This document shows positions 1 to 64,000 of a stretch of DNA of 64,000 nucleotides, piece after piece. Within the stretch, counting starts at the first letter, position 1. Every line of letters starts with the position of its first letter. The notes beneath the pieces are model-generated. The model searched no databases. It was not told where the DNA came from and saw only the letters and a program-made list of their open reading frames with translations. Location of the stretch: contig NZ_JADKYW010000003.1 in the NCBI RefSeq assembly GCF_015355785.1, forward strand, positions 470,028-534,027, given 5' to 3'. Origin of the DNA: Arthrobacter gandavensis. Its GTDB lineage: Bacteria; Actinomycetota; Actinomycetes; Actinomycetales; Micrococcaceae. The translations under genes and the position numbers were made by a program.

Positions 1-296
1 AGCTCAACCTCCACGAAGGAGAACTCAGTGTCCGTCTTGTTGATGACGTTGTGTTTGCTGCCGGCTTCGCGTGCGTAGGAATCCCCCACTACCAGGTCCC
101 GGGTGGCCTGGCCGCCGTAGGCCGTTTCGTAGCTCATGTGCCCGGCAGCGGTGGGAACCACCACGTAGTCCAGCTCATGCCGGTGCCAGCCGGTCTGGGT
201 ACCGGGAGGGAACCGCCATTCCGTGACGCGGACCCTGTCGTTGTCGATCTGCACGGTGGCAACGGCCTGTCCATAGTCCAGCGATGATGAGTTCAT
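1..296 (-). CDS. Cupin-domain protein, BauB-like (3' end cut by window edge)
   Basis: About 98 N-terminal residues are visible, starting at the ATG complementary to 294-296 (MNSSSLDYGQAV). The C-terminus lies beyond base 1. The segment GTQTGWHRHELDYVVVP has the His-x-His and acidic residue of a small metal-binding beta-barrel cupin, followed by a second cupin half (RDLVVGDSYAREAGSKH). Proteins of this size and motif occur beside beta-alanine aminotransferase and semialdehyde dehydrogenase genes (the bauABCD locus of Pseudomonas), which matches the neighbouring genes at 2144-5025. The exact reaction of BauB-type cupins is not settled. It is divergent from the dehydrogenase and co-directional with the PucR gene upstream (64 bp gap), so the two may be cotranscribed. 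Family is confident, role is inferred from context. Confidence 0.75.
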   Translation of the reverse strand, partial: MNSSSLDYGQAVATVQIDNDRVRVTEWRFPPGTQTGWHRHELDYVVVPTAAGHMSYETAYGGQATRDLVVGDSYAREAGSKHNVINKTDTEFSFVEVE

Positions 297-359
297 GGGT
301 TGAACCTACCGTGGCAGGATCGGCCCCTCTGACCAGACGGGAGTTTGTTACCGCACCCA

Positions 360-1997
360 TCAGCCCGCAGGCGAAAGCGACTGCAGCTGGCGCAGCAGAA
401 CTGCCACGTGCAGCGAGGTCCGGGACTCCGGATCGTCCAGCGAGACCCCCAGCCGAGACTCAAGCTTCTGCAGCCGGGCGTACAGCGTTGGACGGCTGAG
501 GTAGCCGCTGCGGGCAAGCGCCGTCTTGTTGCCCCCGCACTCCAGGAACCGGGCCAGGAGCGCGAGGTCATCCGGTGCATCAATCCCCCGCAGCTCCGCC
601 TCCGCAAAGGAAACCGCCCGCGGGTCTTCCCGCAGCAGCGCCAGGAGCCCGCGGAGCCGGACGTCGGTGGACCGGAAATACCGGTTGGCTCCCGCGGAAA
701 GCGTGCTCGCCGTCTGCGCGACGTGCGCTGCCTCGTCCAGGCCGGCAGCGGCATCGGACAGCCGGGACCTGGCCCGGCCCACGCCGGCGGTCCAGCGCAG
801 TTCCCCCGCCCCGGCGGAGGTACGCGCCGCAAGGTCCCCGCAGATGCGCTCCAGCAGGCTGTCCTCCAGCATCCGGGCCGGAAGCGCGAGCAGCACCGCC
901 ACCTGCCCGGTCCGCAGTGCAGCCGCGAGCGCGCTGTTCCGGGTGGCCGCAAGCACTGACTCGAGCATCTCCAGCAGGGCGCGTTCCTTGCGCTGCATTG
1001 ACATCGGATCCTTGCCGGACCCGGAGTCAAGGTGGAGCACCAGCGGCAGGTAGGCCGGTGAAGGCTTCAGTCCCAGTGCGGATGCGCGGGTGAGGGCCTC
1101 ATCCTCGTCCTGGGCCCGGGCGCCCCGCAGCTCATGAATCAGCCCGGCCTGTGCCTGCTGGGCCAGGCCGGCCTGGTCCCGTTCGGCCAGGCGGTTGATG
1201 GACAGCGCCTGCCCGCCACGCTCCAGGACCATGGAGGCCTCGGCGGCAGCGGCCGGACCCACCGGGACGCCGGGCAGCACCAGCCTGCCCCACTGAGCGC
1301 TGCCCAGCCCCACCGGTGTCTGCAGCCAGCGCTCGTCACCGGCCACCTTCGTCTCCGGGTAGGCGTGTACGGCCCGCGAGCGCCGCTGCCAGTCCCGCAG
1401 GAGTTCCTGGGCCGGCCAGCCGGCGGCGGCGAACGCCACTACCAGGTGCGAACTGTCCTCCAGTACCACCGGCGCTCCCAGCAGCTCAGCGGTGCGGTCC
1501 ACAATCTCCTGCACGTCGGCGCTCTCTAGGCTCAGCATGGTGAAGACTTCATGCACCTGGCGGGCTTTTTCAACCTGCTCAAGCTGGCCGGCAACAATCC
1601 TGCGGTGCACCACCTCGGTGACCTCCACGAACCGCACGGTCCGGTGCAGGCGGACCACCGGCAGCCCGCGCCCGGCGGCAGAACTCACCGCCCGTGCCCC
1701 GGCGGCCAGTGCCTCCGCAGCCCTCGGCCGTTCCGCTGGAATCTCGACGACGACGCCGGCCACTCCCGCGGCCTGGAGCCCCGCGAGGTACTCCGCAGCC
1801 TGGTCCGCCGACTCTCCGAAGGCCAGACCGGTGGTCAGCACCAGCTCCCCGCCTTCGAGGAGATCTGCCAGGCTGAACAGCTCGGCCACGTGCACCCAGC
1901 GGACCGGCACATCCAGGATGTCCCTTCCCGCGAGGACTTCCGGTTCCCCGGCCCGGACCACGTCGAGGTCCAGGACGGTGCTCAGCTGCAGGCTCAT
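360..1997 (-). CDS. PucR-family transcriptional regulator
   Basis: The 545-residue protein has an N-terminal PucR-type sensory domain (from about residue 8, containing VRWVHVAELFSLADLLEGGE). A middle GGDEF-like/CdaR region follows. The C-terminal helix-turn-helix of the HTH_30 class lies at about residues 480-540 (GGNKTALARSGYLSRPTLYARLQKLE). PucR proteins are usually activators of purine, amino acid or amine catabolic genes. It lies head-to-head with the semialdehyde dehydrogenase/aminotransferase pair, so it is the obvious regulator of that operon and perhaps of the cupin gene downstream. The start ATG at 1995-1997 opens directly on the PucR domain. The effector cannot be read from the sequence; an omega-amino acid or its aldehyde is a reasonable guess. 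Confidence 0.9.
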   Translation of the reverse strand: MSLQLSTVLDLDVVRAGEPEVLAGRDILDVPVRWVHVAELFSLADLLEGGELVLTTGLAFGESADQAAEYLAGLQAAGVAGVVVEIPAERPRAAEALAAGARAVSSAAGRGLPVVRLHRTVRFVEVTEVVHRRIVAGQLEQVEKARQVHEVFTMLSLESADVQEIVDRTAELLGAPVVLEDSSHLVVAFAAAGWPAQELLRDWQRRSRAVHAYPETKVAGDERWLQTPVGLGSAQWGRLVLPGVPVGPAAAAEASMVLERGGQALSINRLAERDQAGLAQQAQAGLIHELRGARAQDEDEALTRASALGLKPSPAYLPLVLHLDSGSGKDPMSMQRKERALLEMLESVLAATRNSALAAALRTGQVAVLLALPARMLEDSLLERICGDLAARTSAGAGELRWTAGVGRARSRLSDAAAGLDEAAHVAQTASTLSAGANRYFRSTDVRLRGLLALLREDPRAVSFAEAELRGIDAPDDLALLARFLECGGNKTALARSGYLSRPTLYARLQKLESRLGVSLDDPESRTSLHVAVLLRQLQSLSPAG

Positions 1998-2042
1998 GCT
2001 GGGAGTCTAGGCAGGACCCGCACAATCCGCCCGACGAAGTGT

Positions 2043-2086
2043 AAAGATTTCCGAATATTTCCTGACACCATGGCAATGTCCGCCAT
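2043..2086. promoter_or_regulatory. Divergent control region with two 10-bp direct repeats (possible PucR site)
   Basis: In the 146 bp between the PucR gene and the dehydrogenase, AAAGATTTCC (2043-2052) is followed immediately by GAATATTTCC (2053-2062). These are tandem near-copies at a spacing of one helical turn. Just downstream is a short inverted repeat ATGGC/GCCAT (2070-2074 and 2082-2086). The position between divergent genes makes this the likely regulator-binding region. Assignment to PucR is inference. Confidence 0.4.
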
Positions 2087-2143
2087 ACGGCAGCTGCGGC
2101 TTAGATGGTGTCCAGCCCACCTTCTACGCCCCAAGGAGCAAAC

Positions 2144-3634
2144 GTGCAGACCACGCAGCACTGGATCAACGGCGCCTTCACGGCACCGGCAGACACCCGC
2201 CTCGCCGACGTCACCAACCCGGCCACCGGCAAGACCACCTCCCAGGTAGCCCTGGCCAGCGAGGAAACCGTCAACGACGCCGTTGCAGCGGCCGCTGCCG
2301 CCTTCCCGGCCTGGCGCGACACATCCCTGGCCCGCCGGGTGCAGATCCTGTTCAACTTCCGCGAGCTGCTCAACGCCCGCAAGCCGGAGCTGGCCGCCAT
2401 CATCACCGCGGAGCACGGCAAGGTCCTCGACGACGCACTCGGCGAAATCAGCCGCGGCCAGGAAGTGGTCGAATTCGCCTGCGGCATCCCCCACCTGCTC
2501 AAGGGCGGCTTCACGGAGAACGCCTCCACCAAGGTTGACGTCCACTCCATCCGCCAGCCGGTTGGGCCCGCAGCCATCATCAGCCCGTTCAACTTCCCGG
2601 CCATGGTTCCCATGTGGTTCTTCCCGGTGGCCATCGCCACCGGCAATACCGTTGTGGTCAAGCCCAGCGAGAAGGACCCGACGGCCGTCAACTGGATCGC
2701 CGAGCTGTGGAAGGAAGCCGGCCTGCCGGACGGCGTCTTCAATGTGGTGCACGGCGACAAGGTTGCCGTGGACACCCTGCTGCACCATCCGGACATCAAG
2801 TCCGTCTCCTTCGTGGGCTCCACCCCGATCGCGCAGTACGTCTACCGTGAAGGCACGGCCAGCGGCAAGCGCGTCCAGGCCCTGGGCGGCGCCAAGAACC
2901 ACATGATCGTCCTGCCCGATGCCGACCTGGACCTGGCAGCCGATGCCGCTGTCAACGCCGGCTTCGGTTCCGCCGGGGAGCGCTGCATGGCCATCTCCGC
3001 GCTCGTCGCCGTCGGGCCCGTGGGTGACGAACTGGTTGCCAAGATCGCCGAGCGCACCCGCACGCTGCGCATTGGCGACGGCCTGCGCGGCACCGACATG
3101 GGCCCGCTGGTCACCTCCGCCCACCGGGACAAGGTTGCAGGCTACATCGACGCCGGCGAAGCCGCCGGAGCCACCGTTGTCCTGGACGGACGCAAGGTGG
3201 AAGCCGACGCGGACGGTGAAGGCTTCTTCCTGGGCCCGACCCTCTTCGACCACGTCACCCCTGAGATGTCCATCTACACCGATGAAATCTTCGGTCCCGT
3301 GCTCTCCGTGGTCCGCGCGGACAGCTATGACGAGGCACTCGCCCTCATCAACGCCAACCAGTACGGCAACGGCACCGCGATCTTCACCAACGACGGCGGT
3401 GCCGCCCGCCGTTTCCAGAACGAAGTCCAGGTGGGCATGGTGGGCATCAACGTGCCGATCCCCGTTCCCATGGCCTACTACTCCTTCGGCGGCTGGAAGA
3501 ACTCGCTCTTCGGCGATTCCCACGCCCACGGCACCGAGGGCGTGCACTTCTTCACCCGCGGCAAGGTTGTCACCACCCGCTGGCTCGACCCGAGCCACGG
3601 TGGCCTGAACCTCGGCTTCCCGCAGAACGCCTAG
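2144..3634 (+). CDS. mmsA: CoA-acylating (methyl)malonate-semialdehyde dehydrogenase
   Basis: This 496-residue aldehyde dehydrogenase converts malonate or methylmalonate semialdehyde plus CoA and NAD+ to acetyl- or propionyl-CoA. The catalytic Cys is at about residue 281 (GERCMAIS). The general-base Glu of ordinary ALDHs is replaced in the GGAKNH motif (about 249-253), as is characteristic of MMSDH enzymes that use CoA. The NAD-binding segment KPSEKDPT is near 173-180. I chose the GTG at 2144 because AAGGAG lies 5 bp upstream at 2133-2138; the longer frame from 2105 has no ribosome site and adds 13 unconserved residues. The aminotransferase gene follows after 20 bp, so transamination of an omega-amino acid and oxidation of the resulting semialdehyde are coupled in one operon. 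Confidence 0.92.
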   Translation: MQTTQHWINGAFTAPADTRLADVTNPATGKTTSQVALASEETVNDAVAAAAAAFPAWRDTSLARRVQILFNFRELLNARKPELAAIITAEHGKVLDDALGEISRGQEVVEFACGIPHLLKGGFTENASTKVDVHSIRQPVGPAAIISPFNFPAMVPMWFFPVAIATGNTVVVKPSEKDPTAVNWIAELWKEAGLPDGVFNVVHGDKVAVDTLLHHPDIKSVSFVGSTPIAQYVYREGTASGKRVQALGGAKNHMIVLPDADLDLAADAAVNAGFGSAGERCMAISALVAVGPVGDELVAKIAERTRTLRIGDGLRGTDMGPLVTSAHRDKVAGYIDAGEAAGATVVLDGRKVEADADGEGFFLGPTLFDHVTPEMSIYTDEIFGPVLSVVRADSYDEALALINANQYGNGTAIFTNDGGAARRFQNEVQVGMVGINVPIPVPMAYYSFGGWKNSLFGDSHAHGTEGVHFFTRGKVVTTRWLDPSHGGLNLGFPQNA

Positions 3635-3654
3635 GCACACGGAAGGATTTCAGA

Positions 3655-5025
3655 ATGAGCACAACCGCCGAAACGGCAGTCACCGAAGAGGAACTGGCCG
3701 CAGGACGCCGCGCCCATGAGCTGGACCGCAAGCACGTGTTTCACTCCTGGTCCGCCCAGAAGCAGATCAACCCGATGACCATCACCCGGGCCGAAGGGTC
3801 CTACGTCTGGGACGGCGAGGGCCGCAAGCTGCTGGACTTCTCCTCCCAGCTGGTCAACACCAACATTGGCCACCAGCACCCCAAGGTAGTAGCGGCCATC
3901 CAGGAACAGGCCGGCAAGCTCTGCACCATTGCTCCGCAGTACGTCAACGATGCCCGGTCCGAAGCGGCGCGCCTGGTCTCCGAGCTGACCCCGGGGAACC
4001 TGGACACGGTGTTCTTCACCAACGGCGGCGCCGACGCCATTGAGCACGCCATTCGCATGGCCCGCCTGCACACGGGACGCTACAAGGTCCTGTCCGCGTA
4101 CCGTTCCTACCACGGCGGCACCGCACTGGCCGTGAACGTGACGGGCGACCCGCGCCGGATTCCCAATGACTACGGCACCTCCGGAACCGTGCACTTCCAT
4201 ATTCCGTTCCTGTACCGCAGCCAGTTCCACGCCGCCACGCAGGAAGAAGAGGTCCAGCGGGCACTGGACCACCTGGAGCAGCTCATCCTCCTGGAAGGTC
4301 CCGGTGCCTTCGCCGCCCTGGTCCTTGAGTCGATTCCGGGAACCGCCGGGATCATGGTTCCCCCGCCCGGCTACCTGGCCGGAGTCCGGGAGCTGACCCG
4401 CAAGTACGGAATCGTGTTCATTGCCGACGAGGTCATGGCCGGTTTCGGCCGGTCCGGCAAGTGGTTCGCCGTAGAGCACGCCGACGGCGTGGAACCTGAC
4501 CTGCTCACCTTCGCCAAGGGCGTGAACTCGGGCTACGTCCCGCTGGGCGGCGTGGCAATCTCCGACGAGATCGCCGGCACCTTTGCCAACTCGCCCTACC
4601 CGGGCGGCCTGACGTACTCCGGCCATCCGCTGGCCTGTGCGGCTGCCGTAGCCACCATCAATGCCATGCGCGAAGAAGGCATGGTGGAACACGCCGCGAA
4701 CCTCGGTGAAACGGTCTTCGGACCGGCCCTGGCCGAACTCGCGCAGAAGCACCCTTCTGTGGGCGAAGTCCGCGGAACGGGCGCGTTCTGGGCCATTGAG
4801 TTCGTCCAAAACCGCGAAACCCGTGAACCGCTGGCCCCGTACGGCGGGTCCAGCCCGGCGATGAACGAACTCATTGCCGGCTGCAAGGAACGCGGACTCC
4901 TGCCGTTCGCCAATTTCAACCGCATCCATGTGGTGCCGCCGCTGAATATCACCGAGGAGGACGCCCGCACCGGCCTGGGCATCCTCGATGAAGTCATGGC
5001 GATTGCGGACGGTTACACCGAGTAA
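3655..5025 (+). CDS. Class III aminotransferase (omega-amino acid:pyruvate type)
   Basis: The 456-residue PLP enzyme has the fold-type I class III signature: IADEVMAGFGRSG with the PLP-binding Asp near residue 258, and the Schiff-base lysine at about 288 in LTFAKGVNSGY. NGGADAIEHAIRMAR (about 123-137) is the cofactor-phosphate region. In context with the CoA-acylating dehydrogenase and the BauB-like cupin, the likely reaction is amino transfer from beta-alanine, 3-aminoisobutyrate or a related omega-amino acid to pyruvate, giving the semialdehyde used by the upstream enzyme. GGAAGG sits 8 bp before the ATG. Substrate range in this family is broad, so the exact amine donor is uncertain. It is the last gene of the operon and is followed by a strong hairpin. 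Confidence 0.88.
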   Translation: MSTTAETAVTEEELAAGRRAHELDRKHVFHSWSAQKQINPMTITRAEGSYVWDGEGRKLLDFSSQLVNTNIGHQHPKVVAAIQEQAGKLCTIAPQYVNDARSEAARLVSELTPGNLDTVFFTNGGADAIEHAIRMARLHTGRYKVLSAYRSYHGGTALAVNVTGDPRRIPNDYGTSGTVHFHIPFLYRSQFHAATQEEEVQRALDHLEQLILLEGPGAFAALVLESIPGTAGIMVPPPGYLAGVRELTRKYGIVFIADEVMAGFGRSGKWFAVEHADGVEPDLLTFAKGVNSGYVPLGGVAISDEIAGTFANSPYPGGLTYSGHPLACAAAVATINAMREEGMVEHAANLGETVFGPALAELAQKHPSVGEVRGTGAFWAIEFVQNRETREPLAPYGGSSPAMNELIAGCKERGLLPFANFNRIHVVPPLNITEEDARTGLGILDEVMAIADGYTE

Positions 5026-5042
5026 TCCGGTACGCGGCATGT

Positions 5043-5080
5043 GTCCAGCGGCGGGATCATTCCGGATCCCGCCGCTGGAC
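5043..5080 (+). terminator. Hairpin after the aminotransferase gene
   Basis: A perfect 16-bp inverted repeat (5043-5058 paired with 5065-5080) with a 6-nt loop lies 17 bp after the stop codon. There is no T-run after the stem, so it is a terminator-like or 3'-protecting structure rather than a textbook intrinsic terminator. Confidence 0.6.
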
Positions 5081-5142
5081 TCGCGCATGCAAAGACAGAA
5101 TGAACGCCCCAACTACGCAGGCTTTCCGCGAGATTGCCGCCG

Positions 5143-5212
5143 TTGACAAGCCTGCAGGGCTCCCGTTTGATAAGAGCAGCCGTTGCTTATGAATGGCATT
5201 CATTTAAATGCC
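5143..5212 (+). promoter_or_regulatory. Candidate promoter and palindrome upstream of the amine operon
   Basis: TTGACA at 5143-5148 matches the sigma-70 type -35 consensus. TTTGATAA, 17-18 bp further (5166-5173), could serve as the -10. Downstream, GGCATT and AATGCC (5195-5200 and 5207-5212) form a 6-bp inverted repeat around an AT-rich centre, a plausible operator. The rest of 5081-5281 shows no gene. Confidence 0.4.
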
Positions 5213-5281
5213 GGATCCGGCAAAGTGCTGGCTGCTGAACCCAATATCGACTGAAAGCATTCGAAGCGAAGCGAGGTTTTT

Positions 5282-6997
5282 GTGCCACAGTTCGAATGGA
5301 TTTTCCATTCCGGGGCGGTCTTCGACGGCCACCGCCTGGTCCCCGGGGCCAGCGCCGTGGCCGTGTCCGGCGGCGTCGTCTCAGCAGTCGGAACAGACGC
5401 AGGGCTCAAAGCCCAGGCCGGCCCTGCGACCCGGACGGTGGACCTGGCCGGAAGGCTGATCACCCCGGGGTTCACCGATGCCCACATCCACGCTGCCTAC
5501 GCCGGCGTGGAACGCCTGGGCTGCGACCTCGCTGAACTTAGCGGCGCACAGGCCTGCCTGGACCGCATCGCCGAGCACGCGGGACAGCCGGCCGGACCGG
5601 AGAACCCCGCCGGCTGGGTCACCGGCGGCGGCTGGTACAAAGGTGATTTTCCCGGCGGCTACCCGGACCGGCACGCGCTCGACGCCGTCGCACCCCACCG
5701 CCCGGTATACCTGATCAACCGGGACCACCACAGTGCCTGGGTAAACACCCTCGCCCTGGAGCTGGCCGGCATTGACGCTTCCACACCGGATCCCGCGGAC
5801 GGGCGCATAGAGCGCGATGCGGACGGCTTCCCCTCCGGCACCCTGCACGAGGGCGCCATGGACCTGGTGGCCCGGGTGCTGCCGCCGGTGACGGACGAGT
5901 TGCTCGCGGCCGGAATCCGCCACGCCCAGGAACACCTCTTCTCGGCGGGCGTGACCGGCTGGCAGGAGGCCATTCTTGGCAGCTACGGCGGCTACCCTGA
6001 TGCCTCCGCCGCGTACCGGTCCCTCGCCGCGGACGGAACGCTGAAGGCCCGCGCGGCCGGGGCGCTGTGGGTGCCGCGGGACACCACCGTGGATTCGGTT
6101 CCGGCCCTGGTGGAGTCTTTCGTGGAACGCCGGGAAGCAAACGCTGCAGCGGGTTTCCGGACCACCAGCGCGAAAATCATGGTGGACGGAGTTCCGGAAA
6201 ACTACACCGCTGCCATGCTGGACCCCTACCTGCGCCCCTGCGCCTGCGCCGGCGACGCCCCGGCGGATGAACGGGGCCTGCTCTATCTCTCGCCCGAGGT
6301 CCTCACCGCTGTGTCCATCGCCCTGGACGCTGCCGGGTTCGACCTCCATTTGCACGTGATTGGGGACCGCGCGGTCCGTACCGGGCTCGACGCCGTTGCT
6401 GCCGCCCGCGCCGCCAACCCGGGCTCCGCCGGACGGCATCACATGGCGCACCTGCAGGTCATCCACCCCCGGGACGTTGGCCGGTTCGCCGAACTGGACG
6501 TAACTGTCAACGCCCAGGCGCTGTGGGCCTGCAACGATGACCAGATGACGGAGCTGACACTTCCCCTGCTCGGCGAGGAACGTTCGGGCTGGCAGTATCC
6601 TTTCGCCAGCCTCGAAGCTGCCGGTGCCAGGCTGGCGATGGGATCCGACTGGCCCGTGTCCAGCCCCGATCCATGGCAGGCGATCCATGTGGCCGTCAAC
6701 CGTACCCACCCGGACTATCCCGATGCACCGCCGCTGGTCCCGGACCAGGCACTTGCCCTCACCAGCGCCCTCGCTGCCTACACCTCCGGCTCGGCCTGGC
6801 TCAACCGGTCCCGCGGCGGGACCCTGGCCCCGGGCACACCGGCGGACCTCGCCGTACACTCCGCCAATCCCTTCGACCTGGACCCCTCAGGCCTGTCCTC
6901 GCTGCAGAGCGACATGGTCCTGGTGGGCGGCGAACCCGTCTATATCCGTTCCACTGCCGATTCCGGCGAAGCATTACTCCAAAGGACCGCACCATGA
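5282..6997 (+). CDS. Amidohydrolase family protein, YtcJ-like
   Basis: The 571-residue metal-dependent hydrolase has an N-terminal composite beta domain ending in GRLITPGFTDAHIH, whose His-x-His pair binds the metal. HVIGDRAVRTG and MAHLQVIHP follow in the barrel, and the late GSDWPVSSPDPW motif carries the catalytic Asp. The length is normal for the YtcJ/NfdA group, which hydrolyses amide or formamide bonds; substrates are mostly unknown. The GTG start at 5282 begins the conserved domain within a few residues. Its stop overlaps the ATG of the FAD oxidoreductase (ATGATGA), so translation of the two is coupled. That suggests it liberates or processes the amine that the next enzyme oxidises. 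This role is inferred from the operon only. Confidence 0.85.
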   Translation: MPQFEWIFHSGAVFDGHRLVPGASAVAVSGGVVSAVGTDAGLKAQAGPATRTVDLAGRLITPGFTDAHIHAAYAGVERLGCDLAELSGAQACLDRIAEHAGQPAGPENPAGWVTGGGWYKGDFPGGYPDRHALDAVAPHRPVYLINRDHHSAWVNTLALELAGIDASTPDPADGRIERDADGFPSGTLHEGAMDLVARVLPPVTDELLAAGIRHAQEHLFSAGVTGWQEAILGSYGGYPDASAAYRSLAADGTLKARAAGALWVPRDTTVDSVPALVESFVERREANAAAGFRTTSAKIMVDGVPENYTAAMLDPYLRPCACAGDAPADERGLLYLSPEVLTAVSIALDAAGFDLHLHVIGDRAVRTGLDAVAAARAANPGSAGRHHMAHLQVIHPRDVGRFAELDVTVNAQALWACNDDQMTELTLPLLGEERSGWQYPFASLEAAGARLAMGSDWPVSSPDPWQAIHVAVNRTHPDYPDAPPLVPDQALALTSALAAYTSGSAWLNRSRGGTLAPGTPADLAVHSANPFDLDPSGLSSLQSDMVLVGGEPVYIRSTADSGEALLQRTAP

Positions 6998-8433
6998 TGA
7001 CCGTTTACGACCTCGCCGAGAACCAGTACGGCAAGCCGCGCGCCGCGAAGGCCCTCGCCGGAGCTGCCCGCGAGCCGTACTGGCTGGACGACCCGGAGCG
7101 GCCGGATGCCCTGCCCGCCCTGGAGATCGACACGGAGACGGACCTCGCCGTCGTCGGCGGCGGGTACACGGGCCTGTGGACGGCGCTGATGGCCAAGGAA
7201 CGCGATCCCGGCCGCCGCGTGGTGCTGCTGGAGGCCTCCCGCATCGCCTGGGCGGCCTCCGGCCGCAACGGTGGTTTCTGCGAGGCGTCGCTGACCCACG
7301 GTGAGTCGAACGGGTTGAAGCATCTCCCGGACGAGGCCGAGCAGCTGGACCGGCTGGGCCGGGAAAACCTGCGCGAAATGGCCGAAACCATCCAGCGCTA
7401 CGGCATCGACTGCGGCTTTGAACTCACCGGAAGCCTGTCCGTGGCCACCGAAGCCCACCAGGTCCGGTGGCTGGAGGAAGAAGCAGACGCGGACAATCCT
7501 GACCTGGTGTTCCTGGACCGGGACGAGGTGCGCAAGGAAGTTGCTTCCCCGCTCTACCTCGCCGGCCTCTGGGACCGCACCAGTACGGCGCTGCTCAACC
7601 CGGCCCGGCTCGCCTGGGGGCTGCAGCGGGCAGCCCTGGAAGCCGGCGTCGAAATCTACGAGGACTCTCCGGTGCGGGACCTCAGGAACGCGGGCGGAAA
7701 GGTCCGGGTACTGACCGACGGCGGGACCGTCACCGCTGCCCGGGTTGCCCTGGCCACCAACGTGTTTCCGTCCCTGCTCAGGCGCACCCGGCTGTTCACT
7801 GTCCCGGTCTACGACTATGCGCTGATGACCGAGCCCCTTTCCGCAGACCAGCTCGCAGCCATTGGCTGGCACAACCGCCAGGGCCTGAGCGACCTCAACA
7901 ACCGGTTCCACTATTACCGGCTCACCACGGACCGCGACGGCGCGGCCCGCATCCTGTTCGGCGGCTACGACGCCGTGTACAACTACGGCCGCCGCATGAA
8001 GCCGGAGTATGAGCACCGGCAGGAAACCTACGAGCGGCTCGCGTCCCATTTCGCCGCCACCTTCCCCCAGCTCGCCGACGTGGGCTTCAGCCACGCCTGG
8101 GGCGGGGCGATCGATACCTGCAGCCGGTTCTTCGCCTTTTTCACCACCGCGTTCGGCGGAAAAGTCGCCTACTCCGCCGGTTACACCGGCCTCGGAGTGG
8201 GTGCAACGCGCTTCGGTGCCAACGTTCTGCTGGACCTGCTCTCCGGCGAGAAAACCGAACGAACGGAACTGCAGATGGTCAGACGCAAACCGCTCCCGTT
8301 CCCTCCCGAACCGGTGGCCTGGCTGGGCGTCAAGATCACCACCGCGGCCATGGTCCGGGCCGACCGCCGGCAGGGCCGCCGCGGCCCGTGGCTGAAGGTT
8401 ATGGACGCAGTCGGGATGGGGTTCGACTCATGA
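6994..8433 (+). CDS. FAD-dependent amine oxidoreductase (DAO family, PuuB-like)
   Basis: The 479-residue protein has the Rossmann FAD fingerprint (DLAVVGGGYTGLWTA, about residues 46-60) and the GRNGGF motif found in gamma-glutamylputrescine oxidase/OrdL relatives. A C-terminal AYSAGYTGLGVG segment matches the second FAD contact. Enzymes of this group oxidise primary or secondary amines to aldehydes with O2 or an acceptor. The next two genes encode a cupin and an aminobutyraldehyde dehydrogenase, so oxidation of an amine such as putrescine or a conjugate to the aldehyde is the natural reading. I start at the ATG at 6994, which overlaps the upstream stop; the much longer upstream frame is a shadow of the amidohydrolase. 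Confidence 0.85.
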   Translation: MMTVYDLAENQYGKPRAAKALAGAAREPYWLDDPERPDALPALEIDTETDLAVVGGGYTGLWTALMAKERDPGRRVVLLEASRIAWAASGRNGGFCEASLTHGESNGLKHLPDEAEQLDRLGRENLREMAETIQRYGIDCGFELTGSLSVATEAHQVRWLEEEADADNPDLVFLDRDEVRKEVASPLYLAGLWDRTSTALLNPARLAWGLQRAALEAGVEIYEDSPVRDLRNAGGKVRVLTDGGTVTAARVALATNVFPSLLRRTRLFTVPVYDYALMTEPLSADQLAAIGWHNRQGLSDLNNRFHYYRLTTDRDGAARILFGGYDAVYNYGRRMKPEYEHRQETYERLASHFAATFPQLADVGFSHAWGGAIDTCSRFFAFFTTAFGGKVAYSAGYTGLGVGATRFGANVLLDLLSGEKTERTELQMVRRKPLPFPPEPVAWLGVKITTAAMVRADRRQGRRGPWLKVMDAVGMGFDS

Positions 8434-8795
8434 CCACCACCTTGCTGCCCGCCGGCGTGCCCGTGCAGCCCGAGGCCCTGGACCTGGTCCGCGAACCCGT
8501 CCCCGCCGAGGCTGTTGCCTCCGGAACCCCTGCCACCGCGGTCCACCCGCTGGGGAACTTCGGCGGAGTGGACCTGGGCGTCTGGGAGATGACCGAAGGC
8601 GGCATGTACGACACCGAAGCCGACGAGGTCTTCCTGGTGCTCTCCGGCGCCGCGGCCGTCGATTTCCTGGCCGAAGACGGCACGGTCGCCTCCACCGCCG
8701 CGCTGGGTCCGCACACCCTGATGCGGCTGGCCGCCGGAACCCGAACCCGCTGGACGGTCACCGAAACCCTTCGCAAGGTCTATCTGACCAGTTAG
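8430..8795 (+). CDS. Small cupin protein (cupin_3/DUF861 type)
   Basis: The 121-residue single-domain cupin overlaps the previous stop codon by an ATGA junction. The motifs LGVWEMTEGGMYDTEADEVF and GPHTLMRLAAGTRTRWTV correspond to the two cupin half-motifs of the DUF861 family. In this family the histidines are often partly missing, and here the first motif lacks the usual His-x-His, so metal binding is uncertain. Such cupins commonly sit beside PuuB-type oxidases. Role unknown; possibly handling of an unstable imine or aldehyde intermediate (inference). Confidence 0.8.
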   Translation: MTTTLLPAGVPVQPEALDLVREPVPAEAVASGTPATAVHPLGNFGGVDLGVWEMTEGGMYDTEADEVFLVLSGAAAVDFLAEDGTVASTAALGPHTLMRLAAGTRTRWTVTETLRKVYLTS

Positions 8796-8848
8796 CGTCC
8801 GGAACCCCGGCCGCGACCAGTAACCCCAACACCTTCACGGAGTAAGAC

Positions 8849-10342
8849 ATGCACCAGTTTTCCGACGGACACCTCTTCATCAACGGCAGCTACCGGCAGG
8901 GCCGCGGAGAGGAGGCCAAGCGCATCAACCCGGCCACCGGGAACGCAGACGAGACCCTGCGCTACGCGGACGCAGCAGATGTAGACGACGCCGTTGCTGC
9001 TGCCAAGGCGGCGTTCGCCGGCTGGTCCCGCCGCACGCCCGGAGAGCGGTCCGAGGCAATGCTGGCGCTGGCCGCGGAGCTGGAGAAGCGCTCCGCGGAG
9101 CTGGCTGAACTGGAGACCGCGCAGACCGGCAAGTCCATCCGCATGTCCACCGAATTCGATGTGCCCGGAACCGTGGACAACGTGTCCTTCTTCGCTGGCG
9201 CGGCGCGCCAGCTGCACGGCCTCGCCGCGGGCGAGTACGGTGCCGGGGGCACGTCCATGATCCGCCGGGAGCCCATCGGCGTGATCGGATCCATCTCGCC
9301 GTGGAACTACCCGCTGCAGATGGCGGGGTGGAAGATCCTGCCCGCGATCGCCGCCGGCAACACCATCGTGCTCAAGCCCAGTGAGCTCACCCCCGGCACG
9401 TCCCTGATCTTCGCCGAGGCTGCCGCGGCGGCGGGAATTCCCGACGGCGTGATCAACGTGGTCACCGGTTCCGGCCCGGTGGCCGGCGAAGCCCTGGTAA
9501 CCCACCCGGATGTTGTGATGACCTCGTTCACCGGTTCCACCGCCGTCGGCCGGAAGATCATGGCGATGGCGGCGCAGACCGGCAAGCGGGTGCACCTGGA
9601 GCTCGGCGGCAAGGCGCCGTTCCTGGTGTTCGACGACGCCGACGTCGAGGCCGCAGCCCACGGCGCCGTCGCCGGGTCCATCATCAACGGCGGGCAGGAC
9701 TGCACCGCCGCTACCCGCGCCTACGTCCAGGCCCCGCTGTTCGACGCGTTCACTGCCCGGGTGGCCGAACTGATGGACGCCGTTGTGGTGGGCGACCCGA
9801 CAGATCCGGACACCGACCTCGGTTCCCTGATCAGCCACGCCCACCGGGACAAGGTGGCCGGGTTCGTGGACCGGGCCCGCGAAGCCGGTGCCCGGATCAT
9901 GGCGGGCGGCGTCGCCCCCGGAGGCGACCTCGCCGCGGGCGCCTACTACCGCCCCACCCTCGTTACCGGCGCGGCGCAGGACTCCGAGATTGTGCAGGAC
10001 GAGATCTTCGGCCCGGTGCTCACCGTCCTGCCGTTCGGCTCCGATGACGAGGGTATTGCCCTGGCCAATGACACCCCCTACGGGCTGGCGGCCTCCGCCT
10101 GGACCCGGGACCTGAACCGGTCCCTGCGCGCCAGCGGGGAAATCGCCGCCGGCTGCGTGTGGGTGAACGACCACATTCCGATCGTGTCCGAAATGCCGCA
10201 CGGCGGCTACAAGGCCTCCGGGTTCGGCAAGGACATGTCCGTGTACTCCTTCGAGGAATACACCAACGTCAAGCACGTGATGATGAGCCGCGACGCTGCC
10301 GCCCACAAGGAATGGCAGGACACGGTCTTCAGGGAGCGCTGA
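8849..10342 (+). CDS. patD: Aminobutyraldehyde dehydrogenase (ALDH family)
   Basis: The 497-residue NAD-dependent aldehyde dehydrogenase has catalytic Glu near 251 (LELGGKAP) and catalytic Cys near 285 in NGGQDCTAATR. The GQDCTA context is typical of gamma-aminobutyraldehyde dehydrogenases (Prr/PatD), which make 4-aminobutyrate from the aldehyde of putrescine. It is the last gene of the amidohydrolase-oxidase-cupin operon, 53 bp after the cupin, with GGAG a few bases before the ATG. Together with the oxidase this gives an amine to aldehyde to acid route. Related betaine aldehyde or aminopropionaldehyde activity cannot be excluded. It converges on ldh with only 7 bp between the stops and no visible terminator. 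Confidence 0.85.
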   Translation: MHQFSDGHLFINGSYRQGRGEEAKRINPATGNADETLRYADAADVDDAVAAAKAAFAGWSRRTPGERSEAMLALAAELEKRSAELAELETAQTGKSIRMSTEFDVPGTVDNVSFFAGAARQLHGLAAGEYGAGGTSMIRREPIGVIGSISPWNYPLQMAGWKILPAIAAGNTIVLKPSELTPGTSLIFAEAAAAAGIPDGVINVVTGSGPVAGEALVTHPDVVMTSFTGSTAVGRKIMAMAAQTGKRVHLELGGKAPFLVFDDADVEAAAHGAVAGSIINGGQDCTAATRAYVQAPLFDAFTARVAELMDAVVVGDPTDPDTDLGSLISHAHRDKVAGFVDRAREAGARIMAGGVAPGGDLAAGAYYRPTLVTGAAQDSEIVQDEIFGPVLTVLPFGSDDEGIALANDTPYGLAASAWTRDLNRSLRASGEIAAGCVWVNDHIPIVSEMPHGGYKASGFGKDMSVYSFEEYTNVKHVMMSRDAAAHKEWQDTVFRER

Positions 10343-10349
10343 CTGTCGC

Positions 10350-11312
10350 CTAGATTCCCAGCGAGGCGAGGTTCTGCTTCAGGGTCTCCGCGGAGTCCTG
10401 CAGCAGCTGCTCCTCCTGCTCGTCCAGCGGCATTTCCAGCATCTTGTACACGCCGCCGGACCCCACGATCGAGGGTAGGGACAGGGCGACGCCGGAGATC
10501 CCGTGCACGCCGCGCAGCAGCGCCGAGACCGGCAGGACGGCATTCTCGGCCTGGAAGACCGCCTCGACGATCCGTACTCCGGCCAGGCCGATCGCGTAGT
10601 TTGTTGCTCCCTTGCCTTCGATCACCTTGTAGGCCGCGTTGACGACGTCGTCCGTAATGGACGCCAGCACCTCGTCGGTAAAGACCTGCCGACCGCTGAT
10701 GGTCCATTCGCGGATGGGGACGGGCCCAATGGTGGCACTGGACCAGACCGGGAATTCGCTGTCCCCGTGCTCGCCGATGATGGTGGCATGCACGCTGGTC
10801 ATCAGCACGTGTGCCTGCCGGGCCACCAGCAGGCGCAGCCTCGAGGTGTCCAGCACCGTGCCGGAAGAGAAGATCCGGTTTGGCGGCAGGCCGGTGATCT
10901 TCTGCGCCGCGACCGTCAGCACATCGCACGGGTTAGTCACGAGGATGTAGACGGCCTCCGGTGCCTGCTCCATCAGGGCCGGCATCAGGGTCTCCATGAT
11001 CCGGACGTTGGCGGCCGCCAGGTCCAGCCTGCTCTGCCCCGGCTTCTGCCGCGCCCCGGCGGTCACGACGATGACGTCCGACCCCGCCAGCGCTTCGATC
11101 CTGCCGCCGCCGGCCACGGTATTGGCGCCGGTGAACTGGGTTCCGTGGGAAAGGTCCAGCGCCTCCGCCTCGGCACGGGTCGCATCGATGTCATAGATGA
11201 CGATTTCCCGGGCCGCCTCCCGGATCAGGGCAGCGTACGCGAGCGCGGTGCCCACGCTTCCCGCCCCGACAATTCCAAGTTTGGTGACTGGTCTGGTGGT
11301 GATGTTGGCCAT
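10350..11312 (-). CDS. ldh: L-lactate dehydrogenase, NAD-dependent
   Basis: The 320-residue enzyme interconverts pyruvate and L-lactate in the cytoplasm. The NAD fold GIVGAGSVGTALA is at residues 13-25, and Asp41 ends the second strand as expected for NAD preference. The specificity loop ARQKPGQSRLDL (about 87-98) has the Gln and Arg pattern of LDH rather than malate dehydrogenase. The catalytic His is at 182 in GEHGDSE. The start at 11312 leaves a normal short N-terminus. It is 97 bp downstream of the GntR gene on the same strand, with a possible own -10 (TATAGT on the minus strand, around 11360). Several lactate-oxidising systems lie further along this window. Confidence 0.93.
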   Translation of the reverse strand: MANITTRPVTKLGIVGAGSVGTALAYAALIREAAREIVIYDIDATRAEAEALDLSHGTQFTGANTVAGGGRIEALAGSDVIVVTAGARQKPGQSRLDLAAANVRIMETLMPALMEQAPEAVYILVTNPCDVLTVAAQKITGLPPNRIFSSGTVLDTSRLRLLVARQAHVLMTSVHATIIGEHGDSEFPVWSSATIGPVPIREWTISGRQVFTDEVLASITDDVVNAAYKVIEGKGATNYAIGLAGVRIVEAVFQAENAVLPVSALLRGVHGISGVALSLPSIVGSGGVYKMLEMPLDEQEEQLLQDSAETLKQNLASLGI

Positions 11313-11408
11313 GGCCCTGCGCCCCGCTCACGATAGGAGGATCCCCCTTTATGGCACTATAGGGTCGACTCCCCCGGCGGCGGAACGGCTTTCGGCACGG
11401 GCAGCGCC

Positions 11409-12089
11409 TCAGTTCGGGAAACGGCTCAGGAAGGACTGCTTTGACTGCTGGATGTGGGCACGCATCAGCGCCTCCGCCTCGGCAGCGCTGCCGGCGTCCA
11501 CGGCCGCCAGGATGGGGCGGTGTTCGGACCATGAGTCCCGTCCGCGGAACCCGACGTCCGACGCGTAGAGCCACTCAATCTTTCCGGCCAGCTGGGCCAG
11601 CAGAGCCTGCAGGGACGCGCTGCCCGCCAGTTCGGCGATGCCCCGGTGGAAGTCAAGGTTCAGTTCCGGCAGGGCGTCCAGCCGGCCGTCTGCCGCGGCG
11701 GCATCCCCGGCAGCCAGGATTTCCCCGAGCCGGCGGCGAACCGCCCACCAGTCCGGATCCGGGGAACCCGCAGCTGCCTGCCGGGCAGCACGCTCCGCGG
11801 CCCGCCGCGCCGTCGCGCCTTCCACCGCTTCCCGGACCTCGAACAGGTCCCCGGCTTCTCCCGGGTCCAGCCGGGCAACACGGGACCCGGCGTAGGGCCG
11901 GGATTCAACGAACCCTTCTGCGGCGAGTGTCCGCAGCGCTTCGCGCACCGGAACCCGGGAGGATCCGTAGCGCGCGGCCAGGGCTGCCTCGGTGATCTTG
12001 GCCCCCGGTGCCAGTTCGCCGCGGATGATGTCTTGCCGGATCCGGTCCCGGATACCCGGCTCGCCGGGAAGCTCAGCGGCCCGCGGCAT
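11409..12089 (-). CDS. GntR-family regulator, FadR/FCD subclass
   Basis: The 226-residue repressor type has an N-terminal winged helix (about 10-75; ITEAALAARYGSSRVPVREALRTLAAEGFV) and an all-helical FCD ligand domain. The metal-coordinating residues are visible in NLDFHRGIAELAGS, EHRPI and AHIQQS. Its start lies 17 bp inside the 3' end of the gamma-glutamyltransferase gene, so the two are one transcription unit. It probably controls that operon through the inverted repeat at 13945-13980. FCD proteins commonly bind small organic acids or amino acids; the ligand here is unknown. Confidence 0.9.
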   Translation of the reverse strand: MPRAAELPGEPGIRDRIRQDIIRGELAPGAKITEAALAARYGSSRVPVREALRTLAAEGFVESRPYAGSRVARLDPGEAGDLFEVREAVEGATARRAAERAARQAAAGSPDPDWWAVRRRLGEILAAGDAAAADGRLDALPELNLDFHRGIAELAGSASLQALLAQLAGKIEWLYASDVGFRGRDSWSEHRPILAAVDAGSAAEAEALMRAHIQQSKQSFLSRFPN

Positions 12090-13887
12090 AGCCCTGCGCC
12101 CCGCGCGGATTGGCGGCCGCCATCAGCACGCCGGTCCGCGGATCACGCACGACGGCGGAAAGCCGGCCGAGTGCCCAGTCCCCGGCCCGGGTGATGACGT
12201 GTCCGCGGTCTGCCAGGGCCTCGATGACCCCATTCCCCAGCCGGTCTTCCACCACCGCGCCGCCCGGCGTCCAGGTCCGCGGCCAGAACGAGCCGGGCAG
12301 GGAGGTGGTATGGAAGGCCGGCGCGTCGATGGCCTGCTGCGGCGTGTACCCGCCCACGATCGTGCGCAGCAGGTACAGCAGCTGCCACTGGTCCTGCTGG
12401 TCTCCCCCGGGTGAGCCGAGGGCGGCAACCGGCTTTCCGTCCTTCAGGACGAGGGTGGGCGTCAGCGTGGTCCGCGGCCGTTTTCCCGCCCGCAGGGTCG
12501 AGGGCGCTCCTTCTTCCAGCCAGGTCATCTGCAGGCGCGTGCCCAAACAGAACCCAAGTTCCGGAACCGCGGGCGAGGACTGCAGCCACCCGCCGGACGG
12601 GGTGACCGAGACCATGTTGCCCCAGCGGTCAACCACGTCCACGTGGCAGGTGTCCCCGCGGGTTTCCCCGGTGGGAGAGACTGTCGGTTCGCCGGTTCCG
12701 TCACCGCCCGCTGCGGCGTCGCCCGCCAGTGCCGGCGGGACGTACCCGGTGCGCAGCGGCGGCAGGAACGGAGAGCGGCCGGGAACCTGTCCGGGACGGA
12801 ATTCACGCGAGGCCTGAGGGGTGATCGCTTCGCGGCGCTGCGCTGCGTACTCTTCGCTGAGCAGGTAGTCCAGCGGGACGTGACTGTCCCCGTAGTAGGC
12901 CTCCCGGTCCGCGATGGCGAGTTTCTGCGCCTCCAGGATCGTGTGCGCTCCCAGCTCGGTGGAGGGGTCAAGGTATTCATCGGCGAACCCGTCCAGGATC
13001 GCCAGTGTCTGCAGCAGAGCCGGCCCCTGGCCCCAGGCGCCGGTCTTGGCGATGGTGTAGCCGCGGAACTCGAACGTGACCGCCGGCTCGTATCCGGCTT
13101 CGGACGCCGCGAAATCGGATGCCGTGATCACCCCGGCGTGGTCTGTTCCGGAGGAATGCCGGTGCGGTTTGGCGGCGAACCCTGCGGCAGCCTGCGCCAC
13201 GAATCCGGTGCTCCACTCCCGGCGTGCGGCATCAATGCGCTCCTCGCGGGTGCCCGCACCGGCTCCGGCTTCGGCGAGCCGGTCAAGCACCTCGGCGTAG
13301 GCCGGGTTGGTAACCAGCTCCCCTTCTTCCGGCGGCCGGCCTTCGGGCATCCACAGTTGGGCGGAGGTGGGCCAGTGTTCCTGGAACAGCTTGGACACCT
13401 GCCCGATGGTGCGCCCCACCTGGGCCAGCACCGGGTGCCCGTCCCGGGCGTAGCCGGCGGCGTAGGCCAGCACATCCGCCAGCTCCCAGGTTCCGTGATC
13501 CCGGATCAGCAGCAGCCAGGCATCCACGGCGGCCGGAACAGCGGCCGCCAGCGCGCCGGACCCGGGAACCAGTTCCAGGCCCTCGGCCAGGAAGTGCTCC
13601 CGGGTCGCTGCTGCCGGAGCGCTTCCCTGTCCCATCAGGACCACCGGCTCGGACGGGTTGTCCGCGGTGGCAAAGACTCCGGTGAGGTCGCCGCCGGGAC
13701 CATTCAGGTGCGGCTCCACAACGTGCAGGACAAAGCCGGCTGCCGCGGCGGCGTCGAACGCGTTTCCGCCGCGTTCAAGAACGGACTGCGCGGCGGCGGT
13801 GGCGAGCCAGTGGGTGGAAGCGCTCATCCCGAAGGTTCCCTGCAGGGTGGGCCGGGTGGTGAAGGTGCCGGGTTCGGTGAAGGACAT
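12073..13887 (-). CDS. ggt: Gamma-glutamyltransferase family protein (Ntn hydrolase)
   Basis: The protein is about 604 residues. The large-subunit region contains LERGGNAFDAAAAAGFVLHVVEPHLNGPGGD. The nucleophile Thr of the autoprocessed small subunit is in RGDTCHVDVVDRWGN. Downstream come the LGSPGGDQQ oxyanion segment and the small-subunit end ANPRGAQG. No signal peptide is visible, so it is probably cytoplasmic, as in YwrD-like homologues that act on gamma-glutamyl or acyl amides. I start at the ATG at 13885-13887; the GTG at 13959 would add 24 residues and place the coding region across the putative operator. Coexpression with a GntR regulator suggests substrate-induced catabolism. Whether it is a true GGT or a cephalosporin acylase-like hydrolase is not decided by the sequence. 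Confidence 0.85.
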   Translation of the reverse strand: MSFTEPGTFTTRPTLQGTFGMSASTHWLATAAAQSVLERGGNAFDAAAAAGFVLHVVEPHLNGPGGDLTGVFATADNPSEPVVLMGQGSAPAAATREHFLAEGLELVPGSGALAAAVPAAVDAWLLLIRDHGTWELADVLAYAAGYARDGHPVLAQVGRTIGQVSKLFQEHWPTSAQLWMPEGRPPEEGELVTNPAYAEVLDRLAEAGAGAGTREERIDAARREWSTGFVAQAAAGFAAKPHRHSSGTDHAGVITASDFAASEAGYEPAVTFEFRGYTIAKTGAWGQGPALLQTLAILDGFADEYLDPSTELGAHTILEAQKLAIADREAYYGDSHVPLDYLLSEEYAAQRREAITPQASREFRPGQVPGRSPFLPPLRTGYVPPALAGDAAAGGDGTGEPTVSPTGETRGDTCHVDVVDRWGNMVSVTPSGGWLQSSPAVPELGFCLGTRLQMTWLEEGAPSTLRAGKRPRTTLTPTLVLKDGKPVAALGSPGGDQQDQWQLLYLLRTIVGGYTPQQAIDAPAFHTTSLPGSFWPRTWTPGGAVVEDRLGNGVIEALADRGHVITRAGDWALGRLSAVVRDPRTGVLMAAANPRGAQGYAAGR

Positions 13888-13944
13888 GGTTTCGCTTTCG
13901 TAGGTTACGGCGGCGGCTGGAGTGCGGCGAATTGACTGAAGATT

Positions 13945-13980
13945 GAATACAAAACCCACATGTCAGTCGGTTTCGTATAC
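13945..13980. promoter_or_regulatory. Inverted repeat operator between the GGT and YoaK genes
   Basis: Left arm GAATACAAAACC (13945-13956) and right arm GGTTTCGTATAC (13969-13980) pair at 10 of 12 positions around a 12-bp spacer. The right arm ends in GTATAC, the core typical of FCD-type GntR operators. It lies just upstream of both divergent genes, so the GntR protein at 11409-12089 is the likely ligand. Confidence 0.6.
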
Positions 13981-14012
13981 ATTAGGCGGCGTTACTGCGG
14001 AAAGGGAAGTTC

Positions 14013-14720
14013 ATGAAACGCCTGAATGCCGTGCCTACCGAGCGGGTTCACTTATGGTTGATGCTGGCGCTGACGTTTTCCACCGGGGTGATCGACGCCG
14101 TCGGCTACCTCGGCCTGGACAACGTCTTCACCGGGAACATGACCGGCAACGTGGTGCTTCTTGGCATGGCCTTTGCCGGCGGCGCAGACCTGCCGGTGCT
14201 CCGGCCGGCCCTGGCCCTGGTGTTCTTTATGCTTGGGGCTGCACTGGCCGGGCGGATGCTGCGCAAGGGGCCCGAAGGATGGTCAGGCCGCGTTTCCGGG
14301 GCACTGATGGTCGTGGCCGGAGGGATTACCGCACTCGCCGTGTTCACCGCGGTGGTGGACGTGCAGGCGAACGATGCCCTCGGCAGCATCACCACCTCCT
14401 CCATGGCCACGCTGATGGGCGTCCAGGCAGCCACTGCCAAACGGCTGAAGGTCGCTGAGGTGACCACCGTCGTCGTTACCTCCACGATTACCGGCCTGGC
14501 CTCCGAATCGCGGCTGGCCGGCGGGGACGGCAAGTTCTGGGCGCGGCGGGCGCTGGCGATCGCACTGATCCTGGCCGGCGCCGTAGCCGGTGCGGCGGCC
14601 CTGAACGTGGGGCTGTGGCTGGGCCTGGCTCTGTCCGCCCTCCTCTCGACTTCGGTGGCCGTGTTCGGCTACGTCCGCCACCACCGCGAGCTGCGCGCCC
14701 TCCCCCAACCATCCAGATGA
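14013..14720 (+). CDS. YoaK-family (DUF1275) membrane protein
   Basis: The 235-residue polytopic inner-membrane protein has the family signature FTGNMTGNVVLL (about residues 43-54). Roughly six hydrophobic segments are visible (about 14-32, 48-65, 68-84, 95-115, 170-192, 195-215). The function of DUF1275 proteins is not established, although a transport role is often suspected. It is divergent from the gamma-glutamyltransferase operon with a shared 125-bp control region, so it may be coregulated by the GntR protein. GGGAAG lies 4 bp before the ATG. Confidence 0.85.
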   Translation: MKRLNAVPTERVHLWLMLALTFSTGVIDAVGYLGLDNVFTGNMTGNVVLLGMAFAGGADLPVLRPALALVFFMLGAALAGRMLRKGPEGWSGRVSGALMVVAGGITALAVFTAVVDVQANDALGSITTSSMATLMGVQAATAKRLKVAEVTTVVVTSTITGLASESRLAGGDGKFWARRALAIALILAGAVAGAAALNVGLWLGLALSALLSTSVAVFGYVRHHRELRALPQPSR

Positions 14721-14756
14721 CAGAAACTGCTCGACAGAGGGGCCTGACGAGCAGTT
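14715..14756. repeat. Hairpin with dispersed 16-nt motif, copy 1
   Basis: AGATGACAGAAACTGC (14715-14730) overlaps the YoaK stop codon. It forms one side of a stem AACTGCTCG/CGAGCAGTT (14725-14733 and 14748-14756) with a 14-nt loop. The same 16 nt occur exactly at 57339-57354 in a larger hairpin. It could end the YoaK transcript; no T-run follows. Confidence 0.5.
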
Positions 14757-14784
14757 GCTGCAATCTCGATGAGGGCGGGAGGGG

Positions 14785-15603
14785 CTAGTAGCTGGCGGGA
14801 GCGGAATCGGATCCGGCGGAATCCTGCGGCACGTATGTAGCCGCGAGCGCCTCCGACGCGCGGGCCAGCAGTGCCACGTCCGCGCCCACGGCGATGAAGT
14901 CCGCTCCGGCGTCAAGGTAGCGCCGGGCCGTGGCCTCCACGAAGGCGTTCACACCCACGGGAACGCCGAGTTCCCTCGCGGTGCGGACACAGTGCTCGAC
15001 GGCGGCAACGACGTCCGGGTGGTCCTGCCGGCCCAGATGCCCCATGGACGCCGCTAGGTCCGAGGGGCCGATGAAGATGCCGTCCACGCCGTCGGTCCCG
15101 GCGATCTGCGCCACATTGGCAACGGCTTCGGCGGTCTCAACCTGCACCAGCAGGGTGATGGTCTCCTCGGCACGGTCCAGGTAGCCCTCAATCCGGTTCC
15201 AGCGCGCTCCGCGGGCGAGCGCGCTGCCCACGCCGCGGACGCCGCGCGGCGGGTACCGGACCGCGGCAACGGCCTGTTCCGCCTGCTCCGCGTTATCCAC
15301 CATGGGAACGATCAGGTTCTGGGCCCCGAGGTCCAGATACTGCTTGATCAGCACCGTGTCGTTGGACGGCACCCGCACCACGGGGAATACCGGGTAACCG
15401 GCCATCACCTGCAGCTGGATACTGATGGACTCCAGCGAATTGATGCTGTGTTCGCCGTCAACCAGCACCCAGTCGAAGCCTGATCCGGCGCAGATCTCCG
15501 CGAGCAGCGGGTTGCCGGTGCAGGCCCACATCCCCGCCTGGGCGCGCCGGCCGCTGCCCAGGACGGTCTTGAACGAGGGGGCAGGTTCTACTCGAAACGG
15601 CAT
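14785..15603 (-). CDS. hpaI: HpcH/HpaI-family aldolase
   Basis: The 272-residue class II (metal-dependent) aldolase of the HpaI type cleaves 4-hydroxy-2-oxo acids to pyruvate and an aldehyde, classically 4-hydroxy-2-oxoheptanedioate to pyruvate and succinate semialdehyde. Family motifs are clear: FDWVLVDGEHS (catalytic base region, about 43-53), NLIVPMVDNAEQA, and the metal and phosphate region GIFIGPSDLAASMGHLG. The start overlaps the 3' end of the hydratase gene by 16 bp, so the two consecutive steps hydratase then aldolase are translationally coupled. No other meta-cleavage genes are present in this window, so the physiological substrate may differ from the classical homoprotocatechuate pathway. 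Confidence 0.9.
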   Translation of the reverse strand: MPFRVEPAPSFKTVLGSGRRAQAGMWACTGNPLLAEICAGSGFDWVLVDGEHSINSLESISIQLQVMAGYPVFPVVRVPSNDTVLIKQYLDLGAQNLIVPMVDNAEQAEQAVAAVRYPPRGVRGVGSALARGARWNRIEGYLDRAEETITLLVQVETAEAVANVAQIAGTDGVDGIFIGPSDLAASMGHLGRQDHPDVVAAVEHCVRTARELGVPVGVNAFVEATARRYLDAGADFIAVGADVALLARASEALAATYVPQDSAGSDSAPASY

Positions 15604-16379
15604 GTCACCGACCCCAGCTGTCCGTAGTCTGCGTGGACGGTGTCCCCCTTATGGACCCACATCGGGCGGGTGAAGGAACCGGCCAGGATGATCTCACCGG
15701 CGCCAAGGCTCGCTCCGTGGGCCGCGATCTTGTTCGCCAGCCAGTAGACACCGGCGGCCGGGTGGTTCAGCACGCCGGCGGCCACACCGGTTTCCTCGAT
15801 GGTCTGGTTCTTGTACAGCAGGGCGGAGATCCAGCGGAGGTCGACGTCGTCCACCTTCACCGGGCGTCCGCCCACCACCATGGCCCCCATCGCTGCGTTG
15901 TCCGCGATGGTGTCCACAATGGTGCGGCCTTCCATCTCGATCCGGGAGTCGAGGATTTCCAGGGCCGGAACCACATACTCCGTGGCATCCAAGACGTCGA
16001 AAATCGAGCAGTTCGGTCCGGAGAGGGGCTTGCCCAGCACGAAGGCCAGCTCCACTTCGATGCGCGGATGCGTGTACGCGTCCCACTGAACCGTGCAGCC
16101 GTTTTCCAGGACCATGTTGTCGAAGATGACGCCGTAGTCGGGCTCCGTGATTCCGGTAGCGTCCTGCATGGCCTTCGACGTCAGGCCAATCTTGCGGCCT
16201 GCCAGCTTTCGGCCCTGCTCCTGCATCCGGCGGCTCCACAGTTCCTGGACGGCGTAGGAGTCCTCCACCGTCATCTCCGGATACCGGGCCGTGAGCCGGG
16301 GCACCGGCGTGCGGCTGGCGCCCGCGGCCACCAGCTCATCGGCGATCTTTTCTATGGTCTGTTTCTCGAGCACGCTCAC
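15588..16379 (-). CDS. hpaH: 2-oxo-hept-3-ene-dioate hydratase type enzyme
   Basis: The protein is about 263 residues from a GTG at 16377-16379 (VSVLEKQTIEKIADEL). The frame runs open to 16448 but that extension is not conserved in character. Family features include RKIGLTSKAMQDATGITEPDYG, the acidic triad region HPRIEVELAFVLGKPL and EILDSRI near 155-161. The enzyme hydrates a 2-hydroxy-penta/hepta-dienoate to the 4-hydroxy-2-oxo acid that HpaI cleaves. It is first in the two-gene operon. A partly palindromic GGAT-TATA-ATCC element lies about 50 bp upstream. HpaH and 2-oxopent-4-enoate hydratases are close relatives, so substrate chain length is uncertain. Confidence 0.87.
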   Translation of the reverse strand: MSVLEKQTIEKIADELVAAGASRTPVPRLTARYPEMTVEDSYAVQELWSRRMQEQGRKLAGRKIGLTSKAMQDATGITEPDYGVIFDNMVLENGCTVQWDAYTHPRIEVELAFVLGKPLSGPNCSIFDVLDATEYVVPALEILDSRIEMEGRTIVDTIADNAAMGAMVVGGRPVKVDDVDLRWISALLYKNQTIEETGVAAGVLNHPAAGVYWLANKIAAHGASLGAGEIILAGSFTRPMWVHKGDTVHADYGQLGSVTCRFE

Positions 16380-16425
16380 TGCACCACTTTCGAAGGAACA
16401 CTGGTCCGATCCATACGGCTGAAAA

Positions 16426-16441
16426 GGATTGTATATGATCC
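16426..16441. promoter_or_regulatory. Palindromic element between hpaH and the esterase gene
   Basis: GGATTGTATATGATCC has complementary arms GGAT/ATCC around a central TATA and resembles the GTATAC-type core bound by FCD GntR regulators. Immediately downstream TTCAGCTGAA (16451-16460) is a perfect 10-bp palindrome. Both lie in the divergent promoter region; the regulator is not identified. Confidence 0.4.
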
Positions 16442-16497
16442 AGGACACATTTCAGCTGAAACAGACCCGCTGCGCACCGCTACATTACGCTGAGGAG

Positions 16498-17601
16498 ATG
16501 CCTGCTCCCCGCTTCCATCGCCTGCTGCCCGTGACCGCGGCGGCGGCCGCAGCAGGGGCCGTGGCCGCCTGCCTGCTCACGCCCCGGCCGGCAGCATTGC
16601 TGATCCGGGCGGTCTTTCACCGCGGCGCACAGGAGCTGGTCCGCCAGATGCGCCCGTACGCGCCAGCCGTGAGCGAGCACCGCGGCCTGGCTTATACGTC
16701 CGACGGCGGGACCCGCCGGCTGGACCTCTTCCTGCCTGCCGGGCACTCTGCCCGTACCGGCAAGAAAGTGCCCGTGATTCTCTGGGTGCACGGAGGGGCC
16801 TGGATTTCCGGTACACGCCACGATGTTGCCCCCTACCTGCGGATGCTGGCGGCCCGCGGGTACGCCGCCGTAGGAGTGGACTATTCGGTGGCTCCGGGAA
16901 GCAGGTACCCCCGGGCACTGCGGGACGTGGACGACGCGGCGTCGTTCCTGCAGGAGGCGGCCTCACGTTACGGCCTGGACATGGACCAGGTGATCCTGGC
17001 CGGAGACTCCGCCGGTGCACAGCTGGCCGCCCAGCTTGCCGCCGCGGTGGCCTCCCCCGGGTACGCCGCCGCGCTGGGCTTCTCACCGGCCCTGTCCCGG
17101 CAGCAGCTCCGCGCAGCCGTCCTGCACTGCGGCGTCTACGACCTGCGGGCCATGGGCCGGCTGACCGGTGTCCCGGGCTGGGGGTTCCGGACGGCGCTCT
17201 GGGCGTACATCGGCAAGCGGCGGTTCAGCGGCAGCGCCGCAGCCGAGCAGATGTCCGTCATTTCCCACGCCTCGCCCGCGTTTCCGCCCACGTATATCAG
17301 CGGCGGGAACGGAGACGGCCTGACTCTGCAGCAGTCGATGCCCTTTGCGGACCGGCTGCAGGACCTGGGCGTGCCCGTCACCAGGAAGTTCTGGCCGGCA
17401 GCGCTCTCTCCCGCACTGCCGCACGAAGCGCAGTTCCAGTTTTCCCGCCCCGAGGCACGGGCCGTCGTCGACGAGACGGCCGCCTTCCTCGCCGCAGTCC
17501 TGTCCGGCCGGGACGCGGCTCCGGCAAAGATCCCGGCAGGCATACCGGAAGCACCAGCCGTTGCCGGCAGCCTCCGTTCCGCCGCCAAGCAGCCCGCCTA
17601 A
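16498..17601 (+). CDS. Alpha/beta-hydrolase of the HSL/acetylhydrolase type, membrane-anchored or exported
   Basis: The protein is about 367 residues. An N-terminal hydrophobic stretch (LLPVTAAAAAAGAVAACLL) suggests a signal anchor. The oxyanion motif HGGAW precedes the nucleophile elbow GDSAG. A late Asp in GGNGDGLTL and His in LPHEAQF complete a plausible catalytic triad. Such enzymes hydrolyse short-chain esters or lipids. The ATG at 16498 gives the most natural N-terminus, with GAGGAG abutting it. An alternative ATG at 16435 has AAGGA at better spacing and would add 21 residues. The C-terminal 40 residues are Ala/Pro-rich and low complexity. The physiological substrate is unknown. Confidence 0.8.
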   Translation: MPAPRFHRLLPVTAAAAAAGAVAACLLTPRPAALLIRAVFHRGAQELVRQMRPYAPAVSEHRGLAYTSDGGTRRLDLFLPAGHSARTGKKVPVILWVHGGAWISGTRHDVAPYLRMLAARGYAAVGVDYSVAPGSRYPRALRDVDDAASFLQEAASRYGLDMDQVILAGDSAGAQLAAQLAAAVASPGYAAALGFSPALSRQQLRAAVLHCGVYDLRAMGRLTGVPGWGFRTALWAYIGKRRFSGSAAAEQMSVISHASPAFPPTYISGGNGDGLTLQQSMPFADRLQDLGVPVTRKFWPAALSPALPHEAQFQFSRPEARAVVDETAAFLAAVLSGRDAAPAKIPAGIPEAPAVAGSLRSAAKQPA

Positions 17602-17641
17602 CCGAACCGCCCGCCTATCCGAACCACACAAGGATTAGCCC

Positions 17642-19108
17642 ATGCGCCGAATTCTGCTGACTCTCCTGACCGCCCTGCTGGCGGTAGCCGCACCGGCATC
17701 GGCGGCCATCGCCGTCGAACCCGTGGACATTGTGGTGGATGACAACGCCGGGGTCCTCGACCGGAACACGCTGCTGCCGGCGCTGGAACAGATCCAGTTC
17801 CGCGACCCCACCACCGTGGCCATCTACACCTACCGCGGCAATCCCGATTTTGAGTACGCCGACGATGACACCGTGATGAACGAAGAGACACTCCGCTACG
17901 CGCGGGCTGAGCACCCGGAGTGGATCAGTGCCGACGGACAGAAGTGGGCGGACGGCCTGTTCCTGTTCACGCTGGACCCGGACGGCCGCTGGATAGGCAC
18001 CTATTTCGGGGAGGACCGGAAAGTGGACAGCTCCCAGGCGCAGCAGATCAGGGATGAAGCAGCGGAGCTGTTCAGGGACGCGCAATGGACAGACGGCACA
18101 ATCGCCGCGGTGGAAGAGGCAGCCAAACTGATCAACCGGCCCTGGTACCTGGACCCGTTTGCCTGGTTCCTGGGCGGAGCCGCACTGCTGCTGGCGGGCG
18201 GCACCTGGGTGGCAGTGGTCCTGGTTCGGCGCAGCCGGCTAAAGACCAACCGAGCGCTTATTGCCGCAGGCGAGAAGTCCTATGCCAGTGTCAGCATGGA
18301 TCTGGACGCTACTGAGCTGAACGCCCACACCATTCCCGACACCTCGCGGTACGGCGCAAAGGTGCTGGAAGAGCACCGCACGTTCCGCGCCCGCTACAAC
18401 CGGGCCACAGAGCTGGGCAACACCGTGCGTGCTTTCACCGACAAGGACCTCAAACGGGCCAGGGCACGCAAGCCGGCGGAGGAGTTCGCCGAACTGTCCG
18501 CAGCGCTGGACGGCATTGACGACGTCATAGCGGACACCAACACACTGCTGAACATGGGTCCGGGCTGGCAGGCGGCCTGGGACCGCCAGTCCGGGCCGCT
18601 GCTGGAGGAACTGGACAAGCTTGAAGACCTGTTCGAAAAGGACAAGACCGCCGGTACGGCAACTGCGGCAGCGTTGCTCGCTTTCCGAACGGAATGCCGA
18701 CGCCGGATGCAGGCGGCCGCTGCCGGCCTCGCGGATGGAAGCATGTCCCCGGAATCAGGACTCGACGTCATCCATGACTGCGGCCGGGAGCTCGCCGCAC
18801 TCCTGAAGAACCACTCGGAAACCGTCATTGAGAAGGCCGCGAAGAACAGTGCCGAGAAGAAGATGATGCGGGAGGCACTGGAGGATCAGCGCACCCGCAC
18901 CCCCAGATACCGGAACGGCTACCGCCCGGGCATCCTGGACACCGCCTACCCGAAATACTTTTGGAGCGTGGCGTCCTTCAACGCCGGGGTGCAGACCGGA
19001 ACCAGCAAGATCGAGTCAGCCCGGAGCTCCGCTTCCTCGGGCTCGTCCTCCGGCTACGGTGCAAGCGGCGGCAGCTTCAGCGGTTCGGGCAGCTCCTCCC
19101 GGTTCTAG
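17642..19108 (+). CDS. DUF5129 membrane protein with TPM-like N-terminal domain
   Basis: The 488-residue protein begins with a signal peptide (MRRILLTLLTALLAVAAPASAA). An extracytoplasmic domain follows (about 28-165) with the VVDDNAGVLD start typical of TPM-type domains. One transmembrane helix lies at about 178-200 (PFAWFLGGAALLLAGGTWVAVVLV). A long charged, helical cytoplasmic region with coiled-coil character (about 240-430) follows. The tail is Gly/Ser-rich (GSSSGYGASGGSFSGSGSSSRF), as in many TPM proteins. The architecture matches actinobacterial DUF5129; function unknown. It follows the hydrolase by 40 bp on the same strand and may be cotranscribed. Confidence 0.8.
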   Translation: MRRILLTLLTALLAVAAPASAAIAVEPVDIVVDDNAGVLDRNTLLPALEQIQFRDPTTVAIYTYRGNPDFEYADDDTVMNEETLRYARAEHPEWISADGQKWADGLFLFTLDPDGRWIGTYFGEDRKVDSSQAQQIRDEAAELFRDAQWTDGTIAAVEEAAKLINRPWYLDPFAWFLGGAALLLAGGTWVAVVLVRRSRLKTNRALIAAGEKSYASVSMDLDATELNAHTIPDTSRYGAKVLEEHRTFRARYNRATELGNTVRAFTDKDLKRARARKPAEEFAELSAALDGIDDVIADTNTLLNMGPGWQAAWDRQSGPLLEELDKLEDLFEKDKTAGTATAAALLAFRTECRRRMQAAAAGLADGSMSPESGLDVIHDCGRELAALLKNHSETVIEKAAKNSAEKKMMREALEDQRTRTPRYRNGYRPGILDTAYPKYFWSVASFNAGVQTGTSKIESARSSASSGSSSGYGASGGSFSGSGSSSRF

Positions 19109-19246
19109 GTCTCGTCTCCCGCCAGGCCTCCGGGCCGGGCTCCCGTCCGGTCTCCGGGCCGGGCACGGAACCCAGTGCCCGGGCGCCTGCCCGGGACGTT
19201 AAACCGACCGTGGACACCGGACCGCCCGCTGGCTAGGGTGTTCGGC

Positions 19247-20095
19247 ATGAACCCCGTGGACCCTGCCTCTTCGCTGCTGGCTGACTTCTCGCTCGAAATG
19301 ACCGGAAAGGACGTCCCCGCCCTCACCGAAGCGCAGGACGTCCTGCCCTCCGGCACCCGCATCAATGTGACGTTCCTGGGCAATGAGGACCTGCCCATGC
19401 GCCTGGCCGCCGCCTCGGCGGTCAAGGCCGGCGGGCATGTGCCGGTGCCGCACATCTCCGCACGGCGGCTGGGATCTGCGGCAGAGCTGGAGAAGTTCCT
19501 CGGTGCCTTGTCCGAGGCCGGGGTCGTGGAGAACGTCTTTGTGGTGGCCGGGGATCCGGCGGAGCCTATGGGACCGTATGAGGATTCGCTGGCCGTCATC
19601 GCGTCCGGACTGCCGGCGGCGCACGGCGCCCGTCACATCAGCGTCTCCGGCTACCCCGAAGGCCATCCGGACATTGATGACCAAACCCTGTGGTCCGCCC
19701 TGGAGCAGAAGCTCGCAGCCGTCCGGGACCAGGGACTGGAGGCATCGATCATCACCCAGTTCGGCTTCGACACCGCCCCCGTGCTGGCGTGGCTGGAAGA
19801 ACTGCGCAGCCGGGGCATCGACGTCCCGGTCCGGATCGGCGTTCCGGGGCCTGCCGGCGTCAAACGGCTGCTGGGCTACGCCCGGCGGTTCGGCGTCGGG
19901 ACCTCCGCGTCCATCGCGCACAAGTACGGTTTCTCCCTGACGAACCTGCTCGGCACCGCAGGCCCGGACCGTTTCCTGAACCAGCTCTCTGCCGAGCATG
20001 ATCCGGCCCGGCACGGCGTGGTGAAGCTGCACTTCTACACCTTTGGCGGCCTGCGCCCCACAGCCGAGTGGGTGCGCAGCTTCCGCGGCTACTAG
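19247..20095 (+). CDS. metF: Methylenetetrahydrofolate reductase-like protein
   Basis: The 282-residue TIM-barrel flavoprotein family member begins with FSLEMTGKD and contains the folate/FAD-lining elements VTFLGNED, HVPVPHISARRL, VFVVAGDPAEP and QFGFD. MetF interconverts 5,10-methylene- and 5-methyl-tetrahydrofolate. The LigM-like O-demethylase two genes away produces 5-methyl-THF, and in Sphingobium metF is linked to ligM to recycle it. The most likely job here is therefore oxidation of methyl-THF generated by demethylation rather than methionine synthesis (inference). The ATG at 19247 is the first start matching the family; the upstream frame extension is not conserved. Confidence 0.82.
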   Translation: MNPVDPASSLLADFSLEMTGKDVPALTEAQDVLPSGTRINVTFLGNEDLPMRLAAASAVKAGGHVPVPHISARRLGSAAELEKFLGALSEAGVVENVFVVAGDPAEPMGPYEDSLAVIASGLPAAHGARHISVSGYPEGHPDIDDQTLWSALEQKLAAVRDQGLEASIITQFGFDTAPVLAWLEELRSRGIDVPVRIGVPGPAGVKRLLGYARRFGVGTSASIAHKYGFSLTNLLGTAGPDRFLNQLSAEHDPARHGVVKLHFYTFGGLRPTAEWVRSFRGY

Positions 20096-20104
20096 GGACG
20101 CGAA

Positions 20105-20168
20105 AACGCTCCGCTTTGTGCTGTTCGCTCCGCCGCGGGGCGGAGCGTCAGGCACAAAGCGGAGCGTT
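20105..20168. terminator. Large two-part hairpin between convergent genes
   Basis: A perfect 17-bp outer stem (20105-20121 with 20152-20168) encloses a perfect 9-bp inner stem (20126-20134 with 20139-20147). The two are separated by a 4x4 internal loop and capped by a 4-nt loop. It lies between the MetF gene (+) and the binding-protein gene (-), suiting a bidirectional terminator, although neither side has a strong T-run. Confidence 0.6.
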
Positions 20169-20190
20169 GCTGCGAGACCTGTGGCCGGAC

Positions 20191-21174
20191 TTAGTCCTGC
20201 GGCAGGAGCTCGTCCATGGCAGGCAGTTCCTCCACCAGGCCGCGGTCCTGGGAAATTCGGGCCACTTCCTCGACCGACGCGCGGTTCACCTCGGTGCCGT
20301 ACCGCGGAAGGGTCAGCTGCTCGATGACCGCGGGTTCAAGCGAGGTGTACGCGGGCAGCACGGCCCGGACCTTGTCCGGGTTCTGCTCCGCGAACTCCTG
20401 CGAGGCGTTCATCGCCCGGGCAAACTTCTCCACGATTTCCGGGTTCTCCTGGACGTACTGGTCCGAGGTGAAGTAGACGGCCACCGTCAGGTCATCCACC
20501 GGCTCGGCGTAGTTGGAGAACACCGGCACGGCGCCGTCGGCCCCGGCAATGGTGACGAAGGGCTCGACGGCGGCGATCGCGTCCACGGTACCGGCCGCCA
20601 GCTGCCCGGACAGCTCCGGGAACGGAATCTCGACGAACTCGATGCTCTCGTACTCCCCGCCGGCCTGCTTTACTGCTTCCGAGATGGTGGAGTCGGAGAT
20701 GTTGTTCAGCGTATTCACTCCGATTTTCTTGCCGGCCAGGTCCGTGACCGTCTCGATCCCTGAGTCCGGGAGCGTCATGACGGACGCGAAATCCGCGTCC
20801 GTGTCGCCCGTGGAGCTGCCTCCGGGGGCGACCATCGTCACCGGCAGTCCCTTGGACCGGCCAACGATCATGGACGTGATGTTGGAGAAACCGAAGTCCA
20901 TCTGTCCGGCTGTCACGGCCGGAACAATCGCGGCCCCGCCCTGGGCCAGGGTGAGCGTGACGTCCAGGCCTTCCTCTTCGAAGAGCCCTTCCTGCACACC
21001 CAGGTAGATGGGTGCGACGTCGACGATGGGAATGACGCCCACCTCGATGGGAGTGAGTCCCTCCGCTCCCCCGGACGCCGATGCCGATTCCTCGCCCGAA
21101 GTCAGCGACCCCGATCCGCAGGCCGTCAGGCCGAGCAGCGCCGCCGTTGCCGCTGCCGCCAGCAGTTTCCTCAT
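20191..21174 (-). CDS. ABC transporter substrate-binding lipoprotein, NMT1/SsuA-like (orphan)
   Basis: The 327-residue protein has a lipoprotein signal (MRKLLAAAATAALLGLTACGSG, lipobox LTAC). An NMT1/THI5-type domain follows, with VGVIPIVDVAPIYLGVQEGLFEEEGLDV near the start, GQMDFGFSN and GKKIGVNTL. Such proteins feed importers for sulfonates, nitrate, thiamine precursors or aromatic acids. GAGGAGG lies 7 bp before the ATG at 21174; the frame upstream to 21252 overlaps the operator and is not used. No permease or ATPase gene is nearby, so it must borrow a transporter encoded elsewhere. Divergence from the LigM-like gene across a shared palindromic region suggests uptake of a methoxylated substrate (inference). 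Confidence 0.85.
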   Translation of the reverse strand: MRKLLAAAATAALLGLTACGSGSLTSGEESASASGGAEGLTPIEVGVIPIVDVAPIYLGVQEGLFEEEGLDVTLTLAQGGAAIVPAVTAGQMDFGFSNITSMIVGRSKGLPVTMVAPGGSSTGDTDADFASVMTLPDSGIETVTDLAGKKIGVNTLNNISDSTISEAVKQAGGEYESIEFVEIPFPELSGQLAAGTVDAIAAVEPFVTIAGADGAVPVFSNYAEPVDDLTVAVYFTSDQYVQENPEIVEKFARAMNASQEFAEQNPDKVRAVLPAYTSLEPAVIEQLTLPRYGTEVNRASVEEVARISQDRGLVEELPAMDELLPQD

Positions 21175-21233
21175 GGTGTGCCTCCTCGTTCGGGTACGGC
21201 CGTGCCGCACCGCGGGTGTGATGCAGCCCACAC

Positions 21234-22778
<1,545 letters not shown>

Positions 22779-22792
22779 GCGCGCAGAACCGA

Positions 22793-22827
22793 GAAGGAGG
22801 CCGGACCCGGCGGGCCCGGCCTCCTTC
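22793..22827. terminator. Hairpin between convergent ligM-like and lutC genes
   Basis: GAAGGAGGCCGG (22793-22804) pairs perfectly with CCGGCCTCCTTC (22816-22827) around an 11-nt loop, midway between the two converging stop codons. A bidirectional terminator-like stem without a T-run. Confidence 0.65.
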
Positions 22828-22858
22828 GGTAGACCCGTGCAGGTTCAGCGCGAACCGG

Positions 22859-23494
22859 CTAGCTGCGGACGATAATCACGTCCAGGGTGCGGGGACCGTG
22901 CACGCCCTCGACCCGTTCAAGCTCGATGTCGCTCGTGGCACTCGGACCGCTGATCCAGGTCAGCGGCCGGGTGCCGTCCAGGCGCCGCAGCGCTTCCGGC
23001 AGGATCATGGTGATGTCAGCGGCCCGCACCACGCACACGTGGTGGTCCGGAATCAGGGAGATGGCACGCCGGCCCACGCCTTCGCTGCCGTCCAGGATGA
23101 TGGTTCCGGTCTCGGCCACCGAGACGGCGCTGACGGTCACCACAGCGGATGTACCGTCCAGTTCGGTGACGGTCAGCGGTTCGGTGCGGGAGTCGCTGCG
23201 GCGCCGGCCCGGCTGGGCCGCATCGGCGTCAGCGAACCAGGCTTCCTCGATCCCTGCCGGCACCACATAGCTGGCAGCACCGTCGAGCAGTTCCGCAATG
23301 CGGGGTCCGACGCCGGACTCCTCCACCACGGTGACGCCCGCCTTGTAGTCTTCCAGCCGGTCCACCAGCACGCTGATGCGTTCGTCTTCCGGAGCGTCGA
23401 CGGCGGTGCGGTAGGTGCGGGGCACCTCGGGGACAGCCGGGGCGTCCTTCAGGGCACCGCGCAGGCGTTCCAGGATTTCTTCGCGTGCGCTCAT
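22859..23494 (-). CDS. lutC: Lactate utilisation protein C (LUD domain)
   Basis: The 211-residue LUD-domain protein is the third subunit of the LutABC L-lactate oxidation system. The domain signature is present: TVSAVSVAETGTIILDGSEG and RRAISLIPDHHVCVV. The ATG overlaps the stop of lutB (ATGA, 23491-23494). Function in the complex is not defined in detail, but all three genes are needed for growth on L-lactate in Bacillus subtilis. Last gene of the lutABC operon, ending before the hairpin at 22793-22827. Confidence 0.92.
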   Translation of the reverse strand: MSAREEILERLRGALKDAPAVPEVPRTYRTAVDAPEDERISVLVDRLEDYKAGVTVVEESGVGPRIAELLDGAASYVVPAGIEEAWFADADAAQPGRRRSDSRTEPLTVTELDGTSAVVTVSAVSVAETGTIILDGSEGVGRRAISLIPDHHVCVVRAADITMILPEALRRLDGTRPLTWISGPSATSDIELERVEGVHGPRTLDVIIVRS

Positions 23495-25005
23495 GCCTTC
23501 TTCTCCCCCTGGGCCGGTTCCGCGGCCGCCCGGCCGCCCTCATGTTCCCTGGCCCACCAGTCCCGGAAAGACTGGGCGGGCGGCGCCGGAATGTCCCGGC
23601 TATGGGTCCAGCCGGCGGCGATGCCGGGGAGCTTGGTGATTTTGCGCTTCCGTCCGGCCGCCAGCCTGCCCAGCGGCAGGCCCTTTTCCAGCAGGCCGAG
23701 GTTCCGGCCGCGGGAGAACGCCCAGGAGGCGCCCTTCATCATCAGGTCCATCTGGGTGGGAACCTTCTTGGCGCGCTTGCTCTCCACGTCCACGGAGCGC
23801 AGGTGAACGAGGATTTCCGGAATGTTGATCTTCACCGGGCAGGCGTCGTAGCAGGCGCCGCAAAGGGACGAGGCGTAGGGCAGCGAGCTGTTTTCCTCGC
23901 TCTGGATGCCGGTCATCATCGGGGAGAGGATGGCTCCGATTGGCCCCGGGTAGGTGGAGCCGTAGGCGTGGCCGCCGGTGCGCTCGTAGACCGGGCAGAC
24001 GTTCATGCAGGCGCTGCAGCGGATGCAATGCAGCGCGGAACGGCCCATTTCATCCGCCAGCGCGGCGCTGCGGCCGTTGTCCACCAGGACCAAGTGAACG
24101 TTCTGCGGCCCGTCTCCTTCGGTGACGCCGGTCCACAGCGAGGTGTACGGGTTCATCCGTTCCCCCGTGGAGGACCGCGGCAGCAGCTGCATGAAGACTT
24201 CGAGGTCGCTCCAGGCCGGCAGCAGCTTCTCCACGCCCATCACCGTGATCAGGGTTTCCGGCAGGGTCAGGCACATGCGGCCGTTGCCCTCGGATTCGAC
24301 TACGGCAAGGGTGCCGGACTCGGCAATGGCGAAGTTGGCGCCGGAGATGGCGACCTTTGAGGACAGGAACTTGCGCCTCAGGTGGGAGCGGGCGGCTTCG
24401 GCCAGTTTTGCCGGCTCGTTGGTGAGGTCAGGATCCACGCCGGGCATCTCGCGCAGGAAGATATCCCGCACCTGGGTGCGGTTCTTGTGGATCGCGGGCA
24501 CCAGGATGTGGCTTGGCTTGTCATGGTCCAGCTGGACGATCAGTTCCGCGAGGTCCGTCTCGAAGGCGGCGATGCCCTGCTCTTCGAGGTATTCATTCAG
24601 GCCGATTTCCTGCGTGGCCATGGACTTCACCTTGACCACCTCGTCCACGCCCTCGGCACGGATCAGGTCAGCGACAATTCCGTTGGCCTCGCCAGCGTCG
24701 CGGGCCCAGTGGATGATGCCGCCGCGGGCGGTGAAGTTCTTCTCGAACTCCTCCAGCAGTTCCGGCAGCCGCGCCATGACGGATTCCTTGACGGCACTGC
24801 CGGCACTGCGCAGGTCCTCCCAGTCCGCGAGTTCGCCGACCACGCGCAGCCGCTTGTCGCGGATGGTGTGCGTGGCGTGTTCGAGGTTGGCGCGGAGCTG
24901 GGTGTTGCCCAGTTCCCTGCGGGCAGCCGCGGGGAAGGAGTCGACGGCGTTGAGGTTGCCCTTGCCGTAGACCGGCAGGGTCGGCATGCCAAGGTAGGTG
25001 CTCAT
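23491..25005 (-). CDS. lutB: Lactate utilisation iron-sulfur protein LutB
   Basis: The 504-residue protein has a LUD-like N-terminal half (HWARDAGEANGIVADLI, SKVAISGANFAIAESGTL) and a C-terminal ferredoxin-like part. That part carries two cysteine clusters, CIRCSACMNVCPVYERTGG and LCGACYDACPVKINIP, for [4Fe-4S] centres. It passes electrons during L-lactate oxidation to pyruvate. The ATG at 25003-25005 overlaps the lutA stop (ATGA) and opens the conserved N-terminus MSTYLGMPTL. The frame continuing to 25269 is a shadow of lutA. The extended Gly/Ala-rich C-terminus (about 485-504) is typical of actinobacterial forms. Confidence 0.93.
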   Translation of the reverse strand: MSTYLGMPTLPVYGKGNLNAVDSFPAAARRELGNTQLRANLEHATHTIRDKRLRVVGELADWEDLRSAGSAVKESVMARLPELLEEFEKNFTARGGIIHWARDAGEANGIVADLIRAEGVDEVVKVKSMATQEIGLNEYLEEQGIAAFETDLAELIVQLDHDKPSHILVPAIHKNRTQVRDIFLREMPGVDPDLTNEPAKLAEAARSHLRRKFLSSKVAISGANFAIAESGTLAVVESEGNGRMCLTLPETLITVMGVEKLLPAWSDLEVFMQLLPRSSTGERMNPYTSLWTGVTEGDGPQNVHLVLVDNGRSAALADEMGRSALHCIRCSACMNVCPVYERTGGHAYGSTYPGPIGAILSPMMTGIQSEENSSLPYASSLCGACYDACPVKINIPEILVHLRSVDVESKRAKKVPTQMDLMMKGASWAFSRGRNLGLLEKGLPLGRLAAGRKRKITKLPGIAAGWTHSRDIPAPPAQSFRDWWAREHEGGRAAAEPAQGEKKA

Positions 25006-25802
25006 CGGACGGCCTTTCCGCTGACCAGGACGTCGCCGGTGATGGAAACGGGGTTTTCCCGGGTGCTGGCCAGGATCTCTGCAAAGTGCAGGGTGGAGAC
25101 GTCGCTGCCCTCGCGGGACAGCCCGCCGCCGATGTGCAGCAGGCAGGAGGCATCGCCGCCGGAGCACAGCGAGGCGCCGGTGGCTTTGATGTTGGCTGCT
25201 TTGTCCTCGAGCATCGCGGAGGAGACGTCGGCGTTCTTCAGGGAGAAGGTTCCGCCGAATCCGCAGCACTGGTCTGCCTGCGGCAGTTCGGCAACCTCGA
25301 TGCCGCCCACGCTTTGCAGCAGGTTCAGCTGCCGGTCGCCCAGCCGCAGCAGGCGCATGCCGTGGCAGCTGGGGTGGTAGGTGATCTTGTGCGGGAACCA
25401 GGAGCCAAGCTGCTCTGCGGCATTGGTGATGCCCATGACGTCCGTCAGCAGTTCGGAGAGTTCGTAGGTGCGGGCGCCTACGGCCTCGGCCCGGGCTTCC
25501 AGGTCCTTGTCCCCGGCGGAGCGGGCAACCATTGGGTGCTGATGCTTCACCGAGCCGACGCAGGAACCCGACGGCGCAACCGCGACGTCGTAGTCAGCGG
25601 CGGTGAATGCCTCAACGTGGTTGCGGACTACGGGCACCGCCTCGGGCAGGTAACCGGAATTGACGTGCATCTGGCCGCAGCAGGCCTGGCCGGAGGGGAA
25701 CACCACTTCGTGTCCCAGCCGCTCCAGGATCTCTACGGTGGCGCGCGCCGTCCGCGGATACATCGCATCCACGATGCAGGTGGCAAATAGTGCAATTCTC
25801 AT
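25002..25802 (-). CDS. lutA: Lactate utilisation protein LutA (CCG domains)
   Basis: The 266-residue protein consists of two cysteine-rich CCG domains: SGQACCGQMHVNSGY with GSCVGSVKH in the first, and YHPSCHGMRLLR with DQCCGFGG in the second. These ligate an Fe-S cofactor as in heterodisulfide reductase and glycolate oxidase subunits. It is first in the lutABC operon, transcribed away from the lactate permease across a region with three TGGTCnGACCA palindromes, which implies repression by the LldR-like GntR protein and induction by lactate. Confidence 0.93.
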   Translation of the reverse strand: MRIALFATCIVDAMYPRTARATVEILERLGHEVVFPSGQACCGQMHVNSGYLPEAVPVVRNHVEAFTAADYDVAVAPSGSCVGSVKHQHPMVARSAGDKDLEARAEAVGARTYELSELLTDVMGITNAAEQLGSWFPHKITYHPSCHGMRLLRLGDRQLNLLQSVGGIEVAELPQADQCCGFGGTFSLKNADVSSAMLEDKAANIKATGASLCSGGDASCLLHIGGGLSREGSDVSTLHFAEILASTRENPVSITGDVLVSGKAVR

Positions 25803-25837
25803 GGGTGCCTCTCAACGGGGATGCCCCGAAGCTCGTG

Positions 25838-25848
25838 TGGTCAGACCA
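25838..25848. promoter_or_regulatory. LldR-type operator 1 (TGGTCAGACCA)
   Basis: A perfect 11-bp dyad matching the FadR-subfamily consensus TNGTNNNACNA, 35 bp upstream of the lutA start. Likely binding site for the GntR regulator at 27828-28562. Confidence 0.75.
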
Positions 25849-25934
25849 TAGTAGGCACGTTGCCTGCGACACACCAAAGCATCCGGAGCAGGTGGCCATG
25901 ATCACATGCGCCGCAGGAGTGCGCTAGAGTTCCT

Positions 25935-25959
25935 TGGTCTGACCATTGTGGTCTGACCA
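25935..25959. promoter_or_regulatory. LldR-type operators 2 and 3 (tandem TGGTCTGACCA)
   Basis: Two identical 11-bp palindromes at 25935-25945 and 25949-25959, spaced 14 bp start to start, lie 37 bp before the lactate permease gene. Together with operator 1 they bracket the divergent lut/lldP promoters, allowing cooperative or looping repression. Confidence 0.8.
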
Positions 25960-25996
25960 ACTTCCAACCAGTTCACCATTCCCCCGGAGGTCCCCC

Positions 25997-27715
25997 GTGG
26001 ATCACTTCACCGCCACCACTGACCCGGTGTTCGGCAGCGTCGCCGCATCCGCCGTCGTGGCGCTTATTCCCCTGCTCACATTCTTTGTCCTGCTGGCCTT
26101 CGTGAAGGTGAAAGCCCATGTGGCAGGCGGACTGTCCCTGCTGGTGGCAATCGCCGTCGCCATCTGGGCCTTCAAGATGCCCGCCGGACTGGCACTGCTT
26201 TCCGCGTCCCAGGGCGCGGTGTTCGGCGCGTTCCCCGTGGTCTGGATCGTCATCATGGCCATCTGGCTCTACCAGGTCACCGTGGTCAGCGGCCGGTTCG
26301 AGGACCTACGCCGCGTCTTCGACGTCATCGGCGGCGGAGACGTCCGCATCCAGGCCATCCTGGTGGCGTTCTGCTTCGGCGGCCTGCTGGAAGCCCTGGC
26401 CGGATTTGGTGCCCCCGTGGCGATCACCGCCACCATGCTGGTAGCGCTGGGACTGAAGCCGATGAAGGCCGCAGCCGCCGTGCTGGTGGCCAACACCGCA
26501 CCGGTCGCCTTCGGCGCCATGGCCATCCCGATCACTACTGCCGCCAACCTCACCGGCCTCGATGCGGACCACATCGGTGCCGTCGTCGGCCGCCAGGCGC
26601 CGCTGCTCGCCGTCGTGGTTCCGCTGATCCTGGTCTTCATCCTGGACGGTTTCCGGGGTATCCGGGAGACCTGGCCCGCCGCCGCCGTTACCGGTGTTGC
26701 CTTCTCCGCCGCGCAGGTGCTGTGCTCCACCTACTTCTCCTACGAACTCACCGACATTGTTGCCGCACTGGCAGGCCTGGGTGCCGCCGTCGTGTTCCTG
26801 CGCTTCTGGCAGCCGCGCGGCGTGGAGGGCGCACGGGTGCGCATGGGCCTCTCGGAAATGGCCGTATCCGGTGCCGGCACGTCCGGTTCCGCCGGCGGTT
26901 CCGTAGCCGTCCGCGACGGGAACTCGCTGACCGCGTCCCGCACCTGGCTGGCCCTGTTCCCGTACTTCCTGGTGATCATCATCTTCGGCGTCGCCAAGCT
27001 CTGGAAGATCGGCGTGGACATCCCCGCGTTCCTGGCGTCGACTGACGTCAAGGTTCCGTGGCCCATCCTGCACGAACGCCTGGTCGATGCGGCCGGGGAA
27101 CCGGTCTCCTCCACCATCTACACGTTCAACTGGCTGTCCACCCCCGGCACGCTGCTGCTGATCACCGGCCTGATCGTCTCCTTGGTGTACTCCAGGTTCG
27201 ACGACGGCGGACGCTACACCATGTCCGTGGGCGCCGGTGTGGCAGAGATCGGCCGGACCGTGTGGAACATGCGCTGGGCGGGCCTGACCATCCTCTCCGT
27301 GCTGTCCCTGGCCTACGTCATGAACTTCTCCGGGCAGACCGTTTCGATCGGCACCTGGCTGGCCGGTACCGGTGCGTTCTTCGCGTTCCTCTCCCCCGTG
27401 CTGGGCTGGGTGGGTACGGCCGTCACCGGTTCCGATACCTCCGCGAACGCACTGTTCGCCCGCCTGCAGCAGACCGCCGGCCTGGAAGCCGGGATTGATC
27501 CGAACCTGCTGGTGGCGGCGAACACTACCGGCGGCGTCGTAGGCAAGCTGATCAGTCCGCAGAACCTGGCCATTGCCGTGACGGCGGTCAAGCTGGACGG
27601 CCAGGAATCGGTGCTGTTGCGCAAGGTGGTGGGCTGGAGCGTCGCCCTGCTGCTGGTTCTCTGCACCGTTGTGTACCTGCAGTCCACGCCGGTCCTCGGC
27701 TGGATGCTTCCGTAA
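25997..27715 (+). CDS. lldP: L-lactate permease
   Basis: The 572-residue polytopic proton symporter of the LctP family has about 12-14 transmembrane segments. Family motifs are visible: EALAGFGAPVAITATMLVALG, NTAPVAFGAMAIPI, GTAVTGSDTSANALF and AANTTGGVVGKLISPQNLAIA. It imports lactate for LutABC and the other lactate dehydrogenases of the region. The GTG at 25997 has GGAGG 6 bp upstream. The longer frame from 25946 would begin inside operator 2/3 and is rejected. It is followed by a strong intrinsic terminator. Confidence 0.94.
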   Translation: MDHFTATTDPVFGSVAASAVVALIPLLTFFVLLAFVKVKAHVAGGLSLLVAIAVAIWAFKMPAGLALLSASQGAVFGAFPVVWIVIMAIWLYQVTVVSGRFEDLRRVFDVIGGGDVRIQAILVAFCFGGLLEALAGFGAPVAITATMLVALGLKPMKAAAAVLVANTAPVAFGAMAIPITTAANLTGLDADHIGAVVGRQAPLLAVVVPLILVFILDGFRGIRETWPAAAVTGVAFSAAQVLCSTYFSYELTDIVAALAGLGAAVVFLRFWQPRGVEGARVRMGLSEMAVSGAGTSGSAGGSVAVRDGNSLTASRTWLALFPYFLVIIIFGVAKLWKIGVDIPAFLASTDVKVPWPILHERLVDAAGEPVSSTIYTFNWLSTPGTLLLITGLIVSLVYSRFDDGGRYTMSVGAGVAEIGRTVWNMRWAGLTILSVLSLAYVMNFSGQTVSIGTWLAGTGAFFAFLSPVLGWVGTAVTGSDTSANALFARLQQTAGLEAGIDPNLLVAANTTGGVVGKLISPQNLAIAVTAVKLDGQESVLLRKVVGWSVALLLVLCTVVYLQSTPVLGWMLP

Positions 27716-27725
27716 CTGGACGAAC

Positions 27726-27770
27726 GGCGGCCGGGCGAACCCTTAACCGGTTCTTCCGGCCGCCCTTTTT
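27726..27770 (+). terminator. Intrinsic terminator after lldP
   Basis: GGCGGCCGG (27726-27734) pairs with CCGGCCGCC (27756-27764) and is followed by five T residues. It isolates lldP from the regulator gene downstream. Confidence 0.85.
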
Positions 27771-27827
27771 GTACCCTTACGACCAGCAGGACCAGCCTGC
27801 CCGCCGCGCCCGTGCAAGGATATTGCA

Positions 27828-28562
27828 GTGACTTCTCCCGCCTCCCTTCCGCCCCGCCGCAGCTATGACCTGCTGCTGGAGAACATCGAAGCCGACCTGC
27901 GCTCCGGTGCCATCAAACTCGGTGACCAGCTCCCGGGCGAGCGGACACTGGCCGAAACCTACGGCATCTCACGGGCATCTGTCCGGGAAGGCATCCGGAT
28001 CCTGGACGCCATGGGGGTGCTGCGCTCCTCCGCCGGTTCCGGCCCCAAGTCCGGGGCGATCATCGTTTCCGAGCCTTCCGCCGGCCTCTCCTCCGCGCTG
28101 CGCCTGCATATGGCCAGCAGCAGGCTGTCTGTGGAAGACATCGTGGAGACCCGCGTGCTGCTGGAAACCTGGGCCGCGCAGGCTGCCGCCGGCGCCCCGG
28201 ACAGCCCGGAAAAACAGGCGGCCCTGGACCGCGCCCGCGACCTGCTCGAGGCCATGGACCGCCCGGACCTGGACCGGGACACCTTTCACACCCTGGACGC
28301 CCGCTTCCACGTGGAGCTCAGTTCCCTGGCCGGAAACTCCGTCATCGAAACCATGATGGACTCCCTCAGCGGTGCGATCCGCGGGTACGTCAAGGAAGCC
28401 ATGGACAACTTCGATGACTGGCCGCGCGTCCTCGCCTCGCTGCGGGAGCAGCACCACGGGATCTACGACGCCGTTGCTGCCCGCGACGGTGCACTGGCTG
28501 CCGACCGCCTGCGCGAGCACATCACCTGGTTCTACGCCCAGATTCCGGCAGCGGAGGGGTAG
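27828..28562 (+). CDS. GntR/FCD regulator, LldR-like
   Basis: The 244-residue regulator has a winged-helix domain at about 10-75 (LGDQLPGERTLAETYGISRASVREGIRILDAMGVLR) and an FCD effector domain with the metal-binding residues in DARFHVELSSLAGN, EQHHGI and EHITWF. It lies directly behind the lactate permease and the three TNGTNNNACNA-type operators, the arrangement of LldR/LutR regulators, which release DNA on binding L-lactate. The GTG at 27828 has AAGGA 8 bp upstream. Assignment as the lactate regulator is inferred from position and operator type. Confidence 0.87.
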   Translation: MTSPASLPPRRSYDLLLENIEADLRSGAIKLGDQLPGERTLAETYGISRASVREGIRILDAMGVLRSSAGSGPKSGAIIVSEPSAGLSSALRLHMASSRLSVEDIVETRVLLETWAAQAAAGAPDSPEKQAALDRARDLLEAMDRPDLDRDTFHTLDARFHVELSSLAGNSVIETMMDSLSGAIRGYVKEAMDNFDDWPRVLASLREQHHGIYDAVAARDGALAADRLREHITWFYAQIPAAEG

Positions 28563-28875
28563 GGGCGGACCTGGCTGCCGGGTGCTGTCCCGTGCGGCAC
28601 GTTTCCCTCCGGTTCGGGACATCCCCAAGTGAAGTGAAAAGGAAGTCAGCCGGCTCGCTCGGGGCGGTCATGCCTGGCAGGGCATCCGCAGCGCACTCTC
28701 CAACGCACCACCGAGCTGCACCCGGATAGCGCCGCCACACCGACCGAGACTGCGCCACGGCACGGCGACTGCACCCGGGCTTGCCGCCGCACCACCGGCA
28801 AAATCCCGCCTCCCCCGAAATACCCGGGGGAAAACCCCATGGTCCAAGCACACGGACACATAGGAAGCTGGATCC
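28563..28875. other. Intergenic region before the two-component system
   Basis: 313 bp without a convincing gene. A small stem CCCCCG/CGGGGG (28812-28817 and 28825-28830) sits 46 bp before the kinase start. I see no clear promoter hexamers. Confidence 0.4.
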
Positions 28876-30231
28876 ATGACCAACATCTACTCCGACCCCG
28901 GTGCCGTGCCGGAACCCGTGTTCGCACCCGCTCCAGCGCCCGCTCCCGGACAGGACAGGCAGCTCCGCCGGCCCGCGTTCTTCCGCAGCACCACCTGGCG
29001 TGCCTTCTGCTACCACTGCGTGAGCCTGCTCCTGGCACCTCTGGCCTTCACCTATGCGGTAACCACGGTGTCCCTCGGAGCTTCCCTGCTGGTGACCGTC
29101 GTGGGCCTGATCGTTGTCGCCGCCATGGTGGTCGCCGCCAGATACTGGGGCACCGTCAACCGCGGCCTTACCCGGTCCCTCCTGGACCGGCACGTCCCGG
29201 CACCGGTCCCCTTTGCCTCCCGGCCCGGATTCTTCGGCTTCCTGCGCTCCGGACTCGCTGACACTGCCGGCTGGCGTGCCATCGCCCACATGGGCGTCAG
29301 TTTCGTGACGTCCATAACCGCGGCCGTCCTCAGCATCACCTTCCTGGTCACCGGCCTGGGGTGCATGACGCACTGGTACTGGTCCCAGTGGCTCCCGCCG
29401 ATGCAGGCCTCCGACGGCAGCTGGCACCGCGGCAGCATGATCGCCCCGGACGTGTTCGTAGACGGTTTCTGGTGGCAGGCGGCCTATGCGGGCGCCGGAG
29501 TGCTGCTGACCTTTGTACTCTGGCCAGCTGTCAACAACGGAGCCGCCAAGCTCCAGGGCCTCCTCGCGGCGTCGCTGCTGGGTCCTACCGCCGCGCAGGA
29601 GCGGGTCCGGGATCTGGAAGCCAGCCGCAGCAGCTCCGTCAACACCGCGGACGCACGGCTCGCCCGGATTGAACGCGACCTGCACGACGGCACGCAGGCG
29701 CAGCTGGTTGCCATCGCCATGAAACTCGGCGACGCCCGGGACCGGCTCTCCGCCGGGGACACGAACGAAGACCTGCAGCGCCTGCTGGACAGCGCCCACG
29801 GAACGGCAAAGGACGCTTTGGCGGACCTGCGCGGAATTGCCCGCGGCATCCGCCCTGCAGTTCTGAACGACGGACTCGACGCCGCCCTGGAGTCACTCGC
29901 TGCAACGGCACCGCTGCCGGTGGAGCTGGACTACCAGCTTGGCGTCCGGCCCGCTCCCGCAGTGGAGGCCATCGCCTATTACAGCGCGGCTGAAGTGCTG
30001 AACAACGCCGTCAAGCACTCCCGCGGCACCGGTGCCTGGATTTCAGTTTCCGGCCAGGACAACCGGCTCTTCCTCACCGTCACTGACAACGGGACCGGCG
30101 GCGCCGATCCGGCAGCCGGCACCGGACTTGCCGGTCTGGCCGAACGGGTCCGCACCGTGGACGGCACACTGCACATCTCTTCTCCGGCAGGCGGTCCCAC
30201 AGCGGTGACGGTCAGCCTTCCGCTTGGGTAG
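28876..30231 (+). CDS. Sensor histidine kinase, NarL-partner class
   Basis: The 451-residue membrane kinase has hydrophobic segments at about 43-65, 67-90, 140-162 and 203-218 that form the putative sensor domain characteristic of actinobacterial kinases. The HisKA_3 dimerisation domain carries the phosphoacceptor His270 in ERDLHDGTQAQLVAIAM. The ATPase follows, with EVLNNAVKHS (N box) and TDNGTGGADPAAGTGLAGLAERV (G boxes). Its stop lies 50 bp before the response regulator, so the two form an operon. The signal is unknown. Its location inside the lactate region may be chance. Confidence 0.9.
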   Translation: MTNIYSDPGAVPEPVFAPAPAPAPGQDRQLRRPAFFRSTTWRAFCYHCVSLLLAPLAFTYAVTTVSLGASLLVTVVGLIVVAAMVVAARYWGTVNRGLTRSLLDRHVPAPVPFASRPGFFGFLRSGLADTAGWRAIAHMGVSFVTSITAAVLSITFLVTGLGCMTHWYWSQWLPPMQASDGSWHRGSMIAPDVFVDGFWWQAAYAGAGVLLTFVLWPAVNNGAAKLQGLLAASLLGPTAAQERVRDLEASRSSSVNTADARLARIERDLHDGTQAQLVAIAMKLGDARDRLSAGDTNEDLQRLLDSAHGTAKDALADLRGIARGIRPAVLNDGLDAALESLAATAPLPVELDYQLGVRPAPAVEAIAYYSAAEVLNNAVKHSRGTGAWISVSGQDNRLFLTVTDNGTGGADPAAGTGLAGLAERVRTVDGTLHISSPAGGPTAVTVSLPLG

Positions 30232-30280
30232 CGGCACCGGGATGCAGGCGTACGGCAGTTCCATGCGGCAGGCTACAGGT

Positions 30281-30940
30281 ATGAGGATTGCGATTGCCGA
30301 GGATTCGGCGCTGCTGCGCGCCGGACTGGTGGAACTGCTGGCCGGCCGCGGCCACGAGGTGGTGGCCGCAGCCGGGGACGCCGAACAGCTGTTCGCTGCA
30401 CTTGAAACCGCACGGCCCGACGTCGTCATCCTGGACAACCGGATGCCGCCCACCCACACCAGCGAAGGCATCCGGGCTGCGCTAACCTTAAGGGAAACCC
30501 GGCCGGAGATCGGAGTCCTGCTGCTGTCCCAGTACGTGGAGACCCGCTACGCCACCCGGCTCTTTGCCGGCGAGCCCAGTGGCACAGGCTACCTGCTCAA
30601 GGACCGGGTGGCGGATGTGCGCACCTTCCTGGACACACTCGAACGGATCCGGGCCGGGGAAACCGTGCTGGACCCCGAAGTGGTGCGGCAGCTGATGGGT
30701 GCAGGGAAGGCCGCTGGCCTTGGATCGCTCACCCCGCGGGAGACGGATGTCCTGGACCTCATGGCGCAGGGACGGACAAATGCCGGCATTTGTGCTGAAC
30801 TGTTCCTCTCCGCCGGCGCGGTGGAGAAGCACATCACTTCCATTTTCAGCAAGCTGAACCTGGCACCGGCGGCAGGGGACCATAGACGCGTCCTGGCCGT
30901 CCTGCAGTACCTCCAGGCCGCCTCGCCGGGTTTGGCCTGA
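30281..30940 (+). CDS. Response regulator, NarL/FixJ family
   Basis: The 219-residue regulator has a receiver domain with acidic pocket Glu7-Asp8 and phosphoacceptor Asp52 (VVILDNRMP). A LuxR-type helix-turn-helix lies at about 150-210 (LTPRETDVLDLMAQGRTNAGICAELFLSAGAVEKHITSIFSKL). It is the cognate partner of the upstream kinase. I chose the ATG at 30281, where the receiver domain begins (MRIAIAED). The frame from 30224 overlaps the kinase 3' end and adds unrelated residues. Targets are not visible. Confidence 0.9.
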   Translation: MRIAIAEDSALLRAGLVELLAGRGHEVVAAAGDAEQLFAALETARPDVVILDNRMPPTHTSEGIRAALTLRETRPEIGVLLLSQYVETRYATRLFAGEPSGTGYLLKDRVADVRTFLDTLERIRAGETVLDPEVVRQLMGAGKAAGLGSLTPRETDVLDLMAQGRTNAGICAELFLSAGAVEKHITSIFSKLNLAPAAGDHRRVLAVLQYLQAASPGLA

Positions 30941-31013
30941 CCATTCCACCGTGTCCCGGGCATAGAGTTGAATCGGGAGACCAATCCCCGTCTATGTCAT
31001 GGATCAGGATCGT

Positions 31014-33824
31014 ATGTCAGTTACAGCACAGGAAACCGCCACCGCCATCTCCGAACTGGGGAGCGGAGGAATCAGCACCCGGGAAATCGACCGCCGGAAA
31101 ATGGCACACGATGCATCCCATTACCTCCTGATCCCGCAGGCGGTCGCCACGCCCTCCACCACGGATGAAGTGGCACAGCTGATGCGCCGCAGCCGCGAAC
31201 TGGGCATCCCGGCAACGTTCCGCTCCGGCGGCACCTCACTCTCCGGCCAGGCCGTGAGCGACAGCCTCCTGATCGATACCCGCCACCACTTCCGGGACAT
31301 CGGAGTGCTCGACGGCGGCGCCCGCGTCCGCGTGGCTCCCGGCGCCACCGTACGCTCGGTCAACTCCAGGCTGGCAGCATTCGGCCGGAAGCTTGGCCCC
31401 GATCCCGCCAGCGAAATCGCCTGCACGATTGGCGGCGTCGTGGCCAACAACTCTTCCGGCATGGCCTGCGGCACCGAGTTCAACACCTACCGGACCCTCG
31501 AATCGATGGTCCTGGTGCTGGCCAGCGGCACGGTCCTGGACACCGGAGCGCCGGACGCCGAGGAGAGGCTGCGCGCCCTGGAACCCGAACTCTTCGAAGG
31601 ACTGCTCCGCCTGCGCGGCCGGATCGTGGCGAACACGGACTCCGTTGCCACCATCACCCGCCTGTTCTCGATGAAAAACACCATGGGCTACGGGCTGAAT
31701 TCATTCCTTGACTTCGAGAGCCCGGCAGACATCCTGGCGCACCTGATGATCGGCAGCGAGGGCACCCTGGGCTTCGTGGCGCAGGCGACCTTCCGCACGG
31801 TACCTGCCCTGCCCAAGGTCGCCACCGGCCTGATGTTCTTTGACACGCTCGACGCCGCTGCCACCGCCCTGCCCAGCCTCACCGCCACGGGCCTGGCAAC
31901 CGTTGAGCTCATGGACGCCACCTCCCTGCGCGTGGCCCAGCTGGCAGCGGATGCACCGCTTGAACTGCGGGACCTGGAACTCAAGTCCCACGCCGCCCTC
32001 CTCGTGGAGCACCAGGCGGCCACTGCCGAGGAGCTGGAGGCCAAGCGGAATGCATCCCTGCCGCTCTTCGAGTCACTGAGCCTGGCAGCACCGTTCGCCA
32101 TGACCACCGATGCCCGGGACCGCGCCGGCATGTGGCACATGCGCAAGGGCCTCTACACCACGGTGGCCGGTGCCCGCCCCTCCGGCACCAATGCCCTGCT
32201 GGAGGACATTGTGGTTCCGGTGCCGTCGCTGGCACGGACCTGCGCCGAGCTGGCCACCCTGTTCGCGGCCCACCACTACAAAGACTCCGTGATCTTCGGG
32301 CATGCCAAGGACGGCAACATCCACTTCATGCTCAATGAGAACTTCAGCGATCCGGCCGAGCTGGCCCGCTACGAGGCCTTCACCGAGGAGATGGTGGACC
32401 TGGTCCTCGGCGAAGGCGGCTCGCTGAAGGCCGAGCACGGCACCGGCCGGATCATGGCCCCCTACGTCCGGCGCCAGTACGGCGATGAGCTGTACGAAAT
32501 CATGGTGGAGGTCAAGCGCCTGATCGACCCCGCGAACCTGCTCAACCCGGGCGTGCTGATCAATGAGGATCCGCGGTCCTACGTGCAGAACCTCAAGGTT
32601 GCGCCCACGGTCGAGACGGAAGTGGACCGCTGCGTCGAGTGCGGCTACTGCGAACCGGTATGCCCCAGCAAGGACCTGACCACCACGCCCCGCCAGCGCA
32701 TTGTGCTCCGCCGCGAAATTGCCGACGCCGAAGCCCGCGGCGATTCGGAGCTCGCCGCCACCCTGCGGGCGGACTACGACTACGACGGCGTGCAGACCTG
32801 CGCCGTGGACGGAATGTGCGGCACGGCCTGCCCCGTGCTGATCAACACCGGCGACCTTGTTCGCCGGCTCCGCGCGGAGAACACCAGCAAGGCAGCAGAC
32901 GCCGGCTGGAAAGCTGCCGCCGGACGCTGGGGGACCATGACCTCCGCGGGCGGCAAGGCCCTGACCCTGGCCAAGGCCGTCCCCCCTTCCCTGCCCAGGC
33001 TCGCCACCGCCGTCGGGCGTGCGGTCCTCGGTGCCGACAACGTGCAGTCCTACGAGACCGTGCTTCCCGCCGGAGGCACCCGGCGCACCCCGCATGAGGA
33101 CGCGGATCCGGTGGCTGTGTTCTTCCCTGCCTGCATCGGCACCATGTTCGGGCCGGCCGCAGGCGGAGAAGGATCCGCCCCGGCGTTCATGGAAGTCTGC
33201 GGGCGCGCCGGGGTTGGGCTGCGCATCCCCAAGGGCATTGAAAACCTCTGCTGCGGCACTCCGTGGAAGTCCAAGGGCTTCTCCTCCGGCTACTCGGTGA
33301 TGACGGAGAAGGTCCTGGCCAACCTGTGGGTGGCCACCAACGGCGGACAGCTCCCGGTGGTGTGCGACGCCGCATCCTGCACTGAAGGACTGGACACCAT
33401 GAAGCGCCTGGCCGGGGAGAGCCCGGTCTACCCGGGCCTGAGGTTCGTGGACTCCGTTGACTTTGTCCGGGAGAGCATCCTTCCCCGGCTGGAAGTGACC
33501 CGAAAGCTGGGCTCGCTGGCGCTGCACCCCACCTGCTCCTCCACCCAGCTGGGGGCCAATGACGCGCTCAGCGAGATTGCCGCTGCCGTCAGCTCCGAGG
33601 TCTTCGTGCCGCCGAGCTGGGGCTGCTGCGCCTTCGCCGGGGACCGCGGCCTGCTGCATCCCGAGCTCACTGCGTCCGCAACCCGGAAGCAGGCCGGGGA
33701 AATCAATGCCCGGACCTTCGACGGGTACGCCTCGGTGAACCGCACCTGCGAAATCGGCATGAGCAAGGCCACGGGGCAGAGCTACCGCCACATCCTGGAG
33801 TACCTGGCCGAAGCCACGCGCTAA
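31014..33824 (+). CDS. FAD/Fe-S D-lactate dehydrogenase-type oxidoreductase (fused)
   Basis: The protein is about 936 residues. An FAD-binding PCMH domain (about 40-220, with FRSGGTSLSGQAVSD) and an FAD-oxidase C-terminal domain (to about 520, containing GHAKDGNIHFMLNENF and EHGTGRIMAPYVR) come first. Two [4Fe-4S] cysteine clusters follow (RCVECGYCEPVCPS and TCAVDGMCGTACPVL, about 538-610). A C-terminal CCG domain ends the protein (ENLCCGTPWKSKGF, WGCCAFAGDRG). This all-in-one architecture matches actinobacterial and Dld-II D-lactate dehydrogenases; glycolate or 2-hydroxyglutarate oxidation is the main alternative. AGGA at 31006-31009 supports the ATG at 31014; an ATG at 30999 would add five residues. 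The lactate context favours D-lactate. Confidence 0.85.
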   Translation: MSVTAQETATAISELGSGGISTREIDRRKMAHDASHYLLIPQAVATPSTTDEVAQLMRRSRELGIPATFRSGGTSLSGQAVSDSLLIDTRHHFRDIGVLDGGARVRVAPGATVRSVNSRLAAFGRKLGPDPASEIACTIGGVVANNSSGMACGTEFNTYRTLESMVLVLASGTVLDTGAPDAEERLRALEPELFEGLLRLRGRIVANTDSVATITRLFSMKNTMGYGLNSFLDFESPADILAHLMIGSEGTLGFVAQATFRTVPALPKVATGLMFFDTLDAAATALPSLTATGLATVELMDATSLRVAQLAADAPLELRDLELKSHAALLVEHQAATAEELEAKRNASLPLFESLSLAAPFAMTTDARDRAGMWHMRKGLYTTVAGARPSGTNALLEDIVVPVPSLARTCAELATLFAAHHYKDSVIFGHAKDGNIHFMLNENFSDPAELARYEAFTEEMVDLVLGEGGSLKAEHGTGRIMAPYVRRQYGDELYEIMVEVKRLIDPANLLNPGVLINEDPRSYVQNLKVAPTVETEVDRCVECGYCEPVCPSKDLTTTPRQRIVLRREIADAEARGDSELAATLRADYDYDGVQTCAVDGMCGTACPVLINTGDLVRRLRAENTSKAADAGWKAAAGRWGTMTSAGGKALTLAKAVPPSLPRLATAVGRAVLGADNVQSYETVLPAGGTRRTPHEDADPVAVFFPACIGTMFGPAAGGEGSAPAFMEVCGRAGVGLRIPKGIENLCCGTPWKSKGFSSGYSVMTEKVLANLWVATNGGQLPVVCDAASCTEGLDTMKRLAGESPVYPGLRFVDSVDFVRESILPRLEVTRKLGSLALHPTCSSTQLGANDALSEIAAAVSSEVFVPPSWGCCAFAGDRGLLHPELTASATRKQAGEINARTFDGYASVNRTCEIGMSKATGQSYRHILEYLAEATR

Positions 33825-33975
33825 TGTGCGCGCTGGCCGTCGGCGATTCCGCCGGGGCCGGCGCCGTTTCCATCGTCCCGCGCCGGTTCGCTAACCGGCG
33901 CGGGGTCCCCTGCTTCGAACACTGAGCGGGACATCCCCCCTCGGCGCACCGCCGTCGTCACGCAGGAAAAATTCC

Positions 33976-34010
33976 TTGCAATCTTACTTTCTTCACCGTA
34001 TAAAGTAAGA
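33976..34010 (+). promoter_or_regulatory. Leaderless promoter overlapped by a perfect operator (ROK gene)
   Basis: The -35 TTGCAA (33976-33981) and -10 TATAAA (33999-34004) are separated by 17 bp. The -10 ends 6 bp before the ATG at 34011, so transcription should begin at or next to the start codon; no Shine-Dalgarno is present. Within this promoter TCTTACTTT (33982-33990) and AAAGTAAGA (34002-34010) form a perfect 9-bp inverted repeat with an 11-bp spacer, which would block RNA polymerase when occupied. Autoregulation by the ROK protein is the likely use. Confidence 0.75.
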
Positions 34011-35147
34011 ATGTCGTCCACCTCACATGCACCAACCGGCCGCCGGGAACTCCGGCGGATCCGGGTGGAGTCCGTAATGGGGGCCCTGCTGTCCCACGGC
34101 CCCATCTCCCGCACCGACCTCGCTGCGGCCACCGGATACAGCCCCTCCACCGTCACCGGAATAGTGCATGAGCTGCAGGAACTGGGATACCTCCAGGAAG
34201 TCGGCCAGCGCGAATCCACCGGCGGGCGCCGGCGCACGCTGATGGAGATCGACCGCTCCGCCGTGGTCCTGGTGGTGGCCGAGGTGTCCCGCGGAGCCGT
34301 CCGCGCCAGCCTGGTGGACCTGGACGCCGCAGTCCTTGAAACCCGGGAGTCGGTGTTCGACGCCGGGGACCCCGTGTCCTCCACCGCCCGGGCAGTAGCG
34401 GAACTGGCTGCCGCCGCGCCCCGCAGGCCTGCCCGCCTCGTCCTGGCGCTCCCGGGCGTCGTAGGCACGGACGGTACGGTCAGCCTCGCACCGGATTTCG
34501 CCGCAGCCAACGGCTCCGAACTCGCCGGTGAACTGCAGCGCCGGACCGGACTGCAGGTCACGCTCGAGAATGACGTCAACCTGGTAGCCCTCGGCGAGCG
34601 CAGTGCCGGTGCCGCCGCCGGCGTCGATGACCTGGTGCTGATCCACGTGGCCGAGGGCATTGGCGCCACAATCCTGAGCGGCGGCAGGCTCCTCCACGGG
34701 GCGACGCGTTCCGCCGGTGAGGTTGGCTTCCTGCCCGTGGCGCCCCGCCCGCTCCCCCACGGAAACCGCGGCCCCTTCGAAGCTGCCTGGAGCACCCCCG
34801 CGATTGCAGCGGCTGCCTCCTCTGCAGGGCTCGACGCCGGCGGGCCGGTGATCGCACGGATCTGCAGCGACGAACGCACCCGTGCCCTGCGCGACGAGGT
34901 ACTGGACGCCTGGGCGTGGGCCGCCGTCGTCTGCGCCTGTGTCCTGAACCCTGCGCTCGTTGTTTTCTCCGGCGACGCCGTGGACCTGGACAACCCGGCC
35001 CGCGCCGCACTGGCCGGCCGGATCCGCGCCGCAGCGCCGTCGGCCCCGGATGTCACTTTCGCGTCCCTGGGCGATGCCGGCATCCTGCACGGTGCCGTGG
35101 CCCGCGTCCTGGAAGACCCCTCAGCCCTCCTCACACCCGGCAGCTAA
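34011..35147 (+). CDS. ROK-family transcriptional regulator
   Basis: The 378-residue protein has an N-terminal winged helix (about 15-75; GPISRTDLAAATGYSPSTVTGIVHELQELGYL) and a ROK sugar-kinase-like domain with VLALPGVVGTDGTV and LENDVNLVALGE. The usual ROK zinc motif CxCGxxGC is not apparent and the kinase ATP residues look degenerate, so it is a regulator and not a kinase. ROK regulators respond to sugars or sugar phosphates, which fits the kinase and NagB-type enzymes downstream. Its start abuts the operator at 33982-34010. It is 51 bp upstream of and co-directional with the transporter operon, which it probably controls. Confidence 0.88.
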   Translation: MSSTSHAPTGRRELRRIRVESVMGALLSHGPISRTDLAAATGYSPSTVTGIVHELQELGYLQEVGQRESTGGRRRTLMEIDRSAVVLVVAEVSRGAVRASLVDLDAAVLETRESVFDAGDPVSSTARAVAELAAAAPRRPARLVLALPGVVGTDGTVSLAPDFAAANGSELAGELQRRTGLQVTLENDVNLVALGERSAGAAAGVDDLVLIHVAEGIGATILSGGRLLHGATRSAGEVGFLPVAPRPLPHGNRGPFEAAWSTPAIAAAASSAGLDAGGPVIARICSDERTRALRDEVLDAWAWAAVVCACVLNPALVVFSGDAVDLDNPARAALAGRIRAAAPSAPDVTFASLGDAGILHGAVARVLEDPSALLTPGS

Positions 35148-35198
35148 CCCCGCCGGCATTACCAACCACCCGCACCACCCACACCCAAGGAGAAGTAC

Positions 35199-36263
35199 AT
35201 GATCCGCACTGTCCGCAAGCCGCTCGGCGCCGTTGCCGGCGGCCTCGCGCTGATGCTCGCTCTCTCGTCCTGCGGCCTGGACGATTCGTCCTCCGGTTCC
35301 GAAGGTTCCGACGGCGGCACCCTCACCATCTACACCGCCCGGGACAAGGGCCTGGCCGAAGCGGTCGTGGCCGATTTCGAGGCAGCCAACCCGGATTACG
35401 CCGGCAAGGTGGAGATCCTTACCCTCGGTGCCCAGGAAGCACTGGAGCGCATCCGTGCGGAGAAGGCCAACCCGCAGGGCGACATCTGGTGGGGCGGCAC
35501 CGGCCAGCAGATGAAGCAGGCAGCCGGGGATGACATCCTCGCCGCCGCTCCGGAAGCAGTGATCGACGCCGTTCCCGAAGACCTGCGTGACCCCGCCGGC
35601 CTCTGGGTTGGCGAAATGCAGCTCGCCGAGGTGATCTTCTACAACCACGACATGCTCGGCGAAGAAGAAGCCCCCAAGGACTGGGATGACCTGGTTGCTC
35701 CGGAAATGGCGGACAAGCTGGCCATCCGCGACGTCGAGGCCTCCGGCACCATGCGCAGCATCTACTCCGCCATGATCGACCGCCAGTACGACGCCGCGGG
35801 CTCGCCCGAGGCAGGCTACGACTGGCTGCGCAAGCTCGACGCGAACACCAAGGTCTACGCTGCCAACCCCACCGATCTCTACCTGCGGGTAACCCGGCAG
35901 GAAGCCGCAGCCAGCGCCTGGAACCTGCAGGACGTCATGCTGCAGATCGAGAGCCAGAATGCCCCCTACACTCCGGTGATTCCCGAGTCCGGCGCTCCGA
36001 TGCTCGTGGACGGCGTGGCCAAGATCAAGAACGGCCCGTCCAGCGACGCCGCTGACGCGTTCCTCGAGTTCCTCTTCAGCGAGGAGACCCAGAAGGACCT
36101 CTCCGAGACCTACTACCAGATCCCCTCGATCGAAATGACCGAGACCCCGGCCTGGCTGGCCGAACTGGACCTGGTTGAAATGGACGTCGACTGGGACCGC
36201 ATTGGCCAGAACGAATCCGAGTGGATCGGCTACTGGGCCGAAAACATCAAGGGCAAGGGCTAA
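35199..36263 (+). CDS. ABC substrate-binding lipoprotein, AfuA/FbpA-like
   Basis: The 354-residue protein has a lipoprotein signal and lipobox (LALSSCGLDD, Cys at about 25). The periplasmic-binding fold of the Fe3+/hexose-phosphate group follows: TLTIYTARDKGLAEAVVADFE and NPQGDIWWGGTGQQM. In this group AfuA binds phosphorylated sugars while FbpA binds iron. The usual iron-coordinating tyrosine pair is not evident to me, so a sugar-like or carboxylate ligand is more plausible given the operon. AAGGAGAA precedes the ATG. First structural gene of the ROK-controlled operon. Confidence 0.85.
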   Translation: MIRTVRKPLGAVAGGLALMLALSSCGLDDSSSGSEGSDGGTLTIYTARDKGLAEAVVADFEAANPDYAGKVEILTLGAQEALERIRAEKANPQGDIWWGGTGQQMKQAAGDDILAAAPEAVIDAVPEDLRDPAGLWVGEMQLAEVIFYNHDMLGEEEAPKDWDDLVAPEMADKLAIRDVEASGTMRSIYSAMIDRQYDAAGSPEAGYDWLRKLDANTKVYAANPTDLYLRVTRQEAAASAWNLQDVMLQIESQNAPYTPVIPESGAPMLVDGVAKIKNGPSSDAADAFLEFLFSEETQKDLSETYYQIPSIEMTETPAWLAELDLVEMDVDWDRIGQNESEWIGYWAENIKGKG

Positions 36264-36345
36264 CCCAGCCCGGACAGGCAGCCGGCGCCCCGGCGCCGGC
36301 TGCCTCCCCCACCTTCCAACCCCCTACCCCCTGCGGAGAGCAGCC

Positions 36346-37434
36346 ATGACACGAGTCCTCCTCGAATCGATCGAAAAACGGTACCCGGGTGCCGCGCCTT
36401 CAGTGGCAGACCTTAACCTCACCATCGAAGACGGCGAGTTCTTCACCCTCCTGGGCCCGTCGGGGTGCGGCAAATCCACCACCCTGCGCATGGTTGCCGG
36501 CTTCATCCAGCCCTCCCGCGGGCGGATCCTGTTTAACGACCGCGATGTCACGAACACCGCGCCCAACCGCCGCGACACCGGCATGGTGTTCCAGAACTAC
36601 GCCCTGTTCCCGCATATGACGGTGCGCGCCAACGTGGGCTACGGCCTCAGCGTGCGGCGCACCGCGCGGGCAGAGAAAAACAAGCGCGTGGACCGCGCCC
36701 TGCAGCAGGTTGGCCTAGACGGCTACGCAGAGCGCCGCATCGACATGCTCTCCGGCGGACAGCAGCAGCGCGTGGCGCTGGCCAGGGCCCTGGTCATCCA
36801 GCCCTCGGTCCTGCTGCTTGACGAGCCGCTCTCCAACCTGGACGCGAAGCTCCGCGAGGAAACACGGGCAGAAATCCGCGGGACCCAGAAGGCTGCCGGC
36901 ATCACCAGCATCTATGTCACCCACGACCAGGCGGAAGCCATGGCCATGAGCGACCGCGTCGCCATCCTCGAGTCCGGCCGGCTGCACCAGGTTGCTCCCC
37001 CGCGCGAGGTTTACCACCGTCCGGCAACATCCTTCGTGGCCCGGTTCATCGGCCGTTCCAACGTGCTTGAATGCACCGTGCTGGAAACCGGCACCGACTC
37101 CGTGCACCTCAAGCTGGCCGACGGTTCGGTGCTGCGCGCCCCGCGGGTAGCCGGCACTGTCTCCGGAAGCGCCGGCGCCGGGGACATCGCCGCCGTCAGC
37201 CTGCGCCCCGAATCATTCACCATGCACACCGATGCCGGCGGCGAGAGCCGCCCGGGCACCCTGCGCGGCACGGTCAAGACAGCCGAGTTCACCGGTGCCG
37301 TCAACGTTTACGAAGTTGAATGGAACGGCCAGGACCTGGTGGTCTCCGTTCCCGATTCCGAGGACCGGGCACAGCCCGGGGACAGGGTCACCCTGTTCCC
37401 GCATCCGGACCGGGTCTGGCTGGTGGCCCCGTGA
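36346..37434 (+). CDS. ABC transporter ATP-binding protein (FbpC/PotA class)
   Basis: The 362-residue ATPase has Walker A GPSGCGKSTT, Q-loop VFQNYALFPHM, signature LSGGQQQRVALARAL, Walker B VLLLDEPLSNLD and switch His THDQAEAMAMSD, followed by a TOBE domain (about 245-360). It powers the importer formed with the neighbouring lipoprotein and fused permease. The ATG at 36346 follows CGGAGAG. The frame extending back to 36175 overlaps the binding-protein gene and is rejected. The stop overlaps the permease GTG by four bases. Confidence 0.93.
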   Translation: MTRVLLESIEKRYPGAAPSVADLNLTIEDGEFFTLLGPSGCGKSTTLRMVAGFIQPSRGRILFNDRDVTNTAPNRRDTGMVFQNYALFPHMTVRANVGYGLSVRRTARAEKNKRVDRALQQVGLDGYAERRIDMLSGGQQQRVALARALVIQPSVLLLDEPLSNLDAKLREETRAEIRGTQKAAGITSIYVTHDQAEAMAMSDRVAILESGRLHQVAPPREVYHRPATSFVARFIGRSNVLECTVLETGTDSVHLKLADGSVLRAPRVAGTVSGSAGAGDIAAVSLRPESFTMHTDAGGESRPGTLRGTVKTAEFTGAVNVYEVEWNGQDLVVSVPDSEDRAQPGDRVTLFPHPDRVWLVAP

Positions 37435-39245
37435 CCGGCCTCGCTGCGAAGCTGCGCAACCGCAGCGGAACCACGTCCTCAGACCGGTTCATCTACTGGC
37501 TGGCCGTTCCGCTGGCCCTCATCCTCCTGCTGTACATCGTCATTCCCATGTTCGCGACCGCCCGCACCAGCGTCGACGGTGGAATCGGCAACTACAGCGG
37601 CTTCTTCGGCGGGAACTCCGGCCGGGCACTGGGCCTCTCCGTAGGCATCTCCGTGGTCTCCGTGATCACCACCGGCGTGATCGGCACGGCGCTGGCCGTG
37701 CTGCTGACCCGCTTCGACTTCCCCGGACGCAACGTGCTGCGGCTGTTCGCGATGCTGCCCATGGCACTGCCGCCGCTGATCGGTGCCGTCTCCTTCTACT
37801 TCCTCTACGCGGAAAGCGGGATCCTGCCGCGCTTCCTGGCGCAGTACTTCGGGGCAGACCCCGGAGCGGTTTCCGCCAACGGCGTCCTGGGCGTACTGCT
37901 GGTCCACACCATGACCATGTACCCCTACTTCTATCTGGCCGTCTCCTCCGGCCTGGCCGGTTCCGACGCCTCCATGGAAGAAGCCGCGCTGAACCTGGGT
38001 GCCAGCCGCTACACCATGTGGCGCACGGTGCTGCTGCCCATGCTGACTCCGGCCCTGGTTTCCGGCGCCCTGCTGACCTTCATGGTCTCCATGGCGTCCT
38101 TCACCGCACCGCAGTTCTACAACGTGCAGACGCTGACCATGCAGATCGTGGCCTCGCGGACCTCCGGTGCCTACGAACTCGCCGCTGCCCAGTCCACGGT
38201 GCTGTCCGTCGTCTCCATCCTGTTCCTGCTGGCAATGCGCTGGTACCAGAACCGGCGGGTGCACCGCAGTGCTTCCAAGGGGACGCCGCAGGCAGTGAAG
38301 GTCATCCACGGAGCCCTTCCCCGCCTTGGTGCGGGACTCGGTTCCGCCGTCCTGGTGCTAATCCTGATGGCACCGGCCGCCGTCATTGTGCTGCTGGCCT
38401 TCACCGTGGACGGTTCCTGGACCGTGCAGATCCTGCCCAGCCAGTACACGCTGGGGAACTTCTCCCGGATCTTCACCGATCCGGCGACCCTGCGCCCCAT
38501 CCTGGTGAGCAGCCAGATGGCGTTCATCGCCATGATCGCGTGCACCGTCGTCGGCGTCATTGCCTCCTGGGTCGTCACGCGGTGGAAGGGTCCGGGCAAG
38601 GGACTGCTGGACGTGATGGTCATGATTCCCTGGGCACTGCCCGGCACCGTCGTCGGCGTCAACCTGGTGACCGCATTCGCCAGTCCCTCGCCCTTCAACC
38701 TGGGACAGGTGCTGATCGGTTCGCTGTGGATCCTCCCGGTCGCCTACTTTGTGCGGTTCCTTCCGCTGGTCTTCCGGTCCGCCAACGCGGCGCTGGCCCA
38801 GATTGACCCCTCCGTGGAGGAAGCGGCCCGCAACCTTGGTGCCGGCCACTGGCGGGTGCTGCGGACCGTGACGGTTCCGCTGATGTACCGCGGCATCCTG
38901 GCCGGCGCACTGATGGCGTTCATCCAGGGCTTCGGGGAGTACGTGGCTTCCGTGGTGATCTATCCGGCGCGCTTCGCACCGCTGTCCGTGGAGATCTACA
39001 ACCGGATCTACTCCAACGAGTTCGGCACCGCCGCAGCGTACGGCACCCTGCAGATGGGCCTGATCCTGATTGTCCTGATCATCTCGCAGCGGCTTGAAAA
39101 CCCGGGCAGCGGCGGCATCGCCAAGATGCTCAAGCGCCGCCGCCGCCCCACCGTGGAGACTCCGCTGGTTGGACCCATGCCGCCCACCGCCACCCCGCTG
39201 CCGATTCCCTCTTCCGCCGCCCCCGACCTGAAGCCGGTGAAATAA
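37431..39245 (+). CDS. ABC transporter permease, two fused inner-membrane domains (FbpB/AfuB type)
   Basis: The 604-residue protein contains two binding-protein-dependent permease domains in tandem. Each has the EAA loop: MEEAALNLGASRYTMWRTVLLPML (about residues 182-205) and VEEAARNLGAGHWRVLRTVTVPL (about 463-485). Roughly twelve transmembrane helices are visible. This duplicated layout is typical of FbpB and AfuB. The GTG start at 37431 overlaps the ATPase stop (GTGA), and the next gene begins 2 bp after the stop. The C-terminal tail is Pro-rich and probably cytoplasmic. Confidence 0.92.
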   Translation: MTGLAAKLRNRSGTTSSDRFIYWLAVPLALILLLYIVIPMFATARTSVDGGIGNYSGFFGGNSGRALGLSVGISVVSVITTGVIGTALAVLLTRFDFPGRNVLRLFAMLPMALPPLIGAVSFYFLYAESGILPRFLAQYFGADPGAVSANGVLGVLLVHTMTMYPYFYLAVSSGLAGSDASMEEAALNLGASRYTMWRTVLLPMLTPALVSGALLTFMVSMASFTAPQFYNVQTLTMQIVASRTSGAYELAAAQSTVLSVVSILFLLAMRWYQNRRVHRSASKGTPQAVKVIHGALPRLGAGLGSAVLVLILMAPAAVIVLLAFTVDGSWTVQILPSQYTLGNFSRIFTDPATLRPILVSSQMAFIAMIACTVVGVIASWVVTRWKGPGKGLLDVMVMIPWALPGTVVGVNLVTAFASPSPFNLGQVLIGSLWILPVAYFVRFLPLVFRSANAALAQIDPSVEEAARNLGAGHWRVLRTVTVPLMYRGILAGALMAFIQGFGEYVASVVIYPARFAPLSVEIYNRIYSNEFGTAAAYGTLQMGLILIVLIISQRLENPGSGGIAKMLKRRRRPTVETPLVGPMPPTATPLPIPSSAAPDLKPVK

Positions 39246-39247
39246 GC

Positions 39248-40738
39248 ATGACTATCCCCTCCCGTCCCCTCCTGACCGACCGCCCGGACCTCTCCGTTTA
39301 CTGGGACAACCACCTCCGCGATGCCTTCGAGGAAGCGGCAGCCAACATCTATCCGCCCATGGTGGAAGCCTCCCTGGCGCATGTCTGGATGCTCGACGAC
39401 GAAGGCATCCTGCCGCGCGAACGCTCGGCCCGGCTGGAGAAGGGCCTGCTGGAACTCTGGGAACGGATTACCGACGGCCGGCAGGAATACGTCTTCGACG
39501 GCTCCGTGGAGGACCCGTACTACTTCATGGAACAGCAGCTGGCCGCTGCCTGCGGCATCTCCACCTCGGAGCTGGACGTCCAGCTGGCCCGCAGCCGCAA
39601 CGACCTCGACGCGGGTGCCTTCCGGATGGTGCTCCGGCGCCAGATCCTGGACCAGGCGGACCTGGTGTTCCAGGCTGCCGCCGACGCCGCTGAACTGGCC
39701 CGCCGGCATGCGGACGCACTGATCATCGGCTTCACCCACCGCCGCCCGGCCCAGCCCACCACCATCGGCCATGTTCTGGGAGGCCTGGCCGAAGCCCTGC
39801 TGAGCCAGGGGCGGGAGCTGCTGGACATCTACGCGGAAATGAACGTTTCCCCGCTGGGTTCCGCCGCGTTCACCGGATCCGATGTGCCGATCAACCCGCA
39901 GACCGTCGCCGGCCTGCTGGGCTTCGATTCAACGTTCACGTCCAGCTACGAGGCGGTGGCCGGGGCGGAGCACTTCATGCGCCTGGCCGCTGCCCAGGCC
40001 CGGATCTGCGCCACCGGGGCCCGGTTCTCCCGCGTGCTGCTGGAATGGATGACTTTCGGCTGGGTGGCCACCCCGAATGCCTACACCCAGGGCTCCTCGA
40101 TCATGCCGCAGAAGAAGAACCCCGTGGTCCTGGAGCACATGGTCTCCATGGCCGGTGCCGCCGCCGCGGACATGTCCGCCACCTACGCGAACATCAACTC
40201 CGGCTGGTACGAGGACTCCAACAACGCCACCACGGATGTGCAGAAGCACCTGTGGCGCGCCTCGGACCGGGTGATCCGGTTCGTGCGGATGCTGGACGGC
40301 CTGCTGGGCGAATTCACCGTGCTGCGGCTTCCGGACAAGGCGGAGATCGTCCGCTCGGGTGCCACCACCACGTCCGTTGCGGAGGCGCTGGCAGTCGCCG
40401 GGGTGCCCTGGCGCGGAGCGCATGACGTCGTCGGGCGGCTGTTCAAGTCCGCTGACCCCACGGCGTGGTCGCGGGAGCAGGTGACCGGGGCCCTGGCCGC
40501 CGGGAACATCAGCGCGGACCTGGCCGATCTGGTGCTCGCCGCCGGAACCGATCCGGGACGCATCCTGGACCGGCCGCAGGCCGGCAGCCCCGGTATCAAG
40601 GCCGTCACCGCAACCGCCGACCTGGCGGCGGAAGCTGCCCGCACCCTGGCCGTCCGTACCGCCGAACTGCGCGCCGGCATCGACGCAGCCCGCGCTGGCC
40701 TGCTGGAACGCGCCCGGGCGCTGGCGGCCGCGGCATGA
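39248..40738 (+). CDS. Argininosuccinate lyase paralogue (fumarase/aspartase superfamily C-N lyase)
   Basis: The 496-residue protein keeps the superfamily active-site frame: RSRND at 115-119, Thr163-His164 in GFTHRRPAQP, and the mobile loop GSSIMPQKKNP with Ser284. It departs from true ArgH at usually constant places: ARSRNDL for GRSRNDQ, THRRPAQP for THLQPAQP, and SPLGSAAFTGSD for SPLGAGALAGTT. The fumarate-contacting parts are kept and the amine side is changed, so I infer beta-elimination of fumarate from a different N-succinyl (aspartate N-linked) compound, as in EDDS or iminodisuccinate lyases. No arg genes are near. It is coupled to the permease upstream (2-bp gap) and overlaps the kinase gene by an ATGA. 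Confidence 0.85.
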   Translation: MTIPSRPLLTDRPDLSVYWDNHLRDAFEEAAANIYPPMVEASLAHVWMLDDEGILPRERSARLEKGLLELWERITDGRQEYVFDGSVEDPYYFMEQQLAAACGISTSELDVQLARSRNDLDAGAFRMVLRRQILDQADLVFQAAADAAELARRHADALIIGFTHRRPAQPTTIGHVLGGLAEALLSQGRELLDIYAEMNVSPLGSAAFTGSDVPINPQTVAGLLGFDSTFTSSYEAVAGAEHFMRLAAAQARICATGARFSRVLLEWMTFGWVATPNAYTQGSSIMPQKKNPVVLEHMVSMAGAAAADMSATYANINSGWYEDSNNATTDVQKHLWRASDRVIRFVRMLDGLLGEFTVLRLPDKAEIVRSGATTTSVAEALAVAGVPWRGAHDVVGRLFKSADPTAWSREQVTGALAAGNISADLADLVLAAGTDPGRILDRPQAGSPGIKAVTATADLAAEAARTLAVRTAELRAGIDAARAGLLERARALAAAA

Positions 40739-41676
40739 GCGGTGCGCAGGCCGGCATCACCGTTGTAGGGAACACCAACCTGGACATCATGGTGTCCGGG
40801 ACAGCAGAACTCCCGAAACCCGGAACCGAAGCGATCGTGCCGGGCATCGACATCCGGCTGGGCGGGTCTGCCGGGAACCTCGCTGTCCGCTGCGCCGGGC
40901 TGGGACAGGACACCGTCCTGGTCAGCAGGGTCGGAGACGACGCGTCCACCCGGCTGGTAGAGCAGGAACTGGCCCTGCCCGGGCTGTCGGCGATACTGGT
41001 GCGGGACACTGCGCTGCCCAGCGGCATCACCGTGGCCGTTGAGGCACCCGGCCGGGACCGTGCCTTCATATCCTCACTGGGAGCCATGGCGGAGCTGACG
41101 CCGCGGGATGTTCCTGCCTCCGCCCTCGGCGCCGGCACGGTGGTGCTGGCCGGCTACTTCCTGCTGCCCAAACTGCGCGGGAACGCCGCCGCTGGACTCT
41201 TCGCCGCGGCCCGTTCAAACGGGGCCCTCACCGTGCTGGACACGGGCTGGCCTGCCGAAGGCTGGACCGAAGAGGTCCGGGCGGAGGTCCGCGGCGTGCT
41301 TGATTCCGTTGACCTGTTCCTGCCGAACAACGATGAGCTCACCGGCCTGACCGGGAACCCGGATCCGCAGGCCGCCGCCCTGCTGCTGGCGGGGCAGACG
41401 TCCACGCTGGTGGCCGTGAAACTCGGAGCCGACGGCGCCGGGCTGGCGCTGCCTGACGGAACCTGGCTGCACTCGGCTGCCCGGCCGGTAATGCCGGTGG
41501 ACAGCACCGGCGCCGGGGACGGCTTCAACGCCGCGTTCCTGGCCTGCCTCGCCCGCCGGGACACCCCCGCGCAGGCCCTGGCCGCCGCGGTCAGCTACGC
41601 CACCGAGCTGGTGGCCACCGCTCCCGAGCGGCGCAGCGCCGTCGTCCTGCCCGAAACCCAGCCGCTGTCCCTGTAG
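40735..41676 (+). CDS. PfkB-family carbohydrate kinase
   Basis: The 313-residue ribokinase-fold enzyme has LGGSAGNLAVRCAGLG (about 42-57) near the substrate site. The anion-hole/catalytic motif DSTGAGDGFNAAF is at 256-268, with catalytic Asp262. PfkB kinases phosphorylate sugars, nucleosides and Amadori compounds (FrlD). Its substrate is probably the sugar part released or imported in this operon. The ATG overlaps the lyase stop. TAGGAGG across its own stop codon forms the ribosome site of the next gene. Confidence 0.88.
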   Translation: MSGAQAGITVVGNTNLDIMVSGTAELPKPGTEAIVPGIDIRLGGSAGNLAVRCAGLGQDTVLVSRVGDDASTRLVEQELALPGLSAILVRDTALPSGITVAVEAPGRDRAFISSLGAMAELTPRDVPASALGAGTVVLAGYFLLPKLRGNAAAGLFAAARSNGALTVLDTGWPAEGWTEEVRAEVRGVLDSVDLFLPNNDELTGLTGNPDPQAAALLLAGQTSTLVAVKLGADGAGLALPDGTWLHSAARPVMPVDSTGAGDGFNAAFLACLARRDTPAQALAAAVSYATELVATAPERRSAVVLPETQPLSL

Positions 41677-41685
41677 GAGGACCCC

Positions 41686-42729
41686 GTGCACGTCTCCCGC
41701 ATTGGGAACCGCCCTGTAGTGCAGGGCCTGTCAATCGTCGATTTCCATCTGCATTTCAGGATGCCCTTCGATCCGCTGACCCGTCAGCTCTCCGGCGGCC
41801 AATTTGCCTGTGAGGAGTCCAGCGCCGCCGCCGCGGAACGGGCCGCCAAGGTGGCCGGAATGTCAGCGCAGTGGCGGCGCAGCTGGGACTTCGCTGACCC
41901 GGAGAGCACCGCGAAGGACGCCGGGTGGGAAGCGGAAGCAGACCGCTGGACGGCCGAGCTGGACCAGCACCATATTGAACACGCCACGTTCGTCACCGCC
42001 GGCGGGAACAAGGAAATGGCTGCGCTGGTGGAGCACGGAGCCGGGCGGTTCCTCGGCCTGGTGGCCATGGCCGATCCCTTCGCGCCGGGTGCGGTGGAGG
42101 AATTCCGGCGCGCGGTCCGCGACGACGGACTGCGCGGCCTGAAGCTCTTCGCCCCGCTGATGTCTTCCCGGATCGATGACCCCGCTGCGGATCCGCTCTG
42201 GCGGGTCGCCGCGGAGTACCAGGTGCCGGTGCTGATCCACTTTGGGCACTGCGGCTCCGCCGGCGGGATTGCGCACAACGCGATGATTGAACCGGCCTGG
42301 CTGGAGGCCGTGGCCAAACGGCATCCGGACGTGACGTTCGTGATTCCGCACTTCGGAATCCAGCACGTGCAGCAGGTGCTGTTCCTGATGTGGGCCTGCC
42401 CCAACGTGCTGGTAGATACCTCCGGCTCGAACCAGTGGGTGCGGTTCATGGCCCAAAAACTGACCCTTGAGGACCTGTTCCGCCGGTTCTACGAAACCCA
42501 CGGACCGGAACGGATAGTCTTCGGCACCGATTCCTCCTGGTTCCCCCGCGGTTACGCCCGGCGCTACCTGGTGGACCAGCTGCGGACCTGCTGGGAGATG
42601 GGCATGCCTGCAGCTGACGTGCAGAAGATCTTCGGGGCCAACGCCGCCCGCCTGCTCGGACTGGCGGACTGGGCACCGGCAGATCCGGAGCTGGCGCGGG
42701 CTCTCTCCCGGGAAGGAGCCGGAGCATGA
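41686..42729 (+). CDS. Amidohydrolase-2 family TIM-barrel protein
   Basis: The 347-residue metal-dependent enzyme has His21-x-His23 (IVDFHLHF), His185 (VLIHFGH), His222 (VIPHFGIQH) and Asp282 (VFGTDSSW), the amidohydrolase-2 ligand set. Members hydrolyse lactones or amides or decarboxylate acids. Here the reaction is not evident; ring opening, amide hydrolysis or decarboxylation of the imported conjugate are possible. The GTG at 41686 has TAGGAGG 5 bp upstream. The stop overlaps the NagB ATG, so it belongs to the operon. Confidence 0.82.
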   Translation: MHVSRIGNRPVVQGLSIVDFHLHFRMPFDPLTRQLSGGQFACEESSAAAAERAAKVAGMSAQWRRSWDFADPESTAKDAGWEAEADRWTAELDQHHIEHATFVTAGGNKEMAALVEHGAGRFLGLVAMADPFAPGAVEEFRRAVRDDGLRGLKLFAPLMSSRIDDPAADPLWRVAAEYQVPVLIHFGHCGSAGGIAHNAMIEPAWLEAVAKRHPDVTFVIPHFGIQHVQQVLFLMWACPNVLVDTSGSNQWVRFMAQKLTLEDLFRRFYETHGPERIVFGTDSSWFPRGYARRYLVDQLRTCWEMGMPAADVQKIFGANAARLLGLADWAPADPELARALSREGAGA

Positions 42730-43493
42730 GCGTGCAGATTCTGGTTGCTTCCTCTGTTCAGGATCAGGGCGTTGCCGCAGCGGATGCCGTGCTTGACCGC
42801 CTGGCTGTCCGCCCCGACCCCGTGCTGGGCATCGCCACCGGTTCCTCCCCGCTGCCGCTGTACGCGCAGCTCGCCGGGCGGGCCGGGGAGCTGCCGCGCC
42901 TTCGCTGCTTCGCGCTCGATGAATACCTCGGCCTGCCGGCGGACCATCCGCAGAGCTACCACGCCGTGGTCCGGCGGGAGGTCATTGAACCGCTGGGCCT
43001 GGATCCGGCTGATGTGAAGGTGCCCGACGGCGCCGCGCCTGCTCCGGAACGCGCCGCCGCTGCCTACGAAGCCGCCATTCGGGCCGCCGGGGGCATCGAC
43101 GTCCAAATCCTCGGTATTGGCAACAACGGGCACCTGGCCTTCAACGAACCCGGGTCCGCTCTGGATTCCCGCACTCGCGTGGTGGAGCTGACTCCCAGCA
43201 CCCGCGAAGCGAACGCCCGCTTCTTTGCCTCGCCGGAGGACGTTCCCACGCACGCACTGACGCAGGGGCTGGGAACCATCCGTGAAGCGCGGTCCCTCGT
43301 CCTGCTGGCTTCTGGCCCGGCGAAGGCAGAGGCGATCGCCGCAGCACTGACCGGTCCGGTGACCCCGGACATTCCGGCGTCGGTCCTGCAGCTGCATCCG
43401 GATGTGACGGTGCTGCTTGCCGGCGGCGCCGAGACCCGGCTGGACCCGGGCAGTTACAGCCTGGTTAGAGAAACCCGTACCGCCGGGCGCTGA
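42726..43493 (+). CDS. nagB: Glucosamine-6-phosphate deaminase family protein
   Basis: The 255-residue NagB-type isomerase/deaminase has Asp65 (FALDEYLGLP), His136 and Glu141 in GIGNNGHLAFNE, corresponding to E. coli Asp72, His143 and Glu148. The position of E. coli Asp141 is Asn134 here, as in several Gram-positive NagB proteins. NagB converts glucosamine 6-phosphate to fructose 6-phosphate and ammonia. There is no nagA or GlcNAc PTS here, and it ends an operon with a C-N lyase and PfkB kinase, so it may act on a related amino-sugar phosphate. The gene overlaps the amidohydrolase stop (ATGA). Confidence 0.87.
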   Translation: MSVQILVASSVQDQGVAAADAVLDRLAVRPDPVLGIATGSSPLPLYAQLAGRAGELPRLRCFALDEYLGLPADHPQSYHAVVRREVIEPLGLDPADVKVPDGAAPAPERAAAAYEAAIRAAGGIDVQILGIGNNGHLAFNEPGSALDSRTRVVELTPSTREANARFFASPEDVPTHALTQGLGTIREARSLVLLASGPAKAEAIAAALTGPVTPDIPASVLQLHPDVTVLLAGGAETRLDPGSYSLVRETRTAGR

Positions 43494-43535
43494 CTACGCT
43501 GCTTCAGGTGCCCTGCTGCTTCCGGCTCCGCGCGC

Positions 43536-43913
43536 TTATTGGGCGGGCAGGGCCGGAAGTTCCTGCAGGAACCACTGGTTGCCGTCCGGGTCGCTGAAGT
43601 ACACGAAGGTTCCCCAGTCCAGCGGCGTCACGTCGCTCACTCCCGCCACCCCGCCGTCGAGCAGGTGCTGGCGCGCTTCAGCGGCACTGGGCACCACTAT
43701 TTGGATGCGTTGCGTGCCGGGAACCATATCCGTGGTTCCCTCACCGATCACTACCGAACAGGCCGAGCCGGGCGGGGTCAGCTGCACGAAACGCAGGGAT
43801 TCATTTACCCGCTGATCATGGTCGGCAGCGAAACCCACCTGCTCGACGTAGAAGTGTTTGGCGGCGTCGACGTCGGACACCGGCACGGGCACTAGCTCAA
43901 TTTTCCAGTCCAT
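43536..43913 (-). CDS. VOC (glyoxalase/bleomycin-resistance) family protein
   Basis: The 125-residue protein has the paired beta-alpha-beta-beta-beta modules of the vicinal-oxygen-chelate fold (KIELVPVPVSDVDAAKHFYVEQVGF and a C-terminal VYFSDPDGNQWFLQEL). The final Glu is a typical metal ligand. Function cannot be assigned. I use the ATG at 43913 (MDWKIEL); an ATG at 43925 would add four residues. It is divergent from the aldo/keto reductase and converges on the nagB-like gene. Confidence 0.82.
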   Translation of the reverse strand: MDWKIELVPVPVSDVDAAKHFYVEQVGFAADHDQRVNESLRFVQLTPPGSACSVVIGEGTTDMVPGTQRIQIVVPSAAEARQHLLDGGVAGVSDVTPLDWGTFVYFSDPDGNQWFLQELPALPAQ

Positions 43914-44004
43914 GCGCGGGAACATACGCCCGGCTGGAACCTGAAAAAACACCTGCGCGGACAGCTTTGGTCCGCATTGCCGCACACCACGGAATAAGCC
44001 TGCT

Positions 44005-44023
44005 TAGTATTGGGTTGTAACCC
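44005..44023 (+). promoter_or_regulatory. Likely -10 and palindrome upstream of the aldo/keto reductase
   Basis: TAGTAT (44005-44010) fits a -10 element and is followed directly by GGGTT-GT-AACCC (44012-44023), a near-perfect dyad ending 3 bp before the ATG at 44027. A repressor bound here would cover the transcription start. Regulator unknown. Confidence 0.4.
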
Positions 44024-44026
44024 GAC

Positions 44027-44893
44027 ATGACTGAGCAGAGGAACAACACTTTGTCCGCAACCATCGACTTGAAGGATCTGGGCACCGTGAACCGGCTGGG
44101 CTTCGGTGCCATGCGCATCGTGGGTCCCGGAGTCTGGGGCGAACCCGAAAGCCGCGGCAGCGCCGTCGAGGTAGTGCGCCGCGCCGTCGAACTGGGCGTC
44201 GATTTCATCGACACCGCCGACTCCTACGGCCCCAACATCAGTGAAGAGATCATCGCCGAAGCGCTTTACCCCTATCCGGACGGCCTGAGGATCGGCACCA
44301 AGGCAGGGTTCGTGCGCACGGGACCGGATGAGTGGATTCCGCTGGGACGCCCCGAGTACCTTCGCCAGCAGGCCGAGCTGAGCCTGCGCAAGCTGAAGGT
44401 GGATTCCCTGGACCTGCTGCAGCTGCATCGGATCGATCCCACGGTGGACGCCGAAGAGCAGTTCGGCGTGCTGGCCGAGCTCCAGAAGGAAGGCAAGGTC
44501 AAGGCGCTCGGGCTCTCCCAGGTGAGCGTCGGGCAGCTGGAGGCAGCCGGCAGGCACTTCACCGTCTCCACCGTGCAGAACCGCTACAATCTCACGGACC
44601 GGTCTTCCGAGGACGTACTTGAATACGCCACTGCCAACGGAATCGGGTTCATCCCGTGGGCACCGATTTCAGCCGGTGAACTTGCCCGGCCGGGAGGCGT
44701 GCTGGACGACGCCGCCAAAAAGCTCGGCGCCACCACGTCCCAGGTGGCCCTGGCCTGGCTCCTGAAGCGTTCGCCGGTCATGATGCCTATTCCGGGCACC
44801 GGCTCGGTGGCCCACCTCGAAGAGAACCTGGGCGCCCGGGAGCTGGTGCTGGACGACGCCACGTTCGACGCGATCGACGCCGCCGCACGCTAG
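44027..44893 (+). CDS. Aldo/keto reductase
   Basis: The 288-residue NADPH-dependent TIM-barrel oxidoreductase has catalytic tetrad residues Asp62 and Tyr67 ([10 protein letters not shown]), Lys92 (GTKAGF) and His in LLQLHRID. The C-terminal cofactor motif [17 protein letters not shown] is clear. Such enzymes reduce aldehydes and ketones. It is followed by a DJ-1/PfpI protein and a dehydrogenase-like gene on the same strand, perhaps a small carbonyl-stress group. Substrate unknown. Confidence 0.88.
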
Positions 44894-44936
44894 CAACCCC
44901 TACCCCGTGCTCCACACCCCCAAAGGAAGGACCCCC

Positions 44937-45638
44937 ATGAACAACATCCTGATGGTTGTCTCCGCCGCTGATTCCCTCACCATGAAGGACGGCTCCGAAC
45001 ACCCCACCGGCTTCTGGGCCGAGGAACTGGTTGAGGCTCACCGCACGCTGACCGAGGCCGGGCACCGCATCACCTTCGCCACTCCCGGAGCCAAGGCGCC
45101 CACCGTTGATCAGGTCAGCCTGCAGCCGGACCAGGCCGGCGGTGAAGAGAAGGCCGAGCACCTGAAGTCCTACCTGGAGGAGCTGCGTCCGGAACTGAAC
45201 TCCCCCATGGCCCTGGCGGACGTCGCGCCCCTCGAATACGACGCCGTCGTCATCCCCGGCGGGCACGGCCCCATGGCGGACCTTGCCAGCGACTGGGACA
45301 TGGGACGGATCCTGATCGCAGCCAACGACGCCGGTATGCTCATTGCCCCGTTCTGCCACGGCCCGGCAGCGCTGCTCAGCGCCGAAACCCCCGAGACCGG
45401 CTTCGCCTTTTCCGGCCGCCGGCTCACCGTCTTCACCAACGAAGAGGAATTGAACGGCGGCACAGGGGAAAACACTCCCTGGATGGTTGCCGACGCGCTG
45501 GCCGAAAAGGGCGCGGTCGTCGATGGCGGACCTGCCTGGGAAAGCTTCGTGGTCACCGACGGCAACCTGATCACCGGACAGAACCCCCAGTCCAGCGTGG
45601 ATGTGGCCCGCCAGGTCCTCGCGTCCCTGCCCGACTAG
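44937..45638 (+). CDS. DJ-1/PfpI-family protein (class I glutamine amidotransferase-like)
   Basis: The 233-residue protein has the nucleophile elbow Cys140-His141 in IAPFCHGPAALL and the conserved acid residue in GFWAEELVEAH. The length with the extra N-terminal segment (SLTMKDGSEHPTGFW) matches the Hsp31-like/glyoxalase III-like branch. Members act as chaperones, deglycases or glyoxalases, and which applies is disputed. AAAGGAAGGA lies just before the ATG at 44937. It is 43 bp after the aldo/keto reductase. Confidence 0.85.
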   Translation: MNNILMVVSAADSLTMKDGSEHPTGFWAEELVEAHRTLTEAGHRITFATPGAKAPTVDQVSLQPDQAGGEEKAEHLKSYLEELRPELNSPMALADVAPLEYDAVVIPGGHGPMADLASDWDMGRILIAANDAGMLIAPFCHGPAALLSAETPETGFAFSGRRLTVFTNEEELNGGTGENTPWMVADALAEKGAVVDGGPAWESFVVTDGNLITGQNPQSSVDVARQVLASLPD

Positions 45639-45658
45639 ATCTTTGGCAGACTAAAGCC

Positions 45659-46501
45659 ATGACTGTCCTGATTGCCGGCTGCGGCGACCTGGGCACGGAA
45701 GCCGGCCTGCGGTTCGCCGCGGCCGGCTTTTCCGTGCTGGGCTGGCGCCGTTCCGCCGAGAAGATTCCCGCTCCCCTTACCGGCCAGGCTGCCGACCTCA
45801 CCGGCCGGCTGCCTGAAATCCCCGCTGACACCGGGATCGTGGTGATTTCGACTGCCGCCCGGGAACGTTCAGAAGCCGCCTACCGCGCGGCCTACGTGGA
45901 CGGTACGGCAAACGTCCTGGATGCCCTGGAACGCGACGGCGTCCGGCCGGACCGGATCCTCTTCGTGTCCTCCACGGCCGTCTACGGCGACGCCGGCGGC
46001 GGCTGGCTGGAGGAGGACTCCCCCACCGCTCCCGCATCGGTGACCGGCGCCGTCATCCGCGAAGCCGAGGACCTGCTGCACTCCCGCCGGCCGGATGCGA
46101 TCGTGCTGCGCCTGGCCGGGATCTACGGCCCCGGGCGCACCCGGCTGATGGACCGGGTCCGTGCCGGAGCGGCGGATCCAGGCCCGGGACAGCTGACCAA
46201 CCGCATCCACCGGGATGACGCCGCCGCGGCGATCGTGCACCTGACCACCGCCGTTGCTGATCCCGCTCCGCTGTACTTGGGCGTCGACGACGAACCCGTG
46301 GAACAGCGCGAAGTGCTTCAGTTCCTGGCCGGTGAACTTGGTACGGAACTGGGTCCGGAAGAGCCGGCGAACCCGTCCCGCGGCGGCAACCGGCGCCTGT
46401 CCAACGCCCGGCTGCGTTCCACCGGGTTCGAGTTCAGGTACCCGACGTTCCGCGAGGGATACCGGGCGGTGCTGGCCGGGGACGGCGTGCGGCACGGCTG
46501 A
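45659..46501 (+). CDS. NAD-dependent epimerase/dehydratase-like protein (extended SDR, YeeZ-like)
   Basis: The 280-residue Rossmann protein has an atypical N-terminal nucleotide motif MTVLIAGCGDLGTEAGLRFAAAG. The region ILFVSSTAVYGD and LRLAGIYGPGR match YeeZ-type extended SDRs. The Tyr-x-x-x-Lys active site is not well formed (Tyr in AVYGD only), which is common for this branch. Function unknown. It lies 20 bp after the DJ-1 gene and converges on the amidase with 18 bp between stops. Confidence 0.8.
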   Translation: MTVLIAGCGDLGTEAGLRFAAAGFSVLGWRRSAEKIPAPLTGQAADLTGRLPEIPADTGIVVISTAARERSEAAYRAAYVDGTANVLDALERDGVRPDRILFVSSTAVYGDAGGGWLEEDSPTAPASVTGAVIREAEDLLHSRRPDAIVLRLAGIYGPGRTRLMDRVRAGAADPGPGQLTNRIHRDDAAAAIVHLTTAVADPAPLYLGVDDEPVEQREVLQFLAGELGTELGPEEPANPSRGGNRRLSNARLRSTGFEFRYPTFREGYRAVLAGDGVRHG

Positions 46502-46519
46502 ACCGGAACCAGACGGCCG

Positions 46520-47992
46520 TTACAGCTCCGGGTACGTTCCAGCCCAGGGACGAAGCGCCTCAATGGCAGCACCGACGCGGAAGACGGATTCCTCCGCGAA
46601 CGGGTGGCCCACTACCTGCACACCGGTGGGAACGCCGTCGGCTCCAAAACCGGAGGGCACGGCCAGAACCGGGCAGCGGTTGGTGATGTTGAACGGCGCC
46701 GTCAGGTGGCCTTCCCAGTAGTGCTGCAGCGTCCACCCGGCCACCGAAATGCCGTCCAGATAGTCCCCGTCCGCGGCGAGGGATCCGGCTCCCGAGGTGG
46801 GGCAGAGCAGCACGTCGAAGCCGGCCATTGCCGTTGCCAGCTCCGCCTGGATCCTGGCCTCCTCCGCCAGTCCCTCCACCAGCGTCCTTCGCTGCGCTGC
46901 GGAACGGGCGTCCGCCATGAACCGGCGGGTATAGGCAGCCAGTGAGTCAGCATTCCCGGCGGTGGCCTCCTCCATGGCTGGTCCCAGGATGTGGCCAAAG
47001 TGGGTGAAGATGGTTTCCCGAATGCCCGCGGTGGTCCACGGCAGGTCAACTTCTTCCACCACGGCACCGGCCGCCTGCAGCATGGCGGCAACGGCTTGGG
47101 TGTTGGCTTCGACCGCCGCGTCCAGCGGATAGTCCCCCAGCCGAAGACACAGCGCCACGCGCAGCCCGGCTGCTTCGCCGGCGTCGGGATAGCGCAGCGG
47201 CAGCACGCCTGGACCGCCGACGGAGGCGTGGTCCCCCGGGTGGCGTCCGGACATCACGTTGGCCAGCAGGGCGGTGTCCGCAACCGTGCGCGCCATGGGC
47301 CCGTCCCCGCGGTACCAGTCGGCGGAGAGCGGAGCCTGTCCGGGGATCCTGCCGTAGGGCGCCTTGTAGCCGACGGTTCCGGTGAACGCTGCCGGCAGGC
47401 GGGTGGATCCCGCTATATCCGACGCCGTTGCCAGCGGCGCCAGGCCCGCGGCCAGTGCCGCTCCCGCTCCACCGGAGGACCCCCCGGGTGAGCGGTCCAG
47501 GTTCCAGGGGTTGCGAGTGACGCCCCACATGGGACTGTGCGTCACAGTGGCGCAGCTGAACTCCGGAGACGTAGTGCGGGCGTGCACGATTCCGCCGGCG
47601 GCACGGATGCGCGCCACCACGGGATGGTCGGCCGGGGCCAGCGTGCCGGTGTGGGCAAGCAGCCCCTGGGAGAGGCTGCGCCCGGCCAGGGCGTGCTTCT
47701 CCTTGGTCGCCACGGGCAGTCCCAGGAGCGGAAGCTCCCCTGTGTCGCCGTTCAGGTACGCCGCTTCGGCTTCCCGTGCCTGCACCATGGCGTCGTCGAA
47801 CAGCGTTTCAGTCAAGGCATTCACGGTCGGGTTCGCCGTGTCCGTCCGCTCCGCGACCGCCGTCAGCAGTTCAACGGGCGAGAGGGTGCCGGAGCGGAAC
47901 AGCTCCAGCGCGGAGACGGCGTCCAGGTAATGCAGCGGCGGGTCCGCTGCGGGACGTGCGGCGAGGCCTTCGCCGGTCACCGGCGTGCTCAT
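46520..47992 (-). CDS. Amidase, amidase-signature family
   Basis: The 490-residue hydrolase has the Ser-Ser-Lys triad: Lys97 (GLPVATKEKHALAG), Ser173 in the glycine-rich SPGGSSGGAGAALAAGLAP, and nucleophile Ser196 in DIAGSTRLPA. It hydrolyses amides to acids and ammonia. The start ATG overlaps the stop of the M20 hydrolase (ATGA). The pair therefore probably acts in sequence on an N-carbamoyl or amide compound imported by the MHS transporter upstream. Exact substrate not deducible. Confidence 0.88.
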   Translation of the reverse strand: MSTPVTGEGLAARPAADPPLHYLDAVSALELFRSGTLSPVELLTAVAERTDTANPTVNALTETLFDDAMVQAREAEAAYLNGDTGELPLLGLPVATKEKHALAGRSLSQGLLAHTGTLAPADHPVVARIRAAGGIVHARTTSPEFSCATVTHSPMWGVTRNPWNLDRSPGGSSGGAGAALAAGLAPLATASDIAGSTRLPAAFTGTVGYKAPYGRIPGQAPLSADWYRGDGPMARTVADTALLANVMSGRHPGDHASVGGPGVLPLRYPDAGEAAGLRVALCLRLGDYPLDAAVEANTQAVAAMLQAAGAVVEEVDLPWTTAGIRETIFTHFGHILGPAMEEATAGNADSLAAYTRRFMADARSAAQRRTLVEGLAEEARIQAELATAMAGFDVLLCPTSGAGSLAADGDYLDGISVAGWTLQHYWEGHLTAPFNITNRCPVLAVPSGFGADGVPTGVQVVGHPFAEESVFRVGAAIEALRPWAGTYPEL

Positions 47993-49248
47993 GCTGCCGG
48001 ACCCGTGGCCTGGTCAGTCAGGGCACCGTGGATCAGCTTCCAGCCGAGTTCGGTGAGGGCATCCAGGCCGGTAGCCATGTCCTCGTCCGTGGTGAACTCG
48101 CGTTCGCAGTGGGAAACCCCGTCAACGGAGGGAATGAACATCATCACCGTGGGGGCGATGCGGTTCAGCGCCACGGAGTCGTGGCCTGCCATGGTCTGGA
48201 TCCGGCGGATGCCGAGGCCCAGCCCGGCGGCAACCTTCTCGGCCAGCTCCAGCCCGTCCTCGGGGTAGTACTGGATGCCGCGGATATCGAAGTCGTTCAC
48301 ATTGATGGTGATGTCGTGTTCCCGGGCGATGGCGTCGATGTCCGCGAGCAGGGACGCACGGGCTTCGGCAACGATCTCCGGCGAGGCCGAGCGCAGGTCC
48401 GCCACCAGGTGGACGCGGCGGGCGACGACGATCGGCGAGTTCGGTTCCAGGGTCATCCGCCCCACCGAGGACACCAGTGCCTCATCCGCGAACTGCTTCG
48501 TCACGTCGTGGACCAGCAGCACCACCTTGGAGGCAGCCACCAGGGCATCGTGCCGGTCCGCCATGGCAGTGGCTCCGGTATGCGACTGTTCGCCAAGCAC
48601 CTCGATATCCAGTTTCTGGGTGTACCAGGAATAGTCGACGGCGCCCAGCGGGAGCTGCTCTCGCTCCAGGATGCGGCCCTGTTCAATGTGGATCTCCGCG
48701 TAGCTGGCCACTTGGGGCCGCAGATCCGTGCCGAGGTACCCGATGCCGGAGAGTGCCTCCCGGACGGAAATCCCGGCAAGGTCGCGGACCTCCAGCATGG
48801 CTTCCTCTTCCATGAGTCCGGCAAATACGGAGCTGCCCATGATGGACGGTGCGAACCGCCCGCCTTCCTCGTTGAACCAGTTCACGACCGCCAGGTTGAA
48901 GACCGGCGTGCCCCCGGAGGCCCGCAGGCGTTCGGTGATCCGGGACGCCGCGTGCAGGCCCGCGATCACCCCGTACGCGCCATCGAACCTCCCGCCCAGC
49001 GGCTGGCTGTCCAGATGGGAGCCGACCAGGACGTACGGTGCGCCTGGAACCAGCTCGATCAGCGCGAACATGTTGCCGATGCCGTCCACCCGCACCTCCC
49101 AGCCGCGGGTCTCGGCATAGGCGGCAAACCAGTCCCTGGTCTGCTTGTCTTCAGCGGTGGCTGCTTGCCGGTCGACGCCGTTGGCAGCGGTGGCGCCAAT
49201 GGCGGCGACGTCATGGAAGTCCTTCAGGAAGGCCTGGGGTGAAGTCAT
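47989..49248 (-). CDS. M20-family Zn hydrolase (N-carbamoyl amino acid/allantoate amidohydrolase type)
   Basis: The 419-residue binuclear metallohydrolase has metal ligands His78 (VGSHLDSQ), Asp89 (GGRFDGAYG), Glu127-Glu128 (WFNEEGGRF), His187 (EIHIEQG) and a C-terminal His in DGVSHCERE. The HIEQG and GGRFDG motifs place it with L-carbamoylases and allantoate amidohydrolases, which release ammonia and CO2 from ureido groups. Operon order transporter, M20 hydrolase, amidase suggests complete use of an imported ureido or amide compound as a nitrogen source (inference). Confidence 0.88.
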   Translation of the reverse strand: MTSPQAFLKDFHDVAAIGATAANGVDRQAATAEDKQTRDWFAAYAETRGWEVRVDGIGNMFALIELVPGAPYVLVGSHLDSQPLGGRFDGAYGVIAGLHAASRITERLRASGGTPVFNLAVVNWFNEEGGRFAPSIMGSSVFAGLMEEEAMLEVRDLAGISVREALSGIGYLGTDLRPQVASYAEIHIEQGRILEREQLPLGAVDYSWYTQKLDIEVLGEQSHTGATAMADRHDALVAASKVVLLVHDVTKQFADEALVSSVGRMTLEPNSPIVVARRVHLVADLRSASPEIVAEARASLLADIDAIAREHDITINVNDFDIRGIQYYPEDGLELAEKVAAGLGLGIRRIQTMAGHDSVALNRIAPTVMMFIPSVDGVSHCEREFTTDEDMATGLDALTELGWKLIHGALTDQATGPAA

Positions 49249-49302
49249 GGTTCTGGTCCTTTGAATCAGGCGGGCGCGGTCCGTGCGGTGTACGGGGCGG
49301 TG

Positions 49303-50646
49303 CTAGCCCATGCGGCCGCGGGTTTCCGGCACTTTGGTAAGGGTGAGCAGGAGCAGCACGATCACGGCTGCGGCACTCATGTAGAAGCCCGGCGAGTACG
49401 CCACGTCCGTGGCTGCCACCAGTGCGGTGCCCACGAACGGCGCGGTGCCGCCGAAGATGGCGTAGGCAACGTTGTAGCTGATGGCCGCGGAGGTGAAGCG
49501 GGTCTTGGTGGTGAAGATTTCCACGAAGAAGGTGTAGCAGCCGCCGCCGTAGATGCAGAGCGGAATAACGAAGAGCAGCTGGCCCAGAATGGCCAGTCCC
49601 AGCACGCCGCTGGTCACCAGCATGAAACAGGGAACGGCGAAGACGGCCAGTGCGGCCGAGCCGGCGATCAGCATGGGCTTGCGGCCCACCCGGTCGCCGA
49701 GAATTCCGCCCAGCGGCAGCAGGATTGCGTAGAACGCCATGGCGGCGGCGTTGGCCAGCAGTGACTGGTCCCGGCTGAGGTTTCCGGTGGTCTGGACGTA
49801 GGAGACGAAGTAGCCGGAGAGGAAGTAGAAGCCCATGGCGGTCAGGCCCATAACGAAGATGACCTGCAGCATGCGCACCTTGTTGGTGCGGAAGGTCTCG
49901 CGGATGGGGCTGTATTCCTTGGTCTGGTTCTTGGCCAGGACTGCCTTGAAGACTTCGCTTTCCTCGGTCTTGGCGCGGATCCACAGGCCAAAGAGGGACA
50001 GCGGCAGCGCCAGCAGGAACGGGATGCGCCAGCCCCAGCTCTGGAAGTCGGCTTCGCTCATGGACTGGCTGAGGACCAGGATCAGGGTTCCGGCCACCAC
50101 TGAAGGCAGTGCGGTGGCCGCCAGGGTGATGTTGAGCCAGAAGCCGCGGCGGTTCGCCGGTGCGTGTTCAAAGACGAACGACGGCGCGCCTACCGATTCG
50201 CCGCCGGCCGAGAAGCCCTGCACCAGCCGGCACAGCACCAGCAGGGCCGGGGCCAGCGCGCCGATGGTGGCGTAGGTTGGCAGCAGGCCGATGCCGGCGG
50301 TGGCTGCACCGATGGAAACCAGCGTGATGTACAGGACGCGGCGCCGGCCGATCCGGTCCCCCAGCGCACCGAAGAAGAGTCCGCCCAGCGGCCGGATGAG
50401 GAAGGCGACGCCGAAGGTCGCGAAGGTGGAGAGCAGGCCGATGAAGGCGCTTTCGCTGGGGAAGAAAAGTTGGGAGAGCACCACGGCGGAGAGGCCGTAA
50501 AGGGCGAAGTCGTAGAACTCAATGAACTGGCCAACGCTGCCGCCGGCCAGGACACGCTTCTGCATCCCGGTGAGGCGGGGCTTGGTACCTTCCGCCGGAG
50601 CGGACTGGACACTGGTGTCCTTCGGAGTCACTTCGTTCGTAGTCAT
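49303..50646 (-). CDS. MFS transporter, metabolite:H+ symporter (MHS) type
   Basis: The 447-residue membrane protein has 12 predicted helices. MHS/ShiA-ProP family signatures are GSVGQFIEFYDFALYG in helix 1, RPLGGLFFGALGDRIGRRRVL between helices 2 and 3, and RLVQGFSAGGESVG in helix 4. It imports an organic acid or zwitterion with protons. The ATG at 50646 begins a hydrophilic N-terminus of about 25 residues; longer upstream frames are rejected. It is 54 bp upstream of the M20 gene and presumably imports its substrate. Confidence 0.9.
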   Translation of the reverse strand: MTTNEVTPKDTSVQSAPAEGTKPRLTGMQKRVLAGGSVGQFIEFYDFALYGLSAVVLSQLFFPSESAFIGLLSTFATFGVAFLIRPLGGLFFGALGDRIGRRRVLYITLVSIGAATAGIGLLPTYATIGALAPALLVLCRLVQGFSAGGESVGAPSFVFEHAPANRRGFWLNITLAATALPSVVAGTLILVLSQSMSEADFQSWGWRIPFLLALPLSLFGLWIRAKTEESEVFKAVLAKNQTKEYSPIRETFRTNKVRMLQVIFVMGLTAMGFYFLSGYFVSYVQTTGNLSRDQSLLANAAAMAFYAILLPLGGILGDRVGRKPMLIAGSAALAVFAVPCFMLVTSGVLGLAILGQLLFVIPLCIYGGGCYTFFVEIFTTKTRFTSAAISYNVAYAIFGGTAPFVGTALVAATDVAYSPGFYMSAAAVIVLLLLTLTKVPETRGRMG

Positions 50647-50907
50647 GGGAGCCACCGTACGCAAACCGGGTTTTGGCGGCGTTGCCCGCGGTTTCCGGAA
50701 AGTAACGCCTGGCTGAAGCGTATGTCGGCGGCGTTTCCCGCGGCCGGGCCGTGCTCCGCGGGTTGTGTAATGCCGCGGAAACGTGGGTCTGATCTGTTCA
50801 ACTGCGCTCCTGGGGGATTCAGTACCGGCTTGGGCCGGGATCTCCGCGGCGTTGCGGGGATCCAGCGGCCTGCCACCGTCGGGCAGAGATGATGATGGGT
50901 CAACTCT

Positions 50908-50923
50908 GGTGACCTGCGTCACA
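50908..50923. promoter_or_regulatory. CRP/GlxR-like site in the long leader of the MHS transporter gene
   Basis: On the minus strand the sequence reads TGTGACGCAGGTCACC, matching the CRP-family consensus TGTGA-N6-TCACA at 9 of 10 defined positions. It lies 262 bp upstream of the transporter start and 53 bp after the LysR stop. The remainder of 50647-50975 shows no convincing gene. Confidence 0.45.
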
Positions 50924-50975
50924 GATGTCCAGTTGATGTTTCTGAAGTTACTAATCGATTTTTTCGATGCGAGGG

Positions 50976-51890
50976 TCAGTTGCCCGCGCCGTACAGCCTG
51001 CCGCAGACGGCTTCGAACGCCAGGGCGCGGCGGGTGGGGCGAACCCCCGCCGGACGGACCAGCATCACTTCGATTCCGGGAAGGTCGTCGGTCAGGCGAA
51101 GCGGAACCACCCGCCCGCCGGCATAGGTCTGGTCATGGTGCAGCCGCTGGTTCAGCACCGAGTAGCCGTGTCCACGGCCCACGAATGAGCGCACGGTCTC
51201 GTAGCCGGAGGCGCGGTGGCGGATCTTCGGGCGCACTCCGGCCGCCGCGAAAAGACTCATGAAGTACTCCCGGGTGTGCGGAAGGTCCAGCAGGATCAGC
51301 GGTTCATCTTCAAACTGGGCCAGGGACACCTCACCGTCCGGGCTGGCCGCCAGGGGATGGTCTTCCGCGACGATCACGTGTGCGGAAATCCGCTCGACAA
51401 CCTTGGTGGTGAAACCTTCATCCAGCCCCAGGCCATACATCAGCGCGAGTTCGCACTCGCCTTCCAGCAGCGAACGGCGGAGGTATTCCTGGTCTCCTTC
51501 CAGGAATGAGAGCTGCACTCCCGGATGGGCTGTTTCGAAAGCCTGCAGGATCACCGGGGCCCGGAAAGCCGCCAGCGGCGCAAAGACCCCTACGCGCAGT
51601 TCGCCCGTGAGAGCATCCGAATAACCCCGCGCGGCTTCGTAGAGTGCATCGGCTTCTTCAAGGAAGGGCGCCAGGTCCTTGGCGAACTGCCTGCCGGGCG
51701 CAGTCAGCCGCATTCCCCGCTGCTGTCCACGGATGAACAGCTGGACGTCCAGGTCTCTCTCCAGCTGCGAGATCGCAGCGGAGAGCGCCGACTGGGTGAC
51801 GTTGAGTTCCTTCGACGCCGCAGTCATGCTCTCTGCCGCCGCCACCGCGGAGAAGTAGCGCAGCTGCACCAGGGTAAACGGTTTGGCCAT
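50976..51890 (-). CDS. LysR-family transcriptional regulator
   Basis: The 304-residue LTTR has an N-terminal winged helix at 1-60 (FTLVQLRYFSAVAAAESMTAASKELNVTQSALSAAISQLE) and a periplasmic-binding-like effector domain. It lies immediately upstream of the MHS transporter, M20 hydrolase and amidase genes on the same strand and is their probable regulator. A CGTCA-CA-TGACG dyad (51925-51936), 35 bp before its start, could be an autoregulatory site. Effector unknown. Confidence 0.9.
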   Translation of the reverse strand: MAKPFTLVQLRYFSAVAAAESMTAASKELNVTQSALSAAISQLERDLDVQLFIRGQQRGMRLTAPGRQFAKDLAPFLEEADALYEAARGYSDALTGELRVGVFAPLAAFRAPVILQAFETAHPGVQLSFLEGDQEYLRRSLLEGECELALMYGLGLDEGFTTKVVERISAHVIVAEDHPLAASPDGEVSLAQFEDEPLILLDLPHTREYFMSLFAAAGVRPKIRHRASGYETVRSFVGRGHGYSVLNQRLHHDQTYAGGRVVPLRLTDDLPGIEVMLVRPAGVRPTRRALAFEAVCGRLYGAGN

Positions 51891-51989
51891 GCGCCCATCC
51901 TGCCAGCCCGGGTGTGCGCGGGGACGTCACATGACGCGGGTACATGACATCCGTGTCCACGGCCGGGATCACCGGGGCACGGCCGGGCA

Positions 51990-52021
51990 GCCGCAGCTGC
52001 CGGCCGCGCCCTGGCTGCGGC
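51990..52021 (-). terminator. Possible terminator stem after the DUF2848 gene
   Basis: GCCGCAGC (51990-51997) pairs with GCTGCGGC (52014-52021) around a 16-nt loop, directly after the stop at 52024. There is no T-run on either side, so support is modest. Confidence 0.35.
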
Positions 52022-52023
52022 AA

Positions 52024-52710
52024 TCAGCCGATGGGCTCGGCCATCCGGCGCACACCGTAGCCCAGCGAGAGGGTTTCACCGGTAACCGGATCAGACATTT
52101 CTACTTTCCAGCTGCGGGCAAACTGGTCCACTCCGTGCAGCATGGCCACGGTCCCGGAAATCAGGACAGTCCCGGGCTTGTCCAACCCGCGCCCAGCGAG
52201 GATGTCCAGCCAATAGTCAGGCGTCAGCAGGGCTGCCAGCGAGCTGTCCTGGATCAGGGTGTCCGGCGTTTCCCCTGCCCCAACCCAGGCCTTCAGCGTG
52301 ATCTCATCCAGGTGGTCCCGGACGTCGTCCAGCCGCCAGGCCCGGCGGCCCAGGACGTCGGGGCTGGCATTCTTGCTCCAGGCAACGCCGTGGACTTCCA
52401 GTTCACGGTCCGTGTGGTCACATGCCACAGTGAGCAGCGTCCCGGCATCGCTGATGACCAGCGCCCATTCCGCCTCGCCGGACGTTTTGCCATGCTGAAC
52501 GCTGACCTCATCCACCTGCTGGGCGAGGTACGGGGACACCGGATAGAGCGCCGGAGTTGCGGACGGGCCGGGGACGCCCAGTTCCGCCAGTTCCTGGATG
52601 TGCGCCTGGACTTCATCCTGTTCACGGCCTGCGTAACCGGCGTTGAGCAGGTGCTGGACGTCTACGGCAACGTCGGCGCCGTCCGGAAGCTCGAATGTCA
52701 GCGTTGTCAT
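52024..52710 (-). CDS. DUF2848-family protein (FAH-superfamily-like)
   Basis: The 228-residue protein starts MTTLTFELPDGADV. Its middle (YPVSPYLAQQVDEVSVQHGKTSGEAEWALV) and end (GTVLISGTVAMLHGVDQFARSWKVEMSDPVTGETLSLGYGV) match DUF2848, whose C-terminal region recalls fumarylacetoacetate-hydrolase folds with acid-binding loops. No biochemical function is established to my knowledge. The ATG at 52710 has GAAGGG 8 bp upstream. It is divergent from an MHS transporter, with a perfect ATGTATACAT operator between them, and belongs to the same small regulon as the nitrilase at 54895. Confidence 0.75.
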   Translation of the reverse strand: MTTLTFELPDGADVAVDVQHLLNAGYAGREQDEVQAHIQELAELGVPGPSATPALYPVSPYLAQQVDEVSVQHGKTSGEAEWALVISDAGTLLTVACDHTDRELEVHGVAWSKNASPDVLGRRAWRLDDVRDHLDEITLKAWVGAGETPDTLIQDSSLAALLTPDYWLDILAGRGLDKPGTVLISGTVAMLHGVDQFARSWKVEMSDPVTGETLSLGYGVRRMAEPIG

Positions 52711-52784
52711 GTTTGGGCCCTTCGAAAGTGAGATTTTACAAACCGGAAATGGAAACCCTCGCCAATCTACATCAAGTATGCGTA

Positions 52785-52794
52785 ATGTATACAT
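52785..52794. promoter_or_regulatory. GntR operator ATGTATACAT between the DUF2848 and transporter genes
   Basis: A perfect 10-bp palindrome in the divergent promoter region. The same ATGTATACA core recurs at 54867-54875 in front of the GntR and nitrilase genes. This supports one regulator (54205-54861) acting at both sites. Confidence 0.7.
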
Positions 52795-52849
52795 CGTTCA
52801 CACAAGTGGCTTGCATCACTCCCGTCCATACCCCGGAGGTCCAACAACC

Positions 52850-54208
52850 GTGACAACCACCCCCGCCCCCGGCGCCAGCCGGCCGCCGCAAACGTCCTCG
52901 CCGGACAGACCAGCAGGCCTCTACAAGGCCTTCGCCGCCAGCCTCACGGGGACCGCCCTGGAGTGGTACGACTTCGCGGTCTATTCAGCTGCAGCCGCTG
53001 TTGTCTTTCCCATCATCTTCTTCCCCTCCTCGGACCCGCTGACGGGCACCATCCTCGCCTTCTCCACCTACGCCGTGGGCTACGTGTCCCGCCCGGTCGG
53101 CGGAATCATCTTCGGCCGCCTCGGAGACCGGATCGGACGGAAGAAGGTGCTGGTTGCCACGCTGATGATCATCGGCGTGGCCACAGTGCTGATCGGCATC
53201 CTCCCCGGCTACGGCACCATCGGTATCGCTGCACCGCTCATCCTCGTCCTGCTCCGGTTTGCCCAGGGCGTGGGCGTGGGCGGGGAATGGGGTGGCGCCG
53301 TCCTGCTCTCAAGCGAATACGGGGATCCGAAGAAGCGCGGCTTCTGGGCTTCCGCTGCGCAGGTTGGTCCGCCGGCCGGCAACCTGATGGCAAACGGCGC
53401 CCTGGCCATCCTCACGGTTGCCATGACCGAGGACGCCTTCATCAGCTACGGCTGGCGCATTGCCTTCCTGTTCTCCGCCGTCCTGGTGGGCTTCGGACTC
53501 TGGATCCGCCTCAAGCTGGAAGACACCCCCGTCTTCAAGGCAATCGAAGCCCACGGTGACCGTCCGCAGGCGCCGGTCAAGGAAGTCTTCACCACCCAGC
53601 TGCGGCCCCTCGTTGCAGCCATCCTGAGCCGCGTGGGACCCGATGTACTCTATGCACTCTTCACCGTCTTCACCCTGACGTACGGCATCCAGTTCCTCGG
53701 TTACGAGCGCAACCAGGTCCTCACTGCCGTCCTGGTCGGATCCGCTTTCCAGCTCATCACCATTCCGCTGGCGGGAGCCGTTTCGGACCGCATCAACCGC
53801 CGGGTGGTCTACGCGGCAGCGGCGATCCTCGGCGCTGCGTGGACCTTTATCTTCTTCGGCATCCTGGGCAGCAACAACCAGGCAATCCTGGTTATCGGCA
53901 TCGTCCTCGGCCTGACCTGCCACTCATTCATGTACGGACCGCAGGCCGCGTTCGTCGTCGAGCAGTTCTCCCCGCGGCTCCGCTCCACGGGCAGCTCACT
54001 GGCCTACACGTTTGCCGGTGTCATTGGCGGCGCCATTGCCCCGCTGATGTTCACGCTCCTGCTCAGCGAGTTCGGCAGCTGGGTCCCTGTTGCCGCCTAC
54101 GTTGGCGTGGCAGGCATCCTGACCCTGATCGGCCTCGCACTCGGACGCGACCCGCACAACACCGAGGACGAGGAATACCGGACCATGCTGGAGAGCGAAA
54201 AGGTCTAG
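52850..54208 (+). CDS. MFS transporter, metabolite:H+ symporter (MHS) type
   Basis: The 452-residue protein with 12 predicted helices has SLTGTALEWYDFAVYSAAAAV (helix 1), RPVGGIIFGRLGDRIGRKKVL and RFAQGVGVGGEWGGAVLL, clear MHS signatures. The GTG at 52850 follows CGGAGG. The earlier frame from 52643 runs through the operator and is rejected. Its TAG stop interlocks with the TAG of the opposing GntR gene (CTAG, 54205-54208). It presumably imports the substrate processed by the nitrilase-family and DUF2848 proteins. Confidence 0.9.
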   Translation: MTTTPAPGASRPPQTSSPDRPAGLYKAFAASLTGTALEWYDFAVYSAAAAVVFPIIFFPSSDPLTGTILAFSTYAVGYVSRPVGGIIFGRLGDRIGRKKVLVATLMIIGVATVLIGILPGYGTIGIAAPLILVLLRFAQGVGVGGEWGGAVLLSSEYGDPKKRGFWASAAQVGPPAGNLMANGALAILTVAMTEDAFISYGWRIAFLFSAVLVGFGLWIRLKLEDTPVFKAIEAHGDRPQAPVKEVFTTQLRPLVAAILSRVGPDVLYALFTVFTLTYGIQFLGYERNQVLTAVLVGSAFQLITIPLAGAVSDRINRRVVYAAAAILGAAWTFIFFGILGSNNQAILVIGIVLGLTCHSFMYGPQAAFVVEQFSPRLRSTGSSLAYTFAGVIGGAIAPLMFTLLLSEFGSWVPVAAYVGVAGILTLIGLALGRDPHNTEDEEYRTMLESEKV

Positions 54209-54861
54209 CCGCGGAGCAGGAGGCCCAGCGTCACGTCAAGGTGGCGGCTGATGGCCTCCTGCGCCGCGTCGGCACTCCCTGCAGCCAGCGCGTCGAGGAT
54301 CCCCTGGTGCTCGCCGCACACCTGCCGCCTGCGGCCGGAGGTCCGGAAGAGCGCTTCAACGCCAACGAGGATCTGCCGGACCTGCAGCTTGGCGTAGGTG
54401 CTGGATATCAGCTCGTTGCCCACCGCATCCACGAGCAGCTGGTGGAAGGCCGCGTCGAGGCGGATGAACTCGCGGGCACTGGCCGCGTCCAGCAGGTCCG
54501 GGAGTCCGGCCTGCTGCTCGAGGGTAGCGCGCATCGCCTCTTCCGGAACGGTGCCCGCACCAATGGTGTGGACTGCAGCGTGGCGCTCCAGCACGCCGCG
54601 CAGCTCCATCAGCTCGGAGATCTGCCTGCCGGTGACCGCGGGAACGTAGGCTCCGCGCTGCGGGATCAGCTCCACCAGGCCGTCCGCCACCAGCAGGAGC
54701 AGCGCTTCACGCACGGGCGTCCGTGAGACTCCGATCTCAGCCGCCAGCTCCTGCTCATTGAGGAACGTACCCTGGCGCGCAGGGTCCACCAGGATGTTCT
54801 CCCGGAGGTAGGAAAAGGCTTTCTCGCGGCTGGATGCGGCTGTCCCCGTGATTTTAGGCAT
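54205..54861 (-). CDS. GntR-family regulator, FCD subclass
   Basis: The 218-residue protein has a winged helix at about 10-75 (LNEQELAAEIGVSRTPVREALLLLVADGLVELIPQRGAYV) and an FCD domain with FHQLLVDAVGN and EHQGILDAL supplying metal-binding histidines. It is divergent from the nitrilase gene over a 33-bp gap that holds an ATGTATACA site. The same site lies in front of the transporter and DUF2848 genes. Overlapping stops with the transporter gene make antisense interference between the two possible. Confidence 0.9.
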   Translation of the reverse strand: MPKITGTAASSREKAFSYLRENILVDPARQGTFLNEQELAAEIGVSRTPVREALLLLVADGLVELIPQRGAYVPAVTGRQISELMELRGVLERHAAVHTIGAGTVPEEAMRATLEQQAGLPDLLDAASAREFIRLDAAFHQLLVDAVGNELISSTYAKLQVRQILVGVEALFRTSGRRRQVCGEHQGILDALAAGSADAAQEAISRHLDVTLGLLLRG

Positions 54862-54865
54862 ACAT

Positions 54866-54876
54866 TATGTATACAA
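54866..54876. promoter_or_regulatory. GntR operator TATGTATACAA between the GntR and nitrilase genes
   Basis: Contains the perfect dyad TGTATACA (54868-54875) and shares ATGTATACA with 52785-52793. It lies 4 bp upstream of the GntR start and 18 bp before the nitrilase start, so occupancy would repress both. Confidence 0.7.
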
Positions 54877-54894
54877 CAAGGAAAGGGGAATCCC

Positions 54895-55698
54895 ATGCGC
54901 ATCGCGCTTGCCCAAGTTATCAGCAGTTCAGATCCGTCCTCCAACCTTGACCTGGTTAGCGACTACGCCGGCCGGGCGAAGGCGGCCGGTGCCGAGCTGG
55001 TTGTCTTCCCCGAAGCTGCCATGTGCGCGTTCGGGAATCCGCTCGGCTCTGTCGCGGAGCCGCTGGACGGGCCCTGGGCTTCCACGGTCCGGCAGATCGC
55101 CGCAGATCTCAGCATCACCATTGTGGCCGGCATGTTCACTCCCGGCAGCGACGGCCGGGTCCGCAACACCCTGCTGGTCACGGGCCCGGAGGCCGAGACT
55201 TCCTACGACAAGATCCACCTCTTCGACGCCTTCGGCTTCGCCGAGTCCGACGCCGTGGACGGCGGGGACGCACCGGTGACCTTCACCGTGGGCGGTATGA
55301 CGTTCGGGCTGGCAACCTGCTACGACGTCCGCTTCCCTGCCCTCTTCACCGCGAACGCGCGTGCCGGTGCGGACGTAAACATTGTGTGCGCCTCCTGGGG
55401 GGCCGGCCCGGGAAAGACGGAGCAGTGGGACCTGCTCGTCCGGGCACGCGCACTGGACAGCACCACCTACGTCCTTGCCTGCGGACAGGGCGACCCGGCC
55501 TCGCTCGGCCGGCCCCAGGAAGGAACCGCACCCACCGGCGTCGGGCACAGCGCCGTCGTCTCGCCGCTGGGCGAGGAGCTGGCCTCCCTCGGGGAGGCAC
55601 CCGGGCTGGCTGTCCTCGACCTGGATCCGGAGCTGGTAGCCCAGGTCCGCGAGCGCCTTCCGGTGCTGGCCAATGCGAAGGATTTCGCGGCGGCCTAG
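54895..55698 (+). CDS. Carbon-nitrogen hydrolase (nitrilase superfamily)
   Basis: The 267-residue enzyme has the Glu-Lys-Cys triad: Glu40 (VVFPEAAM), Lys106 (SYDKIHLFD) and Cys142 (GLATCYDVRFP). The sequence is of the omega-amidase/Nit type rather than an aromatic nitrilase. It would hydrolyse an amide (or omega-amide of a keto acid) to acid and ammonia. GGAAAGGGG lies about 8 bp before the ATG. Regulated with the GntR operator just upstream. Confidence 0.88.
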   Translation: MRIALAQVISSSDPSSNLDLVSDYAGRAKAAGAELVVFPEAAMCAFGNPLGSVAEPLDGPWASTVRQIAADLSITIVAGMFTPGSDGRVRNTLLVTGPEAETSYDKIHLFDAFGFAESDAVDGGDAPVTFTVGGMTFGLATCYDVRFPALFTANARAGADVNIVCASWGAGPGKTEQWDLLVRARALDSTTYVLACGQGDPASLGRPQEGTAPTGVGHSAVVSPLGEELASLGEAPGLAVLDLDPELVAQVRERLPVLANAKDFAAA

Positions 55699-55710
55699 GC
55701 TGCAGGCACA

Positions 55711-55754
55711 AAAACGCGCCGGCGGTTCCCGATGGGGATCCGCCGGCGCGTTTT
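55711..55754. terminator. Bidirectional intrinsic terminator
   Basis: A perfect 15-bp stem (55711-55725 with 55740-55754) flanked by AAAA on the left and TTTT on the right serves both the nitrilase gene (+) and the DUF3817 gene (-). Confidence 0.85.
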
Positions 55755-55766
55755 CTATAACAGCTC

Positions 55767-56222
55767 TTAGCCCTTCGGGATGGGCGGGCCCAGATACAGC
55801 AGGATGGAAAAGACGACGGCGACTCCGGCGACGGCAACCAGGGCGGCCGCCACGGGGCGGCGCAGCACCAGGGCCTGGACCTTGTCCACGAAGTTCTTCG
55901 GCTCCTCGCCGCCCGGGCCAAGGCGCCAGCCGCCGTCGAGCAGTCCGCGCTTATCCAGCGACTTCTCGAACGGAATGGTGGCCCAGGGAACGACGGCGAG
56001 CGCAACGCCCAGCACACCGGTAGCCGCTGACCACTTCTGGTTAACCCACACGAACACGGTCACCGCGGCATAGGAGAGGAACACGAAGCCGTGCAGTCCG
56101 CCGGCAGCGGGGGTGAACGCCTCGTTGCCGAAGGCATATTTGGCCACCAGGGCCGCGATCAGGAGGGTCCATGTGACGGCCTCGGCGAAGGCCAGGGTGG
56201 TGAACAGCTTGCGTGGAGTCAT
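55767..56222 (-). CDS. DUF3817 membrane protein
   Basis: The 151-residue protein has four hydrophobic segments (about 8-28, 40-60, 65-85 and 125-145), starting MTPRKLFTTLAFAEAVTWTLLI. This matches the DUF3817 family, which is common in actinobacteria and of unknown function. The C-terminus is GPPIPKG. It stands alone, ending at a bidirectional terminator. Confidence 0.82.
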   Translation of the reverse strand: MTPRKLFTTLAFAEAVTWTLLIAALVAKYAFGNEAFTPAAGGLHGFVFLSYAAVTVFVWVNQKWSAATGVLGVALAVVPWATIPFEKSLDKRGLLDGGWRLGPGGEEPKNFVDKVQALVLRRPVAAALVAVAGVAVVFSILLYLGPPIPKG

Positions 56223-56303
56223 GGAGCAGGGCCGCCTTCCGAAGGGGGTTTACCAACATTATGTCAGCATGCCCCCGGATGGCCCTAATCGGGAAAGCCC
56301 CGC

Positions 56304-57224
56304 CTACCGCTGAGCCGGGGCCGGATAAGTCAGCGGTTCAGTGATCCACTCCAGGTCCGCCCAGCGGTCCATTCGCTGCACAATCTCGAAGCTCGAGCGG
56401 CACATGTCCAGCACCGCCTGTTCCGGATCCGGATAGGAGAAGGCGTCCTCCAGGGTGAGGATGAACTCGCTCATCTGCGGCTGGAACTCCGCACGGTCCG
56501 GCTTCAGCATGGACGCGTAGCTTCCGATGCCGGAAAAGAACGGATACGGCATGCCGAAGAACCCCGGCTGGGACATCTTCACGTCCCCGGGCCAGAACCC
56601 GTACTCCACGAACTTCTCGTCAAAGCAGTTCACTCCGATCACGTCGGTCCCGCTGTACGGTGCGGCCTGCCCGGCGAACACCGAGCCGGAGAGGTCCATG
56701 GTGCCAAACCAGAACTCCGGCATGTCCACCTTGCCGCGGAAGGGCGAGAGGAACCGGGACAGGCAGCGGTAGGCGAAGTGCAGGTTCTCCAGATAGGCCT
56801 CCACCGCTTGCCGGTCCCAGGAGCGGTGCTTGGTGTCCTCATCGAACGGCGTCTCGTCGTAGAACTCCTGCGGAGTGGTGTTGATCGTCGTCGGCGCCCC
56901 GATGTAGTCCAGTGCAGCCATCAGCTGCGAGTGGAACTCGGCCACGCTCAGTCCGTCACCGAGCGGAATACGTGACGTGACGCCGTCGGTGTTCTGCACG
57001 TCCACGTGGTGCCGGCGCAGGTTGAAGTAGATCTCAAAGCTGAATCCGCCGGCCGGAATGATCCCTGTGCCGATCCCGTTGATGGTCAGCGGCAGCCGCA
57101 CATGGGCCCAGCCCGGCCGCTTGCTGCTGCGTTCAACCTTGACCTTGCCTGCCATCTGGAGGAACAGGTGCAGGGTGTCTGCCGTGTCCTGCCAGTCGGT
57201 GTAATCGAGGATCCGTTTTTCCAT
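56304..57224 (-). CDS. DUF5996 family protein
   Basis: The 306-residue soluble protein begins MEKRILDYTDWQDTADTLHLF and contains WAHVRLPLTINGIGTGIIP, EIYFNLRRHHVDV and FSPYPDPE-like C-terminal elements, matching DUF5996. No function is known. GAGGCG precedes the ATG at 57224. The longer frame to 57254 adds ten residues without support. Confidence 0.75.
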   Translation of the reverse strand: MEKRILDYTDWQDTADTLHLFLQMAGKVKVERSSKRPGWAHVRLPLTINGIGTGIIPAGGFSFEIYFNLRRHHVDVQNTDGVTSRIPLGDGLSVAEFHSQLMAALDYIGAPTTINTTPQEFYDETPFDEDTKHRSWDRQAVEAYLENLHFAYRCLSRFLSPFRGKVDMPEFWFGTMDLSGSVFAGQAAPYSGTDVIGVNCFDEKFVEYGFWPGDVKMSQPGFFGMPYPFFSGIGSYASMLKPDRAEFQPQMSEFILTLEDAFSYPDPEQAVLDMCRSSFEIVQRMDRWADLEWITEPLTYPAPAQR

Positions 57225-57331
57225 GCGTATCGCCTCAGCTCGGGTGGCAGCCAACGGGGGGACTCAACGGGGGCGGACTGTTCCTCCAGTGTGAAACCCC
57301 GTCCTGCCCCGGTCAACGCTTCCGTCCCCTC

Positions 57332-57397
57332 CCCGCCGAGATGACAGAAACTGCACGTATCAGCGCTGTAACGGGCAGTTTCTGTTATTTCGGCGGG
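57332..57397. repeat. Long hairpin containing dispersed 16-nt motif, copy 2
   Basis: Two 23-nt arms (57332-57354 and 57375-57397) pair at 21 of 23 positions around a 20-nt loop. The left arm ends in AGATGACAGAAACTGC, identical to 14715-14730. The structure lies between divergent genes, just before a TATACT -10-like element (57400-57405), so it is not a simple terminator. Confidence 0.6.
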
Positions 57398-57452
57398 ACT
57401 ATACTGGCCGAGGCCCACCGTCTTCATCATCCTGCTTAGGAGCGCTTACCCG

Positions 57453-58736
57453 GTGTCCAAAACCTCCCCCGCACGCACCTCCTCCCGCTCCCGCAGCCTG
57501 AAGTACATCCTGATGCTCGGTGCCCTCGCCGCGCTGCCCGCCGTGACCACCGACATGTACCTTCCGGCATTGCCTGAAGTCGCCTCGGACCTGGCAACGA
57601 CGACGACGGCGGCCCAGTTCACGCTCTCCGGCACCCTGCTCGGAACCGCCGTGGGCCAGCTGGTGATCGGCCCGCTGTCCGACCGCTTCGGCCGGAGGCT
57701 GCCGCTGCTGATCGGCATCTCAATGCACGTGGTGACGTCGCTGCTGTGTGCGATTGCCCCGAACATCGGCCTGCTGATCGGCCTGCGCATTATGCAGGGC
57801 TTCTTCAACGCTGCTGCCTCCGTGGTGGCCATTGCGGTAATCCGCGACCGGTTCACCGGATCCGATGCCGCCCGCCTGCTGTCCCGGCTGATGCTGATGA
57901 TCGGCCTCGCGCCGCTGCTGGCACCCACCCTGGGGCAGGCCGTTGCCGGGATCTGGGCCTGGCGGGCTGTGTTCTACGCGCTGGCGCTGATCGGGATCAT
58001 CCTGGTGGTCATTGTCTGGCGCTGGATGCCCGAAACGCTTCCGCCCGAACGGCGCCTGGCCAAGGCGAAGAAGGGAACCCCGAACTCCGGCAGGCCCGGC
58101 GGCTACCGGATCCTGCTGCGCGACCGCCGTTTCCTGGCATTCGCCGTCATTCCCGGCCTGTCCATGGGCATCATCATGAGCTACGTGGTCGGTTCACCGT
58201 TCGTGATGCAGGAGGAGTACGGCCTTTCCCCCGCGACGTTCGCGCTGGTTTTCGCCATCAACGGCGTCGCCATGGTGACCTCCTCACAGGTGAATGCGTC
58301 CCTGCTGAACCGGTTCCCGTCCGCAGGAATCCTGCGCGTCGCCGCGCCGGTGCTGCTCCTGCTGGCCGTGATCCTGCCGATCATCATCGCCACCGGCTTC
58401 GGCGGTGTGGTCGGCCTGGTTGCCGGACTCTGGGTTACGCTGGGCATGCTCGGCTTCATCTTCTCCAACGCCACCTCCCTGGCACTGGACGGCTACGGGC
58501 ACATGGCCGGAACAGCCGCGGCGCTGCTGGGCTGCCTGCAGGTGGGCCTTGCCGGGCTTATCAGCCCGCTGGTTGGCGTGTTCGGCGGCTCAGCATTGTC
58601 CATGGCCGGGGTGATCATCGGCTGCGCCGTGCTGATCAACCTAGTGCTGGCGACGACGCCGGCCTACCGCCGCGGCGGGCGCCGGCTTGGTGCCGCTCCC
58701 CGCCCTGACGGGATCGGCACGCCTGACCAGGCCTAG
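57453..58736 (+). CDS. Bcr/CflA-family drug exporter (MFS)
   Basis: The 427-residue protein has 12 predicted helices. It has the DHA1 signatures TTDMYLPALPEVASDL (helix 1) and GPLSDRFGRRLPLLIG (motif A), and a helix-5 motif C-like region (GLAPLLAPTLGQAVAG). It probably exports bicyclomycin-type or other small toxic compounds by proton antiport. The GTG at 57453 has AGGAG 12 bp upstream. TATACT at 57400-57405 is a likely -10. Confidence 0.87.
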   Translation: MSKTSPARTSSRSRSLKYILMLGALAALPAVTTDMYLPALPEVASDLATTTTAAQFTLSGTLLGTAVGQLVIGPLSDRFGRRLPLLIGISMHVVTSLLCAIAPNIGLLIGLRIMQGFFNAAASVVAIAVIRDRFTGSDAARLLSRLMLMIGLAPLLAPTLGQAVAGIWAWRAVFYALALIGIILVVIVWRWMPETLPPERRLAKAKKGTPNSGRPGGYRILLRDRRFLAFAVIPGLSMGIIMSYVVGSPFVMQEEYGLSPATFALVFAINGVAMVTSSQVNASLLNRFPSAGILRVAAPVLLLLAVILPIIIATGFGGVVGLVAGLWVTLGMLGFIFSNATSLALDGYGHMAGTAAALLGCLQVGLAGLISPLVGVFGGSALSMAGVIIGCAVLINLVLATTPAYRRGGRRLGAAPRPDGIGTPDQA

Positions 58737-58937
58737 GCGGGGCGGACCCGGACGGCCGGATGCGGGGCGGATGCGGCGCGACTGCGACGAGCGGACCGGA
58801 GTCGGGAGGGGCAGCCGCTCTCTGGTCCGGGCTGTACCGCAGTACCGCGCACACTCTATGCATCCTGTGCTGCAGTAACGCTGTTTAGCTCCTATTTGCA
58901 CATCTTCTGTCGCAATGACGCTGCCACAGGCAGCAGA

Positions 58938-58961
58938 AAACAACGGTAATGCGACACAGGA
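58938..58961 (+). repeat. 24-nt direct repeat, copy 1
   Basis: Shares 23 of 24 bases with 58979-59002 (AACAACGGTAATGCGACACA core, one T/C difference). The 41-bp offset is about four helical turns. Confidence 0.8.
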
Positions 58962-58978
58962 CGTGCAAACCCCCGCCA

Positions 58979-59002
58979 AAACAACGGCAATGCGACACAG
59001 GA
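58979..59002 (+). repeat. 24-nt direct repeat, copy 2
   Basis: Second copy of the element at 58938-58961. It is too short and too few in number for a CRISPR array. Confidence 0.8.
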
Positions 59003-59202
59003 TGCAGGTATGGGTTGGAGCCATCCTAAGGAGCCCAACCCAGGACCCCGCCCCCAAAGACAGCGCCCGGAAAACCGACGCATCGGACCGCGGCGCCGGG
59101 AGCCACTGCGAATCCGACTCGGCCGTGGCGCAGACTTATTCCCGGTTTAGGCCCCATCCCGGTCCGGCACGCAAATTCGCCCCCAACACCCCTGGCCGGA
59201 GG

Positions 59203-60231
59203 CTACTTGTTTCCTTCCGGCGGAACAGCAGTGCTTTGCCGAATCACCAGCGACGTCGACAGGTCCAAGCGCGTGTTTTTGGGCTGCTCCCCGTCCCGCA
59301 GCATCAGCACCATGCGCGCCGCTTCTTCCGCCATCTCAATCAGCGGCTGGTGCACGGTGGTCAGCGCGGGCGAAGACCAGCGGGCCACCTGAAGATCGTC
59401 ATAACCCACCACGGAGAGCTGCTCGGGCACCGCAATCCCAAGCTGCCGGGCGGCGTCCAGCACGCCGAGCGCCTGCAGGTCGCTGCCGGCGAAGATGGCC
59501 GTAGGCCGGCCGGGCTGCGAGAGCAGGTCCAGCGCATGGCCGCGTCCGCCGTCAACGTGGAAGTTCCCGTACCGCACCAGCTCCGGATCGAAGTCCAGTC
59601 CAGCTGTATTGAGCGCTGAGCGGTAACCGTCAATCCGGGCGAGTGAACACATCAGGTCCTCCGGGCCGGTGATGGCGGCGATCCGCCGATGGCCCAGGTC
59701 AATGAGGTGGCGCGTCGCCATCATTCCGCCGGCCCAGTTCGCCGACCCCACCGAGGGAACATCCGGCGCCGGGTCCCCCGCCGGGTCGATAATCACGAAC
59801 GGGATGCCGCGGGACTCAAGCAGGCGGCGGGACTCCTGCGCCAGGTCGGCAAAGACCAGTACGACGCCGGCAGGGCGCCGGGCGATCACACCCTCCACCC
59901 ATTCGGGGCCGGGTGAATGCCGGGTGCCGCTCTCCGTGAGCACCACGCTCAGGCCGTGTTCGCGCGCCACGTTCTCCACGCCGCGGATGATTTCAAGTGC
60001 CCACGCGCTCTCCAGCTCATGGAACACCAGCTCCAGCAGCCCGGATTTGGCGCTGCGGCTCGCCCTGCGCTGGTAGCCGTGCCCGTCCAGGAGGGCCTCA
60101 ACTTTCGTCCTGGTTTTGCGCGAGACATCGGAGCGCCCGTTCAGGACTTTCGAAATTGTCGACAGCGAGACCTCCGCCTCGGCCGCAAGTTCAGCCAGGG
60201 TGACGCGCCCGGCCGCAGGCGTTTCTGCCAT
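59203..60231 (-). CDS. LacI-family transcriptional regulator
   Basis: The 342-residue repressor type has the N-terminal LacI helix-turn-helix at about 9-32 (VTLAELAAEAEVSLSTISKVLNGRSDVSRKT) and a periplasmic-binding-like effector domain (VVLVFADLAQESRRLLESRGIPFV, FAGSDLQALGVLDAARQLG). It is divergent from the sugar ABC/GH3 operon and very probably represses it, with an oligosaccharide as inducer. CGAAA half-sites on both sides of the shared region point to autoregulation. Confidence 0.92.
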   Translation of the reverse strand: MAETPAAGRVTLAELAAEAEVSLSTISKVLNGRSDVSRKTRTKVEALLDGHGYQRRASRSAKSGLLELVFHELESAWALEIIRGVENVAREHGLSVVLTESGTRHSPGPEWVEGVIARRPAGVVLVFADLAQESRRLLESRGIPFVIIDPAGDPAPDVPSVGSANWAGGMMATRHLIDLGHRRIAAITGPEDLMCSLARIDGYRSALNTAGLDFDPELVRYGNFHVDGGRGHALDLLSQPGRPTAIFAGSDLQALGVLDAARQLGIAVPEQLSVVGYDDLQVARWSSPALTTVHQPLIEMAEEAARMVLMLRDGEQPKNTRLDLSTSLVIRQSTAVPPEGNK

Positions 60232-60282
60232 TCGATTCTCCTCCGTGCGAAAGTCTCCGGCGCTATGTCACTCAAAGAAGTG

Positions 60283-60353
60283 TTGCGCATCACATCCTTG
60301 CATCCTAAGCTAGCCGCATTCCAGAACTTTCGGCAAGTGTTTCGAAACTTTCG
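60283..60353 (+). promoter_or_regulatory. Promoter and LacI-type operator of the sugar operon
   Basis: TTGCGC (60283-60288) and TAAGCT (60306-60311), 17 bp apart, form a candidate promoter. Downstream CGAAA-C-TTTCG (60343-60353) is a perfect 5-bp-arm dyad, and a related AGAACTTTCG sits at 60333-60342. CGAAA half-sites also occur near the LacI start (60248-60253). Confidence 0.5.
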
Positions 60354-60395
60354 GAACTCAGCTTCCCGGAAGACCTTCCAGTGAGGAGCAGTTCA

Positions 60396-61706
60396 ATGAG
60401 GAACAACCGCAGCTGGCTGAAACCAGCTACCGCAGCCGCGGGCGCGCTGGCACTCGGCATGTCCATGGCCGCCTGTTCAAGCGGCGGCGACTCGGCCGCG
60501 AACAACCGCCCGGAAAACGAAATCCATGTCCTGGTCTACGGGGACGCCGCCAACGACGTCTAACGGGCCATGGTGGACAAGTTCAACGAAACCTCGGACG
60601 TCAAAGTGGTCCTGGACACCATCCCCGGGGCCGACTACCAGCAGAAGCTGCAGACGGTCATCGACACAGACTCCGCCCCGGATGTTTTCTTCAACTGGGG
60701 CGGCGGATCCATTACTGATTACGTGGACGCCGGCCTGCTGATGCCGCTGGACGACTTCATCGAGGAGGACCCGCAGCTCAGGGAGGCCTTCCTCCCCTCG
60801 GTCTTCGATACCGCCGTGGTGGACGGACAGGCGTACGGCATTCCCATGCGCGGCACGCAGCCGGTGATGCTCTTCAGCAACGAAGAGGTCCTGGCCGGCG
60901 CCGGCGTCGACGGCGCTCCGGAAACGTGGGACGAGCTGCTGGACGCGGTGGAGAAGCTCAAAGCGGCCGGGGTCACTCCCATTGCACTGGGCGGGGCGGA
61001 CGAATGGCCCACCCTGATGTGGGTTGAGTACGTGTATGACCGCGTCGCCGGACCGGAGCTCTTCGAAAGCGCCCTCTCCGGGGACACCGAGGTCTGGGAA
61101 TCCGAGGAAAGCAGGGAGGCCCTGGGCATGCTGCGTGAGCTGGTGGACGCCGGCGCCTTCGGCACCAACTTTCAGTCCGTGAAGTTTACCGACGGCGGCT
61201 CCGCATCGCTGCTCTCCAGCGGCCAGGCCGGCTTTGAGCTGATGGGCTCCTGGGCCTACTCAACACACCAGGACGCTGCTCCGGAGTTCGTGGAGGCAGG
61301 GTCCCTGGGCTACAGCGAGTTCCCCACGATCGACGGCGGCAAGGGCGACCCCGCCAATCTGGTGGGCAACACTAACAACTTCTACTCCCTCCTGGCGAAC
61401 ACCCGGTACCCGGACACAGTCCGCGATTTCCTGAAGCTGATGTACTCGGATGACTTCGTCCAGGAGCAGGTGGCGATCGGCAACCTGCCCACCACCACCA
61501 GTACGGAGCAGTTCCTGGATGCGTCCGCAGATCCGGATTACGCCCGCTTCCAGTACGGGCTGGTGGAGAAGGCACCGGCCTTCCAGCTCTCCTGGGACCA
61601 GGCCTACCCGCCCTCCGCGACCCCTGCCATCCACGGCGCCATGTCCGACTTCTTCAGCGGACGGATCGACGAAGACGGTTTCATTGCCGCCATGCAGGGC
61701 CTCTAG
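60396..61706 (+). pseudogene. Sugar ABC substrate-binding lipoprotein with in-frame TAA
   Basis: The frame from 60396 encodes a lipoprotein signal (MSMAACSSGG, lipobox MAAC) and then HVLVYGDAANDV, where TAA at 60561-60563 interrupts it. The same frame continues without shift for another 380 residues (RAMVDKFNETSDVKV to AAMQGL) as a normal family-1 oligosaccharide-binding protein containing FFNWGGGSITDYVDAG. One base change from CAA or GAA explains the stop. Reinitiation at the ATG 60570 would give a protein without signal peptide, useless for periplasmic binding. The rest of the operon is intact, so this is a recent mutation, a sequence error or, less likely, a readthrough site. GTGAGGAGC lies upstream of the ATG. 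Confidence 0.85.
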
Positions 61707-61718
61707 GAATACCTCCTC

Positions 61719-62672
61719 ATGACTGCGCTGCTACCGCCCAAACCGCCGGCACTGCCGGACGGATCCGCACGGGTCCGTCCGGCAGCCTCCGGCCGCTCGG
61801 CCCGCACACCCCGCCCCGGGCTGGCCTGGACCCTCCCGGCCACCGTGTTCTTCCTGCTCTTCGCCGTGATCCCGCTGATCGCCGTCGTCGTGCTTTCCTT
61901 CATGAGCTGGCGCGGCATCGGTGATCCGAAGTTCGTGGGCACGGAGAACTGGCAGGAACTCGCCGGAGACCCGGTGATGCTCAAGAGTCTCTGGCTGTCC
62001 CTGCTCTTCATCGTCCTCGGTGTTGCCACCCAGACCCCGGTGAGCATGCTGCTGGGCGTGTGGGCTGCCGGGCCGCAGCGCAACCGCGCTGTCCTCAGCG
62101 CGATCTACTTCGTGCCGCTGCTGCTCTCCTCGGCCGCCATTTCGGTGCTGTGGCGGGCGCTGCTGGATCCCAACTTCGGTGTGCCGTCCCAGTTCCGCTG
62201 GCTGTTCGGGGACGGGAATCTGTTCGGCCACCAGGCGACTGCCATCGGCGTCATCATCTTTGTGAGCATGTGGCAGTTCACGCCGTTCCATACGCTGATC
62301 TACCAAGGTGCGGCCCGGGCCATTCCGCAGGTGCTCTACCAGGCCGCGGAGATCGACGGCGCCGGGCGGGTACGGACTTTCTTCAGCATCACGCTCCCCC
62401 AGCTTCGAAACTCCATCATCACGTCAGTGATCCTGATGGTGGTGGGCGGCCTGACCACCTTCGAGACCGTGCTGATCCTCACCAACGGCGGGCCGGGAAC
62501 GGACACCACCATTACGGCCTTCTACATGTTCGAGCAGGCCTTCCGCCGCTTCGACTTCGGCATCGGAGCCGCCGTTGCCCTGGTGCTCGTGGTCGTGGCC
62601 ACCACCATCTCGCTGATCATGGTCAAGGTCTCCGGCTACGACAAGATGCGCAGCACGCTGGAAGGGGTCTAG
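61719..62672 (+). CDS. Sugar ABC transporter permease (MalF type)
   Basis: The 317-residue protein has six predicted helices and a Pro-rich cytoplasmic N-terminus (about 1-35). The EAA loop YQAAEIDGAGRVRTFFSITLPQL is at about 208-230. It forms the channel with the next permease to import an oligosaccharide. It begins 12 bp after the binding-protein gene and ends directly against the next ATG (TAGATG). Confidence 0.92.
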   Translation: MTALLPPKPPALPDGSARVRPAASGRSARTPRPGLAWTLPATVFFLLFAVIPLIAVVVLSFMSWRGIGDPKFVGTENWQELAGDPVMLKSLWLSLLFIVLGVATQTPVSMLLGVWAAGPQRNRAVLSAIYFVPLLLSSAAISVLWRALLDPNFGVPSQFRWLFGDGNLFGHQATAIGVIIFVSMWQFTPFHTLIYQGAARAIPQVLYQAAEIDGAGRVRTFFSITLPQLRNSIITSVILMVVGGLTTFETVLILTNGGPGTDTTITAFYMFEQAFRRFDFGIGAAVALVLVVVATTISLIMVKVSGYDKMRSTLEGV

Positions 62673-63491
62673 ATGCGTACGCGACCCAATTACATTGCCG
62701 GAGCCGCCGCCGTCGTCTGGCTCCTGATCGTGGCCCTGCCGCTCTACGTGATGATCGCGGCCAGCGTCCAGACCCGCAGCGGGTTCAGCGCCGGCGGACC
62801 GCTGTCCTTTCCAACCAGCTTCACGCTGGAGAACTACGCGGGCGTGTTCCAAAGCGGGTTCGGGCTGTACTTCCTGAACACGCTGATCGTCACCGGCGGA
62901 GTGGTGGGAATCGTGCTGCTGGTGGTGCCGCCGCTGGCCTACGCCATTGTGCGCAACCAGTCCCGCACCACCACGCTGATCTTTCGGTTCTTCCTGCTGG
63001 GCCTGGCCATTCCGGTGCAGGCAGTGATTGTTCCGATGTTCTACCTGATCAACACGGCGGGGCTCTATGACACCCTGCTGGGCATCATCCTGCCCACCGC
63101 GGCGTTCGCCCTGCCGATCTGCACGCTGATCCTCTCCGGAACCATGCGGGACATCACCCCTGAGCTGTACGAGGCGATGGCCGTGGACGGTGCCGGAACC
63201 TGGCGGACGTTCGTGCGGCTGGTGCTGCCGCTGTCCAGGCCCGGGATCTCCACGATCGCCGTCTTCGCTGCCCTGCAGGGGTGGAACGGCTTCCTGCTGC
63301 CGCTGATCCTGACCCAGTCGGAGTCCACGCGGGTCATCACGCTTGGCCTCTTCAATTTCCAGACCCAGTACGGCATCAACGTTCCCGGCATCCTCGCTGC
63401 GGTGCTGCTTTCAATGATTCCCGTGCTGCTGGTGTACCTCTTTGCGCGCCGCGCACTAGTCCAGGGCCTTATGGGCGCTGGCGGAAAGTGA
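62673..63491 (+). CDS. Sugar ABC transporter permease (MalG type)
   Basis: The 272-residue protein has six predicted helices. The EAA loop YEAMAVDGAGTWRTFVRLVLPLSRPG is at about 166-191. It is the partner of the upstream permease. No ATPase gene is present in the operon as far as visible, as is usual for actinobacterial sugar importers that share an MsiK-type ATPase encoded elsewhere. Confidence 0.92.
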   Translation: MRTRPNYIAGAAAVVWLLIVALPLYVMIAASVQTRSGFSAGGPLSFPTSFTLENYAGVFQSGFGLYFLNTLIVTGGVVGIVLLVVPPLAYAIVRNQSRTTTLIFRFFLLGLAIPVQAVIVPMFYLINTAGLYDTLLGIILPTAAFALPICTLILSGTMRDITPELYEAMAVDGAGTWRTFVRLVLPLSRPGISTIAVFAALQGWNGFLLPLILTQSESTRVITLGLFNFQTQYGINVPGILAAVLLSMIPVLLVYLFARRALVQGLMGAGGK

Positions 63492-63494
63492 CCC

Positions 63495-64000
63495 ATGTTA
63501 AACACCACCACCAAGCGCGTCCCCTGGCGGGATGCCTCCCTTCCCCCCGCCCAACGCGCGGACGCCCTGCTGTCCCGGATGACCCTGGAGGAAAAGACCG
63601 CGCAGCTGATCGGCGTGTGGGTCGGCGCCTCAGCCGACGGCGCCGAGGTAGCGCCGCACCAGCATGAGATGAACGAGCCCCCGGACCTTGAGTCGCTGCT
63701 CCCCGCCGGGCTGGGCCAGCTCACCCGCCCGTTCGGCACCAAACCGGTCGACGCCGGTGCCGGCGCCCTCTCGCTGATGCGCACCCAGGAGCGGATCGCC
63801 GCCTCCAATCGGTTCGGCATTCCCGCGATGGCCCATGAAGAGTGCCTGGCCGGCTTCGCGGCCTGGGGCGCGACGGCGTATCCGGTGCCGCTGGCCTGGG
63901 GTGCCACGTTCGACCCGGAGCTCGTCCAGCGCATGGCCGGAGCGATCGGCGAGGATATGCGCCGGGTCGGCATCCATCAGGGACTGGCTCCGGTACTGGA
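63495..64000 (+). CDS. Glycoside hydrolase family 3 enzyme (5' part, cut by window edge)
   Basis: The first 168 residues are visible: MLNTTTKRVPWRDASLPPAQRADALLSRMTLEEKTAQL, then IPAMAHEECLAGF, AYPVPLAWGATFDPELVQRMAGAIGEDMRR and GIHQGLAPVLD. These are typical of GH3 beta-glucosidases and beta-xylosidases. The absence of an evident signal peptide suggests it is cytoplasmic and cleaves imported oligosaccharide. Short spacing (3 bp) to the permease gene shows it is part of the LacI-regulated operon. Specificity (glucoside or xyloside) cannot be decided from this part. Confidence 0.9.
   Translation, partial: MLNTTTKRVPWRDASLPPAQRADALLSRMTLEEKTAQLIGVWVGASADGAEVAPHQHEMNEPPDLESLLPAGLGQLTRPFGTKPVDAGAGALSLMRTQERIAASNRFGIPAMAHEECLAGFAAWGATAYPVPLAWGATFDPELVQRMAGAIGEDMRRVGIHQGLAPVL

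Follow-up and report, generated by a model that had tools for sequence, protein, structure and literature searches.

The window analysed here, a 64,000-nucleotide stretch of Arthrobacter gandavensis DNA, carries eight genes at positions 34011-43493, all open and co-directional on the (+) strand as determined by open reading frame analysis and Pfam searches of the window. These genes and the inverted repeat preceding them are as follows:

33983..34009, no strand: perfect inverted repeat CTTACTTT-N11-AAAGTAAG, probable ROK operator (no further match in the window or the genome; relatives carry the motif ahead of ROK)
34011..35147, + strand: ROK-family winged-helix regulator (Pfam ROK, 1.7e-27, with HTH matches; best NCBIfam match NagC)
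35199..36263, + strand: solute-binding protein (SBP) of the AfuA/P5PA/iron-SBP group (SBP_bac_6, 6.9e-21; PDB matches)
36346..37434, + strand: ABC transporter ATPase (ABC_tran, 4.3e-39)
37431..39245, + strand: two-domain ABC permease, GTG start at 37431 (BPD_transp_1 in two stretches)
39248..40738, + strand: ASL/fumarase-superfamily lyase, not ArgH, nearest solved relative EDDS lyase (Lyase_1, 4.3e-30)
40735..41676, + strand: PfkB/ribokinase-family sugar kinase (PfkB, 1.7e-37)
41686..42729, + strand: Amidohydro_2 protein, GTG start at 41686 (Amidohydro_2, 5.6e-38)
42726..43493, + strand: NagB-type glucosamine-6-phosphate deaminase, second copy in the genome (Glucosamine_iso, 1.8e-20)

Junctions read from the sequence agree with the first-pass annotation, which had described eight co-directional genes with gaps of 2-82 bp or 4-bp overlaps. 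The ROK and SBP genes are separated by 51 bp and the SBP and ATPase genes by 82 bp, the ATPase and permease genes overlap by 4 bp (GTGA), the permease and lyase genes are 2 bp apart, the lyase and PfkB genes overlap by 4 bp (ATGA), the PfkB and amidohydrolase genes are 9 bp apart, and the amidohydrolase and NagB genes overlap by 4 bp (ATGA).

The neighbours of 33 other lyase loci were surveyed. In the family survey, 8 of 13 non-own loci were set aside as contigs already counted, judged by their identical lengths, and weak (28-34%) ROK-kinase matches to the ROK regulator itself were not counted as kinases. The core order of regulator, importer, lyase and kinase recurs in other genomes among these 33 loci, so the grouping goes beyond chance. 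The earlier reading of the locus as one catabolic unit with lyase, kinase and NagB as its likely core is supported. A PfkB kinase follows the lyase in 22/33 loci, in seven of which the two are fused into a single lyase-PfkB protein; a ROK kinase replaces PfkB in 9/33, and the remaining two loci are decayed. The co-occurrence of the families in related genomes, which had been proposed as a check, was thus seen, with NagB (7/33) and the amidohydrolase (17/33) both accessory; a creatininase-family protein is present in 9/33 loci. A search for relatives on plasmids gave no match at 1e-50.

The lyase carries the ASL/fumarase-superfamily signature GSSIMPQKxNP together with SRND and TH motifs, and these superfamily motifs were checked also in the f27/f42 lyase examples. 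Its best sequence-profile match is EDDS lyase at 179.0 bits, as against 152.6 bits for the best true ASL, and EDDS lyase also takes fold ranks 1-4 for the lyase model. The leaving-group loop WYEDSNNATTDVQKHLW is identical across 11 aligned rows and slightly altered (WWEDSNNATTDVQxRLW) in the f27/f42 lyases, which are less closely related. Release of fumarate by the lyase is a prediction.

The best matches of the PfkB kinase are ribokinases. Fructoselysine 6-kinase is also among the matches, at 2.5e-09 for the window kinase and 4.1e-17 for the fused protein of locus L018, with ribokinase scoring higher. The NagB protein falls just under the NCBIfam cut-offs (296.8 vs 326 bits for NF001684; 210.8 vs 236.9 bits for TIGR00502) and shares 62% identity across 211 residues with the nagBA-locus deaminase of the same genome; because of this paralogy, the intermediate of the operon is probably glucosamine-6-phosphate (GlcN6P) and not 1-amino-fructose. 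Residues H21, H23, H185, H188, H222 and D282 of the amidohydrolase are identical in 11/11 sequences, and fold comparison places its model nearest to Amidohydro_2 decarboxylases and lactonases, so that the first step assigned to it previously, the opening of an amide, is not clearly borne out.

The ROK regulator scored 105.7 bits against NagC, its best NCBIfam model (cut-off 650). The palindrome ends one base 5' of the ROK start. At up to 3 mismatches it was matched once in the window and in 0 of 100 shuffles; genome-wide, on both strands, it was likewise the sole match at this threshold (0 mismatches), and the reversed pattern, used as a control, gave 2 matches per strand over the whole genome. 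An operator matrix was built from six Micrococcaceae sites (four distinct), namely that of the window and five others, and scanned over 15 of the 33 non-own loci, in all 15 of which the top match fell within the ROK upstream region. The palindrome is thus the predicted ROK operator, and the gene set is probably self-regulated.

Among structures in the PDB, the SBP matched AfuA best (4r72, 1.5e-21), followed by 6wce (1.5e-20), with several iron-binding proteins lower. Residues R48, D49, W97, W98, R186, W241, Q244, D245 and D271 are identical in 31/31 SBPs, and this identity of the pocket positions suggests one defined ligand. The AfuA ligand residues used for mapping, as given in PMC4546632, include His205, Asp206 and Glu229; 1/3 of this motif is kept in the SBP, and the replacements are identical in 31/31. 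The AfuA-like label proposed for the importer stands as to the closest structure and stands only in part as to the ligand residues, and a hexose-phosphate importer of the AfuA kind was rejected on the loss of most of the ligand motif. An iron importer was a further candidate considered, and iron may be the ligand given the iron-binding proteins among the PDB matches.

A secreted PIG-L/LmbE deacylase is divergently transcribed in 14/33 loci. Its PIG-L domain scored 69.0 bits (Pfam cut-off 28.2), with the HxDD and H motif in 6/6 sequences, and its four NCBIfam matches are BshB1, Mca, MshB and BshB2, all under cut-off (BshB models: 37.4 vs 182.5 bits for TIGR04001, 20.5 vs 195.25 bits for TIGR04000). 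The LmbE/PIG-L family acts on N-acylglucosamine cores, according to a review. In our motif reading, the substrate-contacting Arg109 of BshB is Asn (N180) in the lyase-type and GH4-type PIG-Ls alike. A second operator site with a score above 10 was present in the PIG-L/ROK interval of 6/11 PIG-L loci, as against 0/4 scanned loci lacking PIG-L; elsewhere no score exceeded 6.4. In the PIG-L loci the second operators are weak in 4/11 and absent in L019. In a tree of 27 rows (leaving out L022, which is split over two ORFs in different frames, L036, L038 and L041), 9/10 lyase-operon PIG-Ls group in a single clade (100/99), outside which the f27-family paralogs fall. PIG-L is present in 30/394 genomes of the class and the lyase in 10, with 2/9 non-own lyase genomes lacking PIG-L, and in some relatives PIG-L is co-inherited with the lyase operon. 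Stand-alone PIG-L paralogs were found at 17 loci together with a sugar SBP (17), GH4 (13), PfkB (12) and NagB (1), these neighbours being single-linkage BLAST clusters with Pfam names verified at a single locus (L101). By gene content, these loci are a parallel scheme in which GH4 would take the place of the lyase.

By locus, the amidohydrolase is present in 17 and PIG-L in 14, with both in 1 and neither in 3 (a locus cut by its contig end and two decayed ones). No PIG-L was seen in the 15 loci of the PfkB/amidohydrolase type, and the window genome holds no PIG-L of the lyase-operon type at 1e-60 (best remnant match 1e-9). The amidohydrolase as an intracellular stand-in for PIG-L was considered and not retained, its distribution following phylogeny and its fold pointing to decarboxylases and lactonases.

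On these comparisons, the chances are about even that the operon imports and degrades a glucosamine conjugate carrying a four-carbon dicarboxylate, most simply glucosamine-O-L-malate. D-GlcNAc-L-malate is the precursor of bacillithiol, as stated in PMC6282198, and the bacillithiol core is the likeliest single target, although this identity is rather doubtful. A profile search of the window genome matched mshC above cut-off but gave nothing for bshC (controls were positive in 3/14 genomes), so glucosamine-malate would be foreign to the host. Catabolism of the bacillithiol core (GlcNAc- or glucosamine-malate) is proposed tentatively, with an ASL relative turned glycoside lyase that would convert O-linked malate to fumarate and glucosamine, and with mycothiol makers feeding on the thiol of their neighbours.

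In this scheme, the source would be bacillithiol or GlcNAc-malate of neighbouring bacteria. In the relatives with PIG-L, the secreted LmbE deacylase would strip the N-acyl group outside the cell. The AfuA-like ABC importer would take up the anionic conjugate, and the lyase would eliminate fumarate to leave glucosamine, or GlcN6P if the kinase acts earlier. PfkB, or the ROK kinase in other lineages, would form GlcN6P, which NagB would convert to fructose-6-phosphate and ammonia, and the ROK protein would keep the operon repressed through the palindrome as long as the sugar is absent. Counting against the glucosamine-malate model are the ribokinase-like character of the kinase, which has no glucosamine kinase among its matches, the absence of PIG-L from the window's own lineage, the restriction of NagB to seven loci, and the amidohydrolase and creatininase-family proteins, which are left without a step. 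The Asn at the BshB Arg109 position, the occurrence of PIG-L in more genomes of the class than the lyase, the lyase genomes lacking PIG-L, the weak or missing second operators and the sub-cut-off NagB scores also speak against it, and no ASL relative known to us cleaves a glycoside.

An unlikely alternative is a different N-acylglucosamine glycoconjugate, possibly attached to a polymer or a cell, from which the lyase would eliminate an aglycone other than malate, with trimming by the amidohydrolase or creatininase. The CBM9 and NEW3 domains of PIG-L hint at a substrate that is polymeric or bound to cells; they speak for this alternative and against the glucosamine-malate model. In its favour too are the two alternative extra metallohydrolase families among the loci and the invariant SBP pocket with its one defined ligand; however, no natural compound fitting all constraints could be named. 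The Amadori pathway of the first-pass annotation, taken here with fructosyl-asparagine or -aspartate as substrate, so that an amidohydrolase or creatininase would deamidate fructosyl-asparagine, the lyase would yield fumarate and 1-amino-fructose, PfkB would phosphorylate and NagB would deaminate, gives those hydrolases a job and agrees with the fumarate-side residues kept in the lyase and with the resemblance of PfkB to fructoselysine 6-kinase. It is nevertheless decidedly improbable, since the paralogy of NagB with the nagBA-type deaminase predicts glucosamine and PIG-L, which belongs to the system in 14/33 relatives, would have no job; moreover, the eight proteins include no SIS-type deglycase and the amidohydrolase fold is nearest to decarboxylases and lactonases. 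A Heyns-type N-(2-deoxy-glucos-2-yl)-aspartate, which the lyase would split at a genuine C-N linkage, directly into fumarate and glucosamine, is consistent with the usual chemistry of the superfamily, with EDDS lyase as nearest relative and with a supply of glucosamine to PfkB and NagB, but it leaves nothing for PIG-L to do, and with no support known to us for Heyns aspartate as an abundant nutrient it is judged highly unlikely. A second argininosuccinate or adenylosuccinate lyase in a loose grouping of genes is extremely improbable and was rejected, the 212.4 bits to the ArgH model TIGR00838 lying under the 279.5 cut-off, the arginine-side motif, which reads YNRDLQEDK in the ArgH of this genome, being replaced by WYEDSNNATTDVQKH in 11/11 lyase rows, synteny and the lyase-kinase fusion also standing against it, and the window lyase not being the sole candidate of the genome, as the earlier note had thought to check: a second, 30% identical match adjoins an argG-like gene as a separate argG-argH pair, and a third reads as a class II fumarase.

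Some actinobacteria, then, share a conserved and presumably self-regulated set of genes, which probably imports a conjugate of glucosamine with a C4 acid and turns it into fumarate and usable sugar. If so, an amino-sugar conjugate would be opened by a lyase and not by a glycosidase or deglycase, and in many actinobacteria genes with generic family matches (ASL-like, iron-type importer, ribokinase-like, amidohydrolase) would be joined into one testable pathway; were the substrate the bacillithiol core, it would be a route for recycling a thiol scaffold as food. No described pathway for the operon or for recycling of the bacillithiol scaffold was found among open-licence PMC papers, as represented by the opening parts of their abstracts.

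Among known systems, EDDS lyase (Chelativorans sp. BNC1, PDB 6g3d/6rx8), which forms fumarate, resembles the window lyase in profile and fold. Six of its residues lie 4-6 A from the substrate (R112, N113, Q159, N288, D290 and Y320, from PMC12363623); in our alignment mapping R112, N113 and N288 are kept as R117, N118 and N291 (3/6), whereas Q159, D290 and Y320 are altered to H164, V293 and D323, identity is 26%, and the window lyase sits in a sugar-kinase operon. The AfuABC hexose-phosphate importer provides the top PDB match (AfuA) of the SBP, in which equivalents of AfuA D206 and T150 are kept, but AfuA H205, E229 and S37 correspond to Q244, L269 and A78 (our mapping, on PMC4546632). The LmbE-family deacylases BshB, Mca and MshB share the PIG-L domain and its HxDD and H motif and are the sole NCBIfam matches, but the relatives' enzyme is secreted, is ~920 aa long with NEW3 and CBM9, has Asn at the BshB Arg109 position and scores below all cut-offs. 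The chitobiose-like scheme of a deacetylase with GH4, as in chb, is resembled by the PIG-L paralogs with GH4, PfkB, an importer and, once, NagB, and the lyase operon differs in having an ASL-superfamily lyase for GH4 and an AfuA-type for a sugar-type importer. The fra/frl Amadori utilisation operons have an importer, a PfkB-type kinase and an amino-sugar logic in common with the window operon, which lacks their SIS deglycase and has instead a lyase and a nagBA-type NagB, with PIG-L in relatives.

As described in the first-pass annotation, the operon was found to consist of eight co-directional, tightly packed genes, with overlaps or short gaps at the junctions; the GTG start codon of the permease gene, at 37431, lies in a 4-bp overlap with the ATPase stop. 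The operon, with the Pfam families of its products, and two neighbouring features are as follows.

34011-43493, + strand: ROK regulator (ROK); binding protein, SBP (SBP_bac_6); ATPase (ABC_tran and TOBE_2); permease (BPD_transp_1, two stretches); lyase (Lyase_1); kinase (PfkB); amidohydrolase (Amidohydro_2); NagB (Glucosamine_iso)
30999-33824, directly upstream of the operon: 941-aa FAD-linked oxidase/iron-sulfur gene, read as GlcD-GlcF-like; also upstream in four relatives' loci (L004, L006, L007, L008)
46520-49248, - strand: amidase-like gene overlapping a hydantoinase/carbamoylase-like gene (by reading); both retained downstream in relatives' loci L004, L005 and L006

Among the matches listed (the best 25 of 186 for the ATPase and the best 25 of 29 for the permease), no NCBIfam cut-off was passed by the operon proteins, and none of those curated names can thus be applied; the amidohydrolase had zero NCBIfam matches.

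Genome contigs were scanned for relatives, with 82 stretches matching a pattern and 19 loci resulting. With the own genome included in each count, the class survey found the unit in 10 genomes out of 394 and the family survey in 14 out of 395; in the phylum survey it turned up in 2 of 396, both known already. Its distribution is thus patchy, and it is absent from most genomes of these samples. Removal of 8 repeats left 33 distinct non-own loci, in which the lyase occurs mostly with the importer, ROK regulator and kinase, a co-occurrence of the kind that the first-pass annotation had asked for. The binding protein was present in 31 loci and the ATPase and permease in 32 each, the misses (L005, L009) lying at contig edges; the ROK regulator was present in 30, missing from two loci at edges and from L064. 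The gene right after the lyase encodes PfkB in 22 loci (7 of them with a single lyase-PfkB protein, domains checked for L013 and L018) and a ROK kinase in 9. The remaining two are decayed: PfkB is broken by a transposase-like frame in L011:11500-13327, and everything past the lyase is lost in L064:9300-12500. Other genes counted were the amidohydrolase (17 loci), a creatininase (9), NagB (7) and PIG-L, a secreted LmbE-type deacylase gene (14, upstream and divergent). In L039 and L040 (family f42), a creatininase-family gene and an amidohydrolase both lie between permease and lyase. The operon represents a real, conserved catabolic unit; no description of such a unit was found in searches of open-licence paper listings.

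A search of the own genome (3.37 Mb, 9 contigs, E <= 1e-3) returned two other lyase homologues, one 30% identical at C6:7208-8416 (C6, an own-genome contig) adjoining an argG-like gene (named by reading) and a weaker match read as a class II fumarase, and the operon lyase is therefore not the sole argininosuccinate lyase (ASL) candidate. Its assignment as ArgH was rejected on the basis of the homologue beside the argG-like gene and of the loop WYEDSNNATTDVQKHLW, which occupies the position of the ASL arginine-side motif and is invariant in 11 aligned rows; in distant examples from families f27 and f42 the loop reads WWEDSNNATTDVQxRLW. The closest solved relative was EDDS lyase of Chelativorans sp. 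BNC1 by single sequence, by profile (179.0 bits, with the best true ASL at 152.6) and in a fold comparison with the lyase model (mean pLDDT 83.1), at ranks 1-4. By manual mapping of published residues, EDDS-lyase R112, N113 and N288 are retained and Q159, D290 and Y320 replaced.

The own genome holds three Glucosamine_iso genes: one is probably a 6-phosphogluconolactonase, another is a NagB flanked by a GntR-like regulator and a NagA-like gene (by reading), and the third is the operon NagB. Since these two NagB proteins are 62% identical over 211 residues, GlcN6P is predicted as the pathway intermediate; against this count the best matches of the PfkB kinase, which are ribokinases, with fructoselysine 6-kinase among the weaker ones. 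The lyase-kinase-NagB outline of the first-pass annotation stands, but its aspartate Amadori-type substrate is probably wrong.

The putative operator CTTACTTT-N11-AAAGTAAG lies immediately before the ROK gene, and a strict form of the motif occurred once each in 13 of the 32 sequences searched, the window among them. A matrix built from six Micrococcaceae sites (four distinct) was scanned over 15 other loci and had its top match in the ROK upstream region in all 15; elsewhere, scores rose no higher than 6.4, a value reached in the window. A second site scoring >10 was located between PIG-L and ROK in 6 of 11 PIG-L loci (L013, L014, L016, L018, L022, L039), was weak (<=3.4) in L015, L033, L034 and L035, and was found neither in L019 nor in the 4 scanned loci without PIG-L. 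Because of the strong second site, PIG-L probably belongs to the same regulon in several lineages.

The PIG-L product (~920 aa) has a twin-arginine-like start followed by PIG-L, NEW3 and CBM9 domains, and the HxDD plus H motif was invariant in 6 of 6 proteins. NCBIfam matches (BshB1, Mca, MshB, BshB2) were all weak; the best PDB match was LnmX, then chitobiose deacetylases and MshB. LmbE-type enzymes, according to one review, have N-acylglucosamine cores as their targets. The class survey found PIG-L in 30 of its 394 genomes, including 7 of the 9 non-own genomes with the lyase. Of 10 lyase-operon PIG-Ls in a tree of 27 rows, 9 formed one clade (100/99) with stand-alone f27 paralogs outside; the tenth, L039, a row that the locus edge cuts off at 448 aa, also fell outside. 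In Helcobacillus massiliensis (L022:1827-4618) the gene is two ORFs in different frames, a pseudogene or sequencing error. Neighbours of stand-alone copies in 17 loci, with families confirmed on L101 only, were a sugar SBP cluster (17/17), GH4 (13), PfkB-like kinase (12), DeoR regulator (11) and NagB (1). Loci L089-L105 of other actinobacteria (e.g. L101:1537-11630) hold a second PIG-L operon with GH4 glycosidase, DeoR, PfkB kinase, sugar-type ABC importer and secreted PIG-L-type protein, with NagB in L101; its make-up suggests that a GlcNAc disaccharide is used by way of a deacetylase and a 6-phosphoglycosidase.

In the model we favour, at about even confidence, a glucosamine conjugate (GlcN-X) would be imported and X eliminated as fumarate, with L-malate as candidate X. 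The lyase superfamily acts on L-aspartate and L-malate derivatives, and the L-malate configuration suits. An O-leaving group has precedents within the superfamily in fumarase and XcbC; XcbC is among the NCBIfam matches. D-GlcN-L-malate, the bacillithiol core (biosynthesis in PMC6282198), is the one nameable widespread natural scaffold that fits; as the identity of the substrate we regard it as doubtful. The own genome has mshC, and no bshC was found in it. Counting against GlcN-malate are the CBM9 domain of PIG-L, the Asn that replaces BshB Arg109 in PIG-L, the absence of PIG-L from the window's own lineage, the ribokinase similarity of the kinase, and the lack of a place in the scheme for amidohydrolase and creatininase.

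The amidohydrolase model (mean pLDDT 78.6) came closest in fold to 5-carboxyvanillate and dihydroxybenzoate decarboxylases, to a probable 2-pyrone-4,6-dicarboxylate hydrolase and to a barrel protein that is uncharacterised. Identities of only 14-18%, with query TM-scores of ~0.5-0.6, would make any reaction assigned from the model weak. Speculatively, free-amine GlcN-malate could close to a six-membered lactam, which a ring-opening hydrolase (the amidohydrolase, or creatininase in other lineages) would reopen.

Residues R48, R186, W97, W98, W241, D49, D245 and D271 of the binding protein were invariant in 31 of 31 sequences, and its putative ligand would be a single conserved, anionic and sugar-like one. 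Compared with AfuA, by manual mapping of the residues given in PMC4546632, the binding protein shares counterparts of D206 and T150 but lacks those of H205, E229 and S37.
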